Of a DNA stretch of 64,000 nt, positions 1 to 64,000 are shown in pieces (the first letter of the stretch is position 1; the number at the start of each line of letters is the position of its first letter). The notes below the pieces were generated by a model. It was not told where the DNA came from. It searched no databases and worked only from the letters and a program-made list of their open reading frames with translations. The position numbers were made by a program, and so were the translations under genes. The DNA comes from Ahrensia sp. Its GTDB lineage: Bacteria > Pseudomonadota > Alphaproteobacteria > Rhizobiales > Rhizobiaceae. The stretch covers positions 62,001 through 126,000 of the forward strand of contig PAKZ01000027.1 in assembly GCA_002706335.1 (NCBI GenBank), in the 5' to 3' direction.

Positions 1-1
1 C

Positions 2-727
2 GGCGTGGATATGGCGGAGTTCCGCAGCGCGACTGTCGGCCTGATACCTGTCATGGTCATTTTCGGCCTCGTGCTCGGGGGTATCTACGGAGGGTTCTTC
101 AATCCCACGCCCGCCGCGGCGGTAGGCGTTGCGCTCGTCTGGATCTACGGCCTGTTCACGCGAACCATCGGGTTCGGCGAACTTGTCGAGTCACTCAAGG
201 AGACCGCCGGCACGACGGGCATGATCTATCTGATCCTGCTCGGCGCGGAGCTCATGAAGATATTCATGAGCCGGATCGGCCTCCCCCAGGTGACCGCCGA
301 ATGGATGGTCAATTCGGGCTTCGCGCCGATGACGGGGCTGATCCTGCTTCTCGTCGCACTGATCATGCTCGGCTGCCTGATGGACAGCCTGTCGATGATC
401 CTGCTGGTGATCCCGTTCTTCTGGCCGGTCCTGCTGGAGCTTAATGGCGGGCTCTACCAGGGCGCCGAAGGTGCCGGTTTCGGCATGAGCACCGAGGAAC
501 TGAAGGTCTGGTTCGGCATCCTCGCGCTCATCGTGGTCGAACTGGGGCTGATAACGCCACCGGTAGGCATGAACGTATTCGTGATATCCGCGCTCGCAAA
601 AGACACGCCCATGAGTGAAACTTTTAAGGGTGTTATGCCATTCTTCTTCGCGGAAGTGATCCGGGTGGCCATCTTGCTGGCCTTCCCGGCAATAACGCTC
701 TGGCTGCCAAGGCTCCTGAGCGGATAA
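2..727 (+). CDS. TRAP transporter large permease (DctM-like), 5' part outside window
   Basis: C-terminal part, about 241 codons, of a TRAP-type large membrane permease, the subunit that moves a carboxylate with Na+ across the inner membrane. The visible part has several hydrophobic helices, a MDSLSMILLVIPFFWPVL segment and the family signature ELGLITPPVGMNVFVI near the end. Complete DctM proteins are about 430 residues, so roughly 190 residues lie upstream of the window. The gene stops 27 nt before the TPP enzyme at 755 and is probably co-transcribed with it. The paralogue at 21542 has the same C-terminal signature. The family is certain; the substrate is unknown. Confidence 0.93.
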   Translation, partial: GVDMAEFRSATVGLIPVMVIFGLVLGGIYGGFFNPTPAAAVGVALVWIYGLFTRTIGFGELVESLKETAGTTGMIYLILLGAELMKIFMSRIGLPQVTAEWMVNSGFAPMTGLILLLVALIMLGCLMDSLSMILLVIPFFWPVLLELNGGLYQGAEGAGFGMSTEELKVWFGILALIVVELGLITPPVGMNVFVISALAKDTPMSETFKGVMPFFFAEVIRVAILLAFPAITLWLPRLLSG

Positions 728-754
728 CGAAAAGAACAGGACCGGGGTTAGACA

Positions 755-2464
755 ATGAAGCACACCGTTTCCGGTGACATCACGGCTGGCGGCGCGATTT
801 TCACGCGACTCAAGGCGCTTGGCGTCGACTATGTTTTCGCCAATTCGGGCACAGACTTTCCGCCGATCATCGAAGGCCTGGCCGAAGCGTCCGCCAAGAA
901 CATCGAACTGCCGACGCCGATCGTCATCCCGCATGAGCACGCGGCACTCGGCATGGCGCATGGCTACTATCTGATCTCCGGCAAGGCGCAGGCAGTGATG
1001 CTGCACACCAATGTCGGTCTTTCCAACGGCGCGACCGGCGCGATCAATGCGGCATGCGAACAGATACCCATGCTGCTTATGTCCGGCCGTACGCCCGTCA
1101 TGGAAGGCGATCGGTTCGGTGCGCGCACGGTTCCGATCGGCTGGGGCCAGGAAATGCGCGACCAAACGGCTCTCGTGCGCGAAGCCTGCAAATGGGACTA
1201 CGAGCTGAAGTTCCCCGAGCAGATCGCCGGACTTCTGGATCGGGCCCACGCCATCGCCAATTCCACGCCGAAAGGCCCGATCTATCTGTCGCTGCCGCGC
1301 GAAGTCCTGTGCGAGGCGACGCCCCGCGAAGGACTGGAGGATCCCGCAACGATCCGGCCGGTCACCGGCGCTCCCAATCCCTCCGACATCGAAACGGCGG
1401 CACGCTGGCTCGCGGAAGCGAAGAACCCGCTGGTCATCGCGCAACGCGGCGCGGGCGACAGGAAGAGCTTCAAGGCCTTCGCCAGATGGGCGGAGGAATG
1501 GGGCATCGCCGTGTGCTCCTGGTGGGCGACACATCTCGCCATTTCGACCGAACACCCCTGCCATGTCGGCTCCGATCCGGGCCCGTGGATGGAAAAGGCC
1601 GATGTCGTCGTGGTGCTCAACTGCATCGCGCCATGGTGGCCGGACAAACACAAGCTTGCCGATGGCGCCAAGGTCATCAATATCGGCCCGGATCCGGTCT
1701 TTAGCCGCTTCCCGGTTCGCAATTTCCGCTCCGACCTGACGATTGCCGGCGAAACAGCCCTCACCGTGCCCGCGCTGATCGACGCCATGGCGCCGCTGAA
1801 ACGCGATCCCGGTGCGCTTGCCGCCCGCCGCGACCGGCTGGCAAAAGCCTCCGCGCAAAACCGCGCCTCCATCGTCGAGAAGGCAACGGACACGACGCGC
1901 GGCATCACCAAATCCTATGTCAGCCATTGCCTCGGCAAGGCGCTCGAGGGCGTCAAATCCTCGGTCTTTTCCGAACTCGGCACGATCCTCGGCACGATAA
2001 AGCGCGAAGACCATAATTCCTGGTTCCAGGAACCACATTCCGGCGGCCTTGGCTGGAGCTTTCCGACCGCTCTCGGCGCGCAACTGGCCGAGCCGGACCG
2101 CGTGTGCGTCGCGACGATGGGCGACGGCTCCTACATGTTCTCCAATCCGACAGCCTGCCACCAGATCGCCGAGGCTCTGGAACTGCCGGTGCTGATCTTG
2201 ATCCTGAACAACGAGGAATGGGGGGCCGTGCGCGCTTCCGTCACCGGGCTTTATCCGTCCGGCTTCGCCTCGCGCGCCAACGAGATGCCGCTGACCGCGC
2301 TGAAGCCGTCTCCGGACTTCACCAACGTCGCGGCGGCCAGCCGCGCCTGGGCGCGCAAGGTCACCGATCCGGACGAATTGCCGAAGGTGATCGAGCAGGC
2401 GCTGCGCGTTGTTCGCGAGAACCGCCGCGTCGCGCTCCTCGATGTCCGCGTCCTGCCGGACTGA
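755..2464 (+). CDS. Thiamine diphosphate-dependent enzyme, acetolactate synthase/benzoylformate decarboxylase-like
   Basis: A 569-residue cytoplasmic protein with the three-domain layout of the TPP decarboxylase/carboligase superfamily. The N-terminal pyrimidine domain has the glutamate of PHEHAALGMAHGYY near residue 60. The C-terminal diphosphate domain has the metal/TPP motif GDGSYMFSNPTACHQ ending in LILNN. It is not a housekeeping IlvB by context: it follows a TRAP permease and lies in an island with two other TPP enzymes and several aldehyde dehydrogenases. The likely role is decarboxylation of a 2-oxo acid, or cleavage or carboligation of one; the substrate is not readable. A clear terminator follows at 2487. 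Confidence 0.9.
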   Translation: MKHTVSGDITAGGAIFTRLKALGVDYVFANSGTDFPPIIEGLAEASAKNIELPTPIVIPHEHAALGMAHGYYLISGKAQAVMLHTNVGLSNGATGAINAACEQIPMLLMSGRTPVMEGDRFGARTVPIGWGQEMRDQTALVREACKWDYELKFPEQIAGLLDRAHAIANSTPKGPIYLSLPREVLCEATPREGLEDPATIRPVTGAPNPSDIETAARWLAEAKNPLVIAQRGAGDRKSFKAFARWAEEWGIAVCSWWATHLAISTEHPCHVGSDPGPWMEKADVVVVLNCIAPWWPDKHKLADGAKVINIGPDPVFSRFPVRNFRSDLTIAGETALTVPALIDAMAPLKRDPGALAARRDRLAKASAQNRASIVEKATDTTRGITKSYVSHCLGKALEGVKSSVFSELGTILGTIKREDHNSWFQEPHSGGLGWSFPTALGAQLAEPDRVCVATMGDGSYMFSNPTACHQIAEALELPVLILILNNEEWGAVRASVTGLYPSGFASRANEMPLTALKPSPDFTNVAAASRAWARKVTDPDELPKVIEQALRVVRENRRVALLDVRVLPD

Positions 2465-2486
2465 TCAGAAAGAAATCCATGAAAAA

Positions 2487-2520
2487 GGCGCCGGAAGCGA
2501 TTCCGGCGCCTTGTTTTTTT
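2487..2520 (+). terminator. Rho-independent terminator
   Basis: A perfect 10-bp GC-rich stem (GGCGCCGGAA, loop GCGA, then its complement) is followed by TTGTTTTTTT. It lies 22 nt after the TPP enzyme stop and before the convergent aldehyde dehydrogenase stop at 2537. The stem is preceded by only a short A-run, so it is best as a plus-strand terminator, though it may also slow the opposing transcript. Confidence 0.9.
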
Positions 2521-2536
2521 CAGCTTGTCGCCTGGC

Positions 2537-3994
2537 TCAGAAGACCGGCGGGAACGGACGGCCGCCGCGATCGAGCGGGATCCACCGGGTCTCGGTGAAG
2601 GTCTCCATCGACCACTTGCCGCCATGCTTTCCGAGGCCGGATGCCTTGAAGCCGCCGAAAGGCACATGCGGCTCGTCATTCACCGGCGAGCAGTTGACGT
2701 GGCAGTTGCCCGTATCGAGCTTGTTGACGATTGCGAGCGCCCTGCCCTCATCCTCCGACATGACGCCGGCGGTCAGACCGTATTCGCTGTCATTGGCGAG
2801 ACGCACCGCCTCTTCGTCGCTGCCGACCTTGAAGATCGAACAAACCGGGCCGAACGACTCTTCCTGATAGAGCAGCATGTCCGGCGTGACATTGGCGAAG
2901 ACCGTCGGCGAGATGAAGCGACCGTCGATATCGCCGCCGGCGAGAACCGTCGCGCCCTTGGCTTTCGCATCGTCGAAATGCCGCTTGATGCGCTCTGCGG
3001 CACGATCGTTGATCACCGGGCCGAGGATGTTTTCCTTCTTGGACGAGTCGCCGACCGTCAGCTTCTTCACGCGCGGGACGAACTTCTCCACGAACTCGTC
3101 ATAGATGTCCTCGTGGACGATGACGCGTTCGACCGACATGCAGATCTGGCCCTGATGCATGAAGGCGCCGAAATTGGCGGCCTGCACCGCGCGCTCCATA
3201 TCGGCGTCGTCGCAGACGATCATCGAGTTCTTGCCGCCGAGCTCGACGCAGCATTTCTTCAGATGCGCACCCGCCTTGGCGGCGATCTGCCGGCCGACCG
3301 CGGTCGAGCCGGTGAACGAGATGCCCTTGACCAGCGGGTTCTCGATCAGCTCGTCGCCGACCGCGCCGACATTCTCGCGCGAGCATGTCACCACGTTGAG
3401 AACGCCCTTAGGCAGTCCGGCTTCCTCGAAGATTTCCGCCCAGACAAGTCCGCCGCAATAGGGTGTGTCCTCGGACGGCTTCAGGACGATCGTGTTACCG
3501 GCGACCAGCGGGAACAGCAGGCCGCGACCGGTCAGGATCAGCGGGAAGTTCCATGGGCTGATTACCGAAACGACGCCCATCGGACGGCGCACGGCCATCG
3601 AAACCTTGCCATACTCCGAAGGGAGCACATCGCCGATCGAGCCGTAATTGGCCGCGGCAGCGGCGGGAAACAGCTCGGCGGTGTAGCCGGTCTCGAACAT
3701 AGCCTTGCCGAACCAGCCGCCGCCCTCGGCCATCACCGCCTCGGCGATCTCCTCGCGGCGTTTCTCGAAAATCTCGCCCGCCTTGATCAGCAGGTGCGAG
3801 CGCTTCGTGAAAGGCATCTCCGACCATTCGCCGAAAGCCTCATGCGCCGCCTCGATCGCGCGGCGGGTGTCTTCCACCGAAGCGTCCGGAATGTTGGCCC
3901 AGATCGATCCGTCGGAAGGATTATAGTCCGGGAAGGTTTGCGACTTGGTGGTCCAGCCACCGCCGATATACATGCCGTCCAAAACACGTGCCAT
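2537..3994 (-). CDS. NAD(P)+-dependent aldehyde dehydrogenase
   Basis: A 485-residue ALDH superfamily protein of normal length that oxidises an aldehyde to a carboxylate. Visible hallmarks are the PWNFPLIL cofactor-domain motif near residue 153, the catalytic-glutamate motif ELGGKNS, the nucleophile motif GQICMS, and the C-terminal PFGGFKASGLG. These features resemble benzaldehyde/vanillin-type dehydrogenases, but the substrate is inferred only from context. The start ATG is preceded by ACGGAGATAAGAAA, a good ribosome site. It lies 30 nt downstream of livF and is the last gene of the minus-strand ABC operon, which opens with another aldehyde dehydrogenase at 10798. Confidence 0.93.
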   Translation of the reverse strand: MARVLDGMYIGGGWTTKSQTFPDYNPSDGSIWANIPDASVEDTRRAIEAAHEAFGEWSEMPFTKRSHLLIKAGEIFEKRREEIAEAVMAEGGGWFGKAMFETGYTAELFPAAAAANYGSIGDVLPSEYGKVSMAVRRPMGVVSVISPWNFPLILTGRGLLFPLVAGNTIVLKPSEDTPYCGGLVWAEIFEEAGLPKGVLNVVTCSRENVGAVGDELIENPLVKGISFTGSTAVGRQIAAKAGAHLKKCCVELGGKNSMIVCDDADMERAVQAANFGAFMHQGQICMSVERVIVHEDIYDEFVEKFVPRVKKLTVGDSSKKENILGPVINDRAAERIKRHFDDAKAKGATVLAGGDIDGRFISPTVFANVTPDMLLYQEESFGPVCSIFKVGSDEEAVRLANDSEYGLTAGVMSEDEGRALAIVNKLDTGNCHVNCSPVNDEPHVPFGGFKASGLGKHGGKWSMETFTETRWIPLDRGGRPFPPVF

Positions 3995-4024
3995 TTTCTT
4001 ATCTCCGTCTGTTGTCTTTTTCGT

Positions 4025-5479
4025 TCAATCCGCCGCTTGCATGGCGGCTGCCTTCCGGGCGAGCTTCTCCGCCTTGCGCGCGAGTTTCTCGGCCTTTTTC
4101 AGCATCTTCTTGCTGCTGTCCTTGCTCGTCTTCGCCTCTGCGCCGGATGTCTCCTGGACATGGGCGATCAGTTTCGACGCAGCGGAAAGGTGGCTGTCGA
4201 CGCGCAGCGCCTCGACATGCTGACGCTGGATTCGCGTTGCGCGTGCGGCCATCTCCGCGGCCTGCAGGCTCAATTCATGCGCCTGGTTCGACATGACGAT
4301 TGCATCTCCCTTGTTTGCCGGCGTCTGCGCCAATGCGTGCGCCGTCCCGTTACCGGTCCCGGTCGCACCTGACGGGACATAAAATTGCCGATGCTCCGAA
4401 CCGCCGCCGCTTGCCGCCGGCGCGTTGCTTCCACCCGTTATCGCGCCACCATTGGCGGCCGAAACCGTCCGAGTTCCGCCGGTGGCCGCGGCCGGAACGT
4501 AGAATTGCCGATGTTCCGCACGGGCCACCGCTCCGCCGGACGATGACGCCACCGCCCTAGGAGCGTGAGCGCCATTTCCAGCCGCGCCGGCCGGAACATA
4601 ATTCTGGCCGTGATCGGCCCGCGCCGCCGACGCGTCGTTAGCCGCGACACGAAGCGGAGCCACAGTTTCAGCCGCTGCTCCATTGCCCGCTCCGCCCGCA
4701 GCGCCAGCAGGCACGTAGAAACGTCGATGTTCATCGCGCATGATTGCCTCCGATTGTGTTGATTTCGCTGCAGCGCCACCGAGATAGGCAGCCTGCACCG
4801 CGGGATCCTGCGCCAGTTCCGCGCCGGTCCCCTCGCCCGTGATATGTCCGTTTTCGATCAGGTAGCCGCGATCGGCGATCGCAAGGCTCTGCTTGGCGTT
4901 CTGCTCGACCAAAAGGATACCGACGCCAGTCTCGCGCACTGCTTTCAGCGACTTGAACAGGTCCTTCGTCAGCAAGGGCGACAGGCCCAGCGACGGTTCG
5001 TCCAGCATCAGGATCACCGGATTGGACATCAGCGCCCGGCCGATCGCGACCATCTGCTGTTCGCCGCCGCTCATCGTCCGCGCGATCTGGTTGCGCCGTT
5101 CGGCAAGGCGCGGAAACAGCCGCAGAACCTCCTCGCGCCGCATCGCTTCGCTATCGCGCGCCTGCGGCCCGTAAGCGCCGAGCTGCAGGTTTTCGGAGAC
5201 CGTGAGGTCCCCGAAGATCCCGCGTCCCTCCGGCACAAGCGCAAGCCCCGCTTCGACGACCTTGTGCGGTTTCGTCTGCGTGATGTCCTGGCCGTTGATC
5301 AGGACTTGCGCGCCGGGCGCCGATCGTACCATGCCTCCGATCGCCTTCAGCAGCGAACTCTTGCCGGCGCCGTTTGCGCCGAGAATGACGCAGATTTCGC
5401 CTGCCGCAATATTCACCGACACATTTTCGAGCGCTCTGTGCGCGCCGTAGGAGACCGACAGGTTGCGAACCTCAAGCAT
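4025..5479 (-). CDS. livF: Branched-chain amino acid-type ABC ATPase (LivF-like) with long repetitive C-terminal tail
   Basis: The first ~240 residues are a normal LivF ATPase: Walker A GANGAGKS, signature SGGEQQ, Walker B VILMLDEPSLGLS and the H-loop-region VEQN. The ATG at 5479 overlaps the livG stop by 8 nt and is preferred over an upstream in-frame ATG. LivF usually ends near residue 235-240; here the frame runs to 484. The tail (residues ~247-484) contains four copies of a motif resembling EHRQFYVPAGATG, starting near residues 249, 288, 321 and 361, separated by Ala/Gly/Ser-rich linkers, and ends in a Lys/Ala-rich helix (KKAEKLARKAEKLARK). The ATPase call is secure; the tail function is unknown. 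Confidence 0.92.
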   Translation of the reverse strand: MLEVRNLSVSYGAHRALENVSVNIAAGEICVILGANGAGKSSLLKAIGGMVRSAPGAQVLINGQDITQTKPHKVVEAGLALVPEGRGIFGDLTVSENLQLGAYGPQARDSEAMRREEVLRLFPRLAERRNQIARTMSGGEQQMVAIGRALMSNPVILMLDEPSLGLSPLLTKDLFKSLKAVRETGVGILLVEQNAKQSLAIADRGYLIENGHITGEGTGAELAQDPAVQAAYLGGAAAKSTQSEAIMRDEHRRFYVPAGAAGGAGNGAAAETVAPLRVAANDASAARADHGQNYVPAGAAGNGAHAPRAVASSSGGAVARAEHRQFYVPAAATGGTRTVSAANGGAITGGSNAPAASGGGSEHRQFYVPSGATGTGNGTAHALAQTPANKGDAIVMSNQAHELSLQAAEMAARATRIQRQHVEALRVDSHLSAASKLIAHVQETSGAEAKTSKDSSKKMLKKAEKLARKAEKLARKAAAMQAAD

Positions 5480-6206
5480 CTTCCGTCCCCAGATAAGCGC
5501 TGACGACTTCGGGCTGGGACAGCACATCATGAACCGAGCCGTCAGCGATCTTGACGCCGCTCGACATCACCACGCAGCGGTCGCAAAGCGAACGGATCGC
5601 GTCCATCACATGCTCGACCATGATAATCGTCCGGCCATCCTCGCGCAGGTCGCGGATCAGCTCGATGCCGATTTTCAGTTCGCTCGGATTGAGGCCGGCC
5701 AGCCACTCGTCGAGCAACAGCAGCCGCGGATTGGACGCCAGCGCGCGCGCCAGTTCCAGCCGCTTCTGGTCGATATAGGTCATAGACCCGGTCGGCACGT
5801 TCCCTCGCCCGCCGAGCCCGACCCTCTCGAGCAGGACCTCCGCTTCCCGATAGGCATCGTCGCCCCAGGCACGGACATGGCCGAACACGGCCCCGGCAAT
5901 CACGTTCTCGATCGCCGACAGCGACGGCAGAATGCGCACGAGCTGGAAGGTTCTCGCCACGCCTCGCTGGGCAATCCTGTGCGCCGGCATGTCGGAAATA
6001 ACCTCGCCGGCGAGCCGGACCGTTCCCGATGTGGGCTTCAACGCGCCGGAAATGAGGTTCATCATCGTCGTCTTGCCAGACCCGTTCGGCCCGATCAGAC
6101 CGATCAACTCGCTCTGCTTGACGGTGAAATCGACGTCGTTGACAGCAACAAGGCCGCCAAAGGCCTTGCGGACCTTCTCGACCGAAAGAAGTGGAGCGCT
6201 GTTCAT
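5472..6206 (-). CDS. livG: Branched-chain amino acid-type ABC transporter ATPase (LivG-like)
   Basis: A 244-residue cytoplasmic ATPase with Walker A GPNGSGKTT near residue 40 and the LivG features ARTFQLVRILPSLS and LLLDEWLAGLNPSE. The usual ABC signature appears as the divergent segment MTYIDQKRLELARAL. The start ATG at 6206 overlaps the livM stop by 4 nt (ATGA), and the stop overlaps the livF start. It couples ATP hydrolysis to import through LivH/LivM. Because the operon also carries two aldehyde dehydrogenases, the cargo may be an aromatic or short organic acid rather than an amino acid; that is inference. Confidence 0.95.
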   Translation of the reverse strand: MNSAPLLSVEKVRKAFGGLVAVNDVDFTVKQSELIGLIGPNGSGKTTMMNLISGALKPTSGTVRLAGEVISDMPAHRIAQRGVARTFQLVRILPSLSAIENVIAGAVFGHVRAWGDDAYREAEVLLERVGLGGRGNVPTGSMTYIDQKRLELARALASNPRLLLLDEWLAGLNPSELKIGIELIRDLREDGRTIIMVEHVMDAIRSLCDRCVVMSSGVKIADGSVHDVLSQPEVVSAYLGTEDA

Positions 6207-7171
6207 TCCGCCGCCTCCGGAACACCGGCCGCAGCATGCCTGGACTTGGCATGTCGCGCGCGGAAGTCGTCGATCAGGCCCATCACGCCGCGCGGCAGGA
6301 AGTAGACAATCGCCATGAAGGCAACCCCGATCAGCAGGCTCGTATGGTTCGGGAAGCTCGCCGAGATGCGGTCGAACAGAATCGTGAACGGGATGACGCC
6401 GAGCAACGGCGCCCACAGCCGCCCGGTACCGCCGAGCAACGCCATGATGACGACCTGAAACGAGATCACCGGATTGAAGGCAGACGGCGGTTCGACATAG
6501 GCGAAGCGCGGCGCGAGGATCGCCCCGGTGATGCCGATGAAGGCGCCCGAAATCATGAACAGGATCACCTTGGCGCGCGCAACGTCGATCCCGACATGCC
6601 GGGCGACGGTTTCGTCATTGCCGATAATGCGCAGCGCGAAACCGAGCCGCGAACGATTGACGAGCCAGCCGGTGATGTAGACCACGGCGGCAAGCGCCAG
6701 CAGCATCCAGAAGATGTGCTTCTCGGTCATGTCGGTGAAGACATAGAGCCCGACCGAGCCGAGGAACTTGACTTGCAGCCAAGTGACGACCTGGCGCACC
6801 AGTTCTGCCAGTCCGAGCGTAAAGATGACGAAATAAACGCCGGAAAGCCTGAGTGTCGCCACACCGACGAGGCCGGCGAGAACGCCGCTCGCAACCGCCG
6901 CGATGGCGACGAGAAGCGGGAACGGCAAGGTGTCGATCCCGAGCCCGACGGAATAGGTGCCGATGCCGAAAAACGCCGCGGTCGCCAGCGAGATATAGTG
7001 GGTCGGGCCGGAAAACAGCGTCCACGCCGTGCACAACACCGCATACATGACGATATTGACGCACAGCGAAAGGTAATAGCCGTCGTCTGCAAAGGGGATC
7101 ATCGCCGCCGCGCCGAAGAGCATCAGCGCGATAGCCGCGATCCTCTGTTCCTTTTCGTTCATCAGGCTCAT
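6203..7171 (-). CDS. livM: Branched-chain amino acid-type ABC permease (LivM-like)
   Basis: A 322-residue integral membrane protein, of normal LivM length, with about nine hydrophobic segments. The family signature is visible in the middle of the protein, RLGFALRIIGNDETVARHVGI, followed by the segment FMISGAFIGITGAI. It overlaps livH by 4 nt at its start and livG by 4 nt at its end, so the four membrane and ATPase genes are translationally coupled. Confidence 0.95.
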   Translation of the reverse strand: MSLMNEKEQRIAAIALMLFGAAAMIPFADDGYYLSLCVNIVMYAVLCTAWTLFSGPTHYISLATAAFFGIGTYSVGLGIDTLPFPLLVAIAAVASGVLAGLVGVATLRLSGVYFVIFTLGLAELVRQVVTWLQVKFLGSVGLYVFTDMTEKHIFWMLLALAAVVYITGWLVNRSRLGFALRIIGNDETVARHVGIDVARAKVILFMISGAFIGITGAILAPRFAYVEPPSAFNPVISFQVVIMALLGGTGRLWAPLLGVIPFTILFDRISASFPNHTSLLIGVAFMAIVYFLPRGVMGLIDDFRARHAKSRHAAAGVPEAAE

Positions 7172-8034
7172 GCGGTCTGCCTTCCGAAAATACCCTGCGG
7201 ACGGAACAGCAGAACGAGAATGAACAGCGTATAGGTCGCCGCCAGCGTCAGGCCCGGATCGATCAGGCTCGCGACGGCCGTCTCCGCGAGGCCGAGCAAG
7301 AGCGCCGCCAGAACCGCGCCGCGCACATCGCCGACGCCGCCCATGATGACGATGATCAGCGCCTTCATCGTGAAGATCACGCCCATCGAGGAATTGAAGG
7401 TGTAATAGGTCGACAGCAACGAGCCGCCCGCCGCCGTAAGTCCGCCGCCCAGCGCAAAGGCGAATGCCGACATGCGCGGCACGTCGATGGCGACGAGGCT
7501 CGCAGATTGCGGGCTGACCGACACCGCGCGCACGGCCGTACCGAAGCGCGTGCGGTAGAGGAAGACATACAGTGCGATCGCGATCAGCGTTGCCGCGCCG
7601 AGCGATACGATGCGGTTAAGGCCGTAATTCTCGCCGAGGATACGCACCGGCTCGGAAAGGAAATTATAGGAGAAGTACTGGCCGCCGAAGACCAGCAGCA
7701 TCACGCCCTGCATGATGAACATCAGGCCGAATGTGGCTAGAATGCTGTCGATCTCGAGCTGGCCACGGTTCTTGGCGCGGTCGACCAGCGGCTTCATCGC
7801 GAAGACATAGATCGCCCAGTTCAGCGCGAAGGCGGCCGGCGCGATGATCAGGATGCCGAGGATCGGATTGATCGAGGCGGCCGTGTAGAGCCAGAATGCG
7901 CAGAAACATGCCAGAACGAGGTTCTCGCCATTGGCAAGATTCATGATCCGGGCGACGCCATATTGCAGCGTCAGCCCGAGCGCGATCAGCGCATAGGTGC
8001 CCCCCAGCACCGTCCCCGTAACCAGAATATCCAT
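7168..8034 (-). CDS. livH: Branched-chain amino acid-type ABC permease (LivH-like)
   Basis: A 288-residue inner-membrane permease with the LivH N-terminus (VLGGTYALIALGLTLQYGVARIMN), the loop signature RTRFGTAVRAVSV, and a C-terminal ALLLGLAETAVASL segment. It follows livK after a 63-nt gap that contains a strong hairpin and is coupled to livM by a 4-nt overlap. It forms the channel with LivM. Confidence 0.95.
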   Translation of the reverse strand: MDILVTGTVLGGTYALIALGLTLQYGVARIMNLANGENLVLACFCAFWLYTAASINPILGILIIAPAAFALNWAIYVFAMKPLVDRAKNRGQLEIDSILATFGLMFIMQGVMLLVFGGQYFSYNFLSEPVRILGENYGLNRIVSLGAATLIAIALYVFLYRTRFGTAVRAVSVSPQSASLVAIDVPRMSAFAFALGGGLTAAGGSLLSTYYTFNSSMGVIFTMKALIIVIMGGVGDVRGAVLAALLLGLAETAVASLIDPGLTLAATYTLFILVLLFRPQGIFGRQTA

Positions 8035-8056
8035 CGGCCGAATTCTACGATTTTCG

Positions 8057-8085
8057 CCGGTGCGGCAAAAGCCGCACCGGTTTTT
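8057..8085. other. Intercistronic hairpin between livK and livH
   Basis: A perfect 10-bp stem CCGGTGCGGC with an AAAA loop lies between the binding-protein stop (8098) and the livH start (8034). A T5 run follows it on the plus strand, not on the strand of the operon. It is therefore unlikely to be a full terminator for this operon. The usual reading is an mRNA-stabilising hairpin that raises binding-protein levels over permease levels; this is inferred. Confidence 0.7.
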
Positions 8086-8097
8086 GTGGTTAAGGCT

Positions 8098-9300
8098 TTA
8101 GTTCCAGCCCGACTTGACGATCGGCTCGAACTCGCCGCCGACACCGGTCGAGGCGATGCCATGGAAGACACCGTCCTGCCACTGACCGACAGTCCAGAAC
8201 TTCTTGATGATGTTGTCCTCGAACTTCCATTCGCCCATGATCGTTTCAAAGGTCTCGCTGCCGAGCGCCTCGATCACAGCCGCCTTGTCGAGCGAACCGG
8301 CTTTCGTGATGGCCTGTTCGAGCACTTCCAGGCTGGCGTACTGAACCGGGCTCGCCCAGTAATCCGGCGCCACGCCCGTCACCTCGACCTCGCGCTTGGC
8401 GAAGTCCTGATAGGCTTCGCTCGCCGCGTTGACGCCGCCCACGCCCATGACGCCGTTCGCGGCAGCACCATTGGCCTGTGCGAAGGCCGGGAATGCGGTC
8501 GCGACACCGACGTAATAGGCCTTGACCGGCAGGTCGGTGATGGTCGCCTGCTTGGTCAGGCCGAATGTGTCGCCCGGATAGGAGAAAGCGATGAACGTGT
8601 CCGGACCGGCATCCTTCGCGCCAGAAATGATCGGCGCGAAATCCTGCTGCTGCAGCGGATAGGAGGTTTCATAAACGATGTCGAAACCGGCTTCCTTGAG
8701 CTTGGGCTTGCCGGTGTTGGCGAGCTCGATGCCGAAAGCATCGGCGACGTTGACGACCGCGACCTTCTCGTTGATCTGGCCGGCTTCGCGCATTTTCGTC
8801 AGTACGTCGACGAGCGAGCTCGCCATGGCTTCCGAAGTGCCCAGCGTCCAGAACGAGTTCGGCCAGCGCTCGGTAAAGCCCTCGATCCCGTCGGCCACCG
8901 CGGTCACCGCGATATGGGGGTAGCCATACTTGGCGATCAGCGGCGCGGTCGCGAGATTGATGCCGGTGCCGTAGGGCGGGATGATGAAGTCGACCTTGTC
9001 GACCGTCGCCATGCGCTGAATGTTCTTGATCGCTTCTTCGTTGGACGTGCGGTCGTCATACTCGATCAGCTCGACCTTCATCTTCTCGCCGCCGACATCT
9101 ATGCCGCCGCGCTCGTTGACATCATTCACCCACAGCTGCACGGCAGGCCAGTAGGTTACCGCCGCACCGCCGGCCAGCGGGCCGGTCTTGGGCGCGCTGG
9201 CGCCGATCTTGATTGTGCCTTCCGCCATGGCGGGGCCGGCCAGAACCGCGCTCGCGAGAAGCGAAGCGGCGAAGGTCTTGATAAGGGTTCTACGTTCCAT
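8098..9300 (-). CDS. Periplasmic substrate-binding protein of a Liv-type ABC transporter
   Basis: A 400-residue type-I periplasmic binding protein. It starts with a Sec signal (MERRTLIKTFAASLLASAV, cleavage after AMA) followed by EGTIKIGASAPKTGPLAG, typical of LivK-family receptors. The aromatic-rich ligand region includes the IIPPYGTGINLATAPLI segment. Its partners are LivHMGF immediately downstream, and a vanillin-dehydrogenase-like ALDH lies 46 nt upstream, so an aromatic or hydroxy-acid ligand is plausible. An AGGGAGGAAACC ribosome site precedes the ATG. Confidence 0.93.
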   Translation of the reverse strand: MERRTLIKTFAASLLASAVLAGPAMAEGTIKIGASAPKTGPLAGGAAVTYWPAVQLWVNDVNERGGIDVGGEKMKVELIEYDDRTSNEEAIKNIQRMATVDKVDFIIPPYGTGINLATAPLIAKYGYPHIAVTAVADGIEGFTERWPNSFWTLGTSEAMASSLVDVLTKMREAGQINEKVAVVNVADAFGIELANTGKPKLKEAGFDIVYETSYPLQQQDFAPIISGAKDAGPDTFIAFSYPGDTFGLTKQATITDLPVKAYYVGVATAFPAFAQANGAAANGVMGVGGVNAASEAYQDFAKREVEVTGVAPDYWASPVQYASLEVLEQAITKAGSLDKAAVIEALGSETFETIMGEWKFEDNIIKKFWTVGQWQDGVFHGIASTGVGGEFEPIVKSGWN

Positions 9301-9346
9301 TGGTTTCCTCCCTGGTGAACGTCGGCTTCAATATGTCCCGGTCGTT

Positions 9347-10798
9347 TCAGATCGGGTATTGCGTCTTGCCGTTCTGGATGGTGATCCAGCGCAATTCCGT
9401 GAATTCATCGATGCCCGCCTTGCCGCCGAAACGGCCATATCCGGATGCCTTGACGCCGCCGAAGGGCATTTGCGGCTCGGCGTTGATGGTCGCCGAATTG
9501 ATATGGCAAATTCCGGTTTCGAGCCGCTGCGCAATCACCAGCGCCCGCGACACGTCCCGGCTGAAAACAGCGGCCGCAAGGCCGTACTCCGTATCGTTGG
9601 CGACGGAGACCGCCTCGTCGTCGCCATTGACGCGGATCACGGACGCGACCGGTCCGAAACTCTCCTCGTGGTAGATACGCATCGCCGGAGAGACATTGTC
9701 GAGGATGGCCGGGTCGACGAATACGCCCTCCTGGCGGCCGCCGGTAACCAGCGCCGCACCTTTCATCGACGCATCGTCGATCAGGCCCTTGACCCGCTGC
9801 GCCGCCTGCTCGGTGATCATTGCGCCGAGCACGCAATTCGGATCGCGCGGATCGGTGGCGCGTATCGCATCGGCTCGCACGCGGAACTTGTCCACGAAAG
9901 CATCGGCGATGCTCTCGTCGACGACGATCCGCTCGGTCGACATGCAGATCTGTCCCTGGTTGAAGAATGCGCCGAACACCGCCGCATCGACAGCGGCATC
10001 GATATCCGCGTCATCGAGGACGATCAGCGGCGCCTTGCCGCCCAACTCCAGGAGACAGCGCTTGAGATGGCGCGCGGCCTTCTCGGCGATCATCCGGCCG
10101 ACCCGTGTCGATCCGGTGAAATTTACGCGCCGAACGGCCGGATGCGCGATCAGGGCCTCAACGATATCAGGCGCTTTGTCGGAGGATGAATGAATGACAT
10201 TGACGGCGCCCTTGGGCAGACCGGCCTCGTTGAGCACCTCGCCCAGGAGCCCATGGGTGCGCGGGCACAGTTCCGATCCCTTCATCACCACGGTGTTGCC
10301 GCATGCGAGCGGCATGGCGACGCTGCGCGTGGAGAGGATGACGGGCGCGTTCCACGGAGCCATTGAAAAGACCACGCCGCATGGCTGGCGTATGGCCATC
10401 GCAAACGAGCCGGACTTGTCGGCGGGAATGACCTCGCCGGCCACTTGGCTCACCATCGCCCCCGCTTCTCGCAAGACGTTCGCTGCGAGACGACAATTGA
10501 ACTGGCCCCACGCCGCCGTAGCGCCCGTCTCGGCGATCATCGCTTCCACGAATTCGTCCGTGCGGCGCTGAAGGATATCCGCCGCGTCGTTCAAGAGCGC
10601 GCGGCGCTCGCTCGGCGGTGTTTGCGACCACGCCGGAAATGCGCGCGCCGCGGCGTTTGCCGCGCGTCCCGCATCCTCGACATTCGCCGCCGAGGCCCGC
10701 GTCGAAATCTCATGCGAAACAGGGTCCATCCGCTCGAACGTTTCACCGCTCGAAGCCGATACGGCCACACTGTCAATAAGGAGCGCTGCCTCCAGCAT
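9347..10798 (-). CDS. Aldehyde dehydrogenase, vanillin/salicylaldehyde dehydrogenase-like
   Basis: A 483-residue ALDH with PWNAPVILSTRSVAMPLACG in the cofactor domain, catalytic-glutamate motif ELGGKAPL, nucleophile GQICMS, and a C-terminus GGKAGIDEFTELRWITIQ that recalls vanillin and salicylaldehyde dehydrogenases. It has a GGAGGAATG-type ribosome site and is the first gene of the minus-strand ABC operon, divergent from the AraC regulator at 10995. Oxidation of an aromatic aldehyde is plausible; the substrate is not proven. It is clearly diverged from the ALDH at 2537 and from the ALDH part of the fusion at 23378. Confidence 0.93.
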   Translation of the reverse strand: MLEAALLIDSVAVSASSGETFERMDPVSHEISTRASAANVEDAGRAANAAARAFPAWSQTPPSERRALLNDAADILQRRTDEFVEAMIAETGATAAWGQFNCRLAANVLREAGAMVSQVAGEVIPADKSGSFAMAIRQPCGVVFSMAPWNAPVILSTRSVAMPLACGNTVVMKGSELCPRTHGLLGEVLNEAGLPKGAVNVIHSSSDKAPDIVEALIAHPAVRRVNFTGSTRVGRMIAEKAARHLKRCLLELGGKAPLIVLDDADIDAAVDAAVFGAFFNQGQICMSTERIVVDESIADAFVDKFRVRADAIRATDPRDPNCVLGAMITEQAAQRVKGLIDDASMKGAALVTGGRQEGVFVDPAILDNVSPAMRIYHEESFGPVASVIRVNGDDEAVSVANDTEYGLAAAVFSRDVSRALVIAQRLETGICHINSATINAEPQMPFGGVKASGYGRFGGKAGIDEFTELRWITIQNGKTQYPI

Positions 10799-10847
10799 TC
10801 CTCCTCCCGTTTCCTCCTCCGCGCTGGCTCTTCCGGCCGCTTGCGGA

Positions 10848-10907
10848 TGTGTACAACACGCCGATTAGCGCATCGCTTTCTGTCCTCGATTAGAAGATAG
10901 CGTACAC
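10848..10907. promoter_or_regulatory. Putative regulator sites in the ALDH/araC divergent promoter
   Basis: Between the divergent starts at 10798 and 10995 there is an inverted pair TGTGTAC (10848-10854) and GTACACA (10901-10907), and a direct repeat CGATTAG at 10861 and 10886 (25-nt period). AraC regulators often bind paired direct repeats, so this region is the likeliest operator. No -35/-10 pair is convincing by eye. Confidence 0.35.
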
Positions 10908-10994
10908 ACTTGGAAAGGAAATGCAGTTTATTGGTCGATTATTGCAATTTATTGGGCTAGAGAACGAATCAGGGCCGAACTGGAAATACGCCTT

Positions 10995-11900
10995 ATGCCA
11001 ACAAGCCTGCCGAACTTCACGAAACTGCCGGTCTATCTCAGCCGGATCGACGGTGGATTGCAGCGTCGCATAGAGACATTGAAGCGTGGTCTCGGCGCCA
11101 AGGCGTGCATTCTGGTTCTCTTGTCCGATGGCGAAGCACGCATAGAGGGTCGCGGCGGCGAGACGGTGCTTTCGGGACCTTCAATCGCGTGGCGAAAGAC
11201 CGCCGGCGATTTCAGGCTGGTCATCGAGGCGGGAACAAGCGGCTATGTCGCCGAGATCGCCGAGGAAACGCTTGCCCGCGCAATCGGCGACTTCTTCGAA
11301 TCCGCCGCGATCCAGTTGCTGTTCGATCGAGACTGGTTTCGCCATTTCGATGAGAATCGCGATGCCCACGCCGATGTCCAACGGCATCTCGAGAGCATTC
11401 GGCGGGAACTGGCCCAGCCTCAGCCGGCAAGCGGCATGATGGTCGTCGCGCATCTGCGCATCGTGCTTGTCACGATCCTTCGGGCGTCGGGCGCCGAAGA
11501 GGTCGCGCGCGTCACCCATGGAAACAGCGCCCATTTTCTGCAGCGCTTCCGGCAACTGCTCGAGGCCGGCTTTCGGGCTCACCATCCCGTCGGCCATTAT
11601 GCCCATGAACTCGGCATTACGCATGATCGCCTCCATGCCATCTGCATGCGCGAACTCGACAAGACGCCCAAATCCCTGATCGCCGAACGGCTGGCGCGCG
11701 AAGCCGCGCTCGGCCTGGAGCGTTCGACGCTGTCGATCAAACAGCTGAGCTACTCGCTCGGATTCAGGGATCCTGCCCATTTTTCGAATTTCTTCCGGCG
11801 CATGACCGGAATGACGCCCGGCCGGTTCCGCAAGCTGATGGCCACCGCGAGCCCCGACTCCGACGGGTTCTCGCCGCCCAGTTTCGCCGACTGGCCGTAA
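10995..11900 (+). CDS. AraC/XylS-family transcriptional regulator
   Basis: A 301-residue regulator with a C-terminal double helix-turn-helix at about residues 200-290: VGHYAHELGITHDRLHAICMR, then SIKQLSYSLGFRDPAHFSNFF and FRRMTGMTPGRFRK. The ~190-residue N-terminal part is a cupin-like sensor. It is divergent from the ALDH-livKHMGF-ALDH operon and probably activates it in response to its substrate. It is 79 nt ahead of the MetE-like gene and may also affect that. Confidence 0.93.
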   Translation: MPTSLPNFTKLPVYLSRIDGGLQRRIETLKRGLGAKACILVLLSDGEARIEGRGGETVLSGPSIAWRKTAGDFRLVIEAGTSGYVAEIAEETLARAIGDFFESAAIQLLFDRDWFRHFDENRDAHADVQRHLESIRRELAQPQPASGMMVVAHLRIVLVTILRASGAEEVARVTHGNSAHFLQRFRQLLEAGFRAHHPVGHYAHELGITHDRLHAICMRELDKTPKSLIAERLAREAALGLERSTLSIKQLSYSLGFRDPAHFSNFFRRMTGMTPGRFRKLMATASPDSDGFSPPSFADWP

Positions 11901-11979
11901 ATGCGCGATCGCTGTTGCGGGTCCCCCGCTTCGCGCTTACAAGCGCCGCATAATCACTTCACATGTTCGGGAGAAAACC

Positions 11980-13098
11980 ATGACCGTTGCCAAACCGCCC
12001 TATCGCGCCGACCACGTCGGCAGCCTGCTGCGGCCGGAGCCCGTCAAGGCGGCGCGCAAGAAGTTCTACGAAGACAAGTCGATCTCGGTCGATGAACTGA
12101 AGGCGGTCGAGGACGAGGCCATCAAGGATCTCATCAAGCTGCAGGAAGATGTCGGCTTGCTCGCGGTCACTGACGGCGAGGCCCGCCGCTCTTTCTGGCA
12201 CTATGATTTCATGGGCATGCTGACCGGCCTAGACCTCGAGGAACGCGACGAAGGCGTCCAGTTCGCCGGCGTGAAGCTGCGTCCGATTTTCCCGACGATT
12301 ACCAGCAAGCTGGATTTCCCGGCCGATCACCCGATGATCGAGCACTTCAAGTTCGTCGCGGACAACACAAAGGTCACGCCGAAGATCTCGATTCCCGGCC
12401 CGTCATGCTGTCATTTCCGGACCGCGGTTGAGGACATCCACCCTGCCGAGTACAAGGACCCGCAGGTCCTGTTCGACGACCTCGCGAAAACCTATGCCAA
12501 GGCCGTGCAGGCGTTCTACGACGCAGGGTGCCGCTACCTGCAGATGGACGACATCTTCTTTGCCTATCTCTGCGACCCGAAGCATCGCGCAGCCAAGAAG
12601 GAAGCCGGCCAGGATCCTGACTGGCTGATCGACCGCTACGCCTGGATGATGCGCGAAGCGATCAAGGACCGTCCGGACGACATGGTCATCGGCATGCATA
12701 TGTGCCGCGGCAATTTCCGCTCGACCCACGCCGCGGAAGGCGCCTACGATCTTGCCGCCGAAGCGATTTTCTCGACCGGCGTCGACATCTTCTTCATGGA
12801 GTACGACACCGACCGCTCCGGCGGGCTGGAGCCTCTGAAGCTGCTTCCGAAAGGCAAGCAAAGGGTTCTTCCCGGCTTCATCACCACCAAGGTCGCCGAT
12901 CTGGAAAGCATCGACTGGCTGAAGCAGAAATTCGACGAAGCCTCGAAATATTGCGACATCGACCAGCTCGGCATTGCTCCGCAATGCGGCTTCGCCTCGA
13001 CCGAGGAAGGCAACGCGATCACCGATGACGACCAGCGCCGCAAGCTGGAACTCGTGGTCAAGACCGCTGAGGCGATCTGGGGTGGCGTCGACGCCTGA
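11980..13098 (+). CDS. MetE C-terminal-like (YxjG/UROD-fold) zinc methyl- or thiol-transferase
   Basis: A 372-residue protein related to the catalytic half of cobalamin-independent methionine synthase. It begins KPPYRADHVGSLLRPEPVK and carries the zinc-ligand pattern HMCRGN (His-x-Cys) near residue 230 and APQCGFAS near residue 335. It lacks the N-terminal half of full MetE (~750 residues), as in YxjG/YxjH-type proteins, and epoxyalkane:coenzyme M transferase belongs to the same fold. The family reaction is thiol alkylation via zinc. Its place among aldehyde dehydrogenases suggests a catabolic role such as thiol conjugation or demethylation, but that is inference. GGGAGAAAACC is the ribosome site. 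Confidence 0.88.
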   Translation: MTVAKPPYRADHVGSLLRPEPVKAARKKFYEDKSISVDELKAVEDEAIKDLIKLQEDVGLLAVTDGEARRSFWHYDFMGMLTGLDLEERDEGVQFAGVKLRPIFPTITSKLDFPADHPMIEHFKFVADNTKVTPKISIPGPSCCHFRTAVEDIHPAEYKDPQVLFDDLAKTYAKAVQAFYDAGCRYLQMDDIFFAYLCDPKHRAAKKEAGQDPDWLIDRYAWMMREAIKDRPDDMVIGMHMCRGNFRSTHAAEGAYDLAAEAIFSTGVDIFFMEYDTDRSGGLEPLKLLPKGKQRVLPGFITTKVADLESIDWLKQKFDEASKYCDIDQLGIAPQCGFASTEEGNAITDDDQRRKLELVVKTAEAIWGGVDA

Positions 13099-13125
13099 TC
13101 CCGAGATATCCGGACAGAAATCAAG

Positions 13126-13156
13126 CACCGGCCCTCGCGGCCGGTGTTTTCGTTTT
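13126..13156 (+). terminator. Rho-independent terminator after the MetE-like gene
   Basis: An 8-bp perfect stem CACCGGCC, loop CTCGC, GGCCGGTG, then TTTTCGTTTT, 28 nt after the stop of the MetE-like gene. This separates it from the SDR gene, which therefore should have its own promoter in 13157-13285. Confidence 0.85.
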
Positions 13157-13285
13157 CGCGCCAATATCCTCGGCGCTGTATACATTTAGCCTCATCCCGA
13201 CTTGTCTTTCCTGTCCCAAGCAGCGAGAACATCAAAATTCGCCGCGTCGAGGATGCGCGGATGTACGCACAAAGGGAGAGGACAC

Positions 13286-14011
13286 ATGCAATCCATCGAC
13301 GGCAAGGTCGCGATCGTAACGGGCGCGAGCAGCGGTATCGGACGCGGCATCGCGCGGGAATTGGCGCGTGCAGGAACAGTGACGGTGCTTGCCGCGCGCA
13401 GCGCCGACAAGCTGCAATCGCTTGCAGACGAGATTGCTGCAGACGGCGGCACGGCTCATGTCGTGCCGACCGACGTTACGCGGGAAGAAGACCTCCTGAA
13501 ACTGTTCAGCGAGACCGAGCGCCTGGCCGGGCCTGTCGATATTCTCGTCAACAACGCAGGGATCGCCGACGCCACGCCGCTTCCCGACCTTTCGACCGAG
13601 CGTTGGCAGGAAATGCTGGCGACCAATCTGACATCGGCCGTGATCTGCTCGCGCGAAGCGATGCGCGCGATGAAGGGTCGCGGCGGCCGGATCATCAATA
13701 TCGGATCGTTGTCGGCCAAGATCCCGCGCCATCATTCGCCGGCCTACACCATGACGAAATTCGCCATCGAAGGGCTGACGAAACAGATCTGCCTGGACGG
13801 ACGCGACGACAACATCACCGCCTCGACCATCCATCCCGGCGCAACGCGCTCGATGCTGGCGCCCGGCAGCACCGACAAGCTGACGGAAAATTGCCTGGAA
13901 CCGGACATGCTCGGCGAACTGGTCGTCTATACCTGCCGCCTGCCGCCGGAACTGACCATTCTCGACACGGTCATCCTGCCGGTGAAGAACCCGTTCCTCG
14001 GGCGGGGCTGA
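13286..14011 (+). CDS. Short-chain dehydrogenase/reductase (SDR)
   Basis: A 241-residue classical SDR. The Rossmann motif TGASSGIGRGIA is at residues ~12-23, NNAG at ~88, the catalytic serine lies in NIGSLSAKIPRHHS, and YTMTKFA provides the Tyr-x-x-x-Lys pair. The ATG at 13286 is chosen because AAAGGGAGAGG precedes it; an upstream in-frame start at 13202 has no such site and an atypical sequence. It would oxidise or reduce an alcohol/carbonyl with NAD(P). It is a single-gene unit ending at the hairpin-rich element beginning at 14020. Confidence 0.92.
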   Translation: MQSIDGKVAIVTGASSGIGRGIARELARAGTVTVLAARSADKLQSLADEIAADGGTAHVVPTDVTREEDLLKLFSETERLAGPVDILVNNAGIADATPLPDLSTERWQEMLATNLTSAVICSREAMRAMKGRGGRIINIGSLSAKIPRHHSPAYTMTKFAIEGLTKQICLDGRDDNITASTIHPGATRSMLAPGSTDKLTENCLEPDMLGELVVYTCRLPPELTILDTVILPVKNPFLGRG

Positions 14012-14019
14012 CGCCCCTG

Positions 14020-14205
14020 GATCCTGGTTAGATTGAACCTTTCTGCCGGAGCAGGTTTAACCCAAGATCAAGGGATTTGGTGAAGGCCGTATGATGATAC
14101 GGCCAAGCCGAAGCCAGCAGGTATTGGGTCAAACATGCCCGGCCCTTCGGGTTGCCACCCGGCGGACGCGAAACAGAATTGCTTCAATCTAACCGGGACA
14201 GGATC
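14020..14205. repeat. Hairpin-rich intergenic element with terminal inverted repeats
   Basis: This stretch lies between convergent genes and codes for nothing visible. Its ends are an inverted repeat: GATCCTG then GTTAGATTGAA at 14020-14037, and TTCAATCTAAC, CGGGA, CAGGATC at 14183-14205 (a 5-nt insertion in one arm). Inside are a perfect 8-bp hairpin GGCCGTAT/GATG/ATACGGCC at 14085-14104 and a looser pairing of GTTTAACCCAA with TTGGGTCAAAC. The layout fits a MITE, a mosaic palindromic element of the kind known in Rhizobiales, or a structured terminator/RNA. Its right end touches the stop codon of the gene at 14205. Confidence 0.6.
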
Positions 14206-15593
14206 TAGCCCTCCTGCCCCATCTTGCCGGGATTCATGATCCCGGCGGGATCGAGCGCGGCCTTGATGCGCTTCATCACATCGACCGCCGCGCCGTGCTC
14301 CTTGCGCAGATACTTGATCTTGCCCATGCCGATCCCGTGCTCGCCGCTGGCCGTACCGCCGACGGCAAGCGCCCGCTCGACCAGAAGGCCGGACAGCCTC
14401 TCGGCTTCCTCGAGCTCTTCCTTCGAGTTCGGATCGATCAGATAGGCCGTGTGATAATTGCCGTCGCCGACATGGCCGATAATCTGTCCCTTGAGGAAGG
14501 AGGCGTCGATATCCTCGCGCGCCGCAACGATGCTCTCGGCCAGCCGCGAGATCGGCACGCAGATATCGCCGGTGAACAATTCACAGCCCGGCCGCTGCGC
14601 CTTCGTCGCCCAGTAGATATCGTGCCGCGCCTGCCAGAGCTTCGCCCGTTCGTCTGGGTCGGTCGACCAGCGGAAATCCGATCCGCCATGACCGCTGGCG
14701 ATTTCCGCGACGAGCCGCGACTGCTCGTCCACCCAGGCTGGCGTACCGTGAAACTCGAAAAAAAGGGTCGGCGTCACCTTCAGATCGAGACCCGAATATG
14801 CGTTGGTGCCCTCGATGGCGACCTCGTCCATGAATTCGACGCGGGCGACCGGAATGCCGTATTGCACGGTCTCGATCACCGCCTGCACCGCCTCGCCGAC
14901 ATCCTCGAAGGCACAGACCGCCGAGGACACCATTTCCGGGATTGGGTGCAGCCGCACCGTCAGTTCCGTAATCAGCCCGAGCGTGCCCTCGGCGCCGACA
15001 AAGAGATGCGTCAGATCGTAGCCGGTGGAGGATTTGCGGGCTCGCGATCCGGTATGGATCGGCGTGCCGTCCGGCGTCACCACCCGCAAAGCCATCACGT
15101 TCTCGCGCATCGTCCCGTAGCGCACCGCGGTGGTGCCGCTTCCGCGCGTCGACGCCATGCCGCCGAGGGAGGCGTCGGAGCCGGGATCGACGGAGAACAT
15201 CAATCCCGTGGCGCGCAGTTCCTCGTTCAATTGCTTGCGAGTGACGCCCGCCTGCACGACGGCGAGCCCGTCCTTCGGCCTGATCTCGACGATCCGGTTC
15301 ATCTCGCGCGTATCGATCGTGACGCCGCCGCGAACCGGAATAGTATGGCCTTCCATGGACGAGCCGGCACCAAACGGCACCACCGGCACGCCGTGCTTCG
15401 CGCATGCACGCACGATCGCGACAACCTCGTCCTCGTCACGCGGAAAGGCGACCGCGTCCGGCATATGCGGCGCCAGCCACGACGTGTCATGGCTGTGATG
15501 CTCGCGTACCGCGTTGGAGGTCGCCAGCCGGTCGCCGAGAATGGGTTTCAGTTCTTCGACGACGAGGCTGGCGCTGGTCTGGATGTGGTTCAT
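14205..15593 (-). CDS. FAD-linked 2-hydroxyacid oxidase/dehydrogenase (GlcD/D-lactate dehydrogenase-like)
   Basis: A 462-residue VAO-family flavoprotein. The PP-loop region VPVVPFGAGSSMEGHTIPVRGG is at residues ~70-92, the second FAD segment DPGSDASLGGMASTRGSGTTAVRYG follows, and the C-terminal motif SGEHGIGMGKIKYL and AALDPAGIMNPGKM are typical of GlcD and D-lactate dehydrogenases. It oxidises a D-2-hydroxy acid to the 2-oxo acid. Its start overlaps the TPP enzyme stop by 4 nt, so the product of this enzyme may feed that TPP enzyme. Together with the FMN enzyme at 17255 it could handle both stereoisomers. Confidence 0.93.
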   Translation of the reverse strand: MNHIQTSASLVVEELKPILGDRLATSNAVREHHSHDTSWLAPHMPDAVAFPRDEDEVVAIVRACAKHGVPVVPFGAGSSMEGHTIPVRGGVTIDTREMNRIVEIRPKDGLAVVQAGVTRKQLNEELRATGLMFSVDPGSDASLGGMASTRGSGTTAVRYGTMRENVMALRVVTPDGTPIHTGSRARKSSTGYDLTHLFVGAEGTLGLITELTVRLHPIPEMVSSAVCAFEDVGEAVQAVIETVQYGIPVARVEFMDEVAIEGTNAYSGLDLKVTPTLFFEFHGTPAWVDEQSRLVAEIASGHGGSDFRWSTDPDERAKLWQARHDIYWATKAQRPGCELFTGDICVPISRLAESIVAAREDIDASFLKGQIIGHVGDGNYHTAYLIDPNSKEELEEAERLSGLLVERALAVGGTASGEHGIGMGKIKYLRKEHGAAVDVMKRIKAALDPAGIMNPGKMGQEG

Positions 15594-17239
15594 GGATATC
15601 CCTTCGGCATGATGCGCGACGCGTCGATTTCCTTGCAGGTGATGAATTCGAGCAGGGTCGGAATGCCCTCCTCGGTCTTGGCGATGCCGCGCTTGATCGC
15701 CGGCACGATGTCGGCCGGATCGGTCACCCGCTCGCCATGACCGCCAAGCGCGACCGCGAAATCGGCATAATTACCGGAAATGTCGGTCGCGCGGTATTTC
15801 TCCGTCGAAACCTTCATGATCGGCAATTCCATCGCCATCGAGAAATTGTTGAGAAGGATCGACAGGATCGGGATGCGCTCGCGCGCCGCCGTCTCGAAAT
15901 CCATGCCCGTGAAGCCGATGGCCGCATCGCCCCAGACATTGATGCAAAGCTTGTCCGGACAGGCGAGCTTCGCGCCCATGGCAAGGCCCAGCCCGTAGCC
16001 GAGCTGTGTCGACTTGCCCCAGCCGATATAGGAAAGCGGCGTTACCGACTTCCAGAACGGCGAGAGCTGGTCGCGCGGACTACCGGCGTCATGGGGGATG
16101 ATGGTGTTGGCCACATCGACCGTCTTCTGCAGATCCCAGAGCACCCGATAAGGCGACAGCGGCGCATCGTTGGACGTCAGTTTCGGCATCCACTGTTTCA
16201 GCCATGCCGCTCGCACCTGCGCGATCTCGTCGGCGAAGTAGGTCCACGATCGGCGCGCCCCGCCGCGTGCGCGGATTTCCGCCAGCATCGCATCGAGCGT
16301 CAGCGCGGCGTCTCCGACCAGCGCAACTTCGGACTCGTAATCCTTGTTGATGTGATCGGCGTCGAGCGTGGCGTGAATCACACGTTTCGGCGCTTTCGGC
16401 ATCTGCACGCCGAAGGCCGTCTCGGTGAACGAGCAGCCGACGCCGAAGATGACATCGGCCTCATCGAGGAAATGCCGGATCGTCATGGGAATGGCCGCAC
16501 CGCCGGACCCCAGCGCCAAAGCATGGTCTTCGGGAAACGCGCTCTTGCCTTCCAGGCTGGTCGAGACCGGGATTCCCAGGTGCTCGGCCAGTTCCTTCAG
16601 TTGCGGCCAGGCCTTTGCGTAATGGATGCCCTGCTCGGCATAGATCACCGGACGCTTCGCCTGAAGCAGTACATCGACGGCTTTCTTCACCGCGTCCGGA
16701 TCGGGGCCGCTGCGCGTCGAGACGACCGGCTTGTAGGTCAGTGGATCGGGGACTTCCTCGTCCCAGATATCGTTCGGAATTTCGACCAGCACCGGTCCGC
16801 CACGGCCATTGCGCAGTTTCGAGAAAGCCCGCCGCATGATGTTGACGAGTTCGCGTGCATCATTGACTGGCTCAGTCGATTTCGTGACGTCGCGCATCGA
16901 TATCGACGGATTGAAATTCGGATCGATATGGGCCTGCCGCCGCGCGTACCCACCTGGCATGACAAGTACGGGGACCGACTCCGCATACGCCTGTGCGACC
17001 GCACCGTAGGAATTCTCGATACCCGGTCCGGACTGGCAGACGAACACGCCGATCTTCTCGCCGGACGTCATACGCGAAATCGCGTCTGCCATATGCAATC
17101 CGGTGCGTTCCTGACGTACGATAATCGTGCGAATATCCGCGATTGCCGCATGTTCCAGCACGTGATTGACCGGATAGCCGATCACAAACTCAATGCCTTC
17201 CCTTTTCAGGATCTCGGCAATTGCCTCTCCGAATTTCAT
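15590..17239 (-). CDS. Thiamine diphosphate-dependent enzyme (acetolactate synthase/2-oxoacid decarboxylase-like)
   Basis: A 549-residue TPP enzyme. The first domain has RQERTGLHMADAISRM with the catalytic glutamate near residue 44 and QSGPGIENSYGAVAQA. The C-terminal TPP/metal motif is GDAAIGFTGMDFETA, ending in LLNN. It lies between the FMN 2-hydroxyacid dehydrogenase (15-nt gap) and the FAD 2-hydroxyacid oxidase (4-nt overlap). The likely job is decarboxylation or carboligation of the 2-oxo acid those enzymes make. It is distinct in sequence from the TPP proteins at 755 and 23378. Confidence 0.9.
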   Translation of the reverse strand: MKFGEAIAEILKREGIEFVIGYPVNHVLEHAAIADIRTIIVRQERTGLHMADAISRMTSGEKIGVFVCQSGPGIENSYGAVAQAYAESVPVLVMPGGYARRQAHIDPNFNPSISMRDVTKSTEPVNDARELVNIMRRAFSKLRNGRGGPVLVEIPNDIWDEEVPDPLTYKPVVSTRSGPDPDAVKKAVDVLLQAKRPVIYAEQGIHYAKAWPQLKELAEHLGIPVSTSLEGKSAFPEDHALALGSGGAAIPMTIRHFLDEADVIFGVGCSFTETAFGVQMPKAPKRVIHATLDADHINKDYESEVALVGDAALTLDAMLAEIRARGGARRSWTYFADEIAQVRAAWLKQWMPKLTSNDAPLSPYRVLWDLQKTVDVANTIIPHDAGSPRDQLSPFWKSVTPLSYIGWGKSTQLGYGLGLAMGAKLACPDKLCINVWGDAAIGFTGMDFETAARERIPILSILLNNFSMAMELPIMKVSTEKYRATDISGNYADFAVALGGHGERVTDPADIVPAIKRGIAKTEEGIPTLLEFITCKEIDASRIMPKGYP

Positions 17240-17254
17240 TACTCAAACCCCTGT

Positions 17255-18493
17255 TTACTCGTAGTTTTTTTGTCCGGCTCCGCCGGCTTTAAAATCGTCA
17301 TCCACCCAGGCGCCGCGATGCCTTACGGCAAGTCCTTTTGCGCCCGAGACTGTGCATGCGCCCGTCTGTACGAGCGCGATCCGGAACTCCTCCATTAAGG
17401 TCGCGCAGACATGCCGGGCGCCGTCCGCGCCGAGAGCTGCAAGCCCCAGCATGAAAGCGCGCCCCACCATGACGCCATCGGCGCCGCAGGCCAGCGCCTT
17501 CACCATGTCCAATCCGGACATGATCCCACTATCGAATAAAATCGTTGATTTCTTGCCAACCGCCGCCCTGATCGCCGGCAGGACATCGATGGTCGCCGGC
17601 GATGGGTCGAACTGCCGGCCGCCGTGATTGGATACGATTACACCGTCCAAACCGAGGGACACTGCTTTTTCAGCATCGGCCGGATGCAGGATTCCCTTGA
17701 CCGTCATCGCGCCCGGCCATGCGTCGCGAAATCGCGCCACCATCTCCCACGTCGCGCCGCCTCCCGGCCGTCCCTTGCTGACGAACGCGTCGATCTCCGC
17801 CTTGCTCGCTCCTTCACGGCAATAGGGCGCAAAATTCGCAAAGCGCGGCAGACCGTTGCGCGCCAAACCCGCCAGCCAGGCGGGCCGAAGCAGCGTGCCA
17901 AGCGCCATTTTCGGCGAAACCCGGAGCGGAACGCTCAGACCGTTGCGCATGTCGCGCACCCGTCGGCCCGCACCCGGGATATCCAGCGTCACCGTCAGCA
18001 TCCGGGCATCGGCATCGCGCGCGCGGCGGATCAGGTCGAAGCTGACCGCATGATCGTTGCCGGCAAACGTGTAGAGCTGGAACCAGAAATTCTCGCCTGC
18101 GATCGCTGCGGCATTCTCGATTGAACCGGCCGACATCGAACTCATCATATAGCCGATACCGGCCTCTCGCGCCGCTTCCGCCAAATGGCTGGACGCGTTC
18201 GGCCATATCGCCCCGTCCATGCCGATCGGGCCGATCGCCATCGGCGCATTGAATGTCTGGCCAAACAGGGAAGCCGACATACTCGCCGACGAGATATCGA
18301 CACCGTAACGCGGCACGATCTCGATCCCGCGCAGCGCCTCGATATTGCGCCGCCGCGACAGTTCCTCGCCGGTACCGCCCTGCAGATAGTCATACACATA
18401 ATAGGGAAGCCGGCGGCGCGCAGCCTCCTCCAAATCGCCCAGAACCGGATAGCGCAATCGCGATTTTGCGAGACGGATGTCGCGCGCATTCAT
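17255..18493 (-). CDS. FMN-dependent L-2-hydroxyacid dehydrogenase (LldD/mandelate dehydrogenase-like)
   Basis: A 412-residue TIM-barrel flavoprotein. Features: YYVYDYLQGGTGEE near residue 30, PMAIGPIGMDG, the FMN/substrate segment FQLYTF, MTVKGILHPADAEKA with the FMN lysine, the catalytic VSNHGGRQFDPSPAT, and DSGIMSGLDMVKALACGADGVMVGR. It oxidises an L-2-hydroxy acid (lactate, glycolate, mandelate or similar) to the 2-oxo acid. The ATG at 18493 is chosen over a longer frame from 18619 because GGGAGGGAAAAGGC precedes it. First gene of the operon with the TPP enzyme and FAD oxidase, divergent from the TRAP operon. Confidence 0.93.
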   Translation of the reverse strand: MNARDIRLAKSRLRYPVLGDLEEAARRRLPYYVYDYLQGGTGEELSRRRNIEALRGIEIVPRYGVDISSASMSASLFGQTFNAPMAIGPIGMDGAIWPNASSHLAEAAREAGIGYMMSSMSAGSIENAAAIAGENFWFQLYTFAGNDHAVSFDLIRRARDADARMLTVTLDIPGAGRRVRDMRNGLSVPLRVSPKMALGTLLRPAWLAGLARNGLPRFANFAPYCREGASKAEIDAFVSKGRPGGGATWEMVARFRDAWPGAMTVKGILHPADAEKAVSLGLDGVIVSNHGGRQFDPSPATIDVLPAIRAAVGKKSTILFDSGIMSGLDMVKALACGADGVMVGRAFMLGLAALGADGARHVCATLMEEFRIALVQTGACTVSGAKGLAVRHRGAWVDDDFKAGGAGQKNYE

Positions 18494-18551
18494 GCCTTTT
18501 CCCTCCCATGGGACGGGCGTTTCCGCCCTCTTCGTCCCAGTCCGCCTCATC

Positions 18552-18564
18552 CATACGATGTATG
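18552..18564. promoter_or_regulatory. Short palindrome upstream of the FMN dehydrogenase operon
   Basis: CATAC-GAT-GTATG is a perfect 5-bp inverted repeat about 59 nt upstream of the FMN dehydrogenase start. A second inverted pair in the same 277-nt divergent spacer is TATCACC (18667-18673) and GGTGATA (18695-18701), nearer the TRAP side. Either could be a GntR-type or other operator; no cognate regulator is obvious nearby. Confidence 0.3.
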
Positions 18565-18770
18565 CATGTGCGCGTCCAATCAGTTTCCCGCCGCCTTCGG
18601 CAGCGCACACGCCAGACACAGCGAAAAAACCGCTGCCCGGTCATCACGTCGCACTGAATAGCCCAATATCACCTTGCCGTCGCCATCGTTCTGTGGTGAT
18701 ACTTAACATGAGTTGTATTTGGAAGCGACCTGGGAGGATACCGGTCGCCAGACAATTCGAGGGAGGAATT

Positions 18771-19793
18771 ATGTATACAAAGACACTGACTGCACTGGCG
18801 CTCACCTTGGGCCTGGCGACAACGGCTTCGGCTGCCGAAGTCAACCTGAGCCTTGCACACTGGGTTCCGGGCACGCACCCGCTCCAGACACTCGGCATGG
18901 AGCCCTGGATCAAGTCGATCAACGAGGCGTCGAACGGCCGAATCGATGTGACGATCTACCCGTCTTCGCAGCTCGGCGCTGCGGCGGACCACTACGACAT
19001 GGCTCGTGATGGCATTTCGGACATCAGCTTCATCAATCCGGGCTACCAGCCCGGCCGCTTTCCGATCATGTCCGCTGCCGAACTGCCGTTCAACTTCGCC
19101 AACGCCAAGGGCGGCGTGCGCGCTCTGACCGAATGGTATAATCAGTATGCGGAAGACGAGATGAGCGACGTCTTCTTCTGCATGGCGATCTCTCATGATC
19201 CGGGCACGATGCATGGCAAGGAGAAAATCCTTGTTCCCGAAGACATCAAGGGCAAGACCGTTCGCCCGGCCAACGCCACCGAAGCCCGCTTCGTGAACCT
19301 GCTTGGCGGCGCGTCCGTTCAGGTCCCCGCCCCCGCCATGCGCGAGGCGCTGGCCAAGGGCACCGCCGACATCACCCAGTCGCCATGGGAATCACTCTAC
19401 ATCTTCGGCGCGGACTCTCTGGTCAAGCATCACCTCGACATGCCTTTCTACGCCTCGATCAACGTCTTCGTGATCAACAAGGGCGTTCTGGAAAATATGG
19501 AGGAGCAGGACCGGCAGGGGATCGTAAACCACTGCACGCCGGAATGGGCAGAAAAGATGTCCGCCGGCTGGGCCGATGTCGAAGCCGCCGGCCGCGACAA
19601 GATCGCCGCCGATCCGTAACATACTCTCTACACGCCAAACGCGGAACAGGTCCAAATGTGGCAGGAAGCCGCCGCGCCTCTGACGGATGAATGGAAGAAG
19701 ACCATTTCCGACATGGGCATGGATCCCGATCCGATGTTGAATGGCCTGATCGACGCGCTGAAGAAATACGACTCCTATTACGGAGACCAATAG
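18771..19793 (+). pseudogene. TRAP transporter substrate-binding protein (DctP-like) with in-frame stop
   Basis: The frame starts at ATG 18771 after GGGAGGAATT with a Sec signal ending in ATTASA, then AEVNLSLAHWVPGTHPLQ. It meets a TAA at 19617-19619 (codon 283). After that stop the same frame continues with HTLYTPNAEQVQMWQEAAAP and ends KKYDSYYGDQ then TAG at 19793. Counting the stop codon, both this gene and the intact paralogue at 19925 are 340 codons and align without gaps; the TAA stands opposite a glycine in ...DLGGHTL. The simplest reading is a recent nonsense mutation; a sequencing error or a functional shorter protein is also possible. Confidence 0.85.
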
Positions 19794-19924
19794 TCGGCGC
19801 TCATTGTCGGTCGCGAGCGGAAACTCCCGGTCGCGGCCGACCGATACCCCCGCCGTAACGAAATAGCGGCGGAACAAGAGGAAATCGTCCCGCAAGAACG
19901 GACGACACACAGGAGGAACACAGC

Positions 19925-20947
19925 ATGAAACGCATATTGCTTGCTGCCTTGGCGAGTACAGCTCTGATGGCCGGATCCGCTCAGGCGGCGGAGGTGGAAC
20001 TCGCGCTGTCCCATTGGGTACCGGCCACCCACCCGCTGCAGCCGCTCGGAATGGAGCCCTGGGCAAAGTCGATCGAGGAAGATTCCAACGGTCGGATCAA
20101 GATCACCATATACCCGTCGCAACAGCTTGGCGCTGCGCCGGACCACTATGACATGGCGCGCGACGGTATCGTCGACATCGCCTTCATCAACCCGGGCTAT
20201 CAGGCCGGCCGCTTCCCGATCATCTCCGCTGCGGAACTGCCCTTCCAGGCATCCAATGCGAAGGGCGGTTCGCGCGCTGTCGCCGAATGGTACGCCAAAT
20301 ATGCCGAGAAGGAGATGGGCGACACCTACGTCTGCATGGTCCATTTCCATGATCCGGGCACGATCCACTCCAAGGAAGGACCGCTTGCGGTTCCGGCCGA
20401 TCTGGAGGGCAAGAACATCCGTCCGCCAAACGGCACGATGGCGCAGATGTTTGCATCTCTGGGCGCAGCCAACGTACAGGTCCCCGCCCCCGAGATGCGT
20501 GACGCGCTCGAAAAGGGCACGGCCGACATGACCGGTTCGCCCTGGGGCTCGCTGTTCACCTTCGGTATCGAGGACACGGTGAAGTATCACCTGGATACGC
20601 CGCTTTACGTTACGGTTTTCGCCTTCGTCATGAACAAGGCCAAGATCGACAGCCTTGAGCCGCAGGATCGCGAAGTCATCGACAATCACTGCACACCGGA
20701 ATGGTCGGAAAAGATGGCCTCCGGTTGGGCCGACGGGGAAGCGGCAGGTCGCCAGAAGATCATCGATCTTGGCGGTCACACGCTCCACAAGCCGAACGAC
20801 GAAGAGATGAAACTCTGGCGCGACGCGGCTGCCCCGATGACCGAGAAGTGGAAAGAGGCTGCTGCCAAGACCGGCATCGACACGGATGCCGCGCTGGCCG
20901 ACCTGCGTGACACGCTGAAGAAATACGACTCGCTTCTCGGCCAGTAA
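19925..20947 (+). CDS. TRAP transporter substrate-binding protein (DctP-like)
   Basis: A 340-residue periplasmic receptor with a signal peptide ending in AGSAQA, followed by AEVELALSHWVPATHPLQPLG. It contains the TRAP receptor features YPSQQLGAAPDHYDMARDGIVDI and a conserved VPAPEMRDALEKGTADM stretch with the ligand-clamping region. It captures a carboxylate and delivers it to DctQM downstream. It closely resembles the interrupted copy 131 nt upstream, so the pair arose by tandem duplication. CAGGAGGAACACAGC is its ribosome site. Confidence 0.95.
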   Translation: MKRILLAALASTALMAGSAQAAEVELALSHWVPATHPLQPLGMEPWAKSIEEDSNGRIKITIYPSQQLGAAPDHYDMARDGIVDIAFINPGYQAGRFPIISAAELPFQASNAKGGSRAVAEWYAKYAEKEMGDTYVCMVHFHDPGTIHSKEGPLAVPADLEGKNIRPPNGTMAQMFASLGAANVQVPAPEMRDALEKGTADMTGSPWGSLFTFGIEDTVKYHLDTPLYVTVFAFVMNKAKIDSLEPQDREVIDNHCTPEWSEKMASGWADGEAAGRQKIIDLGGHTLHKPNDEEMKLWRDAAAPMTEKWKEAAAKTGIDTDAALADLRDTLKKYDSLLGQ

Positions 20948-21027
20948 GCCGAAATTTCTGACACCGAACCGGGGCAGGCAGCATCGCTGCCTGCCCCTCA
21001 CCTGTACCGGACCTTCGAGAGTTTCGG

Positions 21028-21555
21028 ATGATCCTTTTCCTTGAACGTTTCTGCAAAGTGGTGGAGGCCGTTGCCGGCCTCCTGTTGCTTGCATGCACCA
21101 TCCTCATCGTCGCATCGGCCCCCGGACGCTACCTGTTTACCTGGCCGATCCCCGACGCATTCGACATATCCCGCCTGCTGATCGGCGCCTGCATCATGTG
21201 GGGTTTCGCCTCGGTCGGTTATCGCGGCGGCCATATCAAGGTCGACCTCTTCGCGGAATTGATGTCACCGCGGGTCCGGCGGATCGTCGACGTCTTTGCG
21301 TGGGCGATGCTGCTGTTCTTCGTCACCCTGCTGACATGGAAGATGTTCGAACGCGTCGAAAGCGCAATGCGCAGCAATGAAGCAACCTTCGACCTGCGCA
21401 TTTCCGTCTGGCCGCTCATGGCCCTGATCTGGGCCGGGACCGCGGTGACGATCATCACCGTTCTGGTCCGGCTTTATCTCGTCGCCACCGGACGCGGCGA
21501 ACTGGAACACAGTGAATCAAGCGAATTCGGAGACGAGCCCAATGGCGACCGGTGA
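21028..21555 (+). CDS. TRAP transporter small permease (DctQ-like)
   Basis: A 175-residue protein with four hydrophobic segments (around residues 10-30, 45-65, 88-110 and 130-150) and the family's GFASVGYRGGHIKVDLF segment. It partners DctM at 21542, whose start it overlaps by 14 nt, and DctP upstream. An 80-nt spacer separates it from dctP. Confidence 0.92.
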   Translation: MILFLERFCKVVEAVAGLLLLACTILIVASAPGRYLFTWPIPDAFDISRLLIGACIMWGFASVGYRGGHIKVDLFAELMSPRVRRIVDVFAWAMLLFFVTLLTWKMFERVESAMRSNEATFDLRISVWPLMALIWAGTAVTIITVLVRLYLVATGRGELEHSESSEFGDEPNGDR

Positions 21556-22837
21556 CTGGATTGCCCTTGCGGGCTTTATTGCACTCTTTGCAATGATTGC
21601 CCTGCGCGTGCCGATCGGCGTCGCGATGGGTCTGGTCGGCGTCTTCGGTTTCGCCTCAATCCGCGGAATCAACCCGGCGCTGAACCTTCTTGCGACCTCG
21701 CCGATCCGCGTCATCGCGGATTTCAACCTCAGCCTGGTGCCATTCTTCATCCTGATGGGTATCTTCGCGACCAATTCCGGCATGTCGCGCGAGCTCTTCA
21801 GAGCAGGCAACGCCTGGCTGGGATCGTTCCGGGGCGGCCTCGCGCTGTCGACCATCGCCGCCTGCGCGGGCTTTGCCGCCATTTGCGGGTCGACCGTCGC
21901 CACCGCCGCGACGATGACCAAGATCGCCCTGCCCGAAATGCGCCGCTTCGGCTATCGTGACGAAACCGCTTCCGGCGTCATCGCCGCGGGCGGCACGCTC
22001 GGCATCCTGATCCCGCCATCGGTGGTGCTGGTCGTCTATGGCTACATAACCGAAACCGATGTCGGCAAACTGTTCATCGCCGGCATTCTGCCGGGCATTC
22101 TCGCCATGGCGATGTATATGGCAACGGTCCTGATCGGCCACCGAAAGGGCCTGCCCGAGGGTCGTCCTTTCAGCGGGCGCGAGGCGATCGCCTCCCTGTC
22201 GGGCATCTGGGCCGTCATCCTGCTCTTCGTCGCCATCATCGGCGCGATCTATTCGGGCGTTGCCACGCCGACGGAAGCCGCCGCAGTCGGCGCCTTCCTC
22301 ACAATGGTCATCGGCATCGTCCGCGGCCGGCTGAATGTTCGCTCGATCATCGACAGCCTGACGGAAGCCCTGCGCACCTCCGTCGCGGTCTACACGATCC
22401 TGATCGGCGCCGTGCTGTTTGGATATTTCCTCGCGATCACCCAATCGCCGCAAAAGCTGACAGCCATGCTGATCGGTTTCGATCTGGGGCCCTATGGAAC
22501 GCTGACCCTGATCCTCGGGCTATTCGTCGTGGCGGGCTGCATCCTCGACTCCATGGCGATGATCATCCTTCTGGTGCCGATTGTCTTCCCGGTCATCGTC
22601 CAGCTCGGCTTCGACCCGGTCTGGTTCGGCATCATCATCGTCATGACAGCGGAATTGGGCCTGATCACGCCTCCGGTCGGCATCAACGTCTTCGTCATCA
22701 ACACGATCGCCAAGGACGTGAAGCTGACGACGATCTTCAAGGGGGTCGTTCCCTTCATCGTGTCGGACATTTTCAGGCTGGCCCTACTTGTCATGTTCCC
22801 GGGCATCGTGCTGCTCTTGCCCATGACGATGAATTAG
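21542..22837 (+). CDS. TRAP transporter large permease (DctM-like)
   Basis: A 431-residue inner-membrane transporter with about 12 hydrophobic helices. Signatures: GSTVATAATMTKIALPEMRRFGY, GGTLGILIPPSVVLVVYG, SGVATPTEAAAVGAF and ELGLITPPVGINVFVI. ATG 21542 (after TCGGAGACGAGCCC) is preferred; a GTG 30 nt upstream is possible. It moves the receptor-bound organic acid inward with Na+. Paralogue of the truncated DctM at the window start. The likely cargo is the acid metabolised by the neighbouring hydroxyacid and TPP enzymes. Confidence 0.95.
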   Translation: MATGDWIALAGFIALFAMIALRVPIGVAMGLVGVFGFASIRGINPALNLLATSPIRVIADFNLSLVPFFILMGIFATNSGMSRELFRAGNAWLGSFRGGLALSTIAACAGFAAICGSTVATAATMTKIALPEMRRFGYRDETASGVIAAGGTLGILIPPSVVLVVYGYITETDVGKLFIAGILPGILAMAMYMATVLIGHRKGLPEGRPFSGREAIASLSGIWAVILLFVAIIGAIYSGVATPTEAAAVGAFLTMVIGIVRGRLNVRSIIDSLTEALRTSVAVYTILIGAVLFGYFLAITQSPQKLTAMLIGFDLGPYGTLTLILGLFVVAGCILDSMAMIILLVPIVFPVIVQLGFDPVWFGIIIVMTAELGLITPPVGINVFVINTIAKDVKLTTIFKGVVPFIVSDIFRLALLVMFPGIVLLLPMTMN

Positions 22838-22847
22838 GAGGCGACAG

Positions 22848-23306
22848 ATGAAAGCACCCGAACTCCGCCCGCTTTGCGTGATCACCGCCGAACTGGCGGC
22901 GCCGATGGAAAAGGGCTCCGCGCCGGGCGGCACGGCGCGGATCATTCCGATCATAGGCGGCAAAGTCGAGGGCGAGCGGCTGAGCGGCAAAGTCCTCAAC
23001 CTCGGAGCCGACTGGCAGACGGTTTTCGACGACGGCTATGCCGAACTCGACACCCGCTATGCGATCGAGACCCATGACGGCGCGCTGATCGATATCCGCA
23101 ATTTCGGCTTCAGGCATGGTCCCAGCGACGTGCTCTCCAGGTTGGCGGCCGGCGAAGATGTCGATCCGTCGCTCTACTACATGCGCACCCAGCCGCGTCT
23201 GCAAACCGGCGATCCGCGCTATGCATGGCTCAACCGAACGGTCTTCGTCGGCACCGGCGAGCGTCACGCCAGCGCGGTTCGGATCGGCCTGTTCGAGGGT
23301 CTCTGA
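22848..23306 (+). CDS. DUF3237 family protein
   Basis: A 152-residue small protein whose layout (LRPLCVITAELAAPMEKG, IPIIGGKVEGERLSGKVL, GADWQTV, YAIETHDGALIDIRN, and the end WLNRTVFVGTGER) matches the DUF3237 family. No signal peptide or membrane segment is seen. It follows dctM by 10 nt and is the last gene before a terminator, so it belongs to the TRAP operon. Members occur near aromatic and hydroxyacid catabolic genes; the biochemical role is not known to me. Confidence 0.88.
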   Translation: MKAPELRPLCVITAELAAPMEKGSAPGGTARIIPIIGGKVEGERLSGKVLNLGADWQTVFDDGYAELDTRYAIETHDGALIDIRNFGFRHGPSDVLSRLAAGEDVDPSLYYMRTQPRLQTGDPRYAWLNRTVFVGTGERHASAVRIGLFEGL

Positions 23307-23330
23307 ACGCCCGATCGCGCAAATGAAAAA

Positions 23331-23358
23331 GGCCGCCGGAGCGATCCGGCGGCCTTTT
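23331..23358. terminator. Bidirectional rho-independent terminator
   Basis: A perfect 10-bp stem GGCCGCCGGA, loop GCGA, TCCGGCGGCC, flanked by AAAAA on the left and TTTT on the right. It lies between the convergent DUF3237 and fusion-gene stops and can serve both strands. The GCGA loop is the same as in the terminator at 2487. Confidence 0.88.
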
Positions 23359-23377
23359 CGCATCTGAAGGCTGTTCG

Positions 23378-26300
23378 TCAGCCGAAATGGATCGTCTTGG
23401 TCTCGATGTAGTTGTCGAGGCCCTCCGGTCCGCCCTCGCGGCCCATCCCTGACTGCTTGAACCCGCCAAAGGGATGCTTCGGATCGACAATCATGCCGTT
23501 GACCGTGACGCTGCCAGTGCGCATGCGCCGCGCCATCGCGTAGCCGCGCTCCGGATTGGAGGTGAACACCGCGCCCGACAGTCCGTAATCGGAGTCGTTT
23601 GCCTTGCGGGCAGCGTCTTCCTCGTCGGTGTAGGAGATGATCGAGACAACCGGGCCGAAGATCTCTTCCTGCGCGATCTTCATCGACGGATCGACATCGA
23701 CGAAGACGGTCGGCTCGATGTAGTAGCCGGTGTTCAGGCCGGCGGGACGACCTCCTCCACAGGCAATCGTGGCGCCCTCCTCGCGGCCGGCGGCGATATA
23801 GCCCTGCACGCGTTCGAGCTGGCGCTGCATGGTCAGCGGGCCCATCTGCGTTTCCGGATCGAACGGATCGCCCACCTTGATGTTCTTCACCGCACCGACA
23901 TACATGTCGACGAATTCCTGCTTGCGAGATTCCGGCACCAGGATGCGGGTTAGCGAGAAACAGACCTGCCCGGTGATCGGCATCGAGTAGATCATCAACG
24001 GCATCATCGCCGCGCCGAAATCGGCGTCGTCGAGCAGCACCGCCGCCGACTTGCCGCCCAGTTCGAGGCTGACGCGCGCCAGACGGTCCGAACAGGCCGC
24101 CGCGATCTTCTTGCCGGCCATGGTGGATCCGGTGAAGGCGACCTTGTCGATATCCTTGTGGCGGACGAGGTAATCGCCGCTTTCGCGACCGGCCGGCACG
24201 AGGTTGAAGACGCCCTTCGGCAGGCCCGCCTTCTGGATGCATTCGGCCAGGATATAGGCTTCGAGCGGCGTTTCGGGGGATGGCTTGGCGACCATGGTGC
24301 AGCCGGCCGCCAGCGCCGCGGAAACCTTGTAGGCCAGCAACACGAGCGGCGCGTTCCACGGCGTGATCGCCGCACAGACGCCGACCGGCTCCTTGACGAC
24401 TTTCACCTTGCCGCCATCGTCACGCGACCGGTCGTCGACGAAGGGATAGGTCTCGATCAGGTCGGCATAATAGTTGAAGAGCGTCGGGTTCTGGCCGACC
24501 AGCTTCTTGGTCAACATGATCGGCGCCCCTACCTGCAACGTCCAGGAATGGGCAATGTCATCGAGCCGCTCGGTCAGCAGATCCGCCACCTTGCGCAGGT
24601 AGCCGGCGCGTTCCGCCGGCGACATGCGCGGCCACGGGCCGTTGTCGAAAGCTTCGCGTGCCGCTGCGATGGCGCGATCCATGTCTTCCGTCGACGCTTC
24701 CGGATAACGCATCACCAGTTCTTCAGTGACGGGCGAGATGACATCGAGCGTCTTGTTCGACAGCGGCGTGACCCATTCGCCATTGATGAAGAACTTGTCG
24801 GGTGCGCCTGGCGTGACCTCGTTGTTCAGTGATACATTCACGTTCATTGCGGATTCCTCCTCCGAGAGAATGATTTCGAGCAGTCGCGGCCCTTTGCGCC
24901 GCAACATGTCTTCAATGCATGACGACAGTTTGGCGCCGTCGTCGCAACGCACGGCCGGACAGCCCTGCGCCTGCGCTATTTCCACGAAATCGATATGGCC
25001 GATATCGACGCCGTCGATGCGGCTGTCCCGATCCGCCATGCCTTTCAGCGCGCCGTAGCCGCCATTGTTGAACACGACCACGAAAAGATCGGCGTCATAT
25101 TCGGCCGCAGACCAGAGCGACTGGATGGCATACATGCTGGACCCGTCACCGACGATGCAGATGACCGGCTGATCCGGCCGGGTCAGCGCCGCACCCACCG
25201 ACGCCGGAAGGCCGTAACCGAGACCGCCGCTGGCCGTCGCGAAAAACCCGCGCGGCCGTTCGATCGGGAAATGGTCATGCAACGCCCCCCGCCCGGTCGG
25301 CGCTTCCTCGACGATGATGCTGTCGGGCGAGCGCAAATCGGCCAGTGTCTGATAGGCGAGTTTCGGCGTGATCGCCCGCGTGACCGGCACCCGCGCGATC
25401 TTGCGCGCCGGCTGGCTCGCCCCGTTGTCGCGCGCTCGAACGCGCCAGTGCAGGCCCTCGGCTGCAGCCTTGATGTCCGCGCGGACGGCGGAACCCGAGA
25501 CGGCTCCCGCGATCTGGCTCGGGTCGTCGGTGATCAGGCAGAGCTCTGCACCCTCCGGGATATGATCGCCGGTCCCGGGGAAGTGGTAGGTAAAGGCCGG
25601 ACCGCCGAGAACGAGGATGTAGTCAGAACCCTCCAGGCTCTGGCGCAATCCCGGCTGTTTGGCCGGTAGGAAACCGGCAAACAGCGGATGCCGTTCCGGA
25701 AAACTGCAGCGCGAAGAAAGCGGGGTGGCCCAGACTTTCGCACGCAACTTCTCGGCCAGCCGGACGGTCTCATCCCATGCACCGTCGATATCGACACCGG
25801 GGCCGACGACAATGACCGGCTCGCGCGCCGCATCCAGTTTCGCAGCGACGTCGTCCAGCGCCTGTGCGTCGCATCCAAGCGCCGTCGCGACCTTGCGGCG
25901 CGGCACCTCGATGGCCGGCTTGTCCCAATCGCTGAGCGGTACCGACACGACCACCGGCCCGCGCGGAGCCTGCATCGCCATGTGGTAGGCGCGAGCGATC
26001 GCCGCCGGCACATCCTCGGCGCGCGCGGGCTCGATCGCGAATTTGACATAGGGCTTGGGAAACTCGACCGGGCTTTCGTTGAACAGGAACGGATCATGCG
26101 GCAGCAGATCCCGCGTCTGCTGGCCGGTCGTGACGATCAGCGGCGCGCGATTGCGGAAGGCCGTGTAGAGATTGCCCATGGCATGGCCGAGCCCGGCCGC
26201 CGAATGAAGATTGACGAAGGCGGCTTTCCCGGAAACCTGCGCATAGGCGTCGGCCATGGCCACCACGACGGATTCCTGCAGGCCGAGCACATAGGAGAAA

Positions 26301-26458
26301 TCCCCCGGCAAATCGACGAACATCGGCAATTCCGTCGAACCCGGATTTCCGAACACCCGGTCGATCCCCTGCCCGCGCAGGAAATCAAACACGGCCTCGG
26401 CAACTGTCAGCGCGCCAAGCTTCGCTCCGGACAGGACGTCCGTCGACATGCGGTTCAT
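23378..26458 (-). CDS. Benzoylformate decarboxylase-aldehyde dehydrogenase in-frame fusion
   Basis: A continuous 1026-codon frame. Residues 1-537 are a TPP decarboxylase like MdlC: GNPGSTELPMF near residue 38, LHSAAGLGHAMGNLYTAFRN, and TPP/metal motif GDGSSMYAIQSLWSA at ~437. Residues 538-1026 are a complete ALDH starting MNVNVSLNNEV, with PWNAPLVLL, ELGGKSAAVLL, nucleophile GQVCFS and PFGGFKQSGMG. The junction reads SEEESA-M; those linker codons are a ribosome site (GGAGGAGG, 8 nt before the ATG at 24847). Each half has the usual length of its stand-alone family. Decarboxylation of a 2-oxo acid and oxidation of the aldehyde could thus occur in one polypeptide or two. Start at 26458 follows CAGGGAGGATGC. 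Confidence 0.88.
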   Translation of the reverse strand: MNRMSTDVLSGAKLGALTVAEAVFDFLRGQGIDRVFGNPGSTELPMFVDLPGDFSYVLGLQESVVVAMADAYAQVSGKAAFVNLHSAAGLGHAMGNLYTAFRNRAPLIVTTGQQTRDLLPHDPFLFNESPVEFPKPYVKFAIEPARAEDVPAAIARAYHMAMQAPRGPVVVSVPLSDWDKPAIEVPRRKVATALGCDAQALDDVAAKLDAAREPVIVVGPGVDIDGAWDETVRLAEKLRAKVWATPLSSRCSFPERHPLFAGFLPAKQPGLRQSLEGSDYILVLGGPAFTYHFPGTGDHIPEGAELCLITDDPSQIAGAVSGSAVRADIKAAAEGLHWRVRARDNGASQPARKIARVPVTRAITPKLAYQTLADLRSPDSIIVEEAPTGRGALHDHFPIERPRGFFATASGGLGYGLPASVGAALTRPDQPVICIVGDGSSMYAIQSLWSAAEYDADLFVVVFNNGGYGALKGMADRDSRIDGVDIGHIDFVEIAQAQGCPAVRCDDGAKLSSCIEDMLRRKGPRLLEIILSEEESAMNVNVSLNNEVTPGAPDKFFINGEWVTPLSNKTLDVISPVTEELVMRYPEASTEDMDRAIAAAREAFDNGPWPRMSPAERAGYLRKVADLLTERLDDIAHSWTLQVGAPIMLTKKLVGQNPTLFNYYADLIETYPFVDDRSRDDGGKVKVVKEPVGVCAAITPWNAPLVLLAYKVSAALAAGCTMVAKPSPETPLEAYILAECIQKAGLPKGVFNLVPAGRESGDYLVRHKDIDKVAFTGSTMAGKKIAAACSDRLARVSLELGGKSAAVLLDDADFGAAMMPLMIYSMPITGQVCFSLTRILVPESRKQEFVDMYVGAVKNIKVGDPFDPETQMGPLTMQRQLERVQGYIAAGREEGATIACGGGRPAGLNTGYYIEPTVFVDVDPSMKIAQEEIFGPVVSIISYTDEEDAARKANDSDYGLSGAVFTSNPERGYAMARRMRTGSVTVNGMIVDPKHPFGGFKQSGMGREGGPEGLDNYIETKTIHFG
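24856..24863 (-). promoter_or_regulatory. Internal Shine-Dalgarno site for the ALDH half of the fusion
   Basis: GGAGGAGG on the minus strand, 8 nt before the ATG at 24847. It is an ideal ribosome-binding site lying inside the fused frame, and suggests that the ALDH half is also, or only, translated by independent initiation. A TGA overlapping the ATG (ATGA) exists in the +1 frame, which is how a normal decarboxylase gene in such an operon would be expected to end. Confidence 0.75.
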
Positions 26459-26567
26459 GCATCCTCCCTGCGGCCCTTATGAAGGCACATCTCCTTTTGA
26501 AGGCATTGTCGCAGACAAAGCCCTGACATGGAATTGAAGAATTAGCTCACATGCATTACAAAAGGGC

Positions 26568-27488
26568 ATGACTTTAGGTGTTCGATCCGCCGCCATCATG
26601 CTGGAATGCGCGCGCCGCGGAAGTCTCGGCGCGGCCGCCAACGCGCTTAACATGACCCAGCCAGCGGTTACCCGCATGCTCAAGCGGCTGGAAGACAGCT
26701 ACGGGGTGCCGCTGTTCGACCGGACCACGCGCGGCGTCGTGCCGACAGTCTATGGCGAAGCGCTACTGCCATACGCAAAGCTGATCGTCTCCGAGATCGG
26801 CAATGCCGATGATGTCATTCGCCAGATGCGCGGCGCCAGCCGCGGCGTTGTCCGCATCGGCGGCGTGGGCAGCGTGGTCGGCGGATATATCATGGCCGCG
26901 GTGACCGCGATGCGCGCCGACCATCCCGAAGTTCAATTTCAGATTGTCGAGGATCTGGAGGACAGGGTTCTCGAAGGCCTGAAGAGCGGCAGCATCGATA
27001 TCGCCATCTCGCCGGAGCCTTATGTCGATGACGAGATCACGTTGGCAACGCCTGAAGCCATGCATGATCTGGTCGCCGTGTTCTGCCGCAGCGGCCATCC
27101 TATCCTCGAGATGAAAACCGTCTCGCTTGCGGATGCCGCCAGACAGGACTGGATATTACCGCCCTACGGCACACCCACGGTTCGCGAATGGCAGCGGCGT
27201 TTCCATGGCCAGGCAATAGAGCCTCTGGCCCCGAAAGTGGTCTCGCGCTCGGTCCAGGTCGTAAAATCTGCTGTCATGACCGACGCGCTTCTATGCTGGA
27301 TGCCCCTGCCCCTCATGCGCACCGAAATGGAACGCGGAGAGATCGCCCGCGTCCCGATCCCGGACCTCGAATGGCGGCGCACCTTCCGGATCTACCGCCG
27401 CAAGAAGGGATTGCTCACGCCGTCCGCGGCGATCCTGATCGACTGCCTCCGCAAAACCGCGGAGAGCTGGTCCAACGAAGTGCGTTGA
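26568..27488 (+). CDS. LysR-family transcriptional regulator
   Basis: A 306-residue regulator. The N-terminal winged helix-turn-helix is clear: AAIMLECARRGSLGAAANAL, NMTQPAVTRMLKRLEDSYGVPLF, then DRTTRGVVPT. The remainder is a two-lobed effector domain of usual length. It is divergent from the decarboxylase-ALDH fusion (109-nt spacer, 26459-26567) and most likely controls it in response to the pathway acid. Its stop is 3 nt from that of the convergent hydrolase. Confidence 0.94.
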   Translation: MTLGVRSAAIMLECARRGSLGAAANALNMTQPAVTRMLKRLEDSYGVPLFDRTTRGVVPTVYGEALLPYAKLIVSEIGNADDVIRQMRGASRGVVRIGGVGSVVGGYIMAAVTAMRADHPEVQFQIVEDLEDRVLEGLKSGSIDIAISPEPYVDDEITLATPEAMHDLVAVFCRSGHPILEMKTVSLADAARQDWILPPYGTPTVREWQRRFHGQAIEPLAPKVVSRSVQVVKSAVMTDALLCWMPLPLMRTEMERGEIARVPIPDLEWRRTFRIYRRKKGLLTPSAAILIDCLRKTAESWSNEVR

Positions 27489-27491
27489 CCC

Positions 27492-28280
27492 TTAGAGCGT
27501 CGCGACGAAGGCCCGAATGACCGCGACAAGCGTTTCCGGCTGTTCCACGCATGGAAGATGACCGGCCTCGGAGATCACCTCGTAATTCGCGCCGGGGATA
27601 GCTTTCGCCATGGCAAGCACGAGATCAGGCGGCGTCGAACCGTCCTGATCGCCAACAACGCACAAGGTCGGCACACCGATTAGCCCGGCTTCGCGCGTAT
27701 AGTCGACATCGCGCAATGCCGCACATGTCCCCGCATAGCCCGCCACCGGCGTCCGCGTCAGCATGTTGCGATAACCGGCGAACTCGCCATTGCCGGTGCT
27801 TCGAAATGCCGGTGTGAACCATTTTTCGAGGATCCCGTCGGCAAGCGCGGCAATGCCGCTTTCCTCTACCGTCCGGATCCGGTCGTTCCAGCCATCCTCG
27901 TCGCCAATCTTTGGCGCCGTGTCGCACAGAATGAGCGCGCGCACGAGATCCTTGCGCCGCGCATACAGCCCCTGGGCGATCACACCGCCGACGGACAGTC
28001 CGCAGATGATGACGTCCCGAAGCTGGAGATGATCGAGCAACGCCTCCAGATCGGAGACATGATCGTCCATCGAATAAGGTGTTTCGCCGGTATCGCTGAG
28101 CCCGTGGCCGCGCTTGTCATAGGTGACGATGGCAAAATCGCCGGCCAGCCGCACGATCACATCGCGCCAGATCCGAAAATCGGTGCCAAGCGCGTTGGCG
28201 AAGACGATGACCGGCTTGCCGGCGGGCGCGCCGATCGTCTGGTAGTGGATCGCGACATCGTTGAGATAGGCAAACTGCAT
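27492..28280 (-). CDS. Alpha/beta-hydrolase, 3-oxoadipate enol-lactonase-like
   Basis: A 262-residue alpha/beta-hydrolase fold protein. It has VIVFANALGTDFRIW (oxyanion region), YDKRGHGLSDTG, the nucleophile elbow CGLSVGGVIAQG with serine near residue 95, catalytic aspartate in VVGDQDGSTPP and histidine in SEAGHLPCVEQPE. Sequence style is that of PcaD (enol-lactone hydrolysis in the beta-ketoadipate pathway), but no other pca genes are in the window, so the substrate is open. ATG 28280 has GGGAGAAACGGCC upstream. Confidence 0.87.
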   Translation of the reverse strand: MQFAYLNDVAIHYQTIGAPAGKPVIVFANALGTDFRIWRDVIVRLAGDFAIVTYDKRGHGLSDTGETPYSMDDHVSDLEALLDHLQLRDVIICGLSVGGVIAQGLYARRKDLVRALILCDTAPKIGDEDGWNDRIRTVEESGIAALADGILEKWFTPAFRSTGNGEFAGYRNMLTRTPVAGYAGTCAALRDVDYTREAGLIGVPTLCVVGDQDGSTPPDLVLAMAKAIPGANYEVISEAGHLPCVEQPETLVAVIRAFVATL

Positions 28281-28374
28281 TGGCCGTTTCTCCCTTCGCG
28301 CCACTGCCTATCGGCACAGCGCCGAAGCCGCAACACCCCGGATCGGCAATGCCCGGCGAAGTCCAAAGCCGCGA

Positions 28375-28668
28375 TCAGCTGCAGTAGATGCCGTTCAGGG
28401 TCCGAAGGACGGATTCGACCTCCTGCCCTTTGAGCGAATAATAGATCGTCTGGGCATCGCGCCGCGTCTGAACCAGGTCCGCGTCGCGAAGCTTCTTGAG
28501 ATGGTGAGAGATGGCCGGCTGGGTCAGGCCGGTATCGTCGGCAAGGCTGCAGACGCTGCGTTCGCCTTCCGTGAGCAGGCAAAGGATCTTCAGCCGCTGA
28601 TGATGCGCCATCATCTCCAGCAGCTTGGATGCATCGCCGATCTTGTCTTCGAGGGATGTCACGTCCAT
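28375..28668 (-). CDS. ArsR-family persulfide-sensing repressor, BigR/SqrR-type
   Basis: About 97 residues from ATG 28668; an ATG at 28689 or a TTG at 28731 would add 7 or 21 residues. The winged helix is RLKILCLLTEGERSVCSLAD, TGLTQPAISHHLKKLRDADLV, YYSLKG. Two cysteines, in KILCLL and in GIYC at the C-terminus, are 66 residues apart, the same spacing as the sensing pair of SqrR (C41/C107), which form a tetrasulfide link with reactive sulfur. It is divergent from a persulfide-dioxygenase-like operon and probably represses it until sulfide or persulfide appears. An extra cysteine (SVC) is present. Confidence 0.88.
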   Translation of the reverse strand: MDVTSLEDKIGDASKLLEMMAHHQRLKILCLLTEGERSVCSLADDTGLTQPAISHHLKKLRDADLVQTRRDAQTIYYSLKGQEVESVLRTLNGIYCS

Positions 28669-28686
28669 TTTATATTCGTGCCCTTG

Positions 28687-28710
28687 CATATTTGTGATTG
28701 CAAATATATG
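28687..28710. promoter_or_regulatory. Putative BigR/SqrR operator
   Basis: CATATTTG-TGATTG-CAAATATATG, an AT-rich inverted repeat (arms TATTTG/CAAATA), lies immediately upstream of the preferred start of the ArsR gene at 28668. TATATTCG follows at 28671-28678, resembling the GAATAT words near other promoters of this island. Location and symmetry fit an autoregulatory operator controlling both directions. Confidence 0.5.
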
Positions 28711-28791
28711 TGAGACAAAACCAATTCGCAAGCTGCTGCCGCGAAATCGCCTTTCCGGCGGATTGTGCTGAACCGAACGGAGGAAACCTCA

Positions 28792-28968
28792 ATGACGATG
28801 CAACCCGAATTTGCCCAGATCGTGGCCCTGTTGGGTGCGGGCTTGACCGGAATCGCGGCGTTCTGCTTCACACGGACATATCAGCGACGCGAAGAACGGC
28901 GGCGCGCAACCGTTGCAGTTCGTGCGCACCGTGGAAACGCGGCGGCGGCCGCGAAACGGAACCCCTGA
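28792..28968 (+). CDS. Possible small single-span membrane protein
   Basis: A 58-codon frame starting at ATG 28792 after a strong ribosome site (CGGAGGAAACCTCA). Residues ~7-27 (AQIVALLGAGLTGIAAFCF) form one hydrophobic segment with a cysteine, followed by a basic tail (RTYQRREERRR). It is the first possible gene of the BigR-controlled operon, 26 nt before the MBL gene. The ribosome site and the hydrophobic segment support coding, but nothing recognisable is encoded and the Arg/Ala-rich C-terminus may be chance. Confidence 0.42.
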   Translation: MTMQPEFAQIVALLGAGLTGIAAFCFTRTYQRREERRRATVAVRAHRGNAAAAAKRNP

Positions 28969-28994
28969 AAATCGTGGAGGACAAGGAGACCGAC

Positions 28995-29879
28995 ATGTCG
29001 AACTATCCCGTCAACCTGAACGTAAAACCCGGGGTCAAGGCATTCTTCGACCCGGCGACCAACACGATCAGCTATGTCGTCAAGGATCCGGACAGCAATG
29101 CCTGCGCTGTGGTCGATTCCGTCATGGATATCGACTACGCCGCCGGTCGGATCACCTATGACCACGCCGACGAGATCATCGAGTACATCACGTCGAACGG
29201 CCTGAAGCTGGAATGGATCATCGAGACCCATGTCCATGCCGACCACCTGTCGGCCGCCCCCTACATCCAGCAGAAAATCGGCGGCAAGATCGGCATCGGC
29301 GAAAAGATCATGATCGTTCAGGACACCTTCGGGAAGATCTTCAACGAAGGGACCGAGTTCCAGCGCGACGGCTCGCAGTTCGATGCGCTTTTCAAGGACG
29401 GCGACACATACAAGGTCGGCCATCTCGAGGCTTTCGCGATGTACACGCCGGGTCACACACCGGCCTGCATGACGCATGTCTTCGGCGACGCCGCCTTTGT
29501 GGGCGACACGCTGTTCATGCCCGACGGAGGCTCGGCGCGCGCCGATTTCCCCGGCGGCGACGCCGCGACGCTCTATGATTCCATACAGAAGGTTCTGGCC
29601 CTGCCCGACGAAACACGCCTGTTCATGTGCCACGACTACGGCACCAATGGCCGGGACATCCGCTGGGAAACCTCGGTCGGCGACGAAAAGGCGCACAACA
29701 TCCATGTCGGAGCTGGCAAGACCAAGGAAGAATTCGTCAAGATGCGCACCGAGCGCGACGCGACGCTCGACATGCCGAAACTGATCATCCCGTCCCTGCA
29801 GGTAAACATGCGCGCCGGCGCGATTCCGACCGACAAGGACGGACGCCCGATGCTAAAGGTTCCCGTCAACGGACTTTAG
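28995..29879 (+). CDS. blh: Metallo-beta-lactamase-fold persulfide dioxygenase (ETHE1/Blh-like)
   Basis: A 294-residue cytoplasmic MBL-fold protein. The metal motif HVHADHLS is near residue 78, GHTPACMTHVFGD near 154, and the aspartate of FVGDTLFMPDGGSARADFPGG, a stretch typical of ETHE1/Blh sulfur dioxygenases, near 170-185; LFMCHDYG supplies a later histidine. Family members oxidise glutathione persulfide to sulfite and GSH with Fe(II). It is next to a BigR/SqrR sensor and a DUF442 protein, the usual arrangement in Rhizobiales. Its ribosome site is AAGGAGACCGAC. Confidence 0.92.
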   Translation: MSNYPVNLNVKPGVKAFFDPATNTISYVVKDPDSNACAVVDSVMDIDYAAGRITYDHADEIIEYITSNGLKLEWIIETHVHADHLSAAPYIQQKIGGKIGIGEKIMIVQDTFGKIFNEGTEFQRDGSQFDALFKDGDTYKVGHLEAFAMYTPGHTPACMTHVFGDAAFVGDTLFMPDGGSARADFPGGDAATLYDSIQKVLALPDETRLFMCHDYGTNGRDIRWETSVGDEKAHNIHVGAGKTKEEFVKMRTERDATLDMPKLIIPSLQVNMRAGAIPTDKDGRPMLKVPVNGL

Positions 29880-29892
29880 CCAAAGGAGCGGA

Positions 29893-30312
29893 ATGATGGA
29901 CATCAGGCAACTGGACGAGAAGGTCGCGGTCGGCGCGCAGATCGCACCGGCAGATTTAGAGGAGATCGCCCGGAGCGGTTTCCGCCCCCTGATCTGCAAT
30001 CGTCCCGACGGTGAGGATGCCACTCAGCCGCATTTCGATGCAATCGCGGCGGCCGCCCGGGCTGCCGGGATGGAAACCGTGTTCCAGCCGGTCACGTCCG
30101 CGACAATGAGCGTCGAGGATGCGCGCCGCTTCGCCGAAGCCGTCGAGAAAAGCGACGGCCCTGCCTTTGCCTACTGCCGCACCGGAACGCGCTGCACGAT
30201 GCTCTGGACGATCGCCGGCGTGCTTGACGGCAAGCCGAAAGACGAATTGCGCGAAGCCGCCGCCAACGCCGGTTACGACATGGCCAACCTCCTGGACAGC
30301 CTGCCCGGCTAG
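29893..30312 (+). CDS. TIGR01244/DUF442 family sulfurtransferase-like phosphatase-fold protein
   Basis: A 139-residue protein with the phosphatase/rhodanese-like active-site loop AYCRTGTRCTMLW (Cys-x5-Arg) near residue 95 and the N-terminal VAVGAQIAPADLEEI and ICNRPDGED typical of DUF442. In many alphaproteobacteria this domain is fused to or next to the Blh dioxygenase and transfers sulfane sulfur. It follows the MBL gene by 13 nt. The first two codons are both ATG, so the start could be 3 nt later. Confidence 0.9.
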   Translation: MMDIRQLDEKVAVGAQIAPADLEEIARSGFRPLICNRPDGEDATQPHFDAIAAAARAAGMETVFQPVTSATMSVEDARRFAEAVEKSDGPAFAYCRTGTRCTMLWTIAGVLDGKPKDELREAAANAGYDMANLLDSLPG

Positions 30313-30320
30313 CAACTGCG

Positions 30321-32072
30321 ATGAACGTCAAGCTTCCGCCAGCGCTCACGCGCCGGCTCCCGATCCTCGACTGGGGTCGCAGCTATGATCGCGCGACATT
30401 CGCCAATGACGGGTTGGCGGCTGTGATCGTCACGATCATGCTGATCCCGCAATCGCTGGCCTATGCGCTGCTCGCCGGTTTACCTGCCCAGATGGGCATT
30501 TATGCCTCGATCCTGCCGATCGTCCTCTACGCCATATTCGGCACCAGCCGGGCGCTCGCCGTCGGCCCGGTGGCAGTGGTCTCCCTGATGACCGCAACCG
30601 CCGTTGGCAGCGTTGCAGCCCAGGGCACCCCGGAATACATGACGGCGGCGCTCACGCTCGCCTTCCTGTCCGGCCTTTTCCTGCTCGGTCTCGGCATCTT
30701 CAGGCTCGGCTTCCTCGCAAACTTCCTGTCGCACCCGGTGATCGCCGGGTTCATCACGGCTTCAGGCATCATCATCGCCGCCAGCCAGTTGAAACATCTT
30801 CTCGGTATATCCGCGAGCGGCCATAATCTGCTTGACCTGATCGCTTCGCTGTTGGGCAATCTGGGCGGCGTCAACTGGATTACGCTGGCGATCGGCGTCT
30901 TCGCCACAGGAACGCTCTTCTGGGTACGCAAGGGGCTGAAACCGCTTTTGATCGAGCGTGGCCTGAATGCCCACCTCGCCGACACCGCAGCGAAATCGGG
31001 CCCCGTTGCCGTCGTTGCACTCACTACGCTCGTTTCGTGGCTCTTTTCGCTGGACGAACATGGCGTCCGAACTGTTGGCGAAATACCGCAGGGCCTGCCG
31101 CCGCTCACCGCTCCCTCCTTCTCGCTCGATGTCTGGACCGGGCTGATCGGTTCGGCGGTGCTGATCTCCGTCATCGGCTTCGTGGAATCCGTCTCCGTCG
31201 CACAGACGCTCGCTGCCAAGAAACGCCAGCGCATCGATCCGGACCAGGAACTGATCGGCCTCGGCATGGCCAATCTCGGCGGCGCTTTCACAGGCGGTTA
31301 TCCGGTCACCGGCGGCTTCTCGCGCTCCGTCGTGAATTACGATGCCGGCGCGGAGACGCCTGCCGCCGGCGCATTCACGGCGATGGGCCTGCTTATGGCC
31401 TCCCTGTTCCTGACGCCCCTCCTCTATTATCTGCCGCAGGCGACGCTTGCCGCCACCATCATCGTCGCCGTCCTTTCACTGATCGATTTCTCGATCCTCA
31501 AAAAGACATGGGCCTATTCACGGGCCGATTTCGCGGCGGTCTCGATCACGATCCTCGCTACGCTCGGCATCGGCGTTGAAATCGGGGTCACGATGGGTGT
31601 CGCGCTGTCCGTCCTGATCCATCTCTATCGCTCGTCCAAACCACACATGGCGGTTGTCGGCCAAGTGCCGGGCACTGAACACTACCGCAATGTCCTGCGC
31701 CATGATGTGATCACCCAGGATACGATCCTGACGTTACGTGTCGATGAAAGCCTCTATTTCGCCAATGCGCGCTATCTGGAAGATCGCGTCTACGACATGG
31801 TCGCCCAAAGGCCGGAATTGAAACACGTCATCCTGATGTGCCCGGCCGTCAACGAGATCGACATGAGCGCACTGGAATCGCTCGAGGCGATCAACGAACG
31901 GCTGAAAGAACTCGGCGTCCAGTTCCATCTGAGCGAAGTCAAGGGACCCGTCATGGACCGTCTCAAACGCTGCGATTTCTTCGGCCATCTGAATGGCAAG
32001 GTATTTCTCAGCCAGCATCAGGCCGTGCGCACGCTCACCGGCTCCATGAGCAACAACGAAGTCGCCGCCTGA
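30321..32072 (+). CDS. SulP-family anion transporter with C-terminal STAS domain
   Basis: A 583-residue inner-membrane protein. The N-terminal ~430 residues have about ten or more hydrophobic segments, including the SulP signature region MLIPQSLAYALLAGLPAQMGIY and GGYPVTGGFSRSVVNYDAGA. The last ~120 residues form a STAS domain (TLRVDESLYFANARYLED ... LMCPAVNEIDMSALESL). It follows the DUF442 gene by 8 nt, within the BigR operon, so it probably exports the sulfite or sulfate made by the dioxygenase, or imports sulfur oxyanions; direction is inferred. Confidence 0.93.
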   Translation: MNVKLPPALTRRLPILDWGRSYDRATFANDGLAAVIVTIMLIPQSLAYALLAGLPAQMGIYASILPIVLYAIFGTSRALAVGPVAVVSLMTATAVGSVAAQGTPEYMTAALTLAFLSGLFLLGLGIFRLGFLANFLSHPVIAGFITASGIIIAASQLKHLLGISASGHNLLDLIASLLGNLGGVNWITLAIGVFATGTLFWVRKGLKPLLIERGLNAHLADTAAKSGPVAVVALTTLVSWLFSLDEHGVRTVGEIPQGLPPLTAPSFSLDVWTGLIGSAVLISVIGFVESVSVAQTLAAKKRQRIDPDQELIGLGMANLGGAFTGGYPVTGGFSRSVVNYDAGAETPAAGAFTAMGLLMASLFLTPLLYYLPQATLAATIIVAVLSLIDFSILKKTWAYSRADFAAVSITILATLGIGVEIGVTMGVALSVLIHLYRSSKPHMAVVGQVPGTEHYRNVLRHDVITQDTILTLRVDESLYFANARYLEDRVYDMVAQRPELKHVILMCPAVNEIDMSALESLEAINERLKELGVQFHLSEVKGPVMDRLKRCDFFGHLNGKVFLSQHQAVRTLTGSMSNNEVAA

Positions 32073-32216
32073 CCGCTGATCGCCTCGGCGGAACAGGATT
32101 TCGCCCCGCGCCGCTTTGGCAGAGCGATTTTTCCCTCACCGGCCGATAATTGAAGTCCGCTGCCACGCCTTTCCGCCATCCGCCCTGTAACAAGGGAGGA
32201 TTGTCAGGAGGCTTAA

Positions 32217-33314
32217 ATGGACTTCGTTCCGCTCATAGACGCGATCGGTGAACCGGCGACATTTGCCGTTATCGGCCTCGCGCTCGGCCTTGCCTTCGGC
32301 GTCTTCGCCGAACGCACCGGCTTTTGTACGCGTTCCGCCGCGCTGGAAGTGTCGCGCGGCAAGCCCGGAAGCATGTTGCCGATATGGCTGATCGCCTTTG
32401 CGGCCGCCGTCCTGACCACCCAGCTTCTGGTCGCGACCGGCTGGATTGACCTCGCGGACACCCGCTTTTTCGGCACGCCGCAGAGCCTGTCTGGCGCGAT
32501 CGTCGGCGGCGTTCTTTTCGGTGTCGGCATGGTGCTGACGCGCGGCTGCGCAAGCCGCCTGATCGTGCTCGGTTCATCCGGCAATTTGCGCGCCATATTC
32601 TCGATCGCGGTCATTGGCGCCGTGGCCTGGGCGACCTATCAGGGCCCGCTCGTCCCGCTGCGCAACACCGTCTCCGGCCTGCTCATGACCTCGTCCATCG
32701 GCACGAACGATCTCGCCTTCGTCGCGGGCTCCACCGCGACCGGGCCTATCCTGGGCGCAGCCCTGGCGTTGCTTGCCCTGTTGATAGCTGTACGGCGCAG
32801 GCTCTCGCCGCTTAAGGCAGCGTCGGGCGCGATTATCGGCCTTCTGATCACGGGCGGCTGGTACCTGTCCTACCAGTTTTCCCTGCAGGTTTTCGAACCC
32901 GTCCAGGCGGACAGCCTGTCCTACATGCGCCCGCTCGCCAACACGATCAACTTCGCGGCGTCCGGCGGTGACCAGTCCTTCCTGTCCATGGATGTCGGCC
33001 TGATCGCCGGAACCGTTCTCGGCGCGCTCGCAGCCTCGGTTATTGCCGGTTCCTTCCGCATCCGCACATTCGCCGAGGCCGGCACGCCGCATTGGCTGCG
33101 TTACGCCGCCGGCAGCGCCCTGATGGTCTTCGGCGGCATCCTCGCAGTCGGCTGCACCATCGGCGCCGGTTTCACCGGCGGAAGCGTGCTGGCGATCACG
33201 TCGCTGGTGGCGCTGCTTTCGATGATCTTGTCGGCGATGATCGCCGACCGGGTTCTGGATGGCGACAAGGCCGCCGCGACCAATCGGCAGGCCTTCGCCG
33301 CAGCAGCAGAGTAA
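32217..33314 (+). CDS. YeeE/YedE (TsuA-type) sulfur-compound transporter
   Basis: A 365-residue integral membrane protein with nine or so hydrophobic segments and the conserved cysteine motifs of the family: RTGFCTRSAALEVSRGK near residue 35, LTRGCASRLIVLGSSGNLRA near 105, and AVGCTIGAGFTGGS near 308. TsuA members carry thiosulfate through cysteine stations. It is the last gene of the BigR-side operon, 144 nt after the SulP gene, with ribosome site CAGGAGGCTTAA. Paralogue of the genes at 44457 and 46604, closest to the latter. Confidence 0.92.
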   Translation: MDFVPLIDAIGEPATFAVIGLALGLAFGVFAERTGFCTRSAALEVSRGKPGSMLPIWLIAFAAAVLTTQLLVATGWIDLADTRFFGTPQSLSGAIVGGVLFGVGMVLTRGCASRLIVLGSSGNLRAIFSIAVIGAVAWATYQGPLVPLRNTVSGLLMTSSIGTNDLAFVAGSTATGPILGAALALLALLIAVRRRLSPLKAASGAIIGLLITGGWYLSYQFSLQVFEPVQADSLSYMRPLANTINFAASGGDQSFLSMDVGLIAGTVLGALAASVIAGSFRIRTFAEAGTPHWLRYAAGSALMVFGGILAVGCTIGAGFTGGSVLAITSLVALLSMILSAMIADRVLDGDKAAATNRQAFAAAAE

Positions 33315-33320
33315 GGCGGA

Positions 33321-34592
33321 TCAGCCGAACATGTCGGCTGTAATCCCCTTGTACCAGCCAAGCGACTCCTCATAGGTCGCCTTGCGCAGCGCAGGGTCCT
33401 CGTCTGTCTGACTGATGAAGGAATGGGTGGAGACGATCTGCCCGTCCTGCGGCACATATTGCGCGCCGACCTTCACCGCGTCATCCACTTCGATGAGACT
33501 CCAGCAGGAGTTCGAATAGCGCGCGGGAAACACCTTCGTTGCCGTCAGCTCGCCGCGAACGGTCATCGCCGCCACCTTCGCCTGGCTGTTGGCCGCAAAA
33601 CCGGATTTCGGCATCGCGCCGGCGATCGAGGCGTCTCCGATCACGAAGATCGCGTCATCGACCGTCGAGCGCATCGAATCCGCCTCGACCGGACAGAAAC
33701 CGCTGTCGTCGGTCAGCCCAGCTTTCGCGGCGATCATGCCGGCCTTCTGCGCCGGGATGATATTGAGCAGATCGCCATGGAACGTATCGATGCCGGTTTC
33801 GACCGTCCCTGCATCAACGTCGACGCTTTCTATGCCGCCATGCACGGTCGGCCCGTACCACTCGATCATCCCCGGATAGTGGTTCTCCCAGCCTTCGGAA
33901 AACAACGCCTGCTTGGAGAATTTCTCTTTCGGATCGAGAATGATGATCTTTGCGTCTACCCCTTTCGCCTTGAACAGATGCGCCATCATCGAGGCACGTT
34001 CATAGGGTGCGGGCGGGCAACGATAGGGATTGGGCGGAGCGACCATGACCACCTGCTGGCCGTTCCCGATCGCGTCCAGCTTTTCCTTCAAAAGCCGCGT
34101 CTGCTGACCCGCCTTCCAGGCATGCGGCGCTATCTTCGCCGCTTCCTCGGAATAGCCCGGCACCGAGTCCCAGATCAGATCTATCCCCGGAGAAAGCACC
34201 AGCCGGTCATAGGGTACGGTCACGCCGTCCGCCATGCGCACGGTCTTCGCATCGCGATCGATTTCGATGGCACGGCCGGTCACCTTGGTGATCCCGTAAT
34301 CCGATTGCAGCTTGTCATAGGAATGCGTGATGGAGGCGAAGTCGCGAAACCCGCCGAGATAAAGGTTGGAGAAAAAGCAGGTCGTGAACTGCCCGGAATC
34401 GTCGATCAGCGTCACATCGATGGCGCCGTCCGAATCCTTGGCAATGTAGCGCGCCGCCGTCGCTCCTCCAGCGCCCCCGCCCACCACGACGACTTTTGGC
34501 TTGTCCTGCGCGCGCGCATAGGCCGGCATCACCAAAGCGGATGCGGTCGCGCCGCCGAGTATGCCGAACTGGCGCCTGGTTATCCCGGTCAT
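33321..34592 (-). CDS. soxF: SoxF, FAD-dependent sulfide dehydrogenase subunit (flavocytochrome c type)
   Basis: A 423-residue Tat-exported flavoprotein. The N-terminus TRRQFGILGGATASALV is a twin-arginine signal, followed by KVVVVGGGAGGATAARYIA (FAD Rossmann). Cysteines in YRCPPAPYERA and TDDSGFCPVEADS are positioned as the redox pair of sulfide:flavocytochrome c oxidoreductases, with the C-terminal segment YSNSCWSLI. ATG 34592 follows GGGAGGAATTGTCC; a TTG 6 nt upstream is less likely. It partners the dihaem cytochrome 26 nt upstream, as SoxF with SoxE in Paracoccus. It oxidises sulfide in the periplasm. Confidence 0.93.
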   Translation of the reverse strand: MTGITRRQFGILGGATASALVMPAYARAQDKPKVVVVGGGAGGATAARYIAKDSDGAIDVTLIDDSGQFTTCFFSNLYLGGFRDFASITHSYDKLQSDYGITKVTGRAIEIDRDAKTVRMADGVTVPYDRLVLSPGIDLIWDSVPGYSEEAAKIAPHAWKAGQQTRLLKEKLDAIGNGQQVVMVAPPNPYRCPPAPYERASMMAHLFKAKGVDAKIIILDPKEKFSKQALFSEGWENHYPGMIEWYGPTVHGGIESVDVDAGTVETGIDTFHGDLLNIIPAQKAGMIAAKAGLTDDSGFCPVEADSMRSTVDDAIFVIGDASIAGAMPKSGFAANSQAKVAAMTVRGELTATKVFPARYSNSCWSLIEVDDAVKVGAQYVPQDGQIVSTHSFISQTDEDPALRKATYEESLGWYKGITADMFG

Positions 34593-34618
34593 GGACAATT
34601 CCTCCCGATTGTTGCGCG

Positions 34619-35377
34619 TTATTGCGGTTCCAGTCCGGAGAAATACGCCGCAAGCGCCGCGATCTCCTCATTCTCCAGATTGGCCACGCGCAGCTTCATG
34701 ACTTCATTGGTTCGTATGTTCGTTTTGTACTCGAAAAGCGCCGTGATGAAATAGGCGCGCGGCAGGCCGACAATGGACGGGATCCCGTCGGCATGACCGG
34801 ACGCCTGATGGCAAGTGACGCACTCTCCGGCGAGATACGCGCCATAGTCGGCGTCGCCCTCCATCGCGAGGACGATATCGGCGAAACCGCGGGCCGGGCC
34901 CGACGCCTTGGCATCGCCCTCCTCGACCAGCGATCCTGGCACATTGAGCGACATGGTCGACATCCACTCGATCAGCGTCGCGCGATCCCGCTGATCGCTC
35001 ATTCCTCGAAATGACATCCGGTTGCCAGTGATGAAGTCGCTCGGCTTCTGCAGATAGGTATCGAGCGTATCGCGATCCCATACGAGCCCGCTCTCGCCCG
35101 CCTCGCGCATCGCCATCGAGTATCTGAAACCGTCCATGGAGCCGGCCAGACGCCCGATGATGCCGTCCAGATGCGGACCGATCTTGTGCCGGGCGCCCTC
35201 GCCGATCTCGTGGCAGGTCGTGCACTGCGAAAACAGACGCTCGCCAGCCGTGTCAGCGTCATCGGCGGCGAGCGTCGGGGAGGAAATCGGGAGACAGGTT
35301 ACAAGACCTGCCGCAAGGACCGGCCATGCTCGGCTGCCGGTCCCTGAGTGCTTCTTGTTCCAACCCATCAATGGCAT
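34619..35377 (-). CDS. soxE: SoxE-like dihaem c-type cytochrome
   Basis: About 252 residues from ATG 35377; an ATG at 35368 is an alternative with the same AGGAGG site. A signal peptide (VLAAGLVTCLPISSPTLAA) precedes two haem motifs, CTTCH near residue 60 and CVTCH near residue 200. The first domain resembles the first domain of SoxD (KIGPHLDGIIGRLAGSMDGFRYS). Gene order soxD-soxE-soxF matches Paracoccus, so it is probably the cytochrome partner of SoxF, passing electrons from sulfide to the respiratory chain. Confidence 0.87.
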   Translation of the reverse strand: MPLMGWNKKHSGTGSRAWPVLAAGLVTCLPISSPTLAADDADTAGERLFSQCTTCHEIGEGARHKIGPHLDGIIGRLAGSMDGFRYSMAMREAGESGLVWDRDTLDTYLQKPSDFITGNRMSFRGMSDQRDRATLIEWMSTMSLNVPGSLVEEGDAKASGPARGFADIVLAMEGDADYGAYLAGECVTCHQASGHADGIPSIVGLPRAYFITALFEYKTNIRTNEVMKLRVANLENEEIAALAAYFSGLEPQ

Positions 35378-35420
35378 CGGCCTCCTTTCGAAGGGTCCGC
35401 ATGCCCGACAGGTCACGCGG

Positions 35421-36515
35421 TCAGTCGATTTGCCCGCCTGCGCTATCGTCGTCGGTATCCGGCGTCACGTCCAGAACCTGGGCACGCATCGTGATCGTGA
35501 CAGGAGCGGGTTTGCAATCGGTCATGCAAGGCTCGTCCTTCTTGGCGTAATGCGCCTCCTCGAAACGATCGTCCGGAATGAAGTTGCCCTCGTTCGGCAG
35601 ATGGATGTCCTCGAAATTCTCGTTGGAGAGCTCGAATTCCTCGTCGTCCACCACGTCGTTCAGATAGAGGAGATAAGCGGTGATCGCATAGACATCGTCA
35701 TCCGACAGGGAACGCGCATTGCCGAAGGGCATGGCCCGCTTCACATAGTCGTAGACTGTCGAGAGATAGGGCCAGTAAGACCCGATCGTCTTGACCGGAC
35801 GCGAATCCGTCAGCGTGTCCTGACCGCCGGCCAGCACAGGCCAGCGGCCGACGCCCTCGCCGAAATCGCCATGACAGACGGCACAATTGTCGGTGAACAG
35901 GACCTCACCGTCGGCGACCGTGCCCTTGCCAACCGGCAAGCCCAACCCGTCAGGGCGCACATCGATATCCCACGCGGCGATCTCGTCTTCCGTGGCAACG
36001 CGTCCAAGGCCGAACGCGCCATCGTGATCCGGCGCATGGTCTTGCGCCGCGGCAGGCGGCGCCTCTTCGGCCATCGCCGTCTGCACCTCTTCGCCAGACG
36101 ATTCCTCCTGACCAACAGTCCCGGCCAAATCGGAATCGAACGTCTTCAGATATTCGATCACATTCGCCACATCGGCGGATTTGCGCAGACCGGCGAACGC
36201 CATTTTAGTGCCGCTCACGAAATCGCGCGGCTTCACGAGGAACTGGGTCAATGTCTGCTCGTCCCAGACAACACCCGCCTCGCCGGCGGCGACCATCGCG
36301 GCGGAATATTTGAACTTGTCGACGGTGCCCGCCTGCCGGCCGAACACATCGTTGAGCTGCGGTCCGACACGGCTCTTGGCGTCCTCACCCACGGAATGGC
36401 AGGCGGCGCATTTGCGGAACACCTTCTCGCCTTCGCCCGCGTCGGCGGCATATGCCGCGTTCGCGGCCGCGACGAAACCGGTTGCGAGCAGCCCCGCCTT
36501 AAGAAACTTCAACAT
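35421..36515 (-). CDS. soxD: SoxD, dihaem cytochrome subunit of sulfane dehydrogenase
   Basis: A 364-residue periplasmic cytochrome. A signal peptide ending in ANAAYAA precedes haem motif CAACHSVG near residue 38; the second haem motif CAVCHGDFGEGVGRWPVLAGG is near residue 210, separated by an acidic/Ala-rich linker. ATG 36515 lies within the last 17 nt of soxC and has GGAGTGGTTGAAA upstream. SoxCD removes six electrons from the SoxY-bound sulfane sulfur, so thiosulfate can be fully oxidised to sulfate. Confidence 0.95.
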   Translation of the reverse strand: MLKFLKAGLLATGFVAAANAAYAADAGEGEKVFRKCAACHSVGEDAKSRVGPQLNDVFGRQAGTVDKFKYSAAMVAAGEAGVVWDEQTLTQFLVKPRDFVSGTKMAFAGLRKSADVANVIEYLKTFDSDLAGTVGQEESSGEEVQTAMAEEAPPAAAQDHAPDHDGAFGLGRVATEDEIAAWDIDVRPDGLGLPVGKGTVADGEVLFTDNCAVCHGDFGEGVGRWPVLAGGQDTLTDSRPVKTIGSYWPYLSTVYDYVKRAMPFGNARSLSDDDVYAITAYLLYLNDVVDDEEFELSNENFEDIHLPNEGNFIPDDRFEEAHYAKKDEPCMTDCKPAPVTITMRAQVLDVTPDTDDDSAGGQID

Positions 36516-37779
36516 TTTCAACCACTCCGTCGGCTTTGACATACCAGGTCTGGATGCCGTTGTTGTGATAGATCGAGTTCATCCCGCGCGCGGCACGCAG
36601 TTCGTTCTTGGTCGGCTGAATATAGCCGTCCTCGTCGACCGCCCGCGACTGGAGCATCAGTTCCGAACCGTCCCAGTTGAAGTCGTAGTAGAAGCGGTGC
36701 AGCGCCTTCGGCAGGCTCGGTCCGTCGACACGCGCCTCCTGCCAGTTGCGGCCGCCGTCCAGCGACACATCCACGCGCTTGATACGCCCGCCACCGGACC
36801 ATGCGAGGCCGCTGATGACAGTCGGGCCACGGCCATGGGTGATCGGCGCCTGCGGGCTCGGGCTTGTGATGACGGACTTCACCTCCATCTGCCACGTATG
36901 CCGGCGCGCCTTCCCGTTTTCGAGAAGGTCGGTGTATTTCGAGGTCTCCTCGCGCTGGGCCCAGGGTTCGTCGCCCACTTCAAGGCGGCGCAGCCATTTG
37001 ACCCACATATTGCCTTCCCAGCCCGGGACGACGAGGCGAACTGGATAGCCCTGTTCGGGCCGAAGTGCTTCGCCATTCATCTTGAAGGCGACGAGGCAGT
37101 CGTCCAGCGCCTTCTCGATCGGGATCGAGCGCGTCATCGCTGAGGCGTCCGCGCCTTCGGCGAGAACCCATTTGCCGTTCGTCTTCACGCCCGCTTCCTC
37201 GAGCAGGTATTTCAGCGGCACCCCGGTATAGGCGACGCAATGCACCATGCCGTGGGTGAACTGGCAGCCATTCAACTGCGAGCCACGCCATTCCATGCCG
37301 GAGTTCGCCGCGCATTCGAGGAAGTAGACGCGGTTCTCGCGCGGAAAACGCATCAGATCCTGCATGGTGAAGACGAGCGGCGTATCCACCAGACCGTTGA
37401 TCATCAGGCGATGCTCGGCCGGGTTGATGATCGCGGTGCCGCCATGATGGCGCTCGAAGCAAAGACCGTTCGGCGTGATAATGCCGTCCAGCTCGTGCAG
37501 CGGCGTGAAGTTGACCGAGGAGACCGGGTCCGCTGTCAGCCATGGCACGTCGCGGCGCACGACATGCGCCTCGAATTCGGACGGGGTGCCGTAAGGCGCG
37601 GCGTCGACGCCGTCACCCAGATAGCGGTTCCAGTCCTGGATTTCGGTGATCAGCGGATCTCCCGCCGCGCGGGCCGCCGAAGCGCCGGCCAGCACGGCCC
37701 CTCCCGCAAGTCCAGCCTGCAGGAAGCGCCGCCGCGATGCGGCCGTCTTGTCCAGAGTTTCTTTTGTCTTGTCGCTCAC
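36499..37779 (-). CDS. soxC: SoxC, molybdenum cofactor subunit of sulfane dehydrogenase
   Basis: A 426-residue sulfite-oxidase-fold protein. The Tat signal SRRRFLQAGLAGGAVL leads to a Moco domain with the cysteine ligand in FLECAANSGMEWRG and the conserved LNGCQFTHGMVHCVAYTG, then a dimerisation domain with VISGLAWSGGGRIKRVDVSLDGG. The start is taken as GTG 37779 because GGGAGGAACGT precedes it; an ATG 24 nt further upstream lacks this. It heads the soxCDEF part of the operon after an 85-nt spacer from soxB. Confidence 0.95.
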   Translation of the reverse strand: MSDKTKETLDKTAASRRRFLQAGLAGGAVLAGASAARAAGDPLITEIQDWNRYLGDGVDAAPYGTPSEFEAHVVRRDVPWLTADPVSSVNFTPLHELDGIITPNGLCFERHHGGTAIINPAEHRLMINGLVDTPLVFTMQDLMRFPRENRVYFLECAANSGMEWRGSQLNGCQFTHGMVHCVAYTGVPLKYLLEEAGVKTNGKWVLAEGADASAMTRSIPIEKALDDCLVAFKMNGEALRPEQGYPVRLVVPGWEGNMWVKWLRRLEVGDEPWAQREETSKYTDLLENGKARRHTWQMEVKSVITSPSPQAPITHGRGPTVISGLAWSGGGRIKRVDVSLDGGRNWQEARVDGPSLPKALHRFYYDFNWDGSELMLQSRAVDEDGYIQPTKNELRAARGMNSIYHNNGIQTWYVKADGVVENVEVS

Positions 37780-37802
37780 ACGTTCCTCCCGGATGGTCGG
37801 CA

Positions 37803-37838
37803 CATATTCAATAATTTCTATATATCAGGAAATATTCC
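37803..37838. promoter_or_regulatory. AT-rich inverted motif in the soxB-soxC spacer
   Basis: This stretch starts with CATATTC and includes AATAATTTC-TATATATCA-GGAAATATT, an imperfect inverted repeat in an otherwise GC-rich region, 24 nt upstream of the soxC start. It may be an internal promoter/operator giving soxCDEF separate control, perhaps bound by SoxR. It is recognised by composition and symmetry only. Confidence 0.4.
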
Positions 37839-37864
37839 GCATGTCGAATGCAACTTTGGCACAC

Positions 37865-39559
37865 TCAGGCGTTGACGATGACCGAAGTGTTCTCCTGCAG
37901 CTGCACAACAGGGTTCTTCTGGAGATACTCTTCCACCACGTCCCAGATCGCCGGCCCCTCTGTGCCCTCGTTGACGGACGCCCAGCCGGCGACGGCATAT
38001 TCCTTGTTCGGATCGACCGCCTCGCCCGTCTTCAGGATGGTCATGTCCGAAATGCGCGACCCCATCTGCTCATGGACGTCGATGCGATAGCCCATGCCGC
38101 CGATGCGGACCATGTCGCCGCCCTGCTGGTAATAGGGATCGGTGTTGAACAGGTTGTCCGCGACATCCTCGATGATGTCCTTGATCAGCGAGCCGGTCAT
38201 CATCGACCGGTAGGCCGCCGGATAGGTCATCGAGGTGGCGTTGTGCAGATCCTCGACTGTGATCGCCTGCCCCGGCAGAAGGCTGGTCCCCCAGCGGAAA
38301 CCCGGGCTGAGCGCGATATCGGCCTCACGTTCGGACAACAGCGCGTCGCAGATCAGATCGTCGAACGTGCCGTTGAAATTGCCGCGCCTGTAGAGCAGCG
38401 AGTCCGTCTGGCCGAGTTCGCGCGCCAGTTCTTCGGAATAAGGAGCTCGGACCTTGTCGATCAGCGCCGTCATGTCCGCGTCCGGCGTGATCACGTCGGA
38501 GAAGATCGGGATCAGCCGGTATTTATAGCCCTGCACTGCGCCGTCGCGCACATCGAGATCCACCCGCGACACGAATTTGCCGTTCGAGCCGGACGCGATC
38601 ACCAGCGTGTCATTGACGATCACCGGTTCCGGCAAGGCGTCATGCGTATGTCCTGTCAGGATGACATCGATCCCGTCGACACGCGAAGCGAGCTTGCGGT
38701 CGACGTCAAAGCCATTATGCGACAGGAGTACGACCACGTCGGCCCCCTCCTCGCGCGCCGCTTCCACATTGGCGACGATGTCTTCCTCGCGAATGCCGAA
38801 GGACCAGTTCGGGAACATCCAGCGCGGATTGGCGATCGGCGTATACGGGAAGGCCTGGCCGATCACGGCGACATTGACGCCGCCCTTTTCGAACATCTTG
38901 TAGGCTTCGAAGGCCGGCTCGTTCCACTCGGCGTCGTAGATATTGCTGCCGAGGAACGGGAACGGAAGGCCGTCGACCAGTTCGGTGACGCGGTCGGCGC
39001 CATAAGTGAATTCCCAATGCCCCGTCATCGCGTCCGGCATCAGCGAGTTCATCACCTCGACCATGTCCGCGCCCTCGGTCTGAAGCGAGGTGTAGGAGCC
39101 CTGCCAGGTGTCGCCGCCGTCAAGCAGCAGGCAATTGGCTTCGCCACGCTCCGCCCGGATCCGCTTGATCACGGTCGCAACACGGTCGAGACCGCCCATC
39201 TTGCCGTAGGCTTTCGCCAGCGAGACAAAATCCTCCGACGTCAGCGCATAGGCGTGCGGCGTACCCGGCTCGATATTGTACAGCTTGAGGAAATCCATGC
39301 CCGTCACATGCGGCGGAAGGCCCGTCGCGTCTCCGACGCCCAGGGTGATCGAGGGTTCGCGGAAATACAGCGGCTTCAACTGGGCGTGGATATCGGTCAC
39401 GTGAATCAGCGTGACATTGCCCGTCGCATCGAAGGACAACAACTCATCCTCGGTCAGCGCCTGCTGCGCCATGGCGCGGGACCACTGTCCGATCATGCCG
39501 GGTCCGGTAACGGCCGCCGCCGCAACGGAAGCCATCAGAAATTCGCGACGTGAGAACAT
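37865..39559 (-). CDS. soxB: SoxB, thiosulfohydrolase (5'-nucleotidase family, dimanganese)
   Basis: A 564-residue Tat-exported hydrolase (signal MFSRREFLMASVAAAAVTG). Metal-binding motifs of the calcineurin-like fold are evident: VTDIHAQLKP near residue 55, LLDGGDTWQGS near 145, TGHWEFTYG (where nucleotidases have GNHEF), LLSHNGFDVD and LTGHTHDALP. SoxB hydrolyses the terminal sulfone of SoxY-cysteine-S-thiosulfate to release sulfate. Length and motifs are normal. It lies 116 nt downstream of soxA, the spacer holding a strong hairpin. Confidence 0.96.
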   Translation of the reverse strand: MFSRREFLMASVAAAAVTGPGMIGQWSRAMAQQALTEDELLSFDATGNVTLIHVTDIHAQLKPLYFREPSITLGVGDATGLPPHVTGMDFLKLYNIEPGTPHAYALTSEDFVSLAKAYGKMGGLDRVATVIKRIRAERGEANCLLLDGGDTWQGSYTSLQTEGADMVEVMNSLMPDAMTGHWEFTYGADRVTELVDGLPFPFLGSNIYDAEWNEPAFEAYKMFEKGGVNVAVIGQAFPYTPIANPRWMFPNWSFGIREEDIVANVEAAREEGADVVVLLSHNGFDVDRKLASRVDGIDVILTGHTHDALPEPVIVNDTLVIASGSNGKFVSRVDLDVRDGAVQGYKYRLIPIFSDVITPDADMTALIDKVRAPYSEELARELGQTDSLLYRRGNFNGTFDDLICDALLSEREADIALSPGFRWGTSLLPGQAITVEDLHNATSMTYPAAYRSMMTGSLIKDIIEDVADNLFNTDPYYQQGGDMVRIGGMGYRIDVHEQMGSRISDMTILKTGEAVDPNKEYAVAGWASVNEGTEGPAIWDVVEEYLQKNPVVQLQENTSVIVNA

Positions 39560-39629
39560 GCCAATCCAACTCCGGGCAATAGGAAACCGTCCAGCCGAAG
39601 CCGGAGAGTTACCAAGATAAAGATTGCTG

Positions 39630-39655
39630 GGCCGGGACGGCTCTTCGTCCCGGCC
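39630..39655. other. Intercistronic hairpin between soxA and soxB
   Basis: A perfect 10-bp stem GGCCGGGACG, loop GCTCTT, CGTCCCGGCC, 20 nt after the soxA stop. On the operon strand it is followed by AGCAATCTTTATCTTGG, which is not a good U-tract. It probably tunes readthrough or protects the soxXYZA message rather than ending it. Confidence 0.65.
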
Positions 39656-39675
39656 GGTTCAAACGGACTAAACCG

Positions 39676-40536
39676 TTACTGGCGCACCGCCGGCGTTTCC
39701 ACCGACAGGCCTGTGCCGCGCCAGGTCACATAGACTTCGAGCGCCATCAGCTCGTCCGAGAACGCCGCCGGATACTCGGCGCGCGTATCGCGGATACAGC
39801 CGCGAAAGCGGTTGTGGACCGAGACCAGCGCCGCCTGCTTCAGGCGATAGGTCGGAAAACCGTTCACCTGCCCCTGGCTCAGATGGTCGGCACGAATATA
39901 CTCGCCATTGTGATCTTCATGGCAATTGGAGCAAGACAGGTTCAACTGCCCGAACCGGGTGTAATAGAGCTCCTTGCCCTTGTCCCACCAACTCTGCATG
40001 TCGCCTTCGGCGAGATCGAGAGACACCGGCTCACCAAGCGACTGGTGCTTGATATAGGCGGTCAGCGGCTTCTGCCCGCCCTTGTCGAAGGCATAGGGCT
40101 CGGCGCCCATCCGCTCTTCACGGCACTTGTTGATCTGCAGTTCTATATTGATCGGACGGCCCGAGTCGGCATCCCATTTGGGAAAATGCGCGCCGACACC
40201 CGCCATCGATTCCGAAGCGTCACCATGGCACGATGCACAAGACTTGCCTTCGGTACCTTCGACCGTGTTCCAGATCTGCTCGCCGTCTTCGACGCCGAGC
40301 ATCGCCGGATTTTCGAATGTATCGGCTTCAAGAGCCCGCGTTTCCTTGGTGCGGTAGTGCCAACCGGAAATGACTTCGTCGAGCGGATGCCCCTCCGGCG
40401 CAGCCGTACGTGTCGTCATCTGGATTTCGCCGTCGATGACGAGCTCTTCATCGACAGGACCGCCGGCGAAAGCCGTGGCGCTGACCGCCCCTGCCAACGC
40501 GATCGATGCTGCTACTACGAGATAATGTTTCTTCAA
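39676..40536 (-). CDS. soxA: SoxA, c-type cytochrome subunit of the SoxAX thiosulfate-binding complex
   Basis: A 286-residue dihaem cytochrome. Haem motifs CASCHGDASESMAGVG near residue 98 and CSNCHEDHNGEY near residue 198; RFRGCIRDTRAEYP near residue 240 supplies the persulfidated cysteine ligand of the active-site haem. The start is taken as TTG 40536 because GGGAGGAAACACC precedes it and a clean signal peptide follows (KKHYLVVAASIALAGAV); a longer ATG frame from 40641 would run into soxZ and lacks a signal. SoxAX joins thiosulfate to SoxY. Confidence 0.93.
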   Translation of the reverse strand: MKKHYLVVAASIALAGAVSATAFAGGPVDEELVIDGEIQMTTRTAAPEGHPLDEVISGWHYRTKETRALEADTFENPAMLGVEDGEQIWNTVEGTEGKSCASCHGDASESMAGVGAHFPKWDADSGRPINIELQINKCREERMGAEPYAFDKGGQKPLTAYIKHQSLGEPVSLDLAEGDMQSWWDKGKELYYTRFGQLNLSCSNCHEDHNGEYIRADHLSQGQVNGFPTYRLKQAALVSVHNRFRGCIRDTRAEYPAAFSDELMALEVYVTWRGTGLSVETPAVRQ

Positions 40537-40561
40537 GGTGTTTCCTCCCGCCAAGGGTGAT

Positions 40562-40587
40562 ACGGCCTGCCCTCCCGCGCAGGCCGT
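40562..40587. other. Intercistronic hairpin between soxZ and soxA
   Basis: Stem ACGGCCTGC with 8-nt loop CCTCCCGC and GCAGGCCGT, 7 nt past the soxZ stop and 26 nt before the soxA start. No U-run follows on the operon strand. It could stabilise the soxYZ message, which encodes the stoichiometrically abundant carrier, or modulate soxA translation. Confidence 0.6.
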
Positions 40588-40594
40588 GCGCGCC

Positions 40595-40921
40595 TTACTT
40601 GAGCGCGATTTCCTTTTCATCCGTGTAGACGGATCCGTCATCGTCCACCCAGGTGAACTTGAACGATCCCGCCTCGTTCACCTTTGCCGTGAACTCCAGA
40701 TAGGGGTTCGCGGAAACGGCCGGATCGATGTCGCAGGAGAACACCATCTGCCCGTTGAATTCGCAGGTGAACTTGTTGATGATCTGACGCGGGATGGCAT
40801 TGCCATCATTGTCCTTGCGCTGACCCGACTCCATAGGATGGCTGATCAGCGTCTTGATCGTTATCACCTCGCCCGCAGAAGCGGACTTCGGCCCTTTGAC
40901 GCGTGGTTTAACCGCTGCCAT
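40595..40921 (-). CDS. soxZ: SoxZ, partner of the SoxYZ sulfur carrier
   Basis: A 108-residue immunoglobulin-fold protein without its own signal peptide, as is normal: it is exported with SoxY. Typical segments are MAAVKPRVKGPKSASAGEVI, TLISHPMESGQRKD, PRQIINKF and DDDGSVYTDEKEI. CTGGAGGTAATAAGAA is the ribosome site. It is 22 nt after soxY and forms the heterodimer that carries the sulfur intermediates. Confidence 0.96.
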   Translation of the reverse strand: MAAVKPRVKGPKSASAGEVITIKTLISHPMESGQRKDNDGNAIPRQIINKFTCEFNGQMVFSCDIDPAVSANPYLEFTAKVNEAGSFKFTWVDDDGSVYTDEKEIALK

Positions 40922-40943
40922 TTCTTATTACCTCCAGTAAGGA

Positions 40944-41399
40944 TCAGCCGCCGCAGCCGCCGATGGTCACCTTGACCTCTTTCTTGTCCATGAACACCTG
41001 TCCCGTACTCGTCTTCGCGACTGCGATGACGTTCTGGGTCTTGGCGAGCCGCATGCGCGTCGTCGCCGAAGCTTCACCGCTCATCGGGGTGAAGTTGAAG
41101 GTGATCACTTCCGGGCTCGGATTGCCGTCCGCGAATATCGCGACGGATTCCACATAGTCGCCATCCGTCATCGGGCTTTCGACCGATACCGAGATCGGAA
41201 CCGTGTTGCCGTTTTCCGCGATTTCGGGTGCGTCCAGCGTGATCGTGCCGGTTGCCGGCTCGCTGCCGCCCGCAAACTCCATGACTTTCGCCATGGCGTC
41301 TTCGGCGGAGGCCGCTGCCGGCCCGCTGCGCACGCCGGCAACAACGCCGATGGCCGCGCCCACCGACAAGGTGAGCATCGAACGTCGAGTTATTGTCAT
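40944..41399 (-). CDS. soxY: SoxY, sulfur carrier protein
   Basis: A 151-residue protein ending in the swinging-arm motif VTIGGCGG, whose cysteine carries the thiosulfate-derived sulfur. The N-terminus has a Tat signal (TITRRSMLTLSVGAAIG). ATG 41399 is used since AAGGAG lies 6 nt upstream; a second ATG at 41405 is too near this site. It is 22 nt downstream of soxX. With SoxZ it presents intermediates to SoxAX, SoxB and SoxCD in the periplasm. Confidence 0.96.
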   Translation of the reverse strand: MTITRRSMLTLSVGAAIGVVAGVRSGPAAASAEDAMAKVMEFAGGSEPATGTITLDAPEIAENGNTVPISVSVESPMTDGDYVESVAIFADGNPSPEVITFNFTPMSGEASATTRMRLAKTQNVIAVAKTSTGQVFMDKKEVKVTIGGCGG

Positions 41400-41421
41400 T
41401 ACCATCTCCTTCCTTGGAAGA

Positions 41422-41886
41422 TTATTCCTTGAGCGTCGCCAGATAGGCGACGACGTCTTCAACCTGCTGCGCGCTGAGAATCGTCTTGCCGACGAGATCC
41501 TTGCGCACGTCCTTGCCGACATCGAGCGAATAGAAGCCCGGCATGATCGTGTCTTCCGAGAAGATGGCCTTGGAATTGACCACGATCGCGCGCAACTCTT
41601 CCGGCGACCAGCGATCGCCCACGCCGTTCAGTTCCGGACCGACTTCACCATGGAAAAGCTGTTCGGACTGGTCGGCAACAGCATGGCAGGCAAGGCAATT
41701 GCCCAGCTTGCGGTCGGCGAACGTCTTGCGGCCTTCCGCGGGATCGCCAGGCTGCCCTGTCAGGGACGCGCTGACGACGCCGTCCTCGACCTTGACGTCG
41801 CCCGGCGCCGTTTCTGCGCTGGCGACCGCCGCGGTCGTCGTGATCGCGACTGCCGCCGCGAGCCATATTCTCGTTTTGAAAGCCAT
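41422..41886 (-). CDS. soxX: SoxX, monohaem cytochrome subunit of SoxAX
   Basis: A 154-residue periplasmic cytochrome: signal peptide (IWLAAAVAITTTAAVASA), haem motif CLACHAVADQ near residue 65, LNGVGDRWSPEELRAIV, and the methionine ligand in EDTIMPGFYSL. ATG 41886 follows TAAAGGAGGAGGAACAACTGCC. It starts the soxXYZABCDEF part of the operon after a 243-nt spacer from soxW, so it should have its own promoter there. Confidence 0.95.
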   Translation of the reverse strand: MAFKTRIWLAAAVAITTTAAVASAETAPGDVKVEDGVVSASLTGQPGDPAEGRKTFADRKLGNCLACHAVADQSEQLFHGEVGPELNGVGDRWSPEELRAIVVNSKAIFSEDTIMPGFYSLDVGKDVRKDLVGKTILSAQQVEDVVAYLATLKE

Positions 41887-42008
41887 CGGCAGTTGTTCCT
41901 CCTCCTTTAGAGCGCCCCTCCACAGGCGACCCGATTCGAGCCGGCCGCATGACGGCGCAGTGCCCTTATGTCGCACGCTACCCAAAAGACGGCCGGCAAT
42001 CAATGGAC

Positions 42009-42027
42009 GAATATGATTTCTTGAATG
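42009..42027. promoter_or_regulatory. AT-rich motif in the soxW-soxX spacer
   Basis: GAATATGATTTCTTGAATG, with two GAAT words 15 nt apart, lies about 123 nt upstream of soxX in the 243-nt noncoding stretch 41887-42129. The rest of that stretch shows no gene and no hairpin I would call. It is a plausible SoxR-controlled operator/promoter region for soxX. Confidence 0.35.
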
Positions 42028-42129
42028 TTTTTTCAAAGCACCCGTTCCGCGCTTCGACTGCTCTTAGGAATCCCACGAAAAGCGGCTCTATAATCGAACC
42101 ACCGCTCGCCTGGGCGCACTCCACTCCGT

Positions 42130-42714
42130 CTATTCCGGCTGTGATGTTTCACCGTGCTTTTCGCGCCAACGACGATTGTAGTAGGTTTGGAAGCTCTCCT
42201 CGCCCTCATAGCCCTTGTCGTTCACCCATATGAACATTTCCAGGAAGGTCCCTTTCTTGAAAGCGCCTGGCATCATCGCCGCCGCGGCCTGCCCGGCGTC
42301 CATATCCTCGGGTGCTTCCTCGGGCATGAACATTATCGTGGGCGTAAAGAGCAGGCGCCATTTCTTCGCGGCCTGCTTTTCCGTCAGCGTCTCGCCGTCG
42401 GTATCGGTGACCTCTTCCGAGCCATGCATGTTGTATTGCACGACCATGAAGTGCTCCTTGATGTAGTCCCGAACCTCGGGATCGGCGAGCACGACTTCGT
42501 GCACTTCCTTGCAATAGATACAGCCACGCTGCTCTACGATGAGAGCCAAGCGCTTGCCGTTTTCCTTTGCAGTCGCAATGTCTTCCGCGATGTCCTTAAA
42601 AGTAAGAGAAAACCACTCCTCCTTGTGAAGGCCGTCATCGCCGATTTCCCATGCGGCGGCTTGCAGCGTAAACGCAATGAAAATCGCGCTTGTGAATGCA
42701 ATCATTCGCTTCAT
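42130..42714 (-). CDS. soxW: SoxW-like periplasmic thioredoxin
   Basis: A 194-residue protein: signal peptide MKRMIAFTSAIFIAFTLQAA and a thioredoxin fold with the redox motif QRGCIYCKEVHE near residue 65, then RLLFTPTIMFMPEE as the cis-proline region. It takes electrons from the CcdA-like protein 11 nt upstream and presumably keeps SoxY reduced, as SoxVW do in Paracoccus. ATG 42714 follows TAGGAGAAACGATC. The open frame extends far upstream, but that extension is antisense to soxS/soxR and has no family features. Confidence 0.87.
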   Translation of the reverse strand: MKRMIAFTSAIFIAFTLQAAAWEIGDDGLHKEEWFSLTFKDIAEDIATAKENGKRLALIVEQRGCIYCKEVHEVVLADPEVRDYIKEHFMVVQYNMHGSEEVTDTDGETLTEKQAAKKWRLLFTPTIMFMPEEAPEDMDAGQAAAAMMPGAFKKGTFLEMFIWVNDKGYEGEESFQTYYNRRWREKHGETSQPE

Positions 42715-42725
42715 GATCGTTTCTC

Positions 42726-43460
42726 CTATCCGATCGTCGAAAATGCCGGGAAAGTATCGAGCAGCCACTGCGCGATCCGCGACATCTGTCCGGTGACAAA
42801 CAACAGCCCCGTGATCACCAGAAGCCCGCCCATCGCCTTCTCGACGGTCGCCATGTGACGTTTGAACCGGTTGGCCCAGCTGATGAAGCGGCTGGCGAAA
42901 ACCGCGGCGATGATGAAAGGCAGCCCTATCCCCAAGGAGTAGACAGCCAGCAATCCCGCGCCGCGCAGCGCCGTATCCTCCGCGCCGGCAATAAAGAGAA
43001 TGGCAGCCAATACCGGACCGACGCAAGGGGTCCAGCCGAATGCGAAGGCAAGCCCCATGACGTAGGCACCGACGAAACCGGCCGGCTTGTTGCGCACATC
43101 GACCCGCGCTTCCCGGTAGAGAAATCCGATCCGGAACAGGCCGAGGAAATGAAGCCCCATGATAATGATGATGATGCCAGCGATCACCGACAGTACGCCG
43201 AAATATTGCGCGATCGTCTGGCCGATGACGCTCGCAGTCGCGCCGAGGGCGACGAAGACAGTCGTGAATCCCGCGACGAAGGCGACTGCCGAAAGAATGA
43301 TTCGCCGCGCCCTCTCCCGTTCCACTTCCGCGCTTTGAAGATCGGAGAAACTCACGCCGGCGAGATAAGCCAGATAGGGCGGAACAATCGGCAGAACGCA
43401 AGGAGAAACGAATGACAACAGGCCGGCCAGAAAGGCGGCGCCAAATCCGATATCGAACAA
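42726..43460 (-). CDS. soxV: CcdA/SoxV thiol:disulfide transporter
   Basis: A 244-residue membrane protein with six or more helices. It begins FDIGFGAAFLAGLLSFVSPCVLPIVPPYLAYLAG, where the cysteine-proline motif is characteristic of CcdA, and has the second redox cysteine in GWTPCVGPVLAA. The start is taken as TTG 43460 because GAGGAGGAATATT precedes it. It passes reductant from cytoplasmic thioredoxin to SoxW. First gene of the minus-strand sox transcript, divergent from soxS. Confidence 0.92.
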   Translation of the reverse strand: MFDIGFGAAFLAGLLSFVSPCVLPIVPPYLAYLAGVSFSDLQSAEVERERARRIILSAVAFVAGFTTVFVALGATASVIGQTIAQYFGVLSVIAGIIIIIMGLHFLGLFRIGFLYREARVDVRNKPAGFVGAYVMGLAFAFGWTPCVGPVLAAILFIAGAEDTALRGAGLLAVYSLGIGLPFIIAAVFASRFISWANRFKRHMATVEKAMGGLLVITGLLFVTGQMSRIAQWLLDTFPAFSTIG

Positions 43461-43520
43461 AATATTCCTCCTCGCGACAGACCGTTGGAATGAACGGGCT
43501 GTCAAACATGCATACAATGC

Positions 43521-43532
43521 TATATATGAAGC
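43521..43532. promoter_or_regulatory. Putative SoxR half-site in the soxV/soxS divergent region
   Basis: TATATATGAAGC lies 34 nt before the soxS start in the spacer between divergent soxV and soxS. Its exact reverse complement, GCTTCATATATA, is at 43962-43973 just before soxR. Two copies of a 12-mer within 450 nt at the two ends of the regulator unit suggest a binding site. Confidence 0.5.
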
Positions 43533-43566
43533 TGAAATCAAGTCCTTCAAAAAAGGGATTATCGAA

Positions 43567-43938
43567 ATGCGGCGTTTCATCCCGCCAATCGTCGCCCTCG
43601 CAATTTCCCTGTTGACCGGCATCGCGCCGGTCAGGGCTGCAGAGCTGATCATGTTCGAACAGGCCGGCTGCGTCTGGTGCGCCAAGTGGAACGAGGAGAT
43701 CGCGCCTGCCTACGCCAAGTCGGCGGAGGGCAAGATCGCGCCGCTGCGCCGCGTGGACATTCATGCCCCCCTGCCCGAAGATCTTGCCGGCATCAGTGTC
43801 GAACGCTTTACGCCGACCTTCGTGCTGGTGGAAAATGGCGAGGAAATCGGCCGGATGCGCGGCTACCCCGGAGACCAGTTCTTCTGGTTCCTGCTCGGCG
43901 AAATGCTGGACAAGCTCGACGAGGCGAAAGCCGGCTGA
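43567..43938 (+). CDS. soxS: SoxS-like periplasmic thioredoxin
   Basis: A 123-residue protein with a signal peptide (FIPPIVALAISLLTGIAPVRA) and a thioredoxin-like domain with CVWC near residue 35 and FTPTFVLVENGEEIGRMRGYPG containing the cis-proline. In Paracoccus SoxS reactivates SoxY by reduction. It is followed by soxR (63-nt gap) and is divergent from soxV. Confidence 0.88.
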   Translation: MRRFIPPIVALAISLLTGIAPVRAAELIMFEQAGCVWCAKWNEEIAPAYAKSAEGKIAPLRRVDIHAPLPEDLAGISVERFTPTFVLVENGEEIGRMRGYPGDQFFWFLLGEMLDKLDEAKAG

Positions 43939-43940
43939 AG

Positions 43941-43986
43941 ATCCTGTTTCAAACAGATCCCGCTTCATATATATAAGAAACAGGAT
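43941..43986. promoter_or_regulatory. Inverted repeat with putative SoxR operator before soxR
   Basis: A perfect 10-bp inverted repeat, ATCCTGTTTC at 43941-43950 and GAAACAGGAT at 43977-43986, encloses CGCTTCATATATATAAG, itself nearly symmetrical. The outer repeat could form a soxS terminator-like hairpin; the inner AT-rich palindrome fits an operator, sharing GCTTCATATATA with the soxS upstream region. Confidence 0.5.
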
Positions 43987-44001
43987 ATCTGACGAACGGA
44001 A

Positions 44002-44349
44002 ATGACGATGCCTCTGCCGAAGTTCAACCCCGACATGAAAGCCGGCGATGCCGATGCGCTGATCGAACAGGCCCGGCAGGCAAGCGACCTCCTGAAAGCG
44101 CTGTCGCACGAGACACGCCTTCTTATCCTGTGCATCCTGTCGGAAGGCGAGAAATCCGTTTCCGAGCTGGAAGAAATCCTGTCCATGCCGCAAGCCGCGG
44201 TGTCGCAGCAGCTTGCGCGTCTGCGCTTTGACCGCCTCGTGAATACGCGGCGCGAAGGCCGGATGATTTACTATAGCGTCGCCGGCAAGGAGGTCTCGTC
44301 TGTGGTCGAGACGCTCTACGAGCTTTTCTGCCGTCCGGTACGCAACTGA
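44002..44349 (+). CDS. soxR: SoxR, ArsR-family sulfur-responsive repressor
   Basis: A 115-residue winged-helix protein: SHETRLLILCILSEGEKSVSELEEIL, MPQAAVSQQLARLRFDRLVNTRREG, MIYYSVAG. Cysteines 44 and 110 are 66 residues apart, matching the sensing pair in the BigR/SqrR group and the spacing in the paralogue at 28375. It probably represses the sox genes until thiosulfate- or sulfide-derived persulfide modifies it. Confidence 0.92.
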   Translation: MTMPLPKFNPDMKAGDADALIEQARQASDLLKALSHETRLLILCILSEGEKSVSELEEILSMPQAAVSQQLARLRFDRLVNTRREGRMIYYSVAGKEVSSVVETLYELFCRPVRN

Positions 44350-44456
44350 CAACGCTTCAAGCCATTGCGGGAGGACTGCGGCTTGCTTGCCAAGCCCGTG
44401 CAAAACGGGCAGCATTCCCCGAATAAAACGCCTTGGAAAGCGCGGGAGGAGACGGG

Positions 44457-45557
44457 ATGATTTTGCTCGATAGCGCATGGGCGCTACCGATGGCCGGTCT
44501 CGGGATCGGCGCTGTCATCGGCTATGTCGCGCGGCGCAACCATTTTTGCACCATGTCGGCGCTGGAGCGCCATTGGTACGCCGGCGACAGCAACGGCCTC
44601 AGATCATGGGTTCTGGCGGCGGCCGTGGCGCTGACATTGACTCAAGTGATGCAGTTTCTCGGCTGGATCGATCTTTCGCGCAGTTTCTACCTGACCGAAC
44701 CGCTGCCGATCGCCGGTGCGATCATTGGCGGCGTCATGTTCGGTTTCGGCATGGCCCTGGTCGGCACCTGCGGATTTGGCGCGATCATCAGGCTTGGCGG
44801 CGGCAGCATGCGCGCCCTCGTGGTCTTGACCGGCATCGCGCTCGCCGCCCTGGCGGCCCAGCGTGGCCTGCTCGGCCATCTTCGTGTCGCGACCATCGAT
44901 CCGCTTTCGGTTGACCTGAAGGGCGTCGGAGGCCAGTCGGCAGGGGCGCTCCTGTCGCATCTCGCGGGCATCGACATCACCCTGCCGGTCGCCGCGGCGA
45001 TCGCCGCCGGACTGTTCTACTGGATTTTTCGCGACAGGCGGTTCCGGGGAGATCGGGAAAAGATGGCATCCGGCATCGTCATCGGAACCGGTATCGCAGC
45101 CGGCTGGTTCGTTACCTCCGGCTTTGCAACCCGGCTGTTCCAGCCGGTTCAGATCGAGGCCGGCTCCTTCGTCATGCCGCTTGGCGACACCATGCTCCAG
45201 ATCATTACCGTCACGGGCGCCCTGCCCGATTACGGCGTCGGGCTCGTGGCCGGCGTGCTGATCGGCGCGATGGCGCGGGCATGGTATTCGAAGGATATTC
45301 GCTGGGAAGCCTGCGACGACGCCCGCGAACTGAGCCGCCATCTGGTCGGCGCGTTCCTGATGGGCACCGGCGGCGTCTTCGCGCTCGGTTGCACGATCGG
45401 CCAGGGTGTCAGCGCCGTCTCGGTGATGGCGTTGTCGGCACCGATCGCGATGCTTTCGATCGCATTCGGCGCGCGCATGGGGCTGTCATACCTCCTGGAA
45501 GGGTCGCCCTTCGCCTTCATGCGGGATCACGGCGAACGCAGCCAGCCTGCCGAATAA
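44457..45557 (+). CDS. YeeE/YedE family sulfur transporter
   Basis: A 366-residue membrane protein with about nine or ten helices and the family cysteines: RRNHFCTMSALERHW near residue 28, LVGTCGFGAIIRLGGGS near 105, and ALGCTIGQGVSAVS near 315. It begins at ATG 44457 after GGGAGGAGACGGG; a longer frame from 44433 is less likely. It follows soxR by 107 nt. Compared with the paralogues at 32217 and 46604 it has a divergent mid-motif (GTCGFG instead of GCASR), so it may use a different sulfur compound. Confidence 0.9.
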   Translation: MILLDSAWALPMAGLGIGAVIGYVARRNHFCTMSALERHWYAGDSNGLRSWVLAAAVALTLTQVMQFLGWIDLSRSFYLTEPLPIAGAIIGGVMFGFGMALVGTCGFGAIIRLGGGSMRALVVLTGIALAALAAQRGLLGHLRVATIDPLSVDLKGVGGQSAGALLSHLAGIDITLPVAAAIAAGLFYWIFRDRRFRGDREKMASGIVIGTGIAAGWFVTSGFATRLFQPVQIEAGSFVMPLGDTMLQIITVTGALPDYGVGLVAGVLIGAMARAWYSKDIRWEACDDARELSRHLVGAFLMGTGGVFALGCTIGQGVSAVSVMALSAPIAMLSIAFGARMGLSYLLEGSPFAFMRDHGERSQPAE

Positions 45558-45564
45558 CACCTGG

Positions 45565-46491
45565 CTACTCCGCGACGTAACGGTAACCGGAACCATCCTT
45601 TTCGACGTGGCCGATGCCGCCCTCCGGCAGGTGGAACCCGACGAACCGCCCCTGCTCCTGCGCCAGCCGGTCGAGAAGTTTCGTACGGGTCGCGATCCCC
45701 TGCTCGGTATCCTGATCCGAACCTGACGGCCATTCCGGATGCGCGAACGAGACGATGGAACTTGTCGCCGCATCGCCGATCACCATCACGCTGTCGTTGC
45801 CGTCATGAATGGCAAACGAGGTATGGCCCGGCGTGTGGCCGCGCGTATCGACCGCTTCGATACCGGGCAGCACCTCGTCGCCCCAATTGAAGAACTGGAT
45901 GACGTCTTCCAGCGCTTCCAGCCGGTTCTGAGCGCCGACGACGAATGTCTTGCGGGCTTCCGGCATCTTGTCGAGCGTATCGTCGGCGCGCCAGAAATCC
46001 CACTCGACCTGATTGATGAAGTAGTTCGCCTCGGGAAAAACGAACTCGTCGAAATCGTCCAGCAGGCCCCAGATGTGATCCGGATGCGCATGCGTGAAGA
46101 CGACGTCCGTCACGTCTTCCGGCGCGATCCCCGCGGCATCGATATTCTCCAGGATCTTGCCGGCGCTGGGCATGAAATTCGGCCCCGATCCGACATCGAA
46201 AAGCACGACGCGCTCGCCATCCTTCAGCACCGTGACATTGCAGTCGGGTTCGAGCATCTGGGTGCTGTGCCCCGCCGCTTCCAGCAGCGCGACCAGTTCG
46301 TCATGCGGCGCATCGGGAAACGAGAAATCGAGCGGCAGCATAAGGTGGCCGTCGCTGACCGTCGTGATCACCTTTTCGCCGAGTGCGATATCGGCGATCG
46401 CTCTCGAGGTCATGCCCGGCACAAACGGCAATGCCGACGAGATGCCGAGAAGGGCCAGTGTCTCGCGACGCGTCAATCCGTTCCGTTTCAT
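45565..46491 (-). CDS. Tat-exported metallo-beta-lactamase-fold hydrolase (SoxH-like)
   Basis: A 308-residue protein with twin-arginine signal LTRRETLALLGISSALPFV, so it acts in the periplasm. Metal motif FTHAHPDHIWG near residue 135, RGHTPGHTSFAIH near 220, IGDAATSS near 240, and GFHLPEGGIGHVE near the end. Sox clusters of Paracoccus carry a comparable MBL protein, SoxH. Substrate unknown. It is divergent from the YeeE gene at 46604 and convergent with that at 44457 (7 nt between stops). Confidence 0.85.
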   Translation of the reverse strand: MKRNGLTRRETLALLGISSALPFVPGMTSRAIADIALGEKVITTVSDGHLMLPLDFSFPDAPHDELVALLEAAGHSTQMLEPDCNVTVLKDGERVVLFDVGSGPNFMPSAGKILENIDAAGIAPEDVTDVVFTHAHPDHIWGLLDDFDEFVFPEANYFINQVEWDFWRADDTLDKMPEARKTFVVGAQNRLEALEDVIQFFNWGDEVLPGIEAVDTRGHTPGHTSFAIHDGNDSVMVIGDAATSSIVSFAHPEWPSGSDQDTEQGIATRTKLLDRLAQEQGRFVGFHLPEGGIGHVEKDGSGYRYVAE

Positions 46492-46505
46492 CGGTCTCCT
46501 CCCGC

Positions 46506-46532
46506 TGAATATATCGCTTCATTTGAATATAT
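46506..46532. promoter_or_regulatory. Repeated AT-rich motif between soxH-like and yeeE genes
   Basis: TGAATATAT occurs twice, at 46506-46514 and 46524-46532 (18-nt period), with CGCTTCAT between, in the 112-nt divergent spacer 46492-46603. CGCTTCAT also begins the AT-rich palindrome before soxR. This suggests shared control of both genes with the sox regulon. Confidence 0.45.
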
Positions 46533-46603
46533 GCGTATGGTCTTGATCGAGGTCAACGTCAAGCGACCGTCCCCGGACAATCATTCCGCCGAAGGAATGT
46601 GAC

Positions 46604-47716
46604 ATGGACATGGTGACCGAATTTCTGATCGCGGTCGTCGATCGGGTGGGAGAGAATTGGACCCTCGCCTTGGGAGGAGCTCTCATCGGCGCGCTGTTCG
46701 GAGCGTTTGCACAGCAAAGCCGCTTCTGCCTGCGTGCGGCTGCGGTCGAGTTCTCGCGCGGCAAGATCGGCGAGAAAGTGTCGATCTGGCTGATCGTCTT
46801 CACGGCTGCGGTCGCGGGAACGCAGCTCCTCTCCGCCACCGGTCTGATGGTCACCAGTGAAGCCCGCCAGATCGCCTCGCCGCAAAGCCTGACAGGGGCT
46901 GCACTCGGCGGCCTGCTCTTCGGCACCGGCATGGTACTCGCCCGCGGATGCGCCAGCCGGCTGCTGGTCCTCTCGGCAACGGGAAACCTGCGCGCCCTCC
47001 TCTCCGGGCTGGTCTTCGCGGTCGTCGCGCAGGCAAGCCTGCGCGGCTTCCTCTCGCCCTTGCGTGAGGCCCTGGTCCGTCCGCTGACCACCACCGCGAC
47101 GGGCGGCAACGACCTGATGGCAATGGTCCATCTCGATTCGACCCAGACCGCCTCCGCCGCGGTGATCGCGCTCCTTCTCGCCGCCATGACCGCGACATGG
47201 AGCCGGTCGCGCCCATGGATCATCTTCTCGGCTTTCATCGTGGGGCTGATGGTGCCCGCCGCATGGTTCTTCACGCACACCATGCGCGGCATCGCCTTCG
47301 AGCCAATCACCATGAACTCGCTGACATTCACCGGCCCGTCCGCCGATACCTTGATGCTCTTCCTGACGCCTCCCGGATCGACGATCGACTTCGATGTCGG
47401 CCTCGTCCCCGGCGTATTTCTCGGCTCGTTTCTCGCCGCCTTGGGAACGCGGCAGTTGCAACTGCAGGGCTTCCATGACGGCGCGTCGATGCGCCGCTAC
47501 CTGCTGGGCGCTGCGCTGATGGGCTTCGGCGGCATGCTGGCCGGCGGCTGCGCGGTCGGCGCGGGCGTAACGGGAGCATCGGTCTTCGCCCTTACCGCGT
47601 GGATCACCCTCTTCTGCATCTGGCTGTCGGCCGGCGCAACCGACTGGCTCGTGGACCGCCGCCACGAAGAGCCGGCCCGGATGGAGCCGGCTCTTGGAAC
47701 ACAACCAGCCGAGTGA
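46604..47716 (+). CDS. YeeE/YedE (TsuA-type) sulfur-compound transporter
   Basis: A 370-residue membrane protein with the same cysteine motifs as the gene at 32217: QQSRFCLRAAAVEFSRGKIGE near residue 40, LARGCASRLLVLSATGNLRA near 115, and LAGGCAVGAGVTGAS near 318. GAAGGAATGTGAC is its ribosome site. The last codons contain a terminator-like stem (AAGAGCCGGC at 47667-47676 with GCCGGCTCTT at 47686-47695) but no T-run follows. Third YeeE family member in 15.5 kb. Confidence 0.9.
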   Translation: MDMVTEFLIAVVDRVGENWTLALGGALIGALFGAFAQQSRFCLRAAAVEFSRGKIGEKVSIWLIVFTAAVAGTQLLSATGLMVTSEARQIASPQSLTGAALGGLLFGTGMVLARGCASRLLVLSATGNLRALLSGLVFAVVAQASLRGFLSPLREALVRPLTTTATGGNDLMAMVHLDSTQTASAAVIALLLAAMTATWSRSRPWIIFSAFIVGLMVPAAWFFTHTMRGIAFEPITMNSLTFTGPSADTLMLFLTPPGSTIDFDVGLVPGVFLGSFLAALGTRQLQLQGFHDGASMRRYLLGAALMGFGGMLAGGCAVGAGVTGASVFALTAWITLFCIWLSAGATDWLVDRRHEEPARMEPALGTQPAE

Positions 47717-47813
47717 AACGCTACACCACGGCCCCCTCGCAGGCGCGATGATTCGATCTCGCAACGAACCCCATTAAACTCATGGAATCGTTGAGACAGA
47801 GGGGCCCAGGCTT

Positions 47814-48638
47814 TCAAGCGTGGTATCGGACAAATGCGAACCGCTTCGAATCCGGCGCCCAGCAAGGTACGTTGATCGTCCCTTGCCCGCCGAACAGGGA
47901 TAGCAGTCTCCGCGGCCTGCCGCCCGAAATTGGCATCAACCTGAGTTCGACATCGTGATTGCGCGGATGTCCCTCGACGCCATTCTCATAGGCGAGATAG
48001 AGAACGCTCGCACCATCGGGAGAAGGATGCGGAAACCAGTTGACGCGCTCGTCATCCGTCATCTGTTCGAGCGCATCACCATCGGGCCGCATCCGCCAGA
48101 GTTGCATGCGGCCATTTTTCTGGCCGTTGAACCAGATCCACCGGCCATCCGGCGTAAAATCCGGCCCGTCGCAATGCTCGAAGCCCGCCGTCAGGCATGT
48201 CTCCGCGCCTCCATCGACAGGGCAGGTGAAGATGTCGAAACCGGCGCTGCGCTTGCCCACATAGGCAAGGGTCGAGCTGTCCGGCGACCAGCCGTGCCAA
48301 TAGGAAGGAACATGCCCGGTGATCCGCTTCGGTGTCCCGCCTTCGACAGGCAAGGTGTAGATGCAGCTGGCCCCCTCCTCCGTCGAATCCGAAATGACGA
48401 GCGTCTTGCCGTCTGCAGAAATACCGTGGTCGTTGTTCAGCCTTTTCGCAAAACCGGTATTGATTTCGACAAGCCTCGGCGCACCATCCAGCGCGACGCG
48501 ATAGAGGCGCCCGTCGCCATTGACGATCAGCGCCCGGCCATCGGGCGTCCAGTTCGGCGCTTCGATGAGCTGGTCGGTTTCAAGCAGCGTGGAAACATCG
48601 CCGCTTGCCAGATCGAATATGCAGAGTTCGCTCTTCAC
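47814..48638 (-). CDS. TolB-like/WD40-like cytoplasmic beta-propeller
   Basis: A 274-residue protein made of PD40-type repeats: IEAPNWTPDGRALIV, LNNDHGISADGKTLVI, YWHGWSPDSSTLAYV, HCDGPDFTPDGRWIWF, NWFPHPSPDGASVLYL and VPCWAPDSKRFAFV, about six blades. The start is GTG 48638, overlapping the GH43 stop by 4 nt (GTGA) after GAGGGGGC. No signal peptide is seen, so it is probably cytoplasmic, unlike TolB. It is the last gene of the sugar operon. Some oligogalacturonide lyases share this fold, but the propeller could equally be a binding or scaffold protein. Confidence 0.8.
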   Translation of the reverse strand: MKSELCIFDLASGDVSTLLETDQLIEAPNWTPDGRALIVNGDGRLYRVALDGAPRLVEINTGFAKRLNNDHGISADGKTLVISDSTEEGASCIYTLPVEGGTPKRITGHVPSYWHGWSPDSSTLAYVGKRSAGFDIFTCPVDGGAETCLTAGFEHCDGPDFTPDGRWIWFNGQKNGRMQLWRMRPDGDALEQMTDDERVNWFPHPSPDGASVLYLAYENGVEGHPRNHDVELRLMPISGGRPRRLLSLFGGQGTINVPCWAPDSKRFAFVRYHA

Positions 48639-50248
48639 GCCCCCTCGGGACGGTAAGCAAAATGCGAGAACCGCGCTTCTTTGCCCTGGCCGGTCATGTC
48701 CATCGCGAACATGCCGACAAAAGCACCCGTGAACGAGCCATGGCCGCCGCGCCCGCCTTCGTCGGAAATGATCGCCGCATCGAGCTTCGGCCCGATCTCC
48801 TGCCATTCACCACCCGGTTGCCGCCAGAAGAATTGCTGCAGCGCATGGTCCACCTTGACCCTCATCTGGATCGGACCATCCGGGCACGGAACCGGTTTCG
48901 GCAGCGCAAACGACAATTTGCCGTCCGGGAAATCGCCAAGGCATGACACGATCGTCAGAGACCGCCCCTGCCCCGGCTCGTCCGTGACCAGCAGCATGTG
49001 GAACTTGAAGCGGTTGTAATAGGTCGCGAGCCCCGCGGTCTGCTGATAGGTCTCCGGATCGAATTCGACCTCGGTCTCCGCCGCATAGACGAAATGCTCC
49101 TGCCGGCGCGCGACAAGAGACTGCTCGAACCAGCTCCCCATGCTTTCGCGACCATAGAGGCTGAGAGACCCGTTATTGACCGTGAACAGCCGGTCGGTTT
49201 CCGGCGACCGCAGCCACTGGAACTCCTCGGGCAGACTGCCGCCGCTGAAATCCGTGAAGAATTCCACAGGCGGTGTCGGCTCGACATCGGCGAGGCCGGG
49301 AAGCTCGGTTCGAACCAGCATCCCGCCCTCTTCCAGGTAGAGCCAGTCATCCTCGCCCCAGACCACCCGCTCGATTCCGGTCTCGCGGCCAAGCGGGCAA
49401 AACCGCCCGGTGCCGTCCGGCCCGGGGATCGGCCGCCCCATCAGGAAAGTATGGTAGAACTGCCCGTCATGCGTCTCGACATACTGGCCGTGCCCCGTTT
49501 TCTGGATGGGATGCTCCGGGTTCGAGGCGGCGCACATAAGGTATTTGTTCGGGTGATCCTCATAGGGACCCCAGATATCGCGAGAGCGGGCCATGGTCAC
49601 CGCATGATCGTAGACAGTGCCGCCCTCGGCCGTCGTCAGATAATACCAGCCGTTGCGCTTGAAGATATGCGGCGCCTCGGTCAGCCCCCGCTCGGTGCCC
49701 GCATAGATGTTCTTCACCAGCCCGAAGAGCCCTTTTTCGGGCGACCACTCCTGCAGCAGGATGCCGTCGAACGACGCATGCCTCGGATTCCCGCCGGTCC
49801 CTTCGCCGCGGTAGTTCCACTGCATGTTCATGAAATATTTTCGCCCGTCATCGTCATGGAACAGCGACGGATCGAAGCCTGACGAGTTCACATAGACAGG
49901 ATCGGACCAATCGCCGTCGATCGTCTCGCAGGTCGTGATGTAGTTCGGCGCATCCTTGAAGTTGCCGTCGTAGCGCTTGACGTCGGTATAGACGAGCCAG
50001 AACCGTCCTTCCGCATGGCTGAGGCACGGAGCCCAGATGCCGCAACTGTCCGGATTGCCGCGCATGTCGAGCAGCGTCTTGCGGGCGAGCGGCCGCGCAA
50101 CCAGCGTCCAGTTCACAAGGTCGCGGGAATGATGGATCTGTACGCCCGGATACCACTCGAAGGTCGAGGTCGCGATGAAATAGTCCTCCCCGACCCGGCA
50201 GATCGAGGGATCGGGGTTGAAGCCCGGAAGGATCGGATTACGGATCAT
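48635..50248 (-). CDS. Glycoside hydrolase family 43, beta-xylosidase/arabinofuranosidase-like
   Basis: A 537-residue five-bladed propeller glycosidase with a C-terminal beta-sandwich. It starts IRNPILPGFNPDPSICRVGEDYFIATSTFEWYPG, with the catalytic base aspartate in NPDPS near residue 13; SSGFDPSLFHDDDG near 130 holds the modulating aspartate, and GLTEAPHIFKRNG near 195 the acid glutamate. Length and ends match XynB-type enzymes. No signal peptide: it works on imported oligosaccharides, releasing xylose or arabinose. It overlaps the aldo/keto reductase stop by 4 nt. Confidence 0.92.
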   Translation of the reverse strand: MIRNPILPGFNPDPSICRVGEDYFIATSTFEWYPGVQIHHSRDLVNWTLVARPLARKTLLDMRGNPDSCGIWAPCLSHAEGRFWLVYTDVKRYDGNFKDAPNYITTCETIDGDWSDPVYVNSSGFDPSLFHDDDGRKYFMNMQWNYRGEGTGGNPRHASFDGILLQEWSPEKGLFGLVKNIYAGTERGLTEAPHIFKRNGWYYLTTAEGGTVYDHAVTMARSRDIWGPYEDHPNKYLMCAASNPEHPIQKTGHGQYVETHDGQFYHTFLMGRPIPGPDGTGRFCPLGRETGIERVVWGEDDWLYLEEGGMLVRTELPGLADVEPTPPVEFFTDFSGGSLPEEFQWLRSPETDRLFTVNNGSLSLYGRESMGSWFEQSLVARRQEHFVYAAETEVEFDPETYQQTAGLATYYNRFKFHMLLVTDEPGQGRSLTIVSCLGDFPDGKLSFALPKPVPCPDGPIQMRVKVDHALQQFFWRQPGGEWQEIGPKLDAAIISDEGGRGGHGSFTGAFVGMFAMDMTGQGKEARFSHFAYRPEGA

Positions 50249-51294
50249 CTTTGCGCTGCACCTTTTTTCTGCTCAGCGGATTGCGCCCAGAGATTGATGT
50301 TTTCCTCGTCGGCATATTTGTCGATTTCAGCGAGTTCCTCCGCCGTGAATTCCAGATTGCCGACAGCGCCCACGCAATCGATCACCTGGCTTGGCCGCGA
50401 CGCCCCGATCAGCGCAGTGGTGATGCCCCCGTCGCGCAGCACCCAGGCAAGAGCCATCTGCGCCAGCGTCTGACCGCGTCGCGACGCGATCTCGTTCAAT
50501 TTGGCGATGTGCTCGATGGCCTGATCGTTGAGGAATTCCTGCTTCAGCGACTTGCCCTGCGCGGCGCGACTGTCCCCCGGTATGCCCTTCAGATATTTGT
50601 TGGTCAGCATGCCCTGGGCAAGCGGTGTGAACGCGATGGACCCGATACCCAGTTCCTTCAGCGTGTCCTTCAGCCCGTCGCGCTCCACCCAGCGATTGAG
50701 CATGTTGTAGGAAGGCTGATGAATCAGGCACGGCGTTCCGAGATCCCGGAGGATCTTCACCGCCTCGCGCGTCCGCTCCGAATTGTAGGATGAAATGCCG
50801 GCATAGAGCGCCTTGCCCGATCGGACGATCTGGTCGAGCGCGCCCATTGTCTCTTCCAGCGGCGTGTCGGGATCGAAGCGATGGGAGTAGAAAATGTCGA
50901 CATAGTCGAGCCCCATCCGCTTCAGCGACTGGTCGCAGGACGAAATCAGGTACTTCCGGCTGCCCCACTCGCCATAGGGGCCCGGCCACATCATGTAACC
51001 GGCTTTCGACGAGATGATCAGCTCATCCCTGTATCCCTTGAGATCGGTGCGGAGAATTTCGCCGAACGCCTCTTCCGCGCTGCCGGGCGGCGGGCCGTAA
51101 TTGTTGGCGAGATCGAAATGGGTAATGCCGTTGTCGAAGGCGGCCTGGACGATCGCCCGCTTGGTCTCGTGCGGCGTATCATGGCCGAAATTATGCCACA
51201 GGCCGAGCGAGATCGCCGGCAGGTCCAGGCCGGAGCGTCCGCAGCGGCGGTAGACCATAGTCTCGTAGCGATCTTCGGCGGGCGCATAGGCCAT
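50245..51294 (-). CDS. Aldo/keto reductase (YghZ/L-glyceraldehyde 3-phosphate reductase-like)
   Basis: A 349-residue TIM-barrel NADPH reductase. Catalytic residues are visible: Asp and Tyr in THFDLANNYGPPPGSAEE near residue 57, Lys in IISSKAGYMMWPG, His in DIFYSHRFDPDTP. The GEWGSRKYL and SYNMLNRWVER segments are typical of YghZ-type members. ATG 51294 follows AAAGGAATTGAAGTTC; a TTG 9 nt upstream is disfavoured. It reduces a sugar aldehyde or a similar carbonyl; its partner in the pathway may be the Gfo/Idh/MocA enzyme 56 nt upstream. Confidence 0.92.
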   Translation of the reverse strand: MAYAPAEDRYETMVYRRCGRSGLDLPAISLGLWHNFGHDTPHETKRAIVQAAFDNGITHFDLANNYGPPPGSAEEAFGEILRTDLKGYRDELIISSKAGYMMWPGPYGEWGSRKYLISSCDQSLKRMGLDYVDIFYSHRFDPDTPLEETMGALDQIVRSGKALYAGISSYNSERTREAVKILRDLGTPCLIHQPSYNMLNRWVERDGLKDTLKELGIGSIAFTPLAQGMLTNKYLKGIPGDSRAAQGKSLKQEFLNDQAIEHIAKLNEIASRRGQTLAQMALAWVLRDGGITTALIGASRPSQVIDCVGAVGNLEFTAEELAEIDKYADEENINLWAQSAEQKKGAAQR

Positions 51295-51350
51295 GAACTT
51301 CAATTCCTTTCTTCATGCGTTAAGCGGCGACCGTTAGCCTGACCGTCCGG

Positions 51351-52484
51351 TCAGCCCATCAGCCTCAACGCGTCGTCGGGCGATAGAGCCGCCGGCCGTT
51401 CGCAGCTCGTCGTCAACTCGACGAAATTGCCGGTCTCTCCCGATTTCAGGATCGATGTCATTACGTCGACGGCGTGAATGGCGAGATCGAGGGAACAGCG
51501 ATGCGGCCTGCCCTCGACGATCGCCTGCGCCATGTCGGCGAGACCTGCGGTCCGATAGTTCGCCCGCGCCCCGGCCGGATGCTCCTGATTGGCCTTTCCG
51601 AAGGGGTGGTCCCACTCCGGCAACGGCGCGATCTTGCCGTCGCGCCCGGCATGCCCGACCTCTCCGCCGAAGAAATTCGGATCAGGCACGAACAGCGATC
51701 CCTCGGTGCCATAGAGTTCCATGCTGGAATGGCGATGCGCCCAGATATCCCAGCTCGCCGATAGCGTGATCGTAGCGCCATTTTCGAAATCCAGAAGCGC
51801 ATGGATATTGGTCGGCGTCTTCACCGGAATTTCCTCGCCCTGACGCGGCCCCTCGGTCTGGATCGTACGGGTCGGTGTCGCCGACGAGGTCAAGGCCGCC
51901 ACTCTCTTCACCGGCCCGATCAACTGGATCAGGTTGGTCACGTAATAAGGGCCGACATCGAGCACGGGGCCGGCGCCGGGCAGGAAGAAAAAGTCCGGAT
52001 TCGGATGCCAATGCTCCATGCCGTGCGACATGACATGGCAGGTGCCGGCGACGATATCGCCGACAAGCCCCTCGTCGATCCCGGCGCGCGCAAGCTGATG
52101 CGACCCGCCTAGGAACGTATCCGGCGCAGAACCGACGCGCAGGCCGCGAGCATCCGCGAGCGCTCTCAGTTTCTCGCCTTCGTCGAGGCTCAAGACCAAT
52201 GGTTTTTCCGAATAGGCATGCTTGCCCGCTTCCAGGATCGCGCTGGTGACCGCGTAATGGGCGTCCGGGATCGTCAGATTGACGATCACGTCGATATCCG
52301 GATCCGCCAAGAGCCCGTCCACATCCAGCGCCCTGACGCCGAATTCCTCCGCGCGCGCCTTTGCCGCATCAATATTAATATCCGCCACGGCACGCATTTC
52401 GAGCGCCTTGAAAAGCGGCGCAAGCCGAAGATAGGCGGCCGAGATATTCCCGCATCCGATGATGCCGACGCCAAGCTTGTTCAT
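51351..52484 (-). CDS. Gfo/Idh/MocA-family NAD(P)-dependent sugar dehydrogenase
   Basis: A 377-residue oxidoreductase with N-terminal Rossmann motif VGIIGCGNISAAYL, the family motif YSEKPLVLSLDEG near residue 95, and a C-terminal beta-sheet substrate domain with VLDVGPYYVTNLIQLIGPVKR. It oxidises or epimerises a sugar or inositol hydroxyl. It lies in the operon 12 nt after the sugar phosphate isomerase-like gene. Substrate unknown. Confidence 0.92.
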   Translation of the reverse strand: MNKLGVGIIGCGNISAAYLRLAPLFKALEMRAVADINIDAAKARAEEFGVRALDVDGLLADPDIDVIVNLTIPDAHYAVTSAILEAGKHAYSEKPLVLSLDEGEKLRALADARGLRVGSAPDTFLGGSHQLARAGIDEGLVGDIVAGTCHVMSHGMEHWHPNPDFFFLPGAGPVLDVGPYYVTNLIQLIGPVKRVAALTSSATPTRTIQTEGPRQGEEIPVKTPTNIHALLDFENGATITLSASWDIWAHRHSSMELYGTEGSLFVPDPNFFGGEVGHAGRDGKIAPLPEWDHPFGKANQEHPAGARANYRTAGLADMAQAIVEGRPHRCSLDLAIHAVDVMTSILKSGETGNFVELTTSCERPAALSPDDALRLMG

Positions 52485-52496
52485 CTCTTTAAATCC

Positions 52497-53252
52497 TTAC
52501 AGACCGCGCGCCGTCTCGATCGAGCGGCTGGCAAAACGGGAATGATCTTTCGGATTGTCGTGCTCCATCACGAACCAGCGCGCATTCGTCTTGCGCAACG
52601 CCGCCATGATGGCCGTCCAATCCATGACGCCATGGCCGACATCGGCCCAGCCATCCTCGTCCGCGCATTCGCCTTCAGGCGCGATGTCCTTGATGTGAGC
52701 GGCTGCGATACGGTCGGCAAATTTGTCGATCCATACCAGCGGATCCTGCCCGCCCCTCACCACCCAGGCGACATCGAGCTCCAGCGCCAGCTTCGGGTCC
52801 CCGGCCATGATCAGGTCGAGCGGCATCTCGCCGGTTTCGGTCTCGACGAACTCGAAGGCGTGATTGTGCCAGCCGAAGGTCAGCCCGGCCTTCCAATAGG
52901 GTTCGGCGACCCGCGCCAGCGTTTCGCCCAGCGCCCGCCATCCGGCTGCATCCTTCGAGCGCTCCTCGGCCGGGATTGCCGGCACGAAGATAGCCTCCAC
53001 ACCGATTGTCTCCGCGATCTGCAAAACCCTGTCAGGCTGGTCGCGCACCATGTCGAGCCCGAAATGCCCGGTCGGCATGGCGAGACCATTATCGGCCAGA
53101 TCGGCCTTCAGCTCATCGAGCGCGCCCAGATCGGCAAACAGCCCGCCATAGCCCTCGACCTGGGTGTAGCCGAGCTCGCCGAGCATCTTCAACGTGTCGG
53201 CAAGCGGCGGGAAATTGCGCGAACTGTAGAGCTGATAGGAAAACTCGGTCAT
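52497..53252 (-). CDS. Sugar phosphate isomerase/epimerase (xylose isomerase-like TIM barrel)
   Basis: A 251-residue AP endonuclease family 2/xylose-isomerase-like protein. Metal-binding positions are suggested by YWKAGLTFGWHNHAFEF near residue 130, LALELDVAWVVRGGQDP, AAHIKDIAPEG and WFVMEHDNPKD (acidic and His ligands). Such proteins isomerise or epimerise keto-sugars, often beside Gfo/Idh/MocA dehydrogenases, as here. The 21-nt gap to the lyxose-isomerase-like gene indicates co-transcription. Confidence 0.9.
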   Translation of the reverse strand: MTEFSYQLYSSRNFPPLADTLKMLGELGYTQVEGYGGLFADLGALDELKADLADNGLAMPTGHFGLDMVRDQPDRVLQIAETIGVEAIFVPAIPAEERSKDAAGWRALGETLARVAEPYWKAGLTFGWHNHAFEFVETETGEMPLDLIMAGDPKLALELDVAWVVRGGQDPLVWIDKFADRIAAAHIKDIAPEGECADEDGWADVGHGVMDWTAIMAALRKTNARWFVMEHDNPKDHSRFASRSIETARGL

Positions 53253-53273
53253 TGGAATACCCTCGAAAGCGGC

Positions 53274-53963
53274 TCAGTCGAGCCAATTGTCATAGTCGGA
53301 AACAAGCAGATGAAGCGGCGGCGCATCCTCGTCGACGGTTGAAAACCGGCCGATGGGATCGCGGAAGATATTGTCCGTCAGGTCGTCATTGACGTTGGAG
53401 ACTTCGCCGATCAGAACCTTGCCGCCCTCACCCCAGAATGCATGCCAGGTGTCAGGCTCCAGCGTCACGCTTTCGCCGGGCGCGAGCTTCAGGAGACTGC
53501 CCGCCGGCAGTGTCCGCGCGGTGCCGTCGGTGAAGGTGTTCACGTCGGCGTTCTCGTCGATGGAGCCGTCCGGCTTCGCCTTGAACAATTCCAGCACCAG
53601 CGTGCCGCCGCCCTTGTTGATGATGTCTTCGGTCTTGAGATTGTGCCGGTGCATCGGCGAGATCTGGTTCTCGCCGGAGATCATGATCTTCTCGGCATAA
53701 AGCATGCCCCGGCCCCTGCCGACATTGGCGTTGTTGCCATTGCGCACGGTGAACAGGAACAGGCCGAGATCGTCGAATTTCCCCTGGCCGTAATCCGTGA
53801 TGTCCCAGCCGAGCCTGTGGTCGCGGATGCGCGCGCTGTCTCCGGCGGTGCGGCGTTTCATTTCTTCGGGAGACCAGTATGCGAAAGGCGGCATCACATA
53901 GCCGAAAGAGCGGATGAAAGCGTCGCTTTCCCTGATGATTTCGTTGATGGCTGAGCGTTTCAT
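53274..53963 (-). CDS. D-lyxose ketol-isomerase-like cupin protein
   Basis: A 229-residue cupin-fold sugar isomerase. The metal site is likely ISPMHRHNLKTEDIINKGGG near residue 102 (two His and a Glu) with a later His in EPDTWHAFWGEGG near 172, as in D-lyxose isomerases. It begins MKRSAINEIIRESDAF, typical of that family. It would interconvert D-lyxose and D-xylulose, or D-mannose and D-fructose. The 164-nt upstream gap (53964-54127) shows no gene or clear motif. Confidence 0.9.
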   Translation of the reverse strand: MKRSAINEIIRESDAFIRSFGYVMPPFAYWSPEEMKRRTAGDSARIRDHRLGWDITDYGQGKFDDLGLFLFTVRNGNNANVGRGRGMLYAEKIMISGENQISPMHRHNLKTEDIINKGGGTLVLELFKAKPDGSIDENADVNTFTDGTARTLPAGSLLKLAPGESVTLEPDTWHAFWGEGGKVLIGEVSNVNDDLTDNIFRDPIGRFSTVDEDAPPLHLLVSDYDNWLD

Positions 53964-54127
53964 GGGGCACCCTTATTTGCGGAACGGATCACGGGGAGCG
54001 AAAGACGGTACATCAGCGCCCGCCTTTCGCCCGATCGTGACGTTCCTACCCCGCCCAGGCGGCAACAAGAAACCGACTGTTCGCAAATCGCCATTGGCCA
54101 CCGCGTATTCATCTTCCGCAGGCCGCC

Positions 54128-55222
54128 TCACATCCGATCTTCGGTTTTCCTGTCGAAGACCGAAGCCATCGGCAGATTGAACCCCAGCCGAACGGCGTCG
54201 CCCGGGCGGAAACGCCGCGAGGAGTCGATGCGGACCGAGAGCGTCTGGCCGGCGAATGTCACCCACAAAAGGCTGTCCGCGCCCATCGGCTCCTCCAGAT
54301 CGACAACCGCCGGGAAAGTGGCCGTGTCCGACGTCTCGTTTTCCCCGCGGATTTCCACGTGCTCCGGTCGCACACCCAGAATGGCGTCGAATTCGGGACG
54401 CAGTTCCGTATCGGCGACATAGCCGTCCAGCGGGATGACGTGATCGCCGAAACGAAAAACAAAACCGCCGCCTTCGGCCGTGACGGAACCGTCGAGAAAA
54501 CTCATCGGCGGTGAGCCGATGAAGCCCGCCACGTAGAGATTGCGCGGCCGGTTATAGATCGTATGCGGATCGGCTAGTTGCTGGATGACGCCGCCTTTCA
54601 TGACAGCAATACGGTCGGCCAGCGTCAGCGCCTCGATCTGGTCGTGCGTGACATAGATCATGGTGTTGTGGGCGAGCTTCTGGTGCAGGCGCTTGAGCTC
54701 CACGCGCAGTTCCGAGCGCAGCTTCGCGTCGAGATTGGAAAGCGGCTCGTCGAAAAGGAACACGCCGGCTTCCCGCACCAGCGCGCGGCCAATGGCCACG
54801 CGCTGGCGCTGCCCCCCCGAAAGATGTGCGGGCTTGCGCTGAAGATAGGGTTCGATCTGCAGCATCTTGGCCGCGCGATCGACACGTTCGCGGATTTCGG
54901 CGCGCGGAACGCCCTGGTTTTTCAGCCCGAAGCTCAGATTGCCCTCGACCGTCATCTGCGGGTAGAGCGCGTATGACTGGAACACCATGCCGATGCCGCG
55001 ATCCTTCGGCTGCTCCCAGGTGACGTTCTTCCCGTTGATGAAGATCTGCCCGTCCGACACGTCAAGCAGGCCGGCGATGCAGTTCAGCAACGTCGACTTG
55101 CCGCAGCCCGACGGCCCAAGCAGGACCAGGAATTCACCCTCCGTGATGTCGAGATTGAGCTTTTCGAGCACCTTCACGGAGCCGAAATTGAGCGAAACGT
55201 CGCGAACCGAGACGCTATGCAT
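54128..55222 (-). CDS. Sugar ABC transporter ATPase (MalK/UgpC-like)
   Basis: A 364-residue ATPase: Walker A GPSGCGKST near residue 38, LSGGQRQRVAIGRALVRE signature, Walker B VFLFDEPLSNLDAKLR, switch histidine in YVTHDQIEALTLADRI, and a C-terminal TOBE/OB regulatory domain (FDAILGVRPEHVEI). ATG 55222 is the family start, 5 nt after the permease stop; a longer open frame upstream is antisense-like and rejected. It powers the two permeases upstream. Confidence 0.95.
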   Translation of the reverse strand: MHSVSVRDVSLNFGSVKVLEKLNLDITEGEFLVLLGPSGCGKSTLLNCIAGLLDVSDGQIFINGKNVTWEQPKDRGIGMVFQSYALYPQMTVEGNLSFGLKNQGVPRAEIRERVDRAAKMLQIEPYLQRKPAHLSGGQRQRVAIGRALVREAGVFLFDEPLSNLDAKLRSELRVELKRLHQKLAHNTMIYVTHDQIEALTLADRIAVMKGGVIQQLADPHTIYNRPRNLYVAGFIGSPPMSFLDGSVTAEGGGFVFRFGDHVIPLDGYVADTELRPEFDAILGVRPEHVEIRGENETSDTATFPAVVDLEEPMGADSLLWVTFAGQTLSVRIDSSRRFRPGDAVRLGFNLPMASVFDRKTEDRM

Positions 55223-55227
55223 GACAG

Positions 55228-56172
55228 TCAGCCTTTCACGGCGCCGGCCGCGATGCCGCGCACGAAGAGTTTGCCGGAAACGAAGTAGATGAAGAGCGGG
55301 ACAAGGCCGGTCAGCAGCGTCGCGGCCATGTTGACGTTGTACTCCTTCACCCCCTGCACCGAGTTGACGATATTGTTGAGCTGCACGGTCATCGGCCAGT
55401 AGTCGGGCTTGGTGTAGACCGTACCGAAGAGGAAGTCGTTCCAGATGCCGGTGACCTGGATAATCATCGCGACAACGAAGATCGGCAGGCTCATCGGCAG
55501 CATGATCCGGAAATAGATGCCCCAATAGCCGGCGCCGTCGACGCGAGCAGCCTTGAACAACTCCTCGGGCAGCGACGTGAAGTAGTTCCGAAACAACAAT
55601 GTCAGGATAGGCATCCCGAACACGGAGTGGACGATTACCAGACCGGTGAGCGACCCATAGAGCCCAAGCTCCCGCAGGATGATCACGACCGGATAGAGCA
55701 TCACCTGATAGGGGATGAACGCGCCGAAGATCAGGATCGTGAAGAAGAAATTGTCGCCCTTGAAGCGCCAGTTGGCGAGGCCGTAGCCGTTGACGGAGGC
55801 GATCGCGATCGAGGCAACGACGGAGGGAATTGTGATCCGGACCGAATTCCAGAATCCCCTGCTAAGCCCGTCGCAGTTCAGCCCGGTGCAGGCCTCGGCC
55901 CACGCCTTGACCCAGGGCTGGAAAGTGATCTCCAGCGGCGGCGAGAAGACATTGCCAACCCGGATCTCGGGCATGCCCTTCAGCGAGGTGACGACCATCA
56001 CGTAGAGCGGCAGCAGGTAGTAGAGCGACACGACGATCAGCGTGCCGTAGAGCATGATGTTGCGGCGCGAGAGCGCGCGGGTTGGGCGCGGGCCGCGCGG
56101 GCCATCGTCGATGCGGGCCTCCTCGGGCATGCCGACCGACGCCGCGGCGGTTGCGGTGGCGATATCAGTCAT
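55228..56172 (-). CDS. Sugar ABC transporter permease (MalG-type)
   Basis: A 314-residue inner-membrane protein with six predicted helices and the EAA loop FKAARVDGAGYWGIYFRIMLPMS near residue 225, as in CUT1 permeases. The N-terminal cytoplasmic tail (~38 residues) is longer than usual and contains a GPRGPRPTR stretch. Its start overlaps the preceding permease stop by 8 nt. Confidence 0.94.
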   Translation of the reverse strand: MTDIATATAAASVGMPEEARIDDGPRGPRPTRALSRRNIMLYGTLIVVSLYYLLPLYVMVVTSLKGMPEIRVGNVFSPPLEITFQPWVKAWAEACTGLNCDGLSRGFWNSVRITIPSVVASIAIASVNGYGLANWRFKGDNFFFTILIFGAFIPYQVMLYPVVIILRELGLYGSLTGLVIVHSVFGMPILTLLFRNYFTSLPEELFKAARVDGAGYWGIYFRIMLPMSLPIFVVAMIIQVTGIWNDFLFGTVYTKPDYWPMTVQLNNIVNSVQGVKEYNVNMAATLLTGLVPLFIYFVSGKLFVRGIAAGAVKG

Positions 56173-57055
56173 TTTTCTTGCCCCCGAATTCCATCATGGC
56201 CCACGGCACGACGACGACCAGGACGGCAAGCAACATCATCGTCGATGCGGCGAAAGCCTGACCGAGATTCTGCGCGCGGAACATGTAGTCGTAGACATAT
56301 TTGGCGGGCATTTCGGTCGCCAGCCCGGGGCCGCCGCTGGTTTGCGCGACGACGAGGTCATAGACCCGGATGATGCCGCTGGTGATCAGCACCAGCGCGG
56401 TGATGAAGACGGGCCGCAGCATCGGGATGATGATAAACAGATAGGTCTTCCATGTCGGAATGCCGTCGATCCGCGCCGCCTTCCAGATTTCCTCGTCGAT
56501 GCCGCGAAGCCCGGCGAGCATCAGCACCATGACGAGGCCGGAGCCCTGCCACAGCGCCGCGAGCATGACGCCGAAGATCGCGAGGTCCGGATTATACAGC
56601 GGGTCGAAGGTGAAGCTTTCCCAACCGAGATTGCGCACGATCTGCTGAATGCCGAATTCGGGATTGAGCAGCCACTGCCAAACCAGACCCGTCACGATGA
56701 AGGACAGCGCGAAGGGATAGAGCATGATGGTTCGGAACGTGTTCTCGAACCGGATCTTCTGGTCCATCAAAGCAGCCAGAAGGAAGCCGAGCACGAAGCT
56801 GAGGACCAGCATCGACAGGCCGTAAATCGCCAGATTCTCGATCGAGACGATCCAGCGATTGGTGCTCCAAAGCCGTTCATACTGGTCGAAACCGACCCAT
56901 TCCAGCTTGGGCAGCAGCTTGGATTTCGTAAACGAATAGACGACCGTCCAGCCCGTCCCTCCGATGAAGACCACCATGGCGGTCAGGATCATCGGAATCG
57001 CTGCGATCTTCGCCGTCTTGTTGCGAAAAAGCTGGTTCGGGCGTCCCGAAGCCAT
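56165..57055 (-). CDS. Sugar ABC transporter permease (MalF-type)
   Basis: A 296-residue membrane protein with six helices and the EAA loop WKAARIDGIPTWKTYLFIIIPML near residue 210. ATG 57055 is preferred over one 6 nt upstream, which lies too close to the GGGGA ribosome site. It pairs with the MalG-type permease (8-nt overlap) to form the sugar channel. Confidence 0.94.
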   Translation of the reverse strand: MASGRPNQLFRNKTAKIAAIPMILTAMVVFIGGTGWTVVYSFTKSKLLPKLEWVGFDQYERLWSTNRWIVSIENLAIYGLSMLVLSFVLGFLLAALMDQKIRFENTFRTIMLYPFALSFIVTGLVWQWLLNPEFGIQQIVRNLGWESFTFDPLYNPDLAIFGVMLAALWQGSGLVMVLMLAGLRGIDEEIWKAARIDGIPTWKTYLFIIIPMLRPVFITALVLITSGIIRVYDLVVAQTSGGPGLATEMPAKYVYDYMFRAQNLGQAFAASTMMLLAVLVVVVPWAMMEFGGKKND

Positions 57056-57090
57056 GCGCATTCCCCGTGCGTTCTTATTGGCCGGCTGGT

Positions 57091-57119
57091 TGCCGGCCCG
57101 CCATCACGGCGGGCCGGCA
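57091..57119. other. Intercistronic hairpin between sugar-binding protein and permease genes
   Basis: A perfect 12-bp stem TGCCGGCCCGCC, loop ATCAC, then GGCGGGCCGGCA, 20 nt after the binding-protein stop. No U-tract follows on the operon strand. Such hairpins, as between malE and malF, keep binding-protein mRNA more abundant than permease mRNA. Confidence 0.75.
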
Positions 57120-57138
57120 CGATACGTGTCGAAACGGA

Positions 57139-58374
57139 TCAGTCAGCGCTGGCGATAATATCGGCGAAACGCTTCTGGGCGTCTTCCGGCGTGATCGACG
57201 CATCGGCGAAGAACTCGGCGAACAGATCGTTGATCTGCGACGTCGTGTCCGGCGTGAGAAGCTGGTTGGTGTCCGGCACCAGCTTGTTCTCGGCGAGCAG
57301 CTTCAGGCCCTTCTGCATGCAGTCATTCGCCGTCGACAGGTCGATGTCGCCACGAACCGGCAGCGAACCCTTCTTCAGGTTGAAAGCCACCTGTACGGCG
57401 GGCTTCAGAAGAAGCGCGGCGAGTTCGGCTTGCGCCTTGGATTTCTCCTCGTCGTCCAAAACCGGGAAGTAGAACGCGTCGCCGCCGGTGCCGAGCACTT
57501 CGGTCACGCCCAGACCCGGAAGGCACGAATAGTCGCTGCCGGCCTTCTGTTCGGCGACCGAGAATTCGCCCTGCGCCCAGTCGCCCATGATCTGGCCGCC
57601 GGCCTTGCCGGTGATGACGAGGTTTGTCGCCTCGTTCCAGGACTGCACGGTCGAGCCGTCCGACATTTCACGCGCATCGGCCGCCGCCTTGAAGACGCGG
57701 GCGACTTCAGGACCGGCCGCGACTTCGGCGTCCTTGTCGCCATAGACCTTCTCGAAGATCTCGACGGGCACGAGGGACGACATCAGGACGTTGAAAAGTC
57801 CGCTCTGCTGCCAGCTCTGCTGACCCACAGCCATCGGAAGAATGCCCTTCTCCTTCAGAGCCGGAGCGGCGGCGACGAACTCGTCCCAGTTTGTCGGGAC
57901 CGGAACGCCGGCATCCTCATAGGCCTTGTGCGAAAGCCACAGCCACTGCCAGGAGTGGATGTTGACCGGCGTGCAGTAGATGCGACCGTCAACCGTACAG
58001 CCGTCGAGAAGCGACGGCGGATTTACGACGTCCTTCCAGCCCTCGGCCTCGGCGATGTCGGTCAGGTCGCGCAGCAGCCCGGCTTCGATCAGGTCCTCCG
58101 CCTGACGGCCATGGTTGAACTGGAAAGCGCCCATCGGGTCGCCGCCGGTGATACGGCTGACCATGATGGCGCGAGCCTGCTCGCCCGGGCCGGCAAAGGC
58201 CGCATCGACCCAGTGATTGCCGGTGGCGTCGAAAGCCTTGGCGAATTCCGCCACGGCAGCCGCCTCGCCGCCGCTGGTCCACCAGTGCATGACCTCAAGA
58301 TCTGTCGCGTGAGCTGTGGCGGCCGGCAATACCGCCGACACGGCCAACGCCGCAATTGTTGAACGAAGACGCAT
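57139..58374 (-). CDS. Sugar ABC transporter substrate-binding protein (CUT1)
   Basis: A 411-residue periplasmic receptor with a signal peptide (STIAALAVSAVLPAATAHA) and then TDLEVMHWWTSGGEAAAVAEFAKAF, typical of glucose/oligosaccharide-binding proteins. GCAGGGAGGAAAAC is its ribosome site. It is the first gene of the ten-gene sugar operon, divergent from the LacI gene at 58681. The GH43 and isomerase genes downstream point to pentose-containing oligosaccharides or lyxose; the ligand is not proven. Confidence 0.94.
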   Translation of the reverse strand: MRLRSTIAALAVSAVLPAATAHATDLEVMHWWTSGGEAAAVAEFAKAFDATGNHWVDAAFAGPGEQARAIMVSRITGGDPMGAFQFNHGRQAEDLIEAGLLRDLTDIAEAEGWKDVVNPPSLLDGCTVDGRIYCTPVNIHSWQWLWLSHKAYEDAGVPVPTNWDEFVAAAPALKEKGILPMAVGQQSWQQSGLFNVLMSSLVPVEIFEKVYGDKDAEVAAGPEVARVFKAAADAREMSDGSTVQSWNEATNLVITGKAGGQIMGDWAQGEFSVAEQKAGSDYSCLPGLGVTEVLGTGGDAFYFPVLDDEEKSKAQAELAALLLKPAVQVAFNLKKGSLPVRGDIDLSTANDCMQKGLKLLAENKLVPDTNQLLTPDTTSQINDLFAEFFADASITPEDAQKRFADIIASAD

Positions 58375-58391
58375 GTTTTCCTCCCTGCGAA

Positions 58392-58405
58392 CTGTAACGT
58401 TGCAG
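58392..58405. promoter_or_regulatory. LacI-family operator candidate 1
   Basis: CTGTAACGTTGCAG is a nearly perfect palindrome centred on AACGTT with a central CG, the hallmark of LacI/GalR operators. It lies 18 nt upstream of the binding-protein start, where a bound repressor would block transcription or early elongation. The 306-nt spacer 58375-58680 holds no other gene. Confidence 0.65.
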
Positions 58406-58589
58406 TGGAACTGTATGGCAAGGATTTTTCCTGCGCAACCGGGCCGATGAAATTTTCTTCGAGCGTCGAAAAAATAAAAGGAATGTCGTAGAAATCCGGA
58501 AAATACGGCTTTCTGCCGAGGATTCTGGGACTAAACCCGAGGAAGAACTGCGCCTTCGGCAACGCAGCATCTCTTTTTGCACCGCATAA

Positions 58590-58603
58590 ACTTTAACGTT
58601 TGT
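58590..58603. promoter_or_regulatory. LacI-family operator candidate 2
   Basis: ACTTTAACGTTTGT shares TAACGTT with the site at 58392, its centre 199 nt away. It lies 78 nt before the LacI gene start. Two sites of the same type at this distance allow repression by looping and autoregulation. Confidence 0.55.
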
Positions 58604-58680
58604 GTCAATCGATGCATGTTTGTTGAAACCACACTGCCGACAGGCCTATAGTTCCCCCGAGTCTCAAGGGCGGAACGGAA

Positions 58681-59760
58681 ATGGCGCTGAAAACAAAAGG
58701 AAAACAGAGCGAAGCGGCGGAACCGGCGTCCGGACCGCCGACCCTGAAATCCATCGCCTTCATGACCGGCTACTCGATCACGACCGTTTCGCGCGCGCTC
58801 AAGGACGCGCCGGATATCGGTGAAGAGGCCAAGAAACGCGTGCGGCTTGTGGCCAAGCAGATCGGTTACCGTCCGAACCGGGCGGGCGTTCGTCTGAGAA
58901 CCGGCAAGACGAACGTGATCAGCCTCGTTCTCAACACCCAGGAAGAGGTGATGGGCCTGACATCCCAGATGGTCCTCGGCATCTCCGACGTGCTGCGCGG
59001 CACGCCCTACCACCTCGTCGTAACGCCCTACTCTCTGGAAAACGATTCAATGGAGCCGGTGCGCTACATCGTCGAAACCGGTTCCGCCGACGGCGTGATC
59101 CTGTCACGTATCGAATTGCGGGACCGCCGCGTGCGCTATCTGTCCGAGCACGGCATGCCCTTCGCCACCCATGGCCGCACCGACATGGGCATCGATCATC
59201 CCTGGCATGATTTCGACAATGAGCGTTTCGCCCATGACGCCGCCAACATGCTGGCCAAGCGGGGCGTCAAGCGCGCGGCACTTGTCCCGCCGCCGGACAA
59301 TCTCACTTATGCGCGCCACATGAAGGCAGGCTTTGCAACCGGCCTCCGCGAGCACGGAATGCAGCAGGTCGCGCTCGACACGGTGACCGTCGACGATACG
59401 CTCGATACGATCCAGGCCGGTGTCTACGAGATCATGCGAGGACCCGGACGGCCGGACGGAATCGTCTGCGGCAGCGGCGGCGCCGCCATCGCAGCTTCTG
59501 CTGGCATCGAACAGGCTGGCCTCCAAATCGGTCGCGATGTGCAGATCGTTTCCAAGCAGCACACCAATATTCTCAAGCGCTACCGCAGCGGAATCGAGGT
59601 GATCAACGAGGATGTTCGCCAGGGCGGCCGCGATCTTGCGACCTGCGTGATCCGCTCGATCGAGGGCGTGCCAGCCGACGAACTCCACTTCCTGTCCTAT
59701 CCGGACGACCCGGCGGACACGCCCGGCGTTCCGGCGGAACTGCCGCAGGTCGCTGTCTAG
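58681..59760 (+). CDS. LacI-family transcriptional regulator
   Basis: A 359-residue regulator. The helix-turn-helix and hinge are TLKSIAFMTGYSITTVSRALKDAPDIGEEAKKRV and IGYRPNRAGVRLRTGKT at residues ~21-78; a preceding ~20-residue Lys/Ala-rich extension is longer than usual. The effector domain contains GSADGVILSRIELRD, RPDGIVCGSGGAAIA and DVQIVSKQ. It is divergent from the sugar operon and most likely represses it until the imported sugar binds. Confidence 0.94.
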   Translation: MALKTKGKQSEAAEPASGPPTLKSIAFMTGYSITTVSRALKDAPDIGEEAKKRVRLVAKQIGYRPNRAGVRLRTGKTNVISLVLNTQEEVMGLTSQMVLGISDVLRGTPYHLVVTPYSLENDSMEPVRYIVETGSADGVILSRIELRDRRVRYLSEHGMPFATHGRTDMGIDHPWHDFDNERFAHDAANMLAKRGVKRAALVPPPDNLTYARHMKAGFATGLREHGMQQVALDTVTVDDTLDTIQAGVYEIMRGPGRPDGIVCGSGGAAIAASAGIEQAGLQIGRDVQIVSKQHTNILKRYRSGIEVINEDVRQGGRDLATCVIRSIEGVPADELHFLSYPDDPADTPGVPAELPQVAV

Positions 59761-59773
59761 AGCCTTTCAGGGT

Positions 59774-60361
59774 CTAGAAACGCCGGATGCGCCTGTCCAC
59801 GAGCGCAAGGAAATCGGCGCGCGACTGCGGTGTCGACACATCCATGAGGTAGTGCGCCAGGAAAAGCGTCTTGCAGCGCTTGGCGAAGAGCGCGCGCATG
59901 CCGCGCAGCAGCGTGCGCTTGCCCGGATGGCCGACGACATAGGACCACCAGCGCGGCGCGCCGCAGGTCGTCACGACGCCGAGCTTGCGGATATGGGTCA
60001 TCAGCGGACGAATCCGTTTCGTCTCCGGCGACATCGCGAAGGTGATCTCGGGCGTCCAGACCCGGTCGAGCCACCCCTTCAGCATTGCCGGCAGGCCGTA
60101 CCACCATGTCGGATAGACGAAGACCAGCCCCTCGGCCCAGGCAAGCTGCTCGGCATGCGCCGGCAGCGGATGCTGGTCTTTCTGCATGTCGTTATAGACA
60201 CGCCGCTCGTCGCAACCCATCACCGGATCGAAACCTTCGGCATACAGATCGATCAGCCTCGTTTCGTTGCCGCCTTCGGCAAGCGCGTTCATGACCGTGT
60301 CGCGCAACGCCGCTCCGAAGCTCTCCGGTACCGGATGGCAATAAACAACAAGTATCCGCAT
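59774..60361 (-). CDS. NAD(P)H dehydrogenase (quinone), flavodoxin fold
   Basis: A 195-residue flavodoxin-like reductase (Flavodoxin_2). It begins RILVVYCHPVPESFGAALRD (FMN phosphate loop) and has FVYPTWWYGLPAMLKGWLDRVWTPEITF, the WW-x-x-P signature of the NQO1/MdaB group, then VTTCGAPRWW. It reduces quinones or similar acceptors by two electrons. It shares one base (TGATG) with the related gene upstream and is the last of its operon. Confidence 0.92.
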   Translation of the reverse strand: MRILVVYCHPVPESFGAALRDTVMNALAEGGNETRLIDLYAEGFDPVMGCDERRVYNDMQKDQHPLPAHAEQLAWAEGLVFVYPTWWYGLPAMLKGWLDRVWTPEITFAMSPETKRIRPLMTHIRKLGVVTTCGAPRWWSYVVGHPGKRTLLRGMRALFAKRCKTLFLAHYLMDVSTPQSRADFLALVDRRIRRF

Positions 60362-60942
60362 CAGAACGCGTCCATTGCCGTCTCGACACGGCCGATGAAA
60401 CGTTTGCGCGTCTCATCCGTCGATCGGTTCATGTCGTAATGCGCCAGATAGTCGAACGGCGCGCCCGGCTTGACGATCACGCGCAGCACCCGGTTGACGA
60501 GCTTGCGCGGCGGATCGCCGACCAGAAACGCTCTCATCCGCGTCCCGCCATAGGTCGTCACCACACTCACCTTCCTGATGTTGTGCAGACACGGTCGGAC
60601 CTTGCCATTACGCATCTCGAACGAAACGCCCGGCAGGAAGACACGATCGAAGAACCCCTTCAGGATCGCCGGGTAACCGAAGTTCCAGACCGGATAGCTC
60701 AGCACCAGCGCCTCCGCCGCGCGCAGCCGCTCGACATAAGTCTTCACCGGTTCGAGGTTGGGGCCGATATCGTGATAGCCAATCCGCTCGGACCGGCTCA
60801 GCCGCGGGTCGAAATCCTCGGCATAGAGATCGCAATCGTCGACCTCGTGGCCTCTCGCTTTCAGCCGTTCGACAATGATTTGGTGCAGCGAGCCGTTGAA
60901 GCTCTCGGCGACCGGATGAGCATGCAGGACCAGAACACGCAT
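60361..60942 (-). CDS. NAD(P)H dehydrogenase (quinone), flavodoxin fold, paralogue
   Basis: A 193-residue paralogue of the preceding protein: VLVLHAHPVAESFNGSLHQ, LSYPVWNFGYPAILKGFFDRVFLPGVSF and VTTYGGTRMRAFLVGDPPR. The WW of the neighbour's signature is WN here, so acceptor preference may differ. ATG 60942 is chosen; a GTG 3 nt upstream is possible. It follows the FAD oxidase with essentially no gap and precedes its paralogue with a 1-nt overlap. Confidence 0.92.
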   Translation of the reverse strand: MRVLVLHAHPVAESFNGSLHQIIVERLKARGHEVDDCDLYAEDFDPRLSRSERIGYHDIGPNLEPVKTYVERLRAAEALVLSYPVWNFGYPAILKGFFDRVFLPGVSFEMRNGKVRPCLHNIRKVSVVTTYGGTRMRAFLVGDPPRKLVNRVLRVIVKPGAPFDYLAHYDMNRSTDETRKRFIGRVETAMDAF

Positions 60943-60945
60943 CAC

Positions 60946-62352
60946 CTAACTCGCCTTCTGCAAGCCCTTGAACAGCCAGACGGCGCCGGTGTCGTAATCG
61001 TAATCCGGGTTTTCCCAGGCGATCATCTTGCCGGGGTTGAGCAGGCCCTTCGGATCGGCCTCGCGCTTGAAGGCGAGCTGGATTTCGTCGGTCTGCTTCA
61101 TGCCGCCCTCCTCCAGCGTGAAGCGATGCGGATTGAAGATAGGCGCGCCCTCGCGATTGAAGGTCTCGATGATCTCGTCCAGCCGCGCCTCGGTGGTGTA
61201 GCGCACCATCGGCAGCCCGAAGCAGGTTATGTCTCCGTCGAAGCGCACGAATTCCAGGTGATCGATGATCTCGCCCTTGAACATGCCGTGCAGCTTCTCG
61301 ATCAGCGCGAGCTGGTTCGGGAAAGGATAGAGCACCTGCAGATAGGTGATCGCCGGGTCGATCCTGAGCCCGCGCAAGGTGGTGTGGTTCCAGGCGAGCT
61401 CGAATGCCGGCGGCAGGCCGCGCATGCCTTCGGCGGAGAGCGCTGCGCTGTTGAACGCGATGTTGCCGCCTTCCCGCGCCGTATAGGCCAGGAATGCGTC
61501 GAGCGACTGCGGCGCGACCATGCAGATCACGACACTGTCGCCTTCCTTGAGGAACTTCTGGTGCCGCTTGAAATAGTCGAAAGGCGCAGGCGCCGAAATG
61601 ACCGTATTGAGCTTGAGGAGGATCCCGTCCTGCCGCCCGAGCGCATTGGCGTAGCCCGCCGCTTCCACGAAATCGTCGAATGTGACGATCACATCGATCC
61701 AGTCATAGGCCGCCGTCAGCGGTATTTCGACCTCGGTGATGATCCCGTTGGTACCATAGGCATGCGTGACCTTGTGCAAATCCGCGCCGGTCAGTTCGAG
61801 CACCCGGGGCTCTTCCTCCATGGTGACGACGCGCAGCCGGATCACATTGCCGAAATCGCGCAGGCCGCCCCAGCGTGTCGAGCCGACGCCTCCGGAACCG
61901 CCCGCGACGAAACCCGCGACGGTCGCCGTATGGGTGGTGGAGGGATGCATGCGCATTTCCTGTCCGGATTGCTCGCGCGCAGCCTTGTCCAGATCGGAGC
62001 AGATCACGCCCGGACCGACCACCGCCCTGCCCGGCGCGATTTCCTTGATTTCGCTCATGTCGGCGAGCGACAGCACCACGCCGCCCGAAAGCGGCATCGC
62101 CTGGCCGTAATTGCCTGTGCCCGTACCGCGCGGCGTAACCGGCACATCGTGCTTGTAACAGGCCTTCAGAACCCGGATGACTTCGTCCTCGGTCTTCGGC
62201 GAAACGATCAGATCGCCGGTCACGTGGTCGAGCCGCTCCTTGAGAACCGGCGAGTACCAATAGAAATCGCGGCTTTTCTGCTGGACGATCTTCTCATTGT
62301 CCTCGATCTTTATTCCGTCGAGGTCCGCGCGCAGCGCGTCGATGCCCGTCAT
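60946..62352 (-). CDS. FAD-binding oxidase, VAO family (GlcD/D-2-hydroxyacid dehydrogenase-like)
   Basis: A 468-residue flavoprotein. FAD-binding segments: VPVTPRGTGTGNYGQAMPLSGG near residue 74, GPGVICSDLDKAARE, HTATVAGFVAGGSGGVGSTRWGG near 140, then AYGTNGIITEVEIPL. The C-terminus has NPHRFTLEEGG and DPKGLLNPGKMIAW. It oxidises an unidentified hydroxy or related substrate. The amidohydrolase lies 3 nt upstream, so both act in one pathway, possibly breakdown of a nitrogen heterocycle. Confidence 0.88.
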   Translation of the reverse strand: MTGIDALRADLDGIKIEDNEKIVQQKSRDFYWYSPVLKERLDHVTGDLIVSPKTEDEVIRVLKACYKHDVPVTPRGTGTGNYGQAMPLSGGVVLSLADMSEIKEIAPGRAVVGPGVICSDLDKAAREQSGQEMRMHPSTTHTATVAGFVAGGSGGVGSTRWGGLRDFGNVIRLRVVTMEEEPRVLELTGADLHKVTHAYGTNGIITEVEIPLTAAYDWIDVIVTFDDFVEAAGYANALGRQDGILLKLNTVISAPAPFDYFKRHQKFLKEGDSVVICMVAPQSLDAFLAYTAREGGNIAFNSAALSAEGMRGLPPAFELAWNHTTLRGLRIDPAITYLQVLYPFPNQLALIEKLHGMFKGEIIDHLEFVRFDGDITCFGLPMVRYTTEARLDEIIETFNREGAPIFNPHRFTLEEGGMKQTDEIQLAFKREADPKGLLNPGKMIAWENPDYDYDTGAVWLFKGLQKAS

Positions 62353-62355
62353 CGT

Positions 62356-63669
62356 CTACTCCATCAAATGGTCTAGTTCTTCATAGGATGGCAGCGCCCG
62401 GTCGATGACTTTGCCATCACGCACCACGATCCGTCCGCTTTCCGGCCGCGACAGGATCTCCGTCCAGGACCGTCCCTCGCAAATCAGGAAATCCGCCGGC
62501 CCGCCCTCGACAAGCCTGCCGCAGTCCTCGCTCAGTCCCATCGCTTTCGCCGGATTGGAAAGCGCCGCTTTCGGCCAGTCGGCAACCGGGTGATCGAACT
62601 GGATGATCCGCGTCGCCATGCGATAGACTTCGATCATGTCGAGATCGCCATAGGCGTAGAACGGGTCGCGCGTGTTGTCGGACGCGACGCAGACATTGAT
62701 GCCGCGCGCCTTCATCTCGTGCAGCAGCGTCACGCCGCGCCAACGCGGCGTCGTGTTGTCCGAACGGCGATCCTGCAGGAACATGTTGCACATCGGTAGC
62801 GAAACCACCGAGATGTTGCAGTCGGCAACCGCATCGAGCGTACGCAACACCTCGTCGTCGGGCTGGCGCGCAAGCGAGCAGCAATGGCCGATCAGGATGC
62901 GCCCCTCATAGCCGTTGCGTTTCGCCGCCTCGGCGATCAGGCGCAGCGACACCGCCTCCAGCGCATCGGTCTCGTCGGCGTGAAAATCGAGCGGCAGGTC
63001 GTTTTCGATCGCGGCGCGGAATATCATGTCGAGCAGTTGTTCGATGTCCGGCACCATGAAGGTGACCGCACCGAGCACGCCGCCCGCTTGCCTCACCCGC
63101 TGTACGAGCGTCTGGAACCAGGCTTCGTCGCGGCCCGTGTCGATGCCGAACAGGCAGGCGCCTTGCAGATCGATCCGGCCTTTCCAGCGCTCGCGCACCT
63201 TTTCGAAGACCGGCCAGGAGATTGTCTCCTGCGGCGGCAGCGAGTCGAGATGGGTACGGATCGCCTTGGTGCCGTAGGCGTAGGCGCATTTCAGCGCGAA
63301 CTCCATGCGCGCCTCGACATCTTCCGCCGACCAGTTGGCCGACCGGTCGGCCAGCACCGCGCCCAACGCGCCCGGAAACGACCCGTCGGGATTGGGCCTG
63401 CGCGGCCAGATGTGACCCTTGTCGAGATGCGTGTGGCAATCGATGAGCGCCGGAAGGACGACGCGGCGGCGCAGATCGTTCTCCGCGCCCTCACTCGCTG
63501 CGACGGACGGTGTAATGGAGGCGATACGCCCATTCTCGACGGTCAGATCGTATAGTCCGAACCCCTCGTCGTCATGCTCCGCCCCGCCGGAATCGACCCA
63601 TGAATCGTGCAGATGCGCCCGATACAGACTGAAACCCGTCTCGGTTCGAACGATTGCTCCACCAGACAT
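62356..63669 (-). CDS. Amidohydrolase, cytosine deaminase-like
   Basis: A 437-residue TIM-barrel metal hydrolase. Metal ligands are visible: LIDCHTHLDKGHIW (His-x-His) near residue 80, LDFHADETD near 228, IGHCCSLARQ near 260 and the catalytic aspartate in VASDNTRDPFYAYGD near 330, the pattern of CodA and relatives. It deaminates or hydrolyses a nitrogen heterocycle. ATG 63669 follows CAGGAGCGTTG and overlaps the permease stop by 1 nt (TGATG), linking it to an ABC importer. Confidence 0.9.
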   Translation of the reverse strand: MSGGAIVRTETGFSLYRAHLHDSWVDSGGAEHDDEGFGLYDLTVENGRIASITPSVAASEGAENDLRRRVVLPALIDCHTHLDKGHIWPRRPNPDGSFPGALGAVLADRSANWSAEDVEARMEFALKCAYAYGTKAIRTHLDSLPPQETISWPVFEKVRERWKGRIDLQGACLFGIDTGRDEAWFQTLVQRVRQAGGVLGAVTFMVPDIEQLLDMIFRAAIENDLPLDFHADETDALEAVSLRLIAEAAKRNGYEGRILIGHCCSLARQPDDEVLRTLDAVADCNISVVSLPMCNMFLQDRRSDNTTPRWRGVTLLHEMKARGINVCVASDNTRDPFYAYGDLDMIEVYRMATRIIQFDHPVADWPKAALSNPAKAMGLSEDCGRLVEGGPADFLICEGRSWTEILSRPESGRIVVRDGKVIDRALPSYEELDHLME

Positions 63670-64000
63670 CAACGCTCCTGTGTCAGCGCGCTTTCATGCC
63701 AGCGCCGCAGGATGCGGTTGGATATGAAGGAAAGCACGAGGAAAATCAGAATGCCGGTAAACGAGATCAGGATCAGCGCGGCGAAGAGACGCGGGGCGTT
63801 GAGCCGGTAACCGGCCTCGATGATGCGGCTGGCGAGCCCGGAGGACAGGCCCGACGCACCGGCGACGAATTCCGCCACGACCGCGCCGATCAGCGCAAGA
63901 CCGCCGGCGATCTTCAGTCCGCCAAGGAAATAAGGCATCGAAGCCGGCAAACGCAGATGCCACAACGTCTGCCAGCGCGACGCGCCGTTAAGCTTGAACA
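63669..64000 (-). CDS. ABC transporter permease (SsuC/ThiX-type), C-terminal part
   Basis: The last ~110 codons of a permease that runs past the window end. Visible are the EAA loop FKLNGASRWQTLWHLRLPASMPYFLGGLK and the helices GLALIGAVVAEFVAG and LFAALILISFTGILIFLVLSFISN, as in taurine/sulfonate, nitrate and pyrimidine-precursor importers. Coupling to a cytosine-deaminase-like gene suggests a pyrimidine or hydroxymethylpyrimidine-type cargo; this is inference. Confidence 0.9.
   Translation of the reverse strand, partial: FKLNGASRWQTLWHLRLPASMPYFLGGLKIAGGLALIGAVVAEFVAGASGLSSGLASRIIEAGYRLNAPRLFAALILISFTGILIFLVLSFISNRILRRWHESALTQER

Follow-up and report, generated by a model that had tools for sequence, protein, structure and literature searches.

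A conserved benzoylformate decarboxylase-aldehyde dehydrogenase fusion with a putative translation start in its linker

The described systems closest to the locus reported here are clusters in which a benzoylformate decarboxylase (BFD) works alongside an aldehyde dehydrogenase (ALDH). In R. jostii RHA1, according to the available excerpt, the BFD acts on 4-hydroxy- and 4-hydroxy-3-methoxy-benzoylformate (PMC9811514). The excerpted descriptions of this 4-hydroxybenzoylformate cluster list an FMN hydroxyacid oxidase, the BFD and a vdh for aldehydes, which is the chemistry proposed for our locus, but they name BFD and vdh as separate enzymes and mention no fusion, whereas a single polypeptide is encoded here, by a gene whose neighbours include LysR and TRAP transporter genes (PMC9811514, PMC10167727). 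Similarly, bzfRABCD of Pseudomonas sp. LLC-1 and mdlC/mdlD of P. putida resemble our locus in combining a BFD, a benzaldehyde dehydrogenase and an adjoining LysR gene; in contrast to our locus, the bzf cluster, as excerpted, encodes BFD and ALDH in two ORFs that are separated by a transporter gene (PMC7760541). Our own search of the literature, which covered open-licence papers, found no prior report of a BFD-ALDH fusion.

We analyzed a window of 64,000 nucleotides from Ahrensia sp. (contig PAKZ01000027.1), in which a fused gene (positions 23378..26458, minus strand) encodes a protein of 1026 aa and about 110 kDa, with no internal stop. The first-pass annotation had proposed that a decarboxylase and a complete ALDH share this 1026-codon frame, which is borne out by the ORF and by Pfam and NCBIfam profiles: TPP_enzyme_N/M/C match aa 18-529, followed by Aldedh at aa 562-1023. 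The BFD domain (24866..26458, minus strand; aa 1-531) scores 668.2 bits against NCBIfam NF005485 (benzoylformate decarboxylase; cutoff 493). Residues Ser26, Glu47, His70 and His281 of 1bfd, which we take to be the catalytic residues of the enzyme, are all four aligned and identical. The position of 1bfd Phe397, presumably a substrate-pocket residue, is occupied by Ala, so that the specificity of the domain may differ from that of 1bfd. The ALDH domain (23381..24847, minus strand; aa 538-1026) covers positions 1-461 of 461 of PF00171 with 537 bits, over the cutoff. Its best solved relative is 3b4w, with which the Cys/Glu/Asn motifs, which we assume to form the active site, are aligned. Among the matches listed (25 of 96 families), no ALDH model for a named equivalog (BADH, HpaE, SSADH etc.) exceeded its NCBIfam cutoff, the best named-ALDH score being 454 bits against a cutoff of 668.6 for BADH.

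The neighbourhood suggests what the two domains might do. A divergent LysR regulator (26568..27488, plus strand) adjoins the fusion in 7 of the 8 named fused loci examined (the exception is L043), as well as in L009 and L011. On the other side lie a convergent DUF3237 gene (22848..23306, plus strand), found beside the fusion in L038, L040, L041, L045, L046 and L009 and not found there in L039, L043, L044 and L011, and a DctP-DctQ-DctM TRAP transporter (19925..22837, plus strand), all or part of which adjoins the fusion in L038, L040, L041, L044, L045, L046, L009 and L011 and which was not found beside it in L039 and L043. Farther away is an FMN-dependent 2-hydroxyacid dehydrogenase of the mandelate dehydrogenase/glycolate oxidase type (17255..18619, minus strand; PF01070), whose solved relatives include (S)-mandelate dehydrogenase and whose homologues lie near the fusion in L038, L039 and L044. 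An FAD-linked, GlcD-like 2-hydroxyacid oxidase (14205..15593, minus strand; score under the glcD cutoff) is represented by homologues in the vicinity of the fusion in L039, L040, L041, L045 and L046, and a second TPP enzyme (15590..17239, minus strand; NF004807, 851 bits) recurs near the fusion in L039 and L150. The window also encodes a PcaD-like 3-oxoadipate enol-lactonase (27492..28304, minus strand; TIGR02427, 340 bits against a cutoff of 256). A methoxy-aryl catabolic setting, as would be expected around a vanillin/aryl aldehyde dehydrogenase, may be reflected in a LigM-like gene in L150 (628 bits against a cutoff of 580), with homologues in L149, L151, L152, L157 and L039, and in a gene near several orthologues that weakly matches methylenetetrahydrofolate reductase (27 bits against a cutoff of 294). 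The LysR, TRAP and hydroxyacid oxidase genes point to aryl-C2 compounds of the mandelate/benzoylformate type as the substrate class. The cluster would import and oxidize aryl 2-hydroxyacids (lignin-type fragments), the ThDP-dependent decarboxylase half would convert substituted benzoylformates (ArCOCOOH) to ArCHO and CO2, and the ALDH half would oxidize this aryl aldehyde to its acid.

A search of related genomes for the same architecture, suggested in the first-pass annotation, returned 22 distinct fused sequences from several Rhizobiales genera (our own included, one partial), all in a single frame, along with one further fused gene cut by a contig end. Their BFD domains, from different assemblies, range down to 64% identity. 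Relatives do not all have separate genes with an ATGA overlap: among the BFDs seen, all those with 60% identity or more are fused. No unfused BFD above 53% identity was found, and all 29 loci at 40-52% identity are unfused, their frames terminating between a few and about 20 residues past the last strand; an ALDH is present in the fetched flanks, upstream or downstream, in 8 of the 29, with 32-36% identity to the fused ALDH. Apparent further fusions were discarded: a Variovorax match that spans 80% of the query in a single alignment piece turned out to be a pair of separate genes, the ALDH being a different one, and matches in Caballeronia and Ochrobactrum are annotated as separate genes. Two other matches (G133 and G209) have stops between the TPP enzyme and the ALDH.

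The two domains are joined by a linker (24803..24865, minus strand; about aa 532-552), whose junction codons, CTC TCG GAG GAG GAA TCC GCA ATG AAC, are translated as L-S-E-E-E-S-A-M-N. They contain an internal Shine-Dalgarno sequence (SD), GGAGGAGG (24856..24863, minus strand), read as Ser-Glu-Glu-Glu codons. The in-frame ATG at 24847 (24845..24847, minus strand) lies 8 nt downstream; it is codon 538 and the putative start of a free ALDH of 489 aa. The earlier claim that SD-like codons precede an ATG at this distance was correct, and this ATG, taken there as the ALDH start, is aligned with the starts of stand-alone ALDH orthologues, 17 of 19 of which begin at the same ATG/GTG-AAY; SD energy is -10 or lower in 14 of these 17. 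ATG-AAY is found at the junction in all 22 fused genes and GAGGA in 21 of them, so that a conserved internal ribosome-binding site (RBS) and start codon, the signature of a composite gene with an internal start, are present. With a duplex energy of -12.1, close to that of the SD of the full-length start (26462..26469, minus strand; -11.1 kcal/mol), the junction SD ranks first of the 60 in-frame start-codon sites scored in our gene. When in-frame ATG/GTG/TTG sites were scored with the first 7 and last 100 codons excluded, it was the strongest in 19 of the 22 genes, and the strongest among ATGs in 20. In each gene the junction also falls among the windows with the least structure (median top 2.4%), which is largely explained by amino-acid content (synonymous-shuffle fractions 0.025-0.61). 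A promoter/terminator scan of 23250-26650 found nothing.

In the reading that we consider fairly probable, the conserved fusion is an old one that joined consecutive aryl-C2 catabolic enzymes, retained the ALDH start as a linker and makes both fused enzyme and free ALDH. The SD would have become linker codons because the BFD C-terminus was joined directly to the translation start region of the ALDH. Upstream initiation would then yield a bifunctional protein of roughly 110 kDa with a flexible linker, while initiation at the retained SD-ATG-AAY would yield free ALDH of about 52 kDa. The conserved SD and ATG-AAY, the weakly structured site and the shared start of the orthologues all favour the earlier proposal that one mRNA gives both products, which the gene probably does; synonymous-site tests lend it little. 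Judging from this conservation, the internal start is likely used in the cell, although elongating ribosomes may mask it. The fusion could bring aldehyde channelling and extra ALDH subunits.

The strongest rival, which we regard as possible but unlikely, is that the 110-kDa protein is the sole product, the Met and the SD-like codons being relics and the acidic EEE linker being kept because a flexible linker suits the protein. Indeed, aa 534-550 have an AlphaFold pLDDT below 50 between two mostly confident domains, predicting a disordered, flexible linker, and L043 is still fused, with its ATG kept, although its SD is lost (-4.6 kcal/mol). Synonymous-site conservation, considered as proof of an internal RBS, was counted against it: codons 533-534 rank 84 of 1014, 134 of 984 and 200 of 964 windows (20, 13 and 10 sequences, respectively), and codons 533-535 rank 199 of 1022, 298 of 1006 and 345 of 991. 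Since synonymous-shuffle p values for junction SD strength are 0.02-0.80 per gene, codon choice adds little to the SD beyond the amino acids. Junction Glu codons are GAG in 54 of 60 cases, against 493 of 1252 elsewhere, which is suggestive only because the sequences are related. Against a relic, M538-N539 are invariant in all 22 sequences (only 7 of the 29 reference Mets are) while neighbouring residues vary, and they are the only invariant residues among those linker columns in which all 22 have a letter; no structural role is obvious for a Met in the linker. Moreover, in 4 of the 22 a Lys or Asn stands in place of the third junction Glu, and all four retain GAGGAG.

Several independent fusions, as opposed to a single fusion that later underwent fission or replacement, appear less probable still. 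A single clade of fused ALDH domains was rejected by the AU test (p = 0.020, 14 fused rows), a grouping tested after a first tree had already shown the fused rows scattered, whereas the fused BFD domains form one clade (23 of 23) and the junctions are alike. In one genus, G053 lacks the LysR and BFD genes present in G144, and homology resumes at GAGGAG-ATG. Since a topology that unites six close fused rows and leaves out the stand-alone L013 was not rejected (AU p = 0.138), the tree does not force a loss in G053; however, L013 groups with L009 and L148 (support 97/94), and, given the synteny in L039, L150 and L157, a loss is the simplest account of the G053 gene. No BFD remnants were detected upstream of stand-alone ALDHs by tblastn (E up to 10; 19 loci, most flanks about 1.5 kb).

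It is very unlikely that the SD-like codons act instead in elongation, anti-SD pairing pausing the ribosome so that BFD folds first. SD-induced pausing is itself disputed. Such a role would fit a strong SD-like stretch at a domain boundary, but it leaves the invariant ATG-AAY unexplained, and stand-alone genes have similar SD sequences ahead of their start.

The junction ATGA places a TGA in the +1 frame, as the first-pass annotation would expect if a separate decarboxylase had once ended there. The TGA is present, but any ATG with an Asn codon after it produces one: because ATG plus any A gives TGA, it is by itself no trace of a stop. ATGA overlap occurs in none of the four unfused BFDs examined with a same-strand downstream ALDH; an ancestor with such an overlap is possible because a distant Caballeronia decarboxylase-ALDH pair (32.5% identity) has one. 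That pair, the ATGA and a junction without added linker sequence would suit a recent indel, the other possibility raised in the first-pass annotation, or a sequencing error joining adjacent genes, an explanation with a negligible chance of being right and refuted by the conserved fused frame described above.

A further implication of an old fusion with a retained start, which we put forward tentatively, is that it is reversible. Because the linker is the RBS and start codon of the ALDH itself, fused enzyme and free ALDH could coexist in one cell; the ALDH could be freed in evolution without repair when the upstream part is lost, as suggested by G053 and G144; and free subunits from the retained start could allow two oligomeric enzymes to be fused without forming open-ended networks. 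After gene fusion, decay of the second gene's translation start is usually expected; here, it has been kept across many species and itself forms the linker. The fusion is thus a test case for whether an unfused partner can still be produced and in what ratio it is needed, and for whether joining a decarboxylase to an ALDH channels a toxic aldehyde. It also makes fusion and fission traceable within one genus and offers a source of bifunctional enzymes that come ready for use on lignin-derived aryl acids.

Beyond aryl acid catabolism, the locus resembles two other known systems. Like AdhE-type bifunctional dehydrogenases, it places consecutive steps that proceed via a reactive aldehyde in one protein, but the enzymes differ, and the available excerpt claims no internal start for AdhE (PMC7080775). 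As with the internal in-frame starts of the Cas11b type (PMC11899642), a single gene would produce both a long protein and a shorter one that corresponds to its C-terminal portion; unlike Cas11b, the proposed short form here is a complete metabolic enzyme, whose stand-alone orthologues begin at the same codon.

The fused gene (23378-26458, minus strand) encodes a 1026-aa protein with no internal stop. The N-terminal half is a ThDP decarboxylase, scoring 668 bits with the curated benzoylformate decarboxylase (BFD) model (cutoff 493); a complete aldehyde dehydrogenase (ALDH) makes up the C-terminal half. In alignments with solved structures, the fusion keeps Ser26, Glu47, His70 and His281 of the BFD 1bfd (4/4) and the Asn, Glu and Cys motifs of the ALDH 3b4w. 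Phe397 of 1bfd is replaced by Ala, which would be compatible with larger substrates. As the first-pass annotation had claimed, the Shine-Dalgarno (SD)-like GGAGGAGG is present at the junction (24856-24863, minus strand), 8 nt ahead of the in-frame ATG (24847) of Met538. In an AlphaFold2 model based on a 26-row alignment (mean pLDDT 83.5, pTM 0.52), both domains are mostly confident, with the last BFD strand running to residue 530 and the first ALDH strand starting at 556. The junction (534-550) has a pLDDT below 50, as do residues 1-14, 120-134, 469-472 and 478-485. The model leaves the relative orientation of the domains unfixed and so speaks neither for nor against channelling.

The fusion is real and conserved, and not an artefact. 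Both domains share one frame in 28 fused loci, one of which (L148) is partial, with 22 distinct coding sequences including the window's own; at an additional fused locus (L022), the contig ends soon after the internal Met. Within the 80 best of at least 580 confirmed stretches, the named sources of fused genes include an Oricola MAG, Neorhizobium tomejilense, N. vignae, Xaviernesmea oryzae, Aquamicrobium zhengzhouense, a Phyllobacteriaceae MAG and a Hyphomicrobiaceae MAG. The other fused genes are 64-81% identical to the window's in BFD and 77-92% in ALDH. The taxon samples that follow overlap in part and have unequal E thresholds. Within the family (297 genomes, E<=1e-120), 33 genomes match: four have a whole fused match (the window's own, G144, G047 and G232), one a truncated fused match (G262) and 11 a stand-alone ALDH at 69-81% identity, the remainder being more distant. 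The order sample (397 genomes, E<=1e-180) yields two fused genes (own and G047) and ALDH alone in four genomes, and the class sample (385 genomes, E<=1e-150) only the window's own fusion, with two ALDHs at 55-56%. At genus level, the fusion occurs in 2/6 genomes of the window's genus and in 14/57 of the genus of G047, where one genome has only the ALDH and one an unfused BFD (49%). The six genomes of the genus of G144 comprise one fused (G144), one partial (G1113), one truncated (G262), one with ALDH only (G053) and two without a match at the threshold used. When the BFD was the query in the phylum sample (398 genomes, E<=1e-120), 23 genomes matched, two of them fused (own and G047) and the other 21 reaching 45-53% at best. 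Every unfused BFD locus examined has a stop after the BFD (29/29; 18 of these 21 plus 11 from other samples). Since these proteins terminate a few to ~20 residues beyond the last strand, the fusion adds almost no linker besides the SD codons.

The junction has the features of a start site. Met538 and Asn539 are the only residues within 532-552 invariant in all 22 sequences (columns 543-544 of this alignment hold residues in one sequence only); over the whole protein, 7/29 reference Mets are invariant. GAGGA is kept in 21/22. Of the in-frame ATG/GTG/TTG sites scored (all but those in the first 7 codons and the last 100), the junction pairs most strongly with the 16S tail by duplex energy in 19/22 genes, and in 20/22 if ATGs alone are compared; in many its energy is comparable to that of the gene's own SD. 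The 45 nt surrounding the ATG rank with the least structured windows of their gene (top 2.4% in the median, range 0.2-16%). At the aligned position, stand-alone ALDH orthologues (67-81%) have ATG or GTG followed by AAY in 17/19 cases (exceptions L048 and L049); SD energies of these 17 are -10 to -12.5 in 14 and weaker in three (L012, L118 and L120). Against these features stand synonymous tests that fail to tell selection on the RNA from selection on the protein, and one fused gene (L043:1244-4318) that keeps the internal ATG and has lost the SD; internal initiation at the junction is thus likely but unproven. The latter is a natural control on whether free ALDH is needed. Two fused genes (L011 and L044) have a longer linker after Met-Asn than other fusions, with extra residues including WRP.

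A LysR gene is divergent from the fusion, and DUF3237 and TRAP transporter genes face it. Across eight named fused loci, LysR is kept in 7/8, the TRAP genes in 6/8 and DUF3237 in 5/8: L039 lacks DUF3237 and TRAP, L044 lacks DUF3237, and the short contig of L043 shows no neighbour. Three further genes recur near some fusions, encoding an FMN dehydrogenase with (S)-mandelate dehydrogenase among its solved relatives, a FAD oxidase that is GlcD-like, and a second TPP enzyme. PcaD lies farther out, and a LigM-like O-demethylase (628 bits, above cutoff) is elsewhere in the window's own genome. This gene content fits a pathway in which substituted mandelates would be imported and oxidized to benzoylformates, which the fusion would decarboxylate before oxidizing the aldehyde. 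The BFD of R. jostii RHA1 converts 4-hydroxybenzoylformate to 4-hydroxybenzaldehyde and 4-hydroxy-3-methoxybenzoylformate to vanillin, and shares its cluster with an FMN glycolate oxidase and vdh (PMC9811514; PMC10167727). The DUF3237 protein (22848-23306), which also neighbours the fusion at six other loci (68-90% identity), may be part of the pathway. Where the fusion and DUF3237 genes converge, we noticed by eye an intervening hairpin, GGCCGCCGG...CCGGCGGCC (23331-23354), flanked by A and T runs, which is likely a two-way terminator; it is absent from the promoter/terminator scan output, probably because only four T follow. Near the start of the window, genes for another TPP-type enzyme and an ALDH (755-2464 and 2537-3994) are convergent and unfused.

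The two domains differ in their trees. Fused BFD domains form one clade (23/23; FastTree, 33 rows, midpoint root). For fused ALDH domains a single clade is rejected by the AU test (p = 0.020; 14 fused rows of 22, near-copies omitted, vs 21 others), the group having been chosen after a first tree had shown scatter. The ALDH tree needs four state changes, two of them forced by well-supported branches. One genus offers the clearest case: L013, the stand-alone ALDH of G053, clusters with its fused counterparts in G144 and G1113 (97/94); its nesting among fused ALDHs is favoured and not forced, because a tree keeping the six closest fused rows together without it is not rejected (p = 0.138). Upstream, G053 and G144 are collinear (blocks at 72-79% nucleotide identity), sharing three genes: one for a presumably FerA-like acyl-CoA synthetase (726 bits, cutoff 777), a LigM-like one (628 bits, cutoff 580) and one that matches methylenetetrahydrofolate reductase weakly (27 bits, cutoff 294). 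G053 lacks LysR and BFD, and homology to the G144 locus starts again at L150:12077, adjoining GAGGAG-ATG. Insertion or recombination in the opposite direction could also explain this difference, and the DNA 3' of the ALDH is likewise unlike between the two. Loss of LysR and BFD in G053 is the simplest reading, because in L039, which belongs to another genus, the LigM-like gene and two more of the upstream genes precede LysR and the fusion. Stand-alone and fused ALDHs have neighbours in common, since the reductase-like gene also has homologues close to the ALDHs of L012, L023, L047 and L048. In the genus of G047, a stand-alone ALDH (L146, genome G1060) has a start region, CAGAGGAGGAGCACGCATGAATGTC, closely like its genus's fused junction, and is perhaps another released ALDH.

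An ancestor with an ATGA overlap, as considered by the first-pass annotation, finds a partial parallel: on Caballeronia insecticola plasmid p2, 2-oxo acid decarboxylase and ALDH genes overlap by ATGA (L123:4563-4566), so the arrangement exists, but this pair is only distant from the fusion. A reversible fusion, giving fused enzyme and free ALDH together, with the ALDH releasable by upstream loss and free subunits avoiding open-ended networks, is a tentative proposal that we rate somewhat below an even chance, slightly lowered because the alternative ALDH tree was not rejected. Fusions of pathway neighbours and genes with an internal in-frame start are both known kinds. The unusual feature here is a linker consisting of a retained ribosome-binding site; it renders both dual products and easy fission plausible, and open to direct test.
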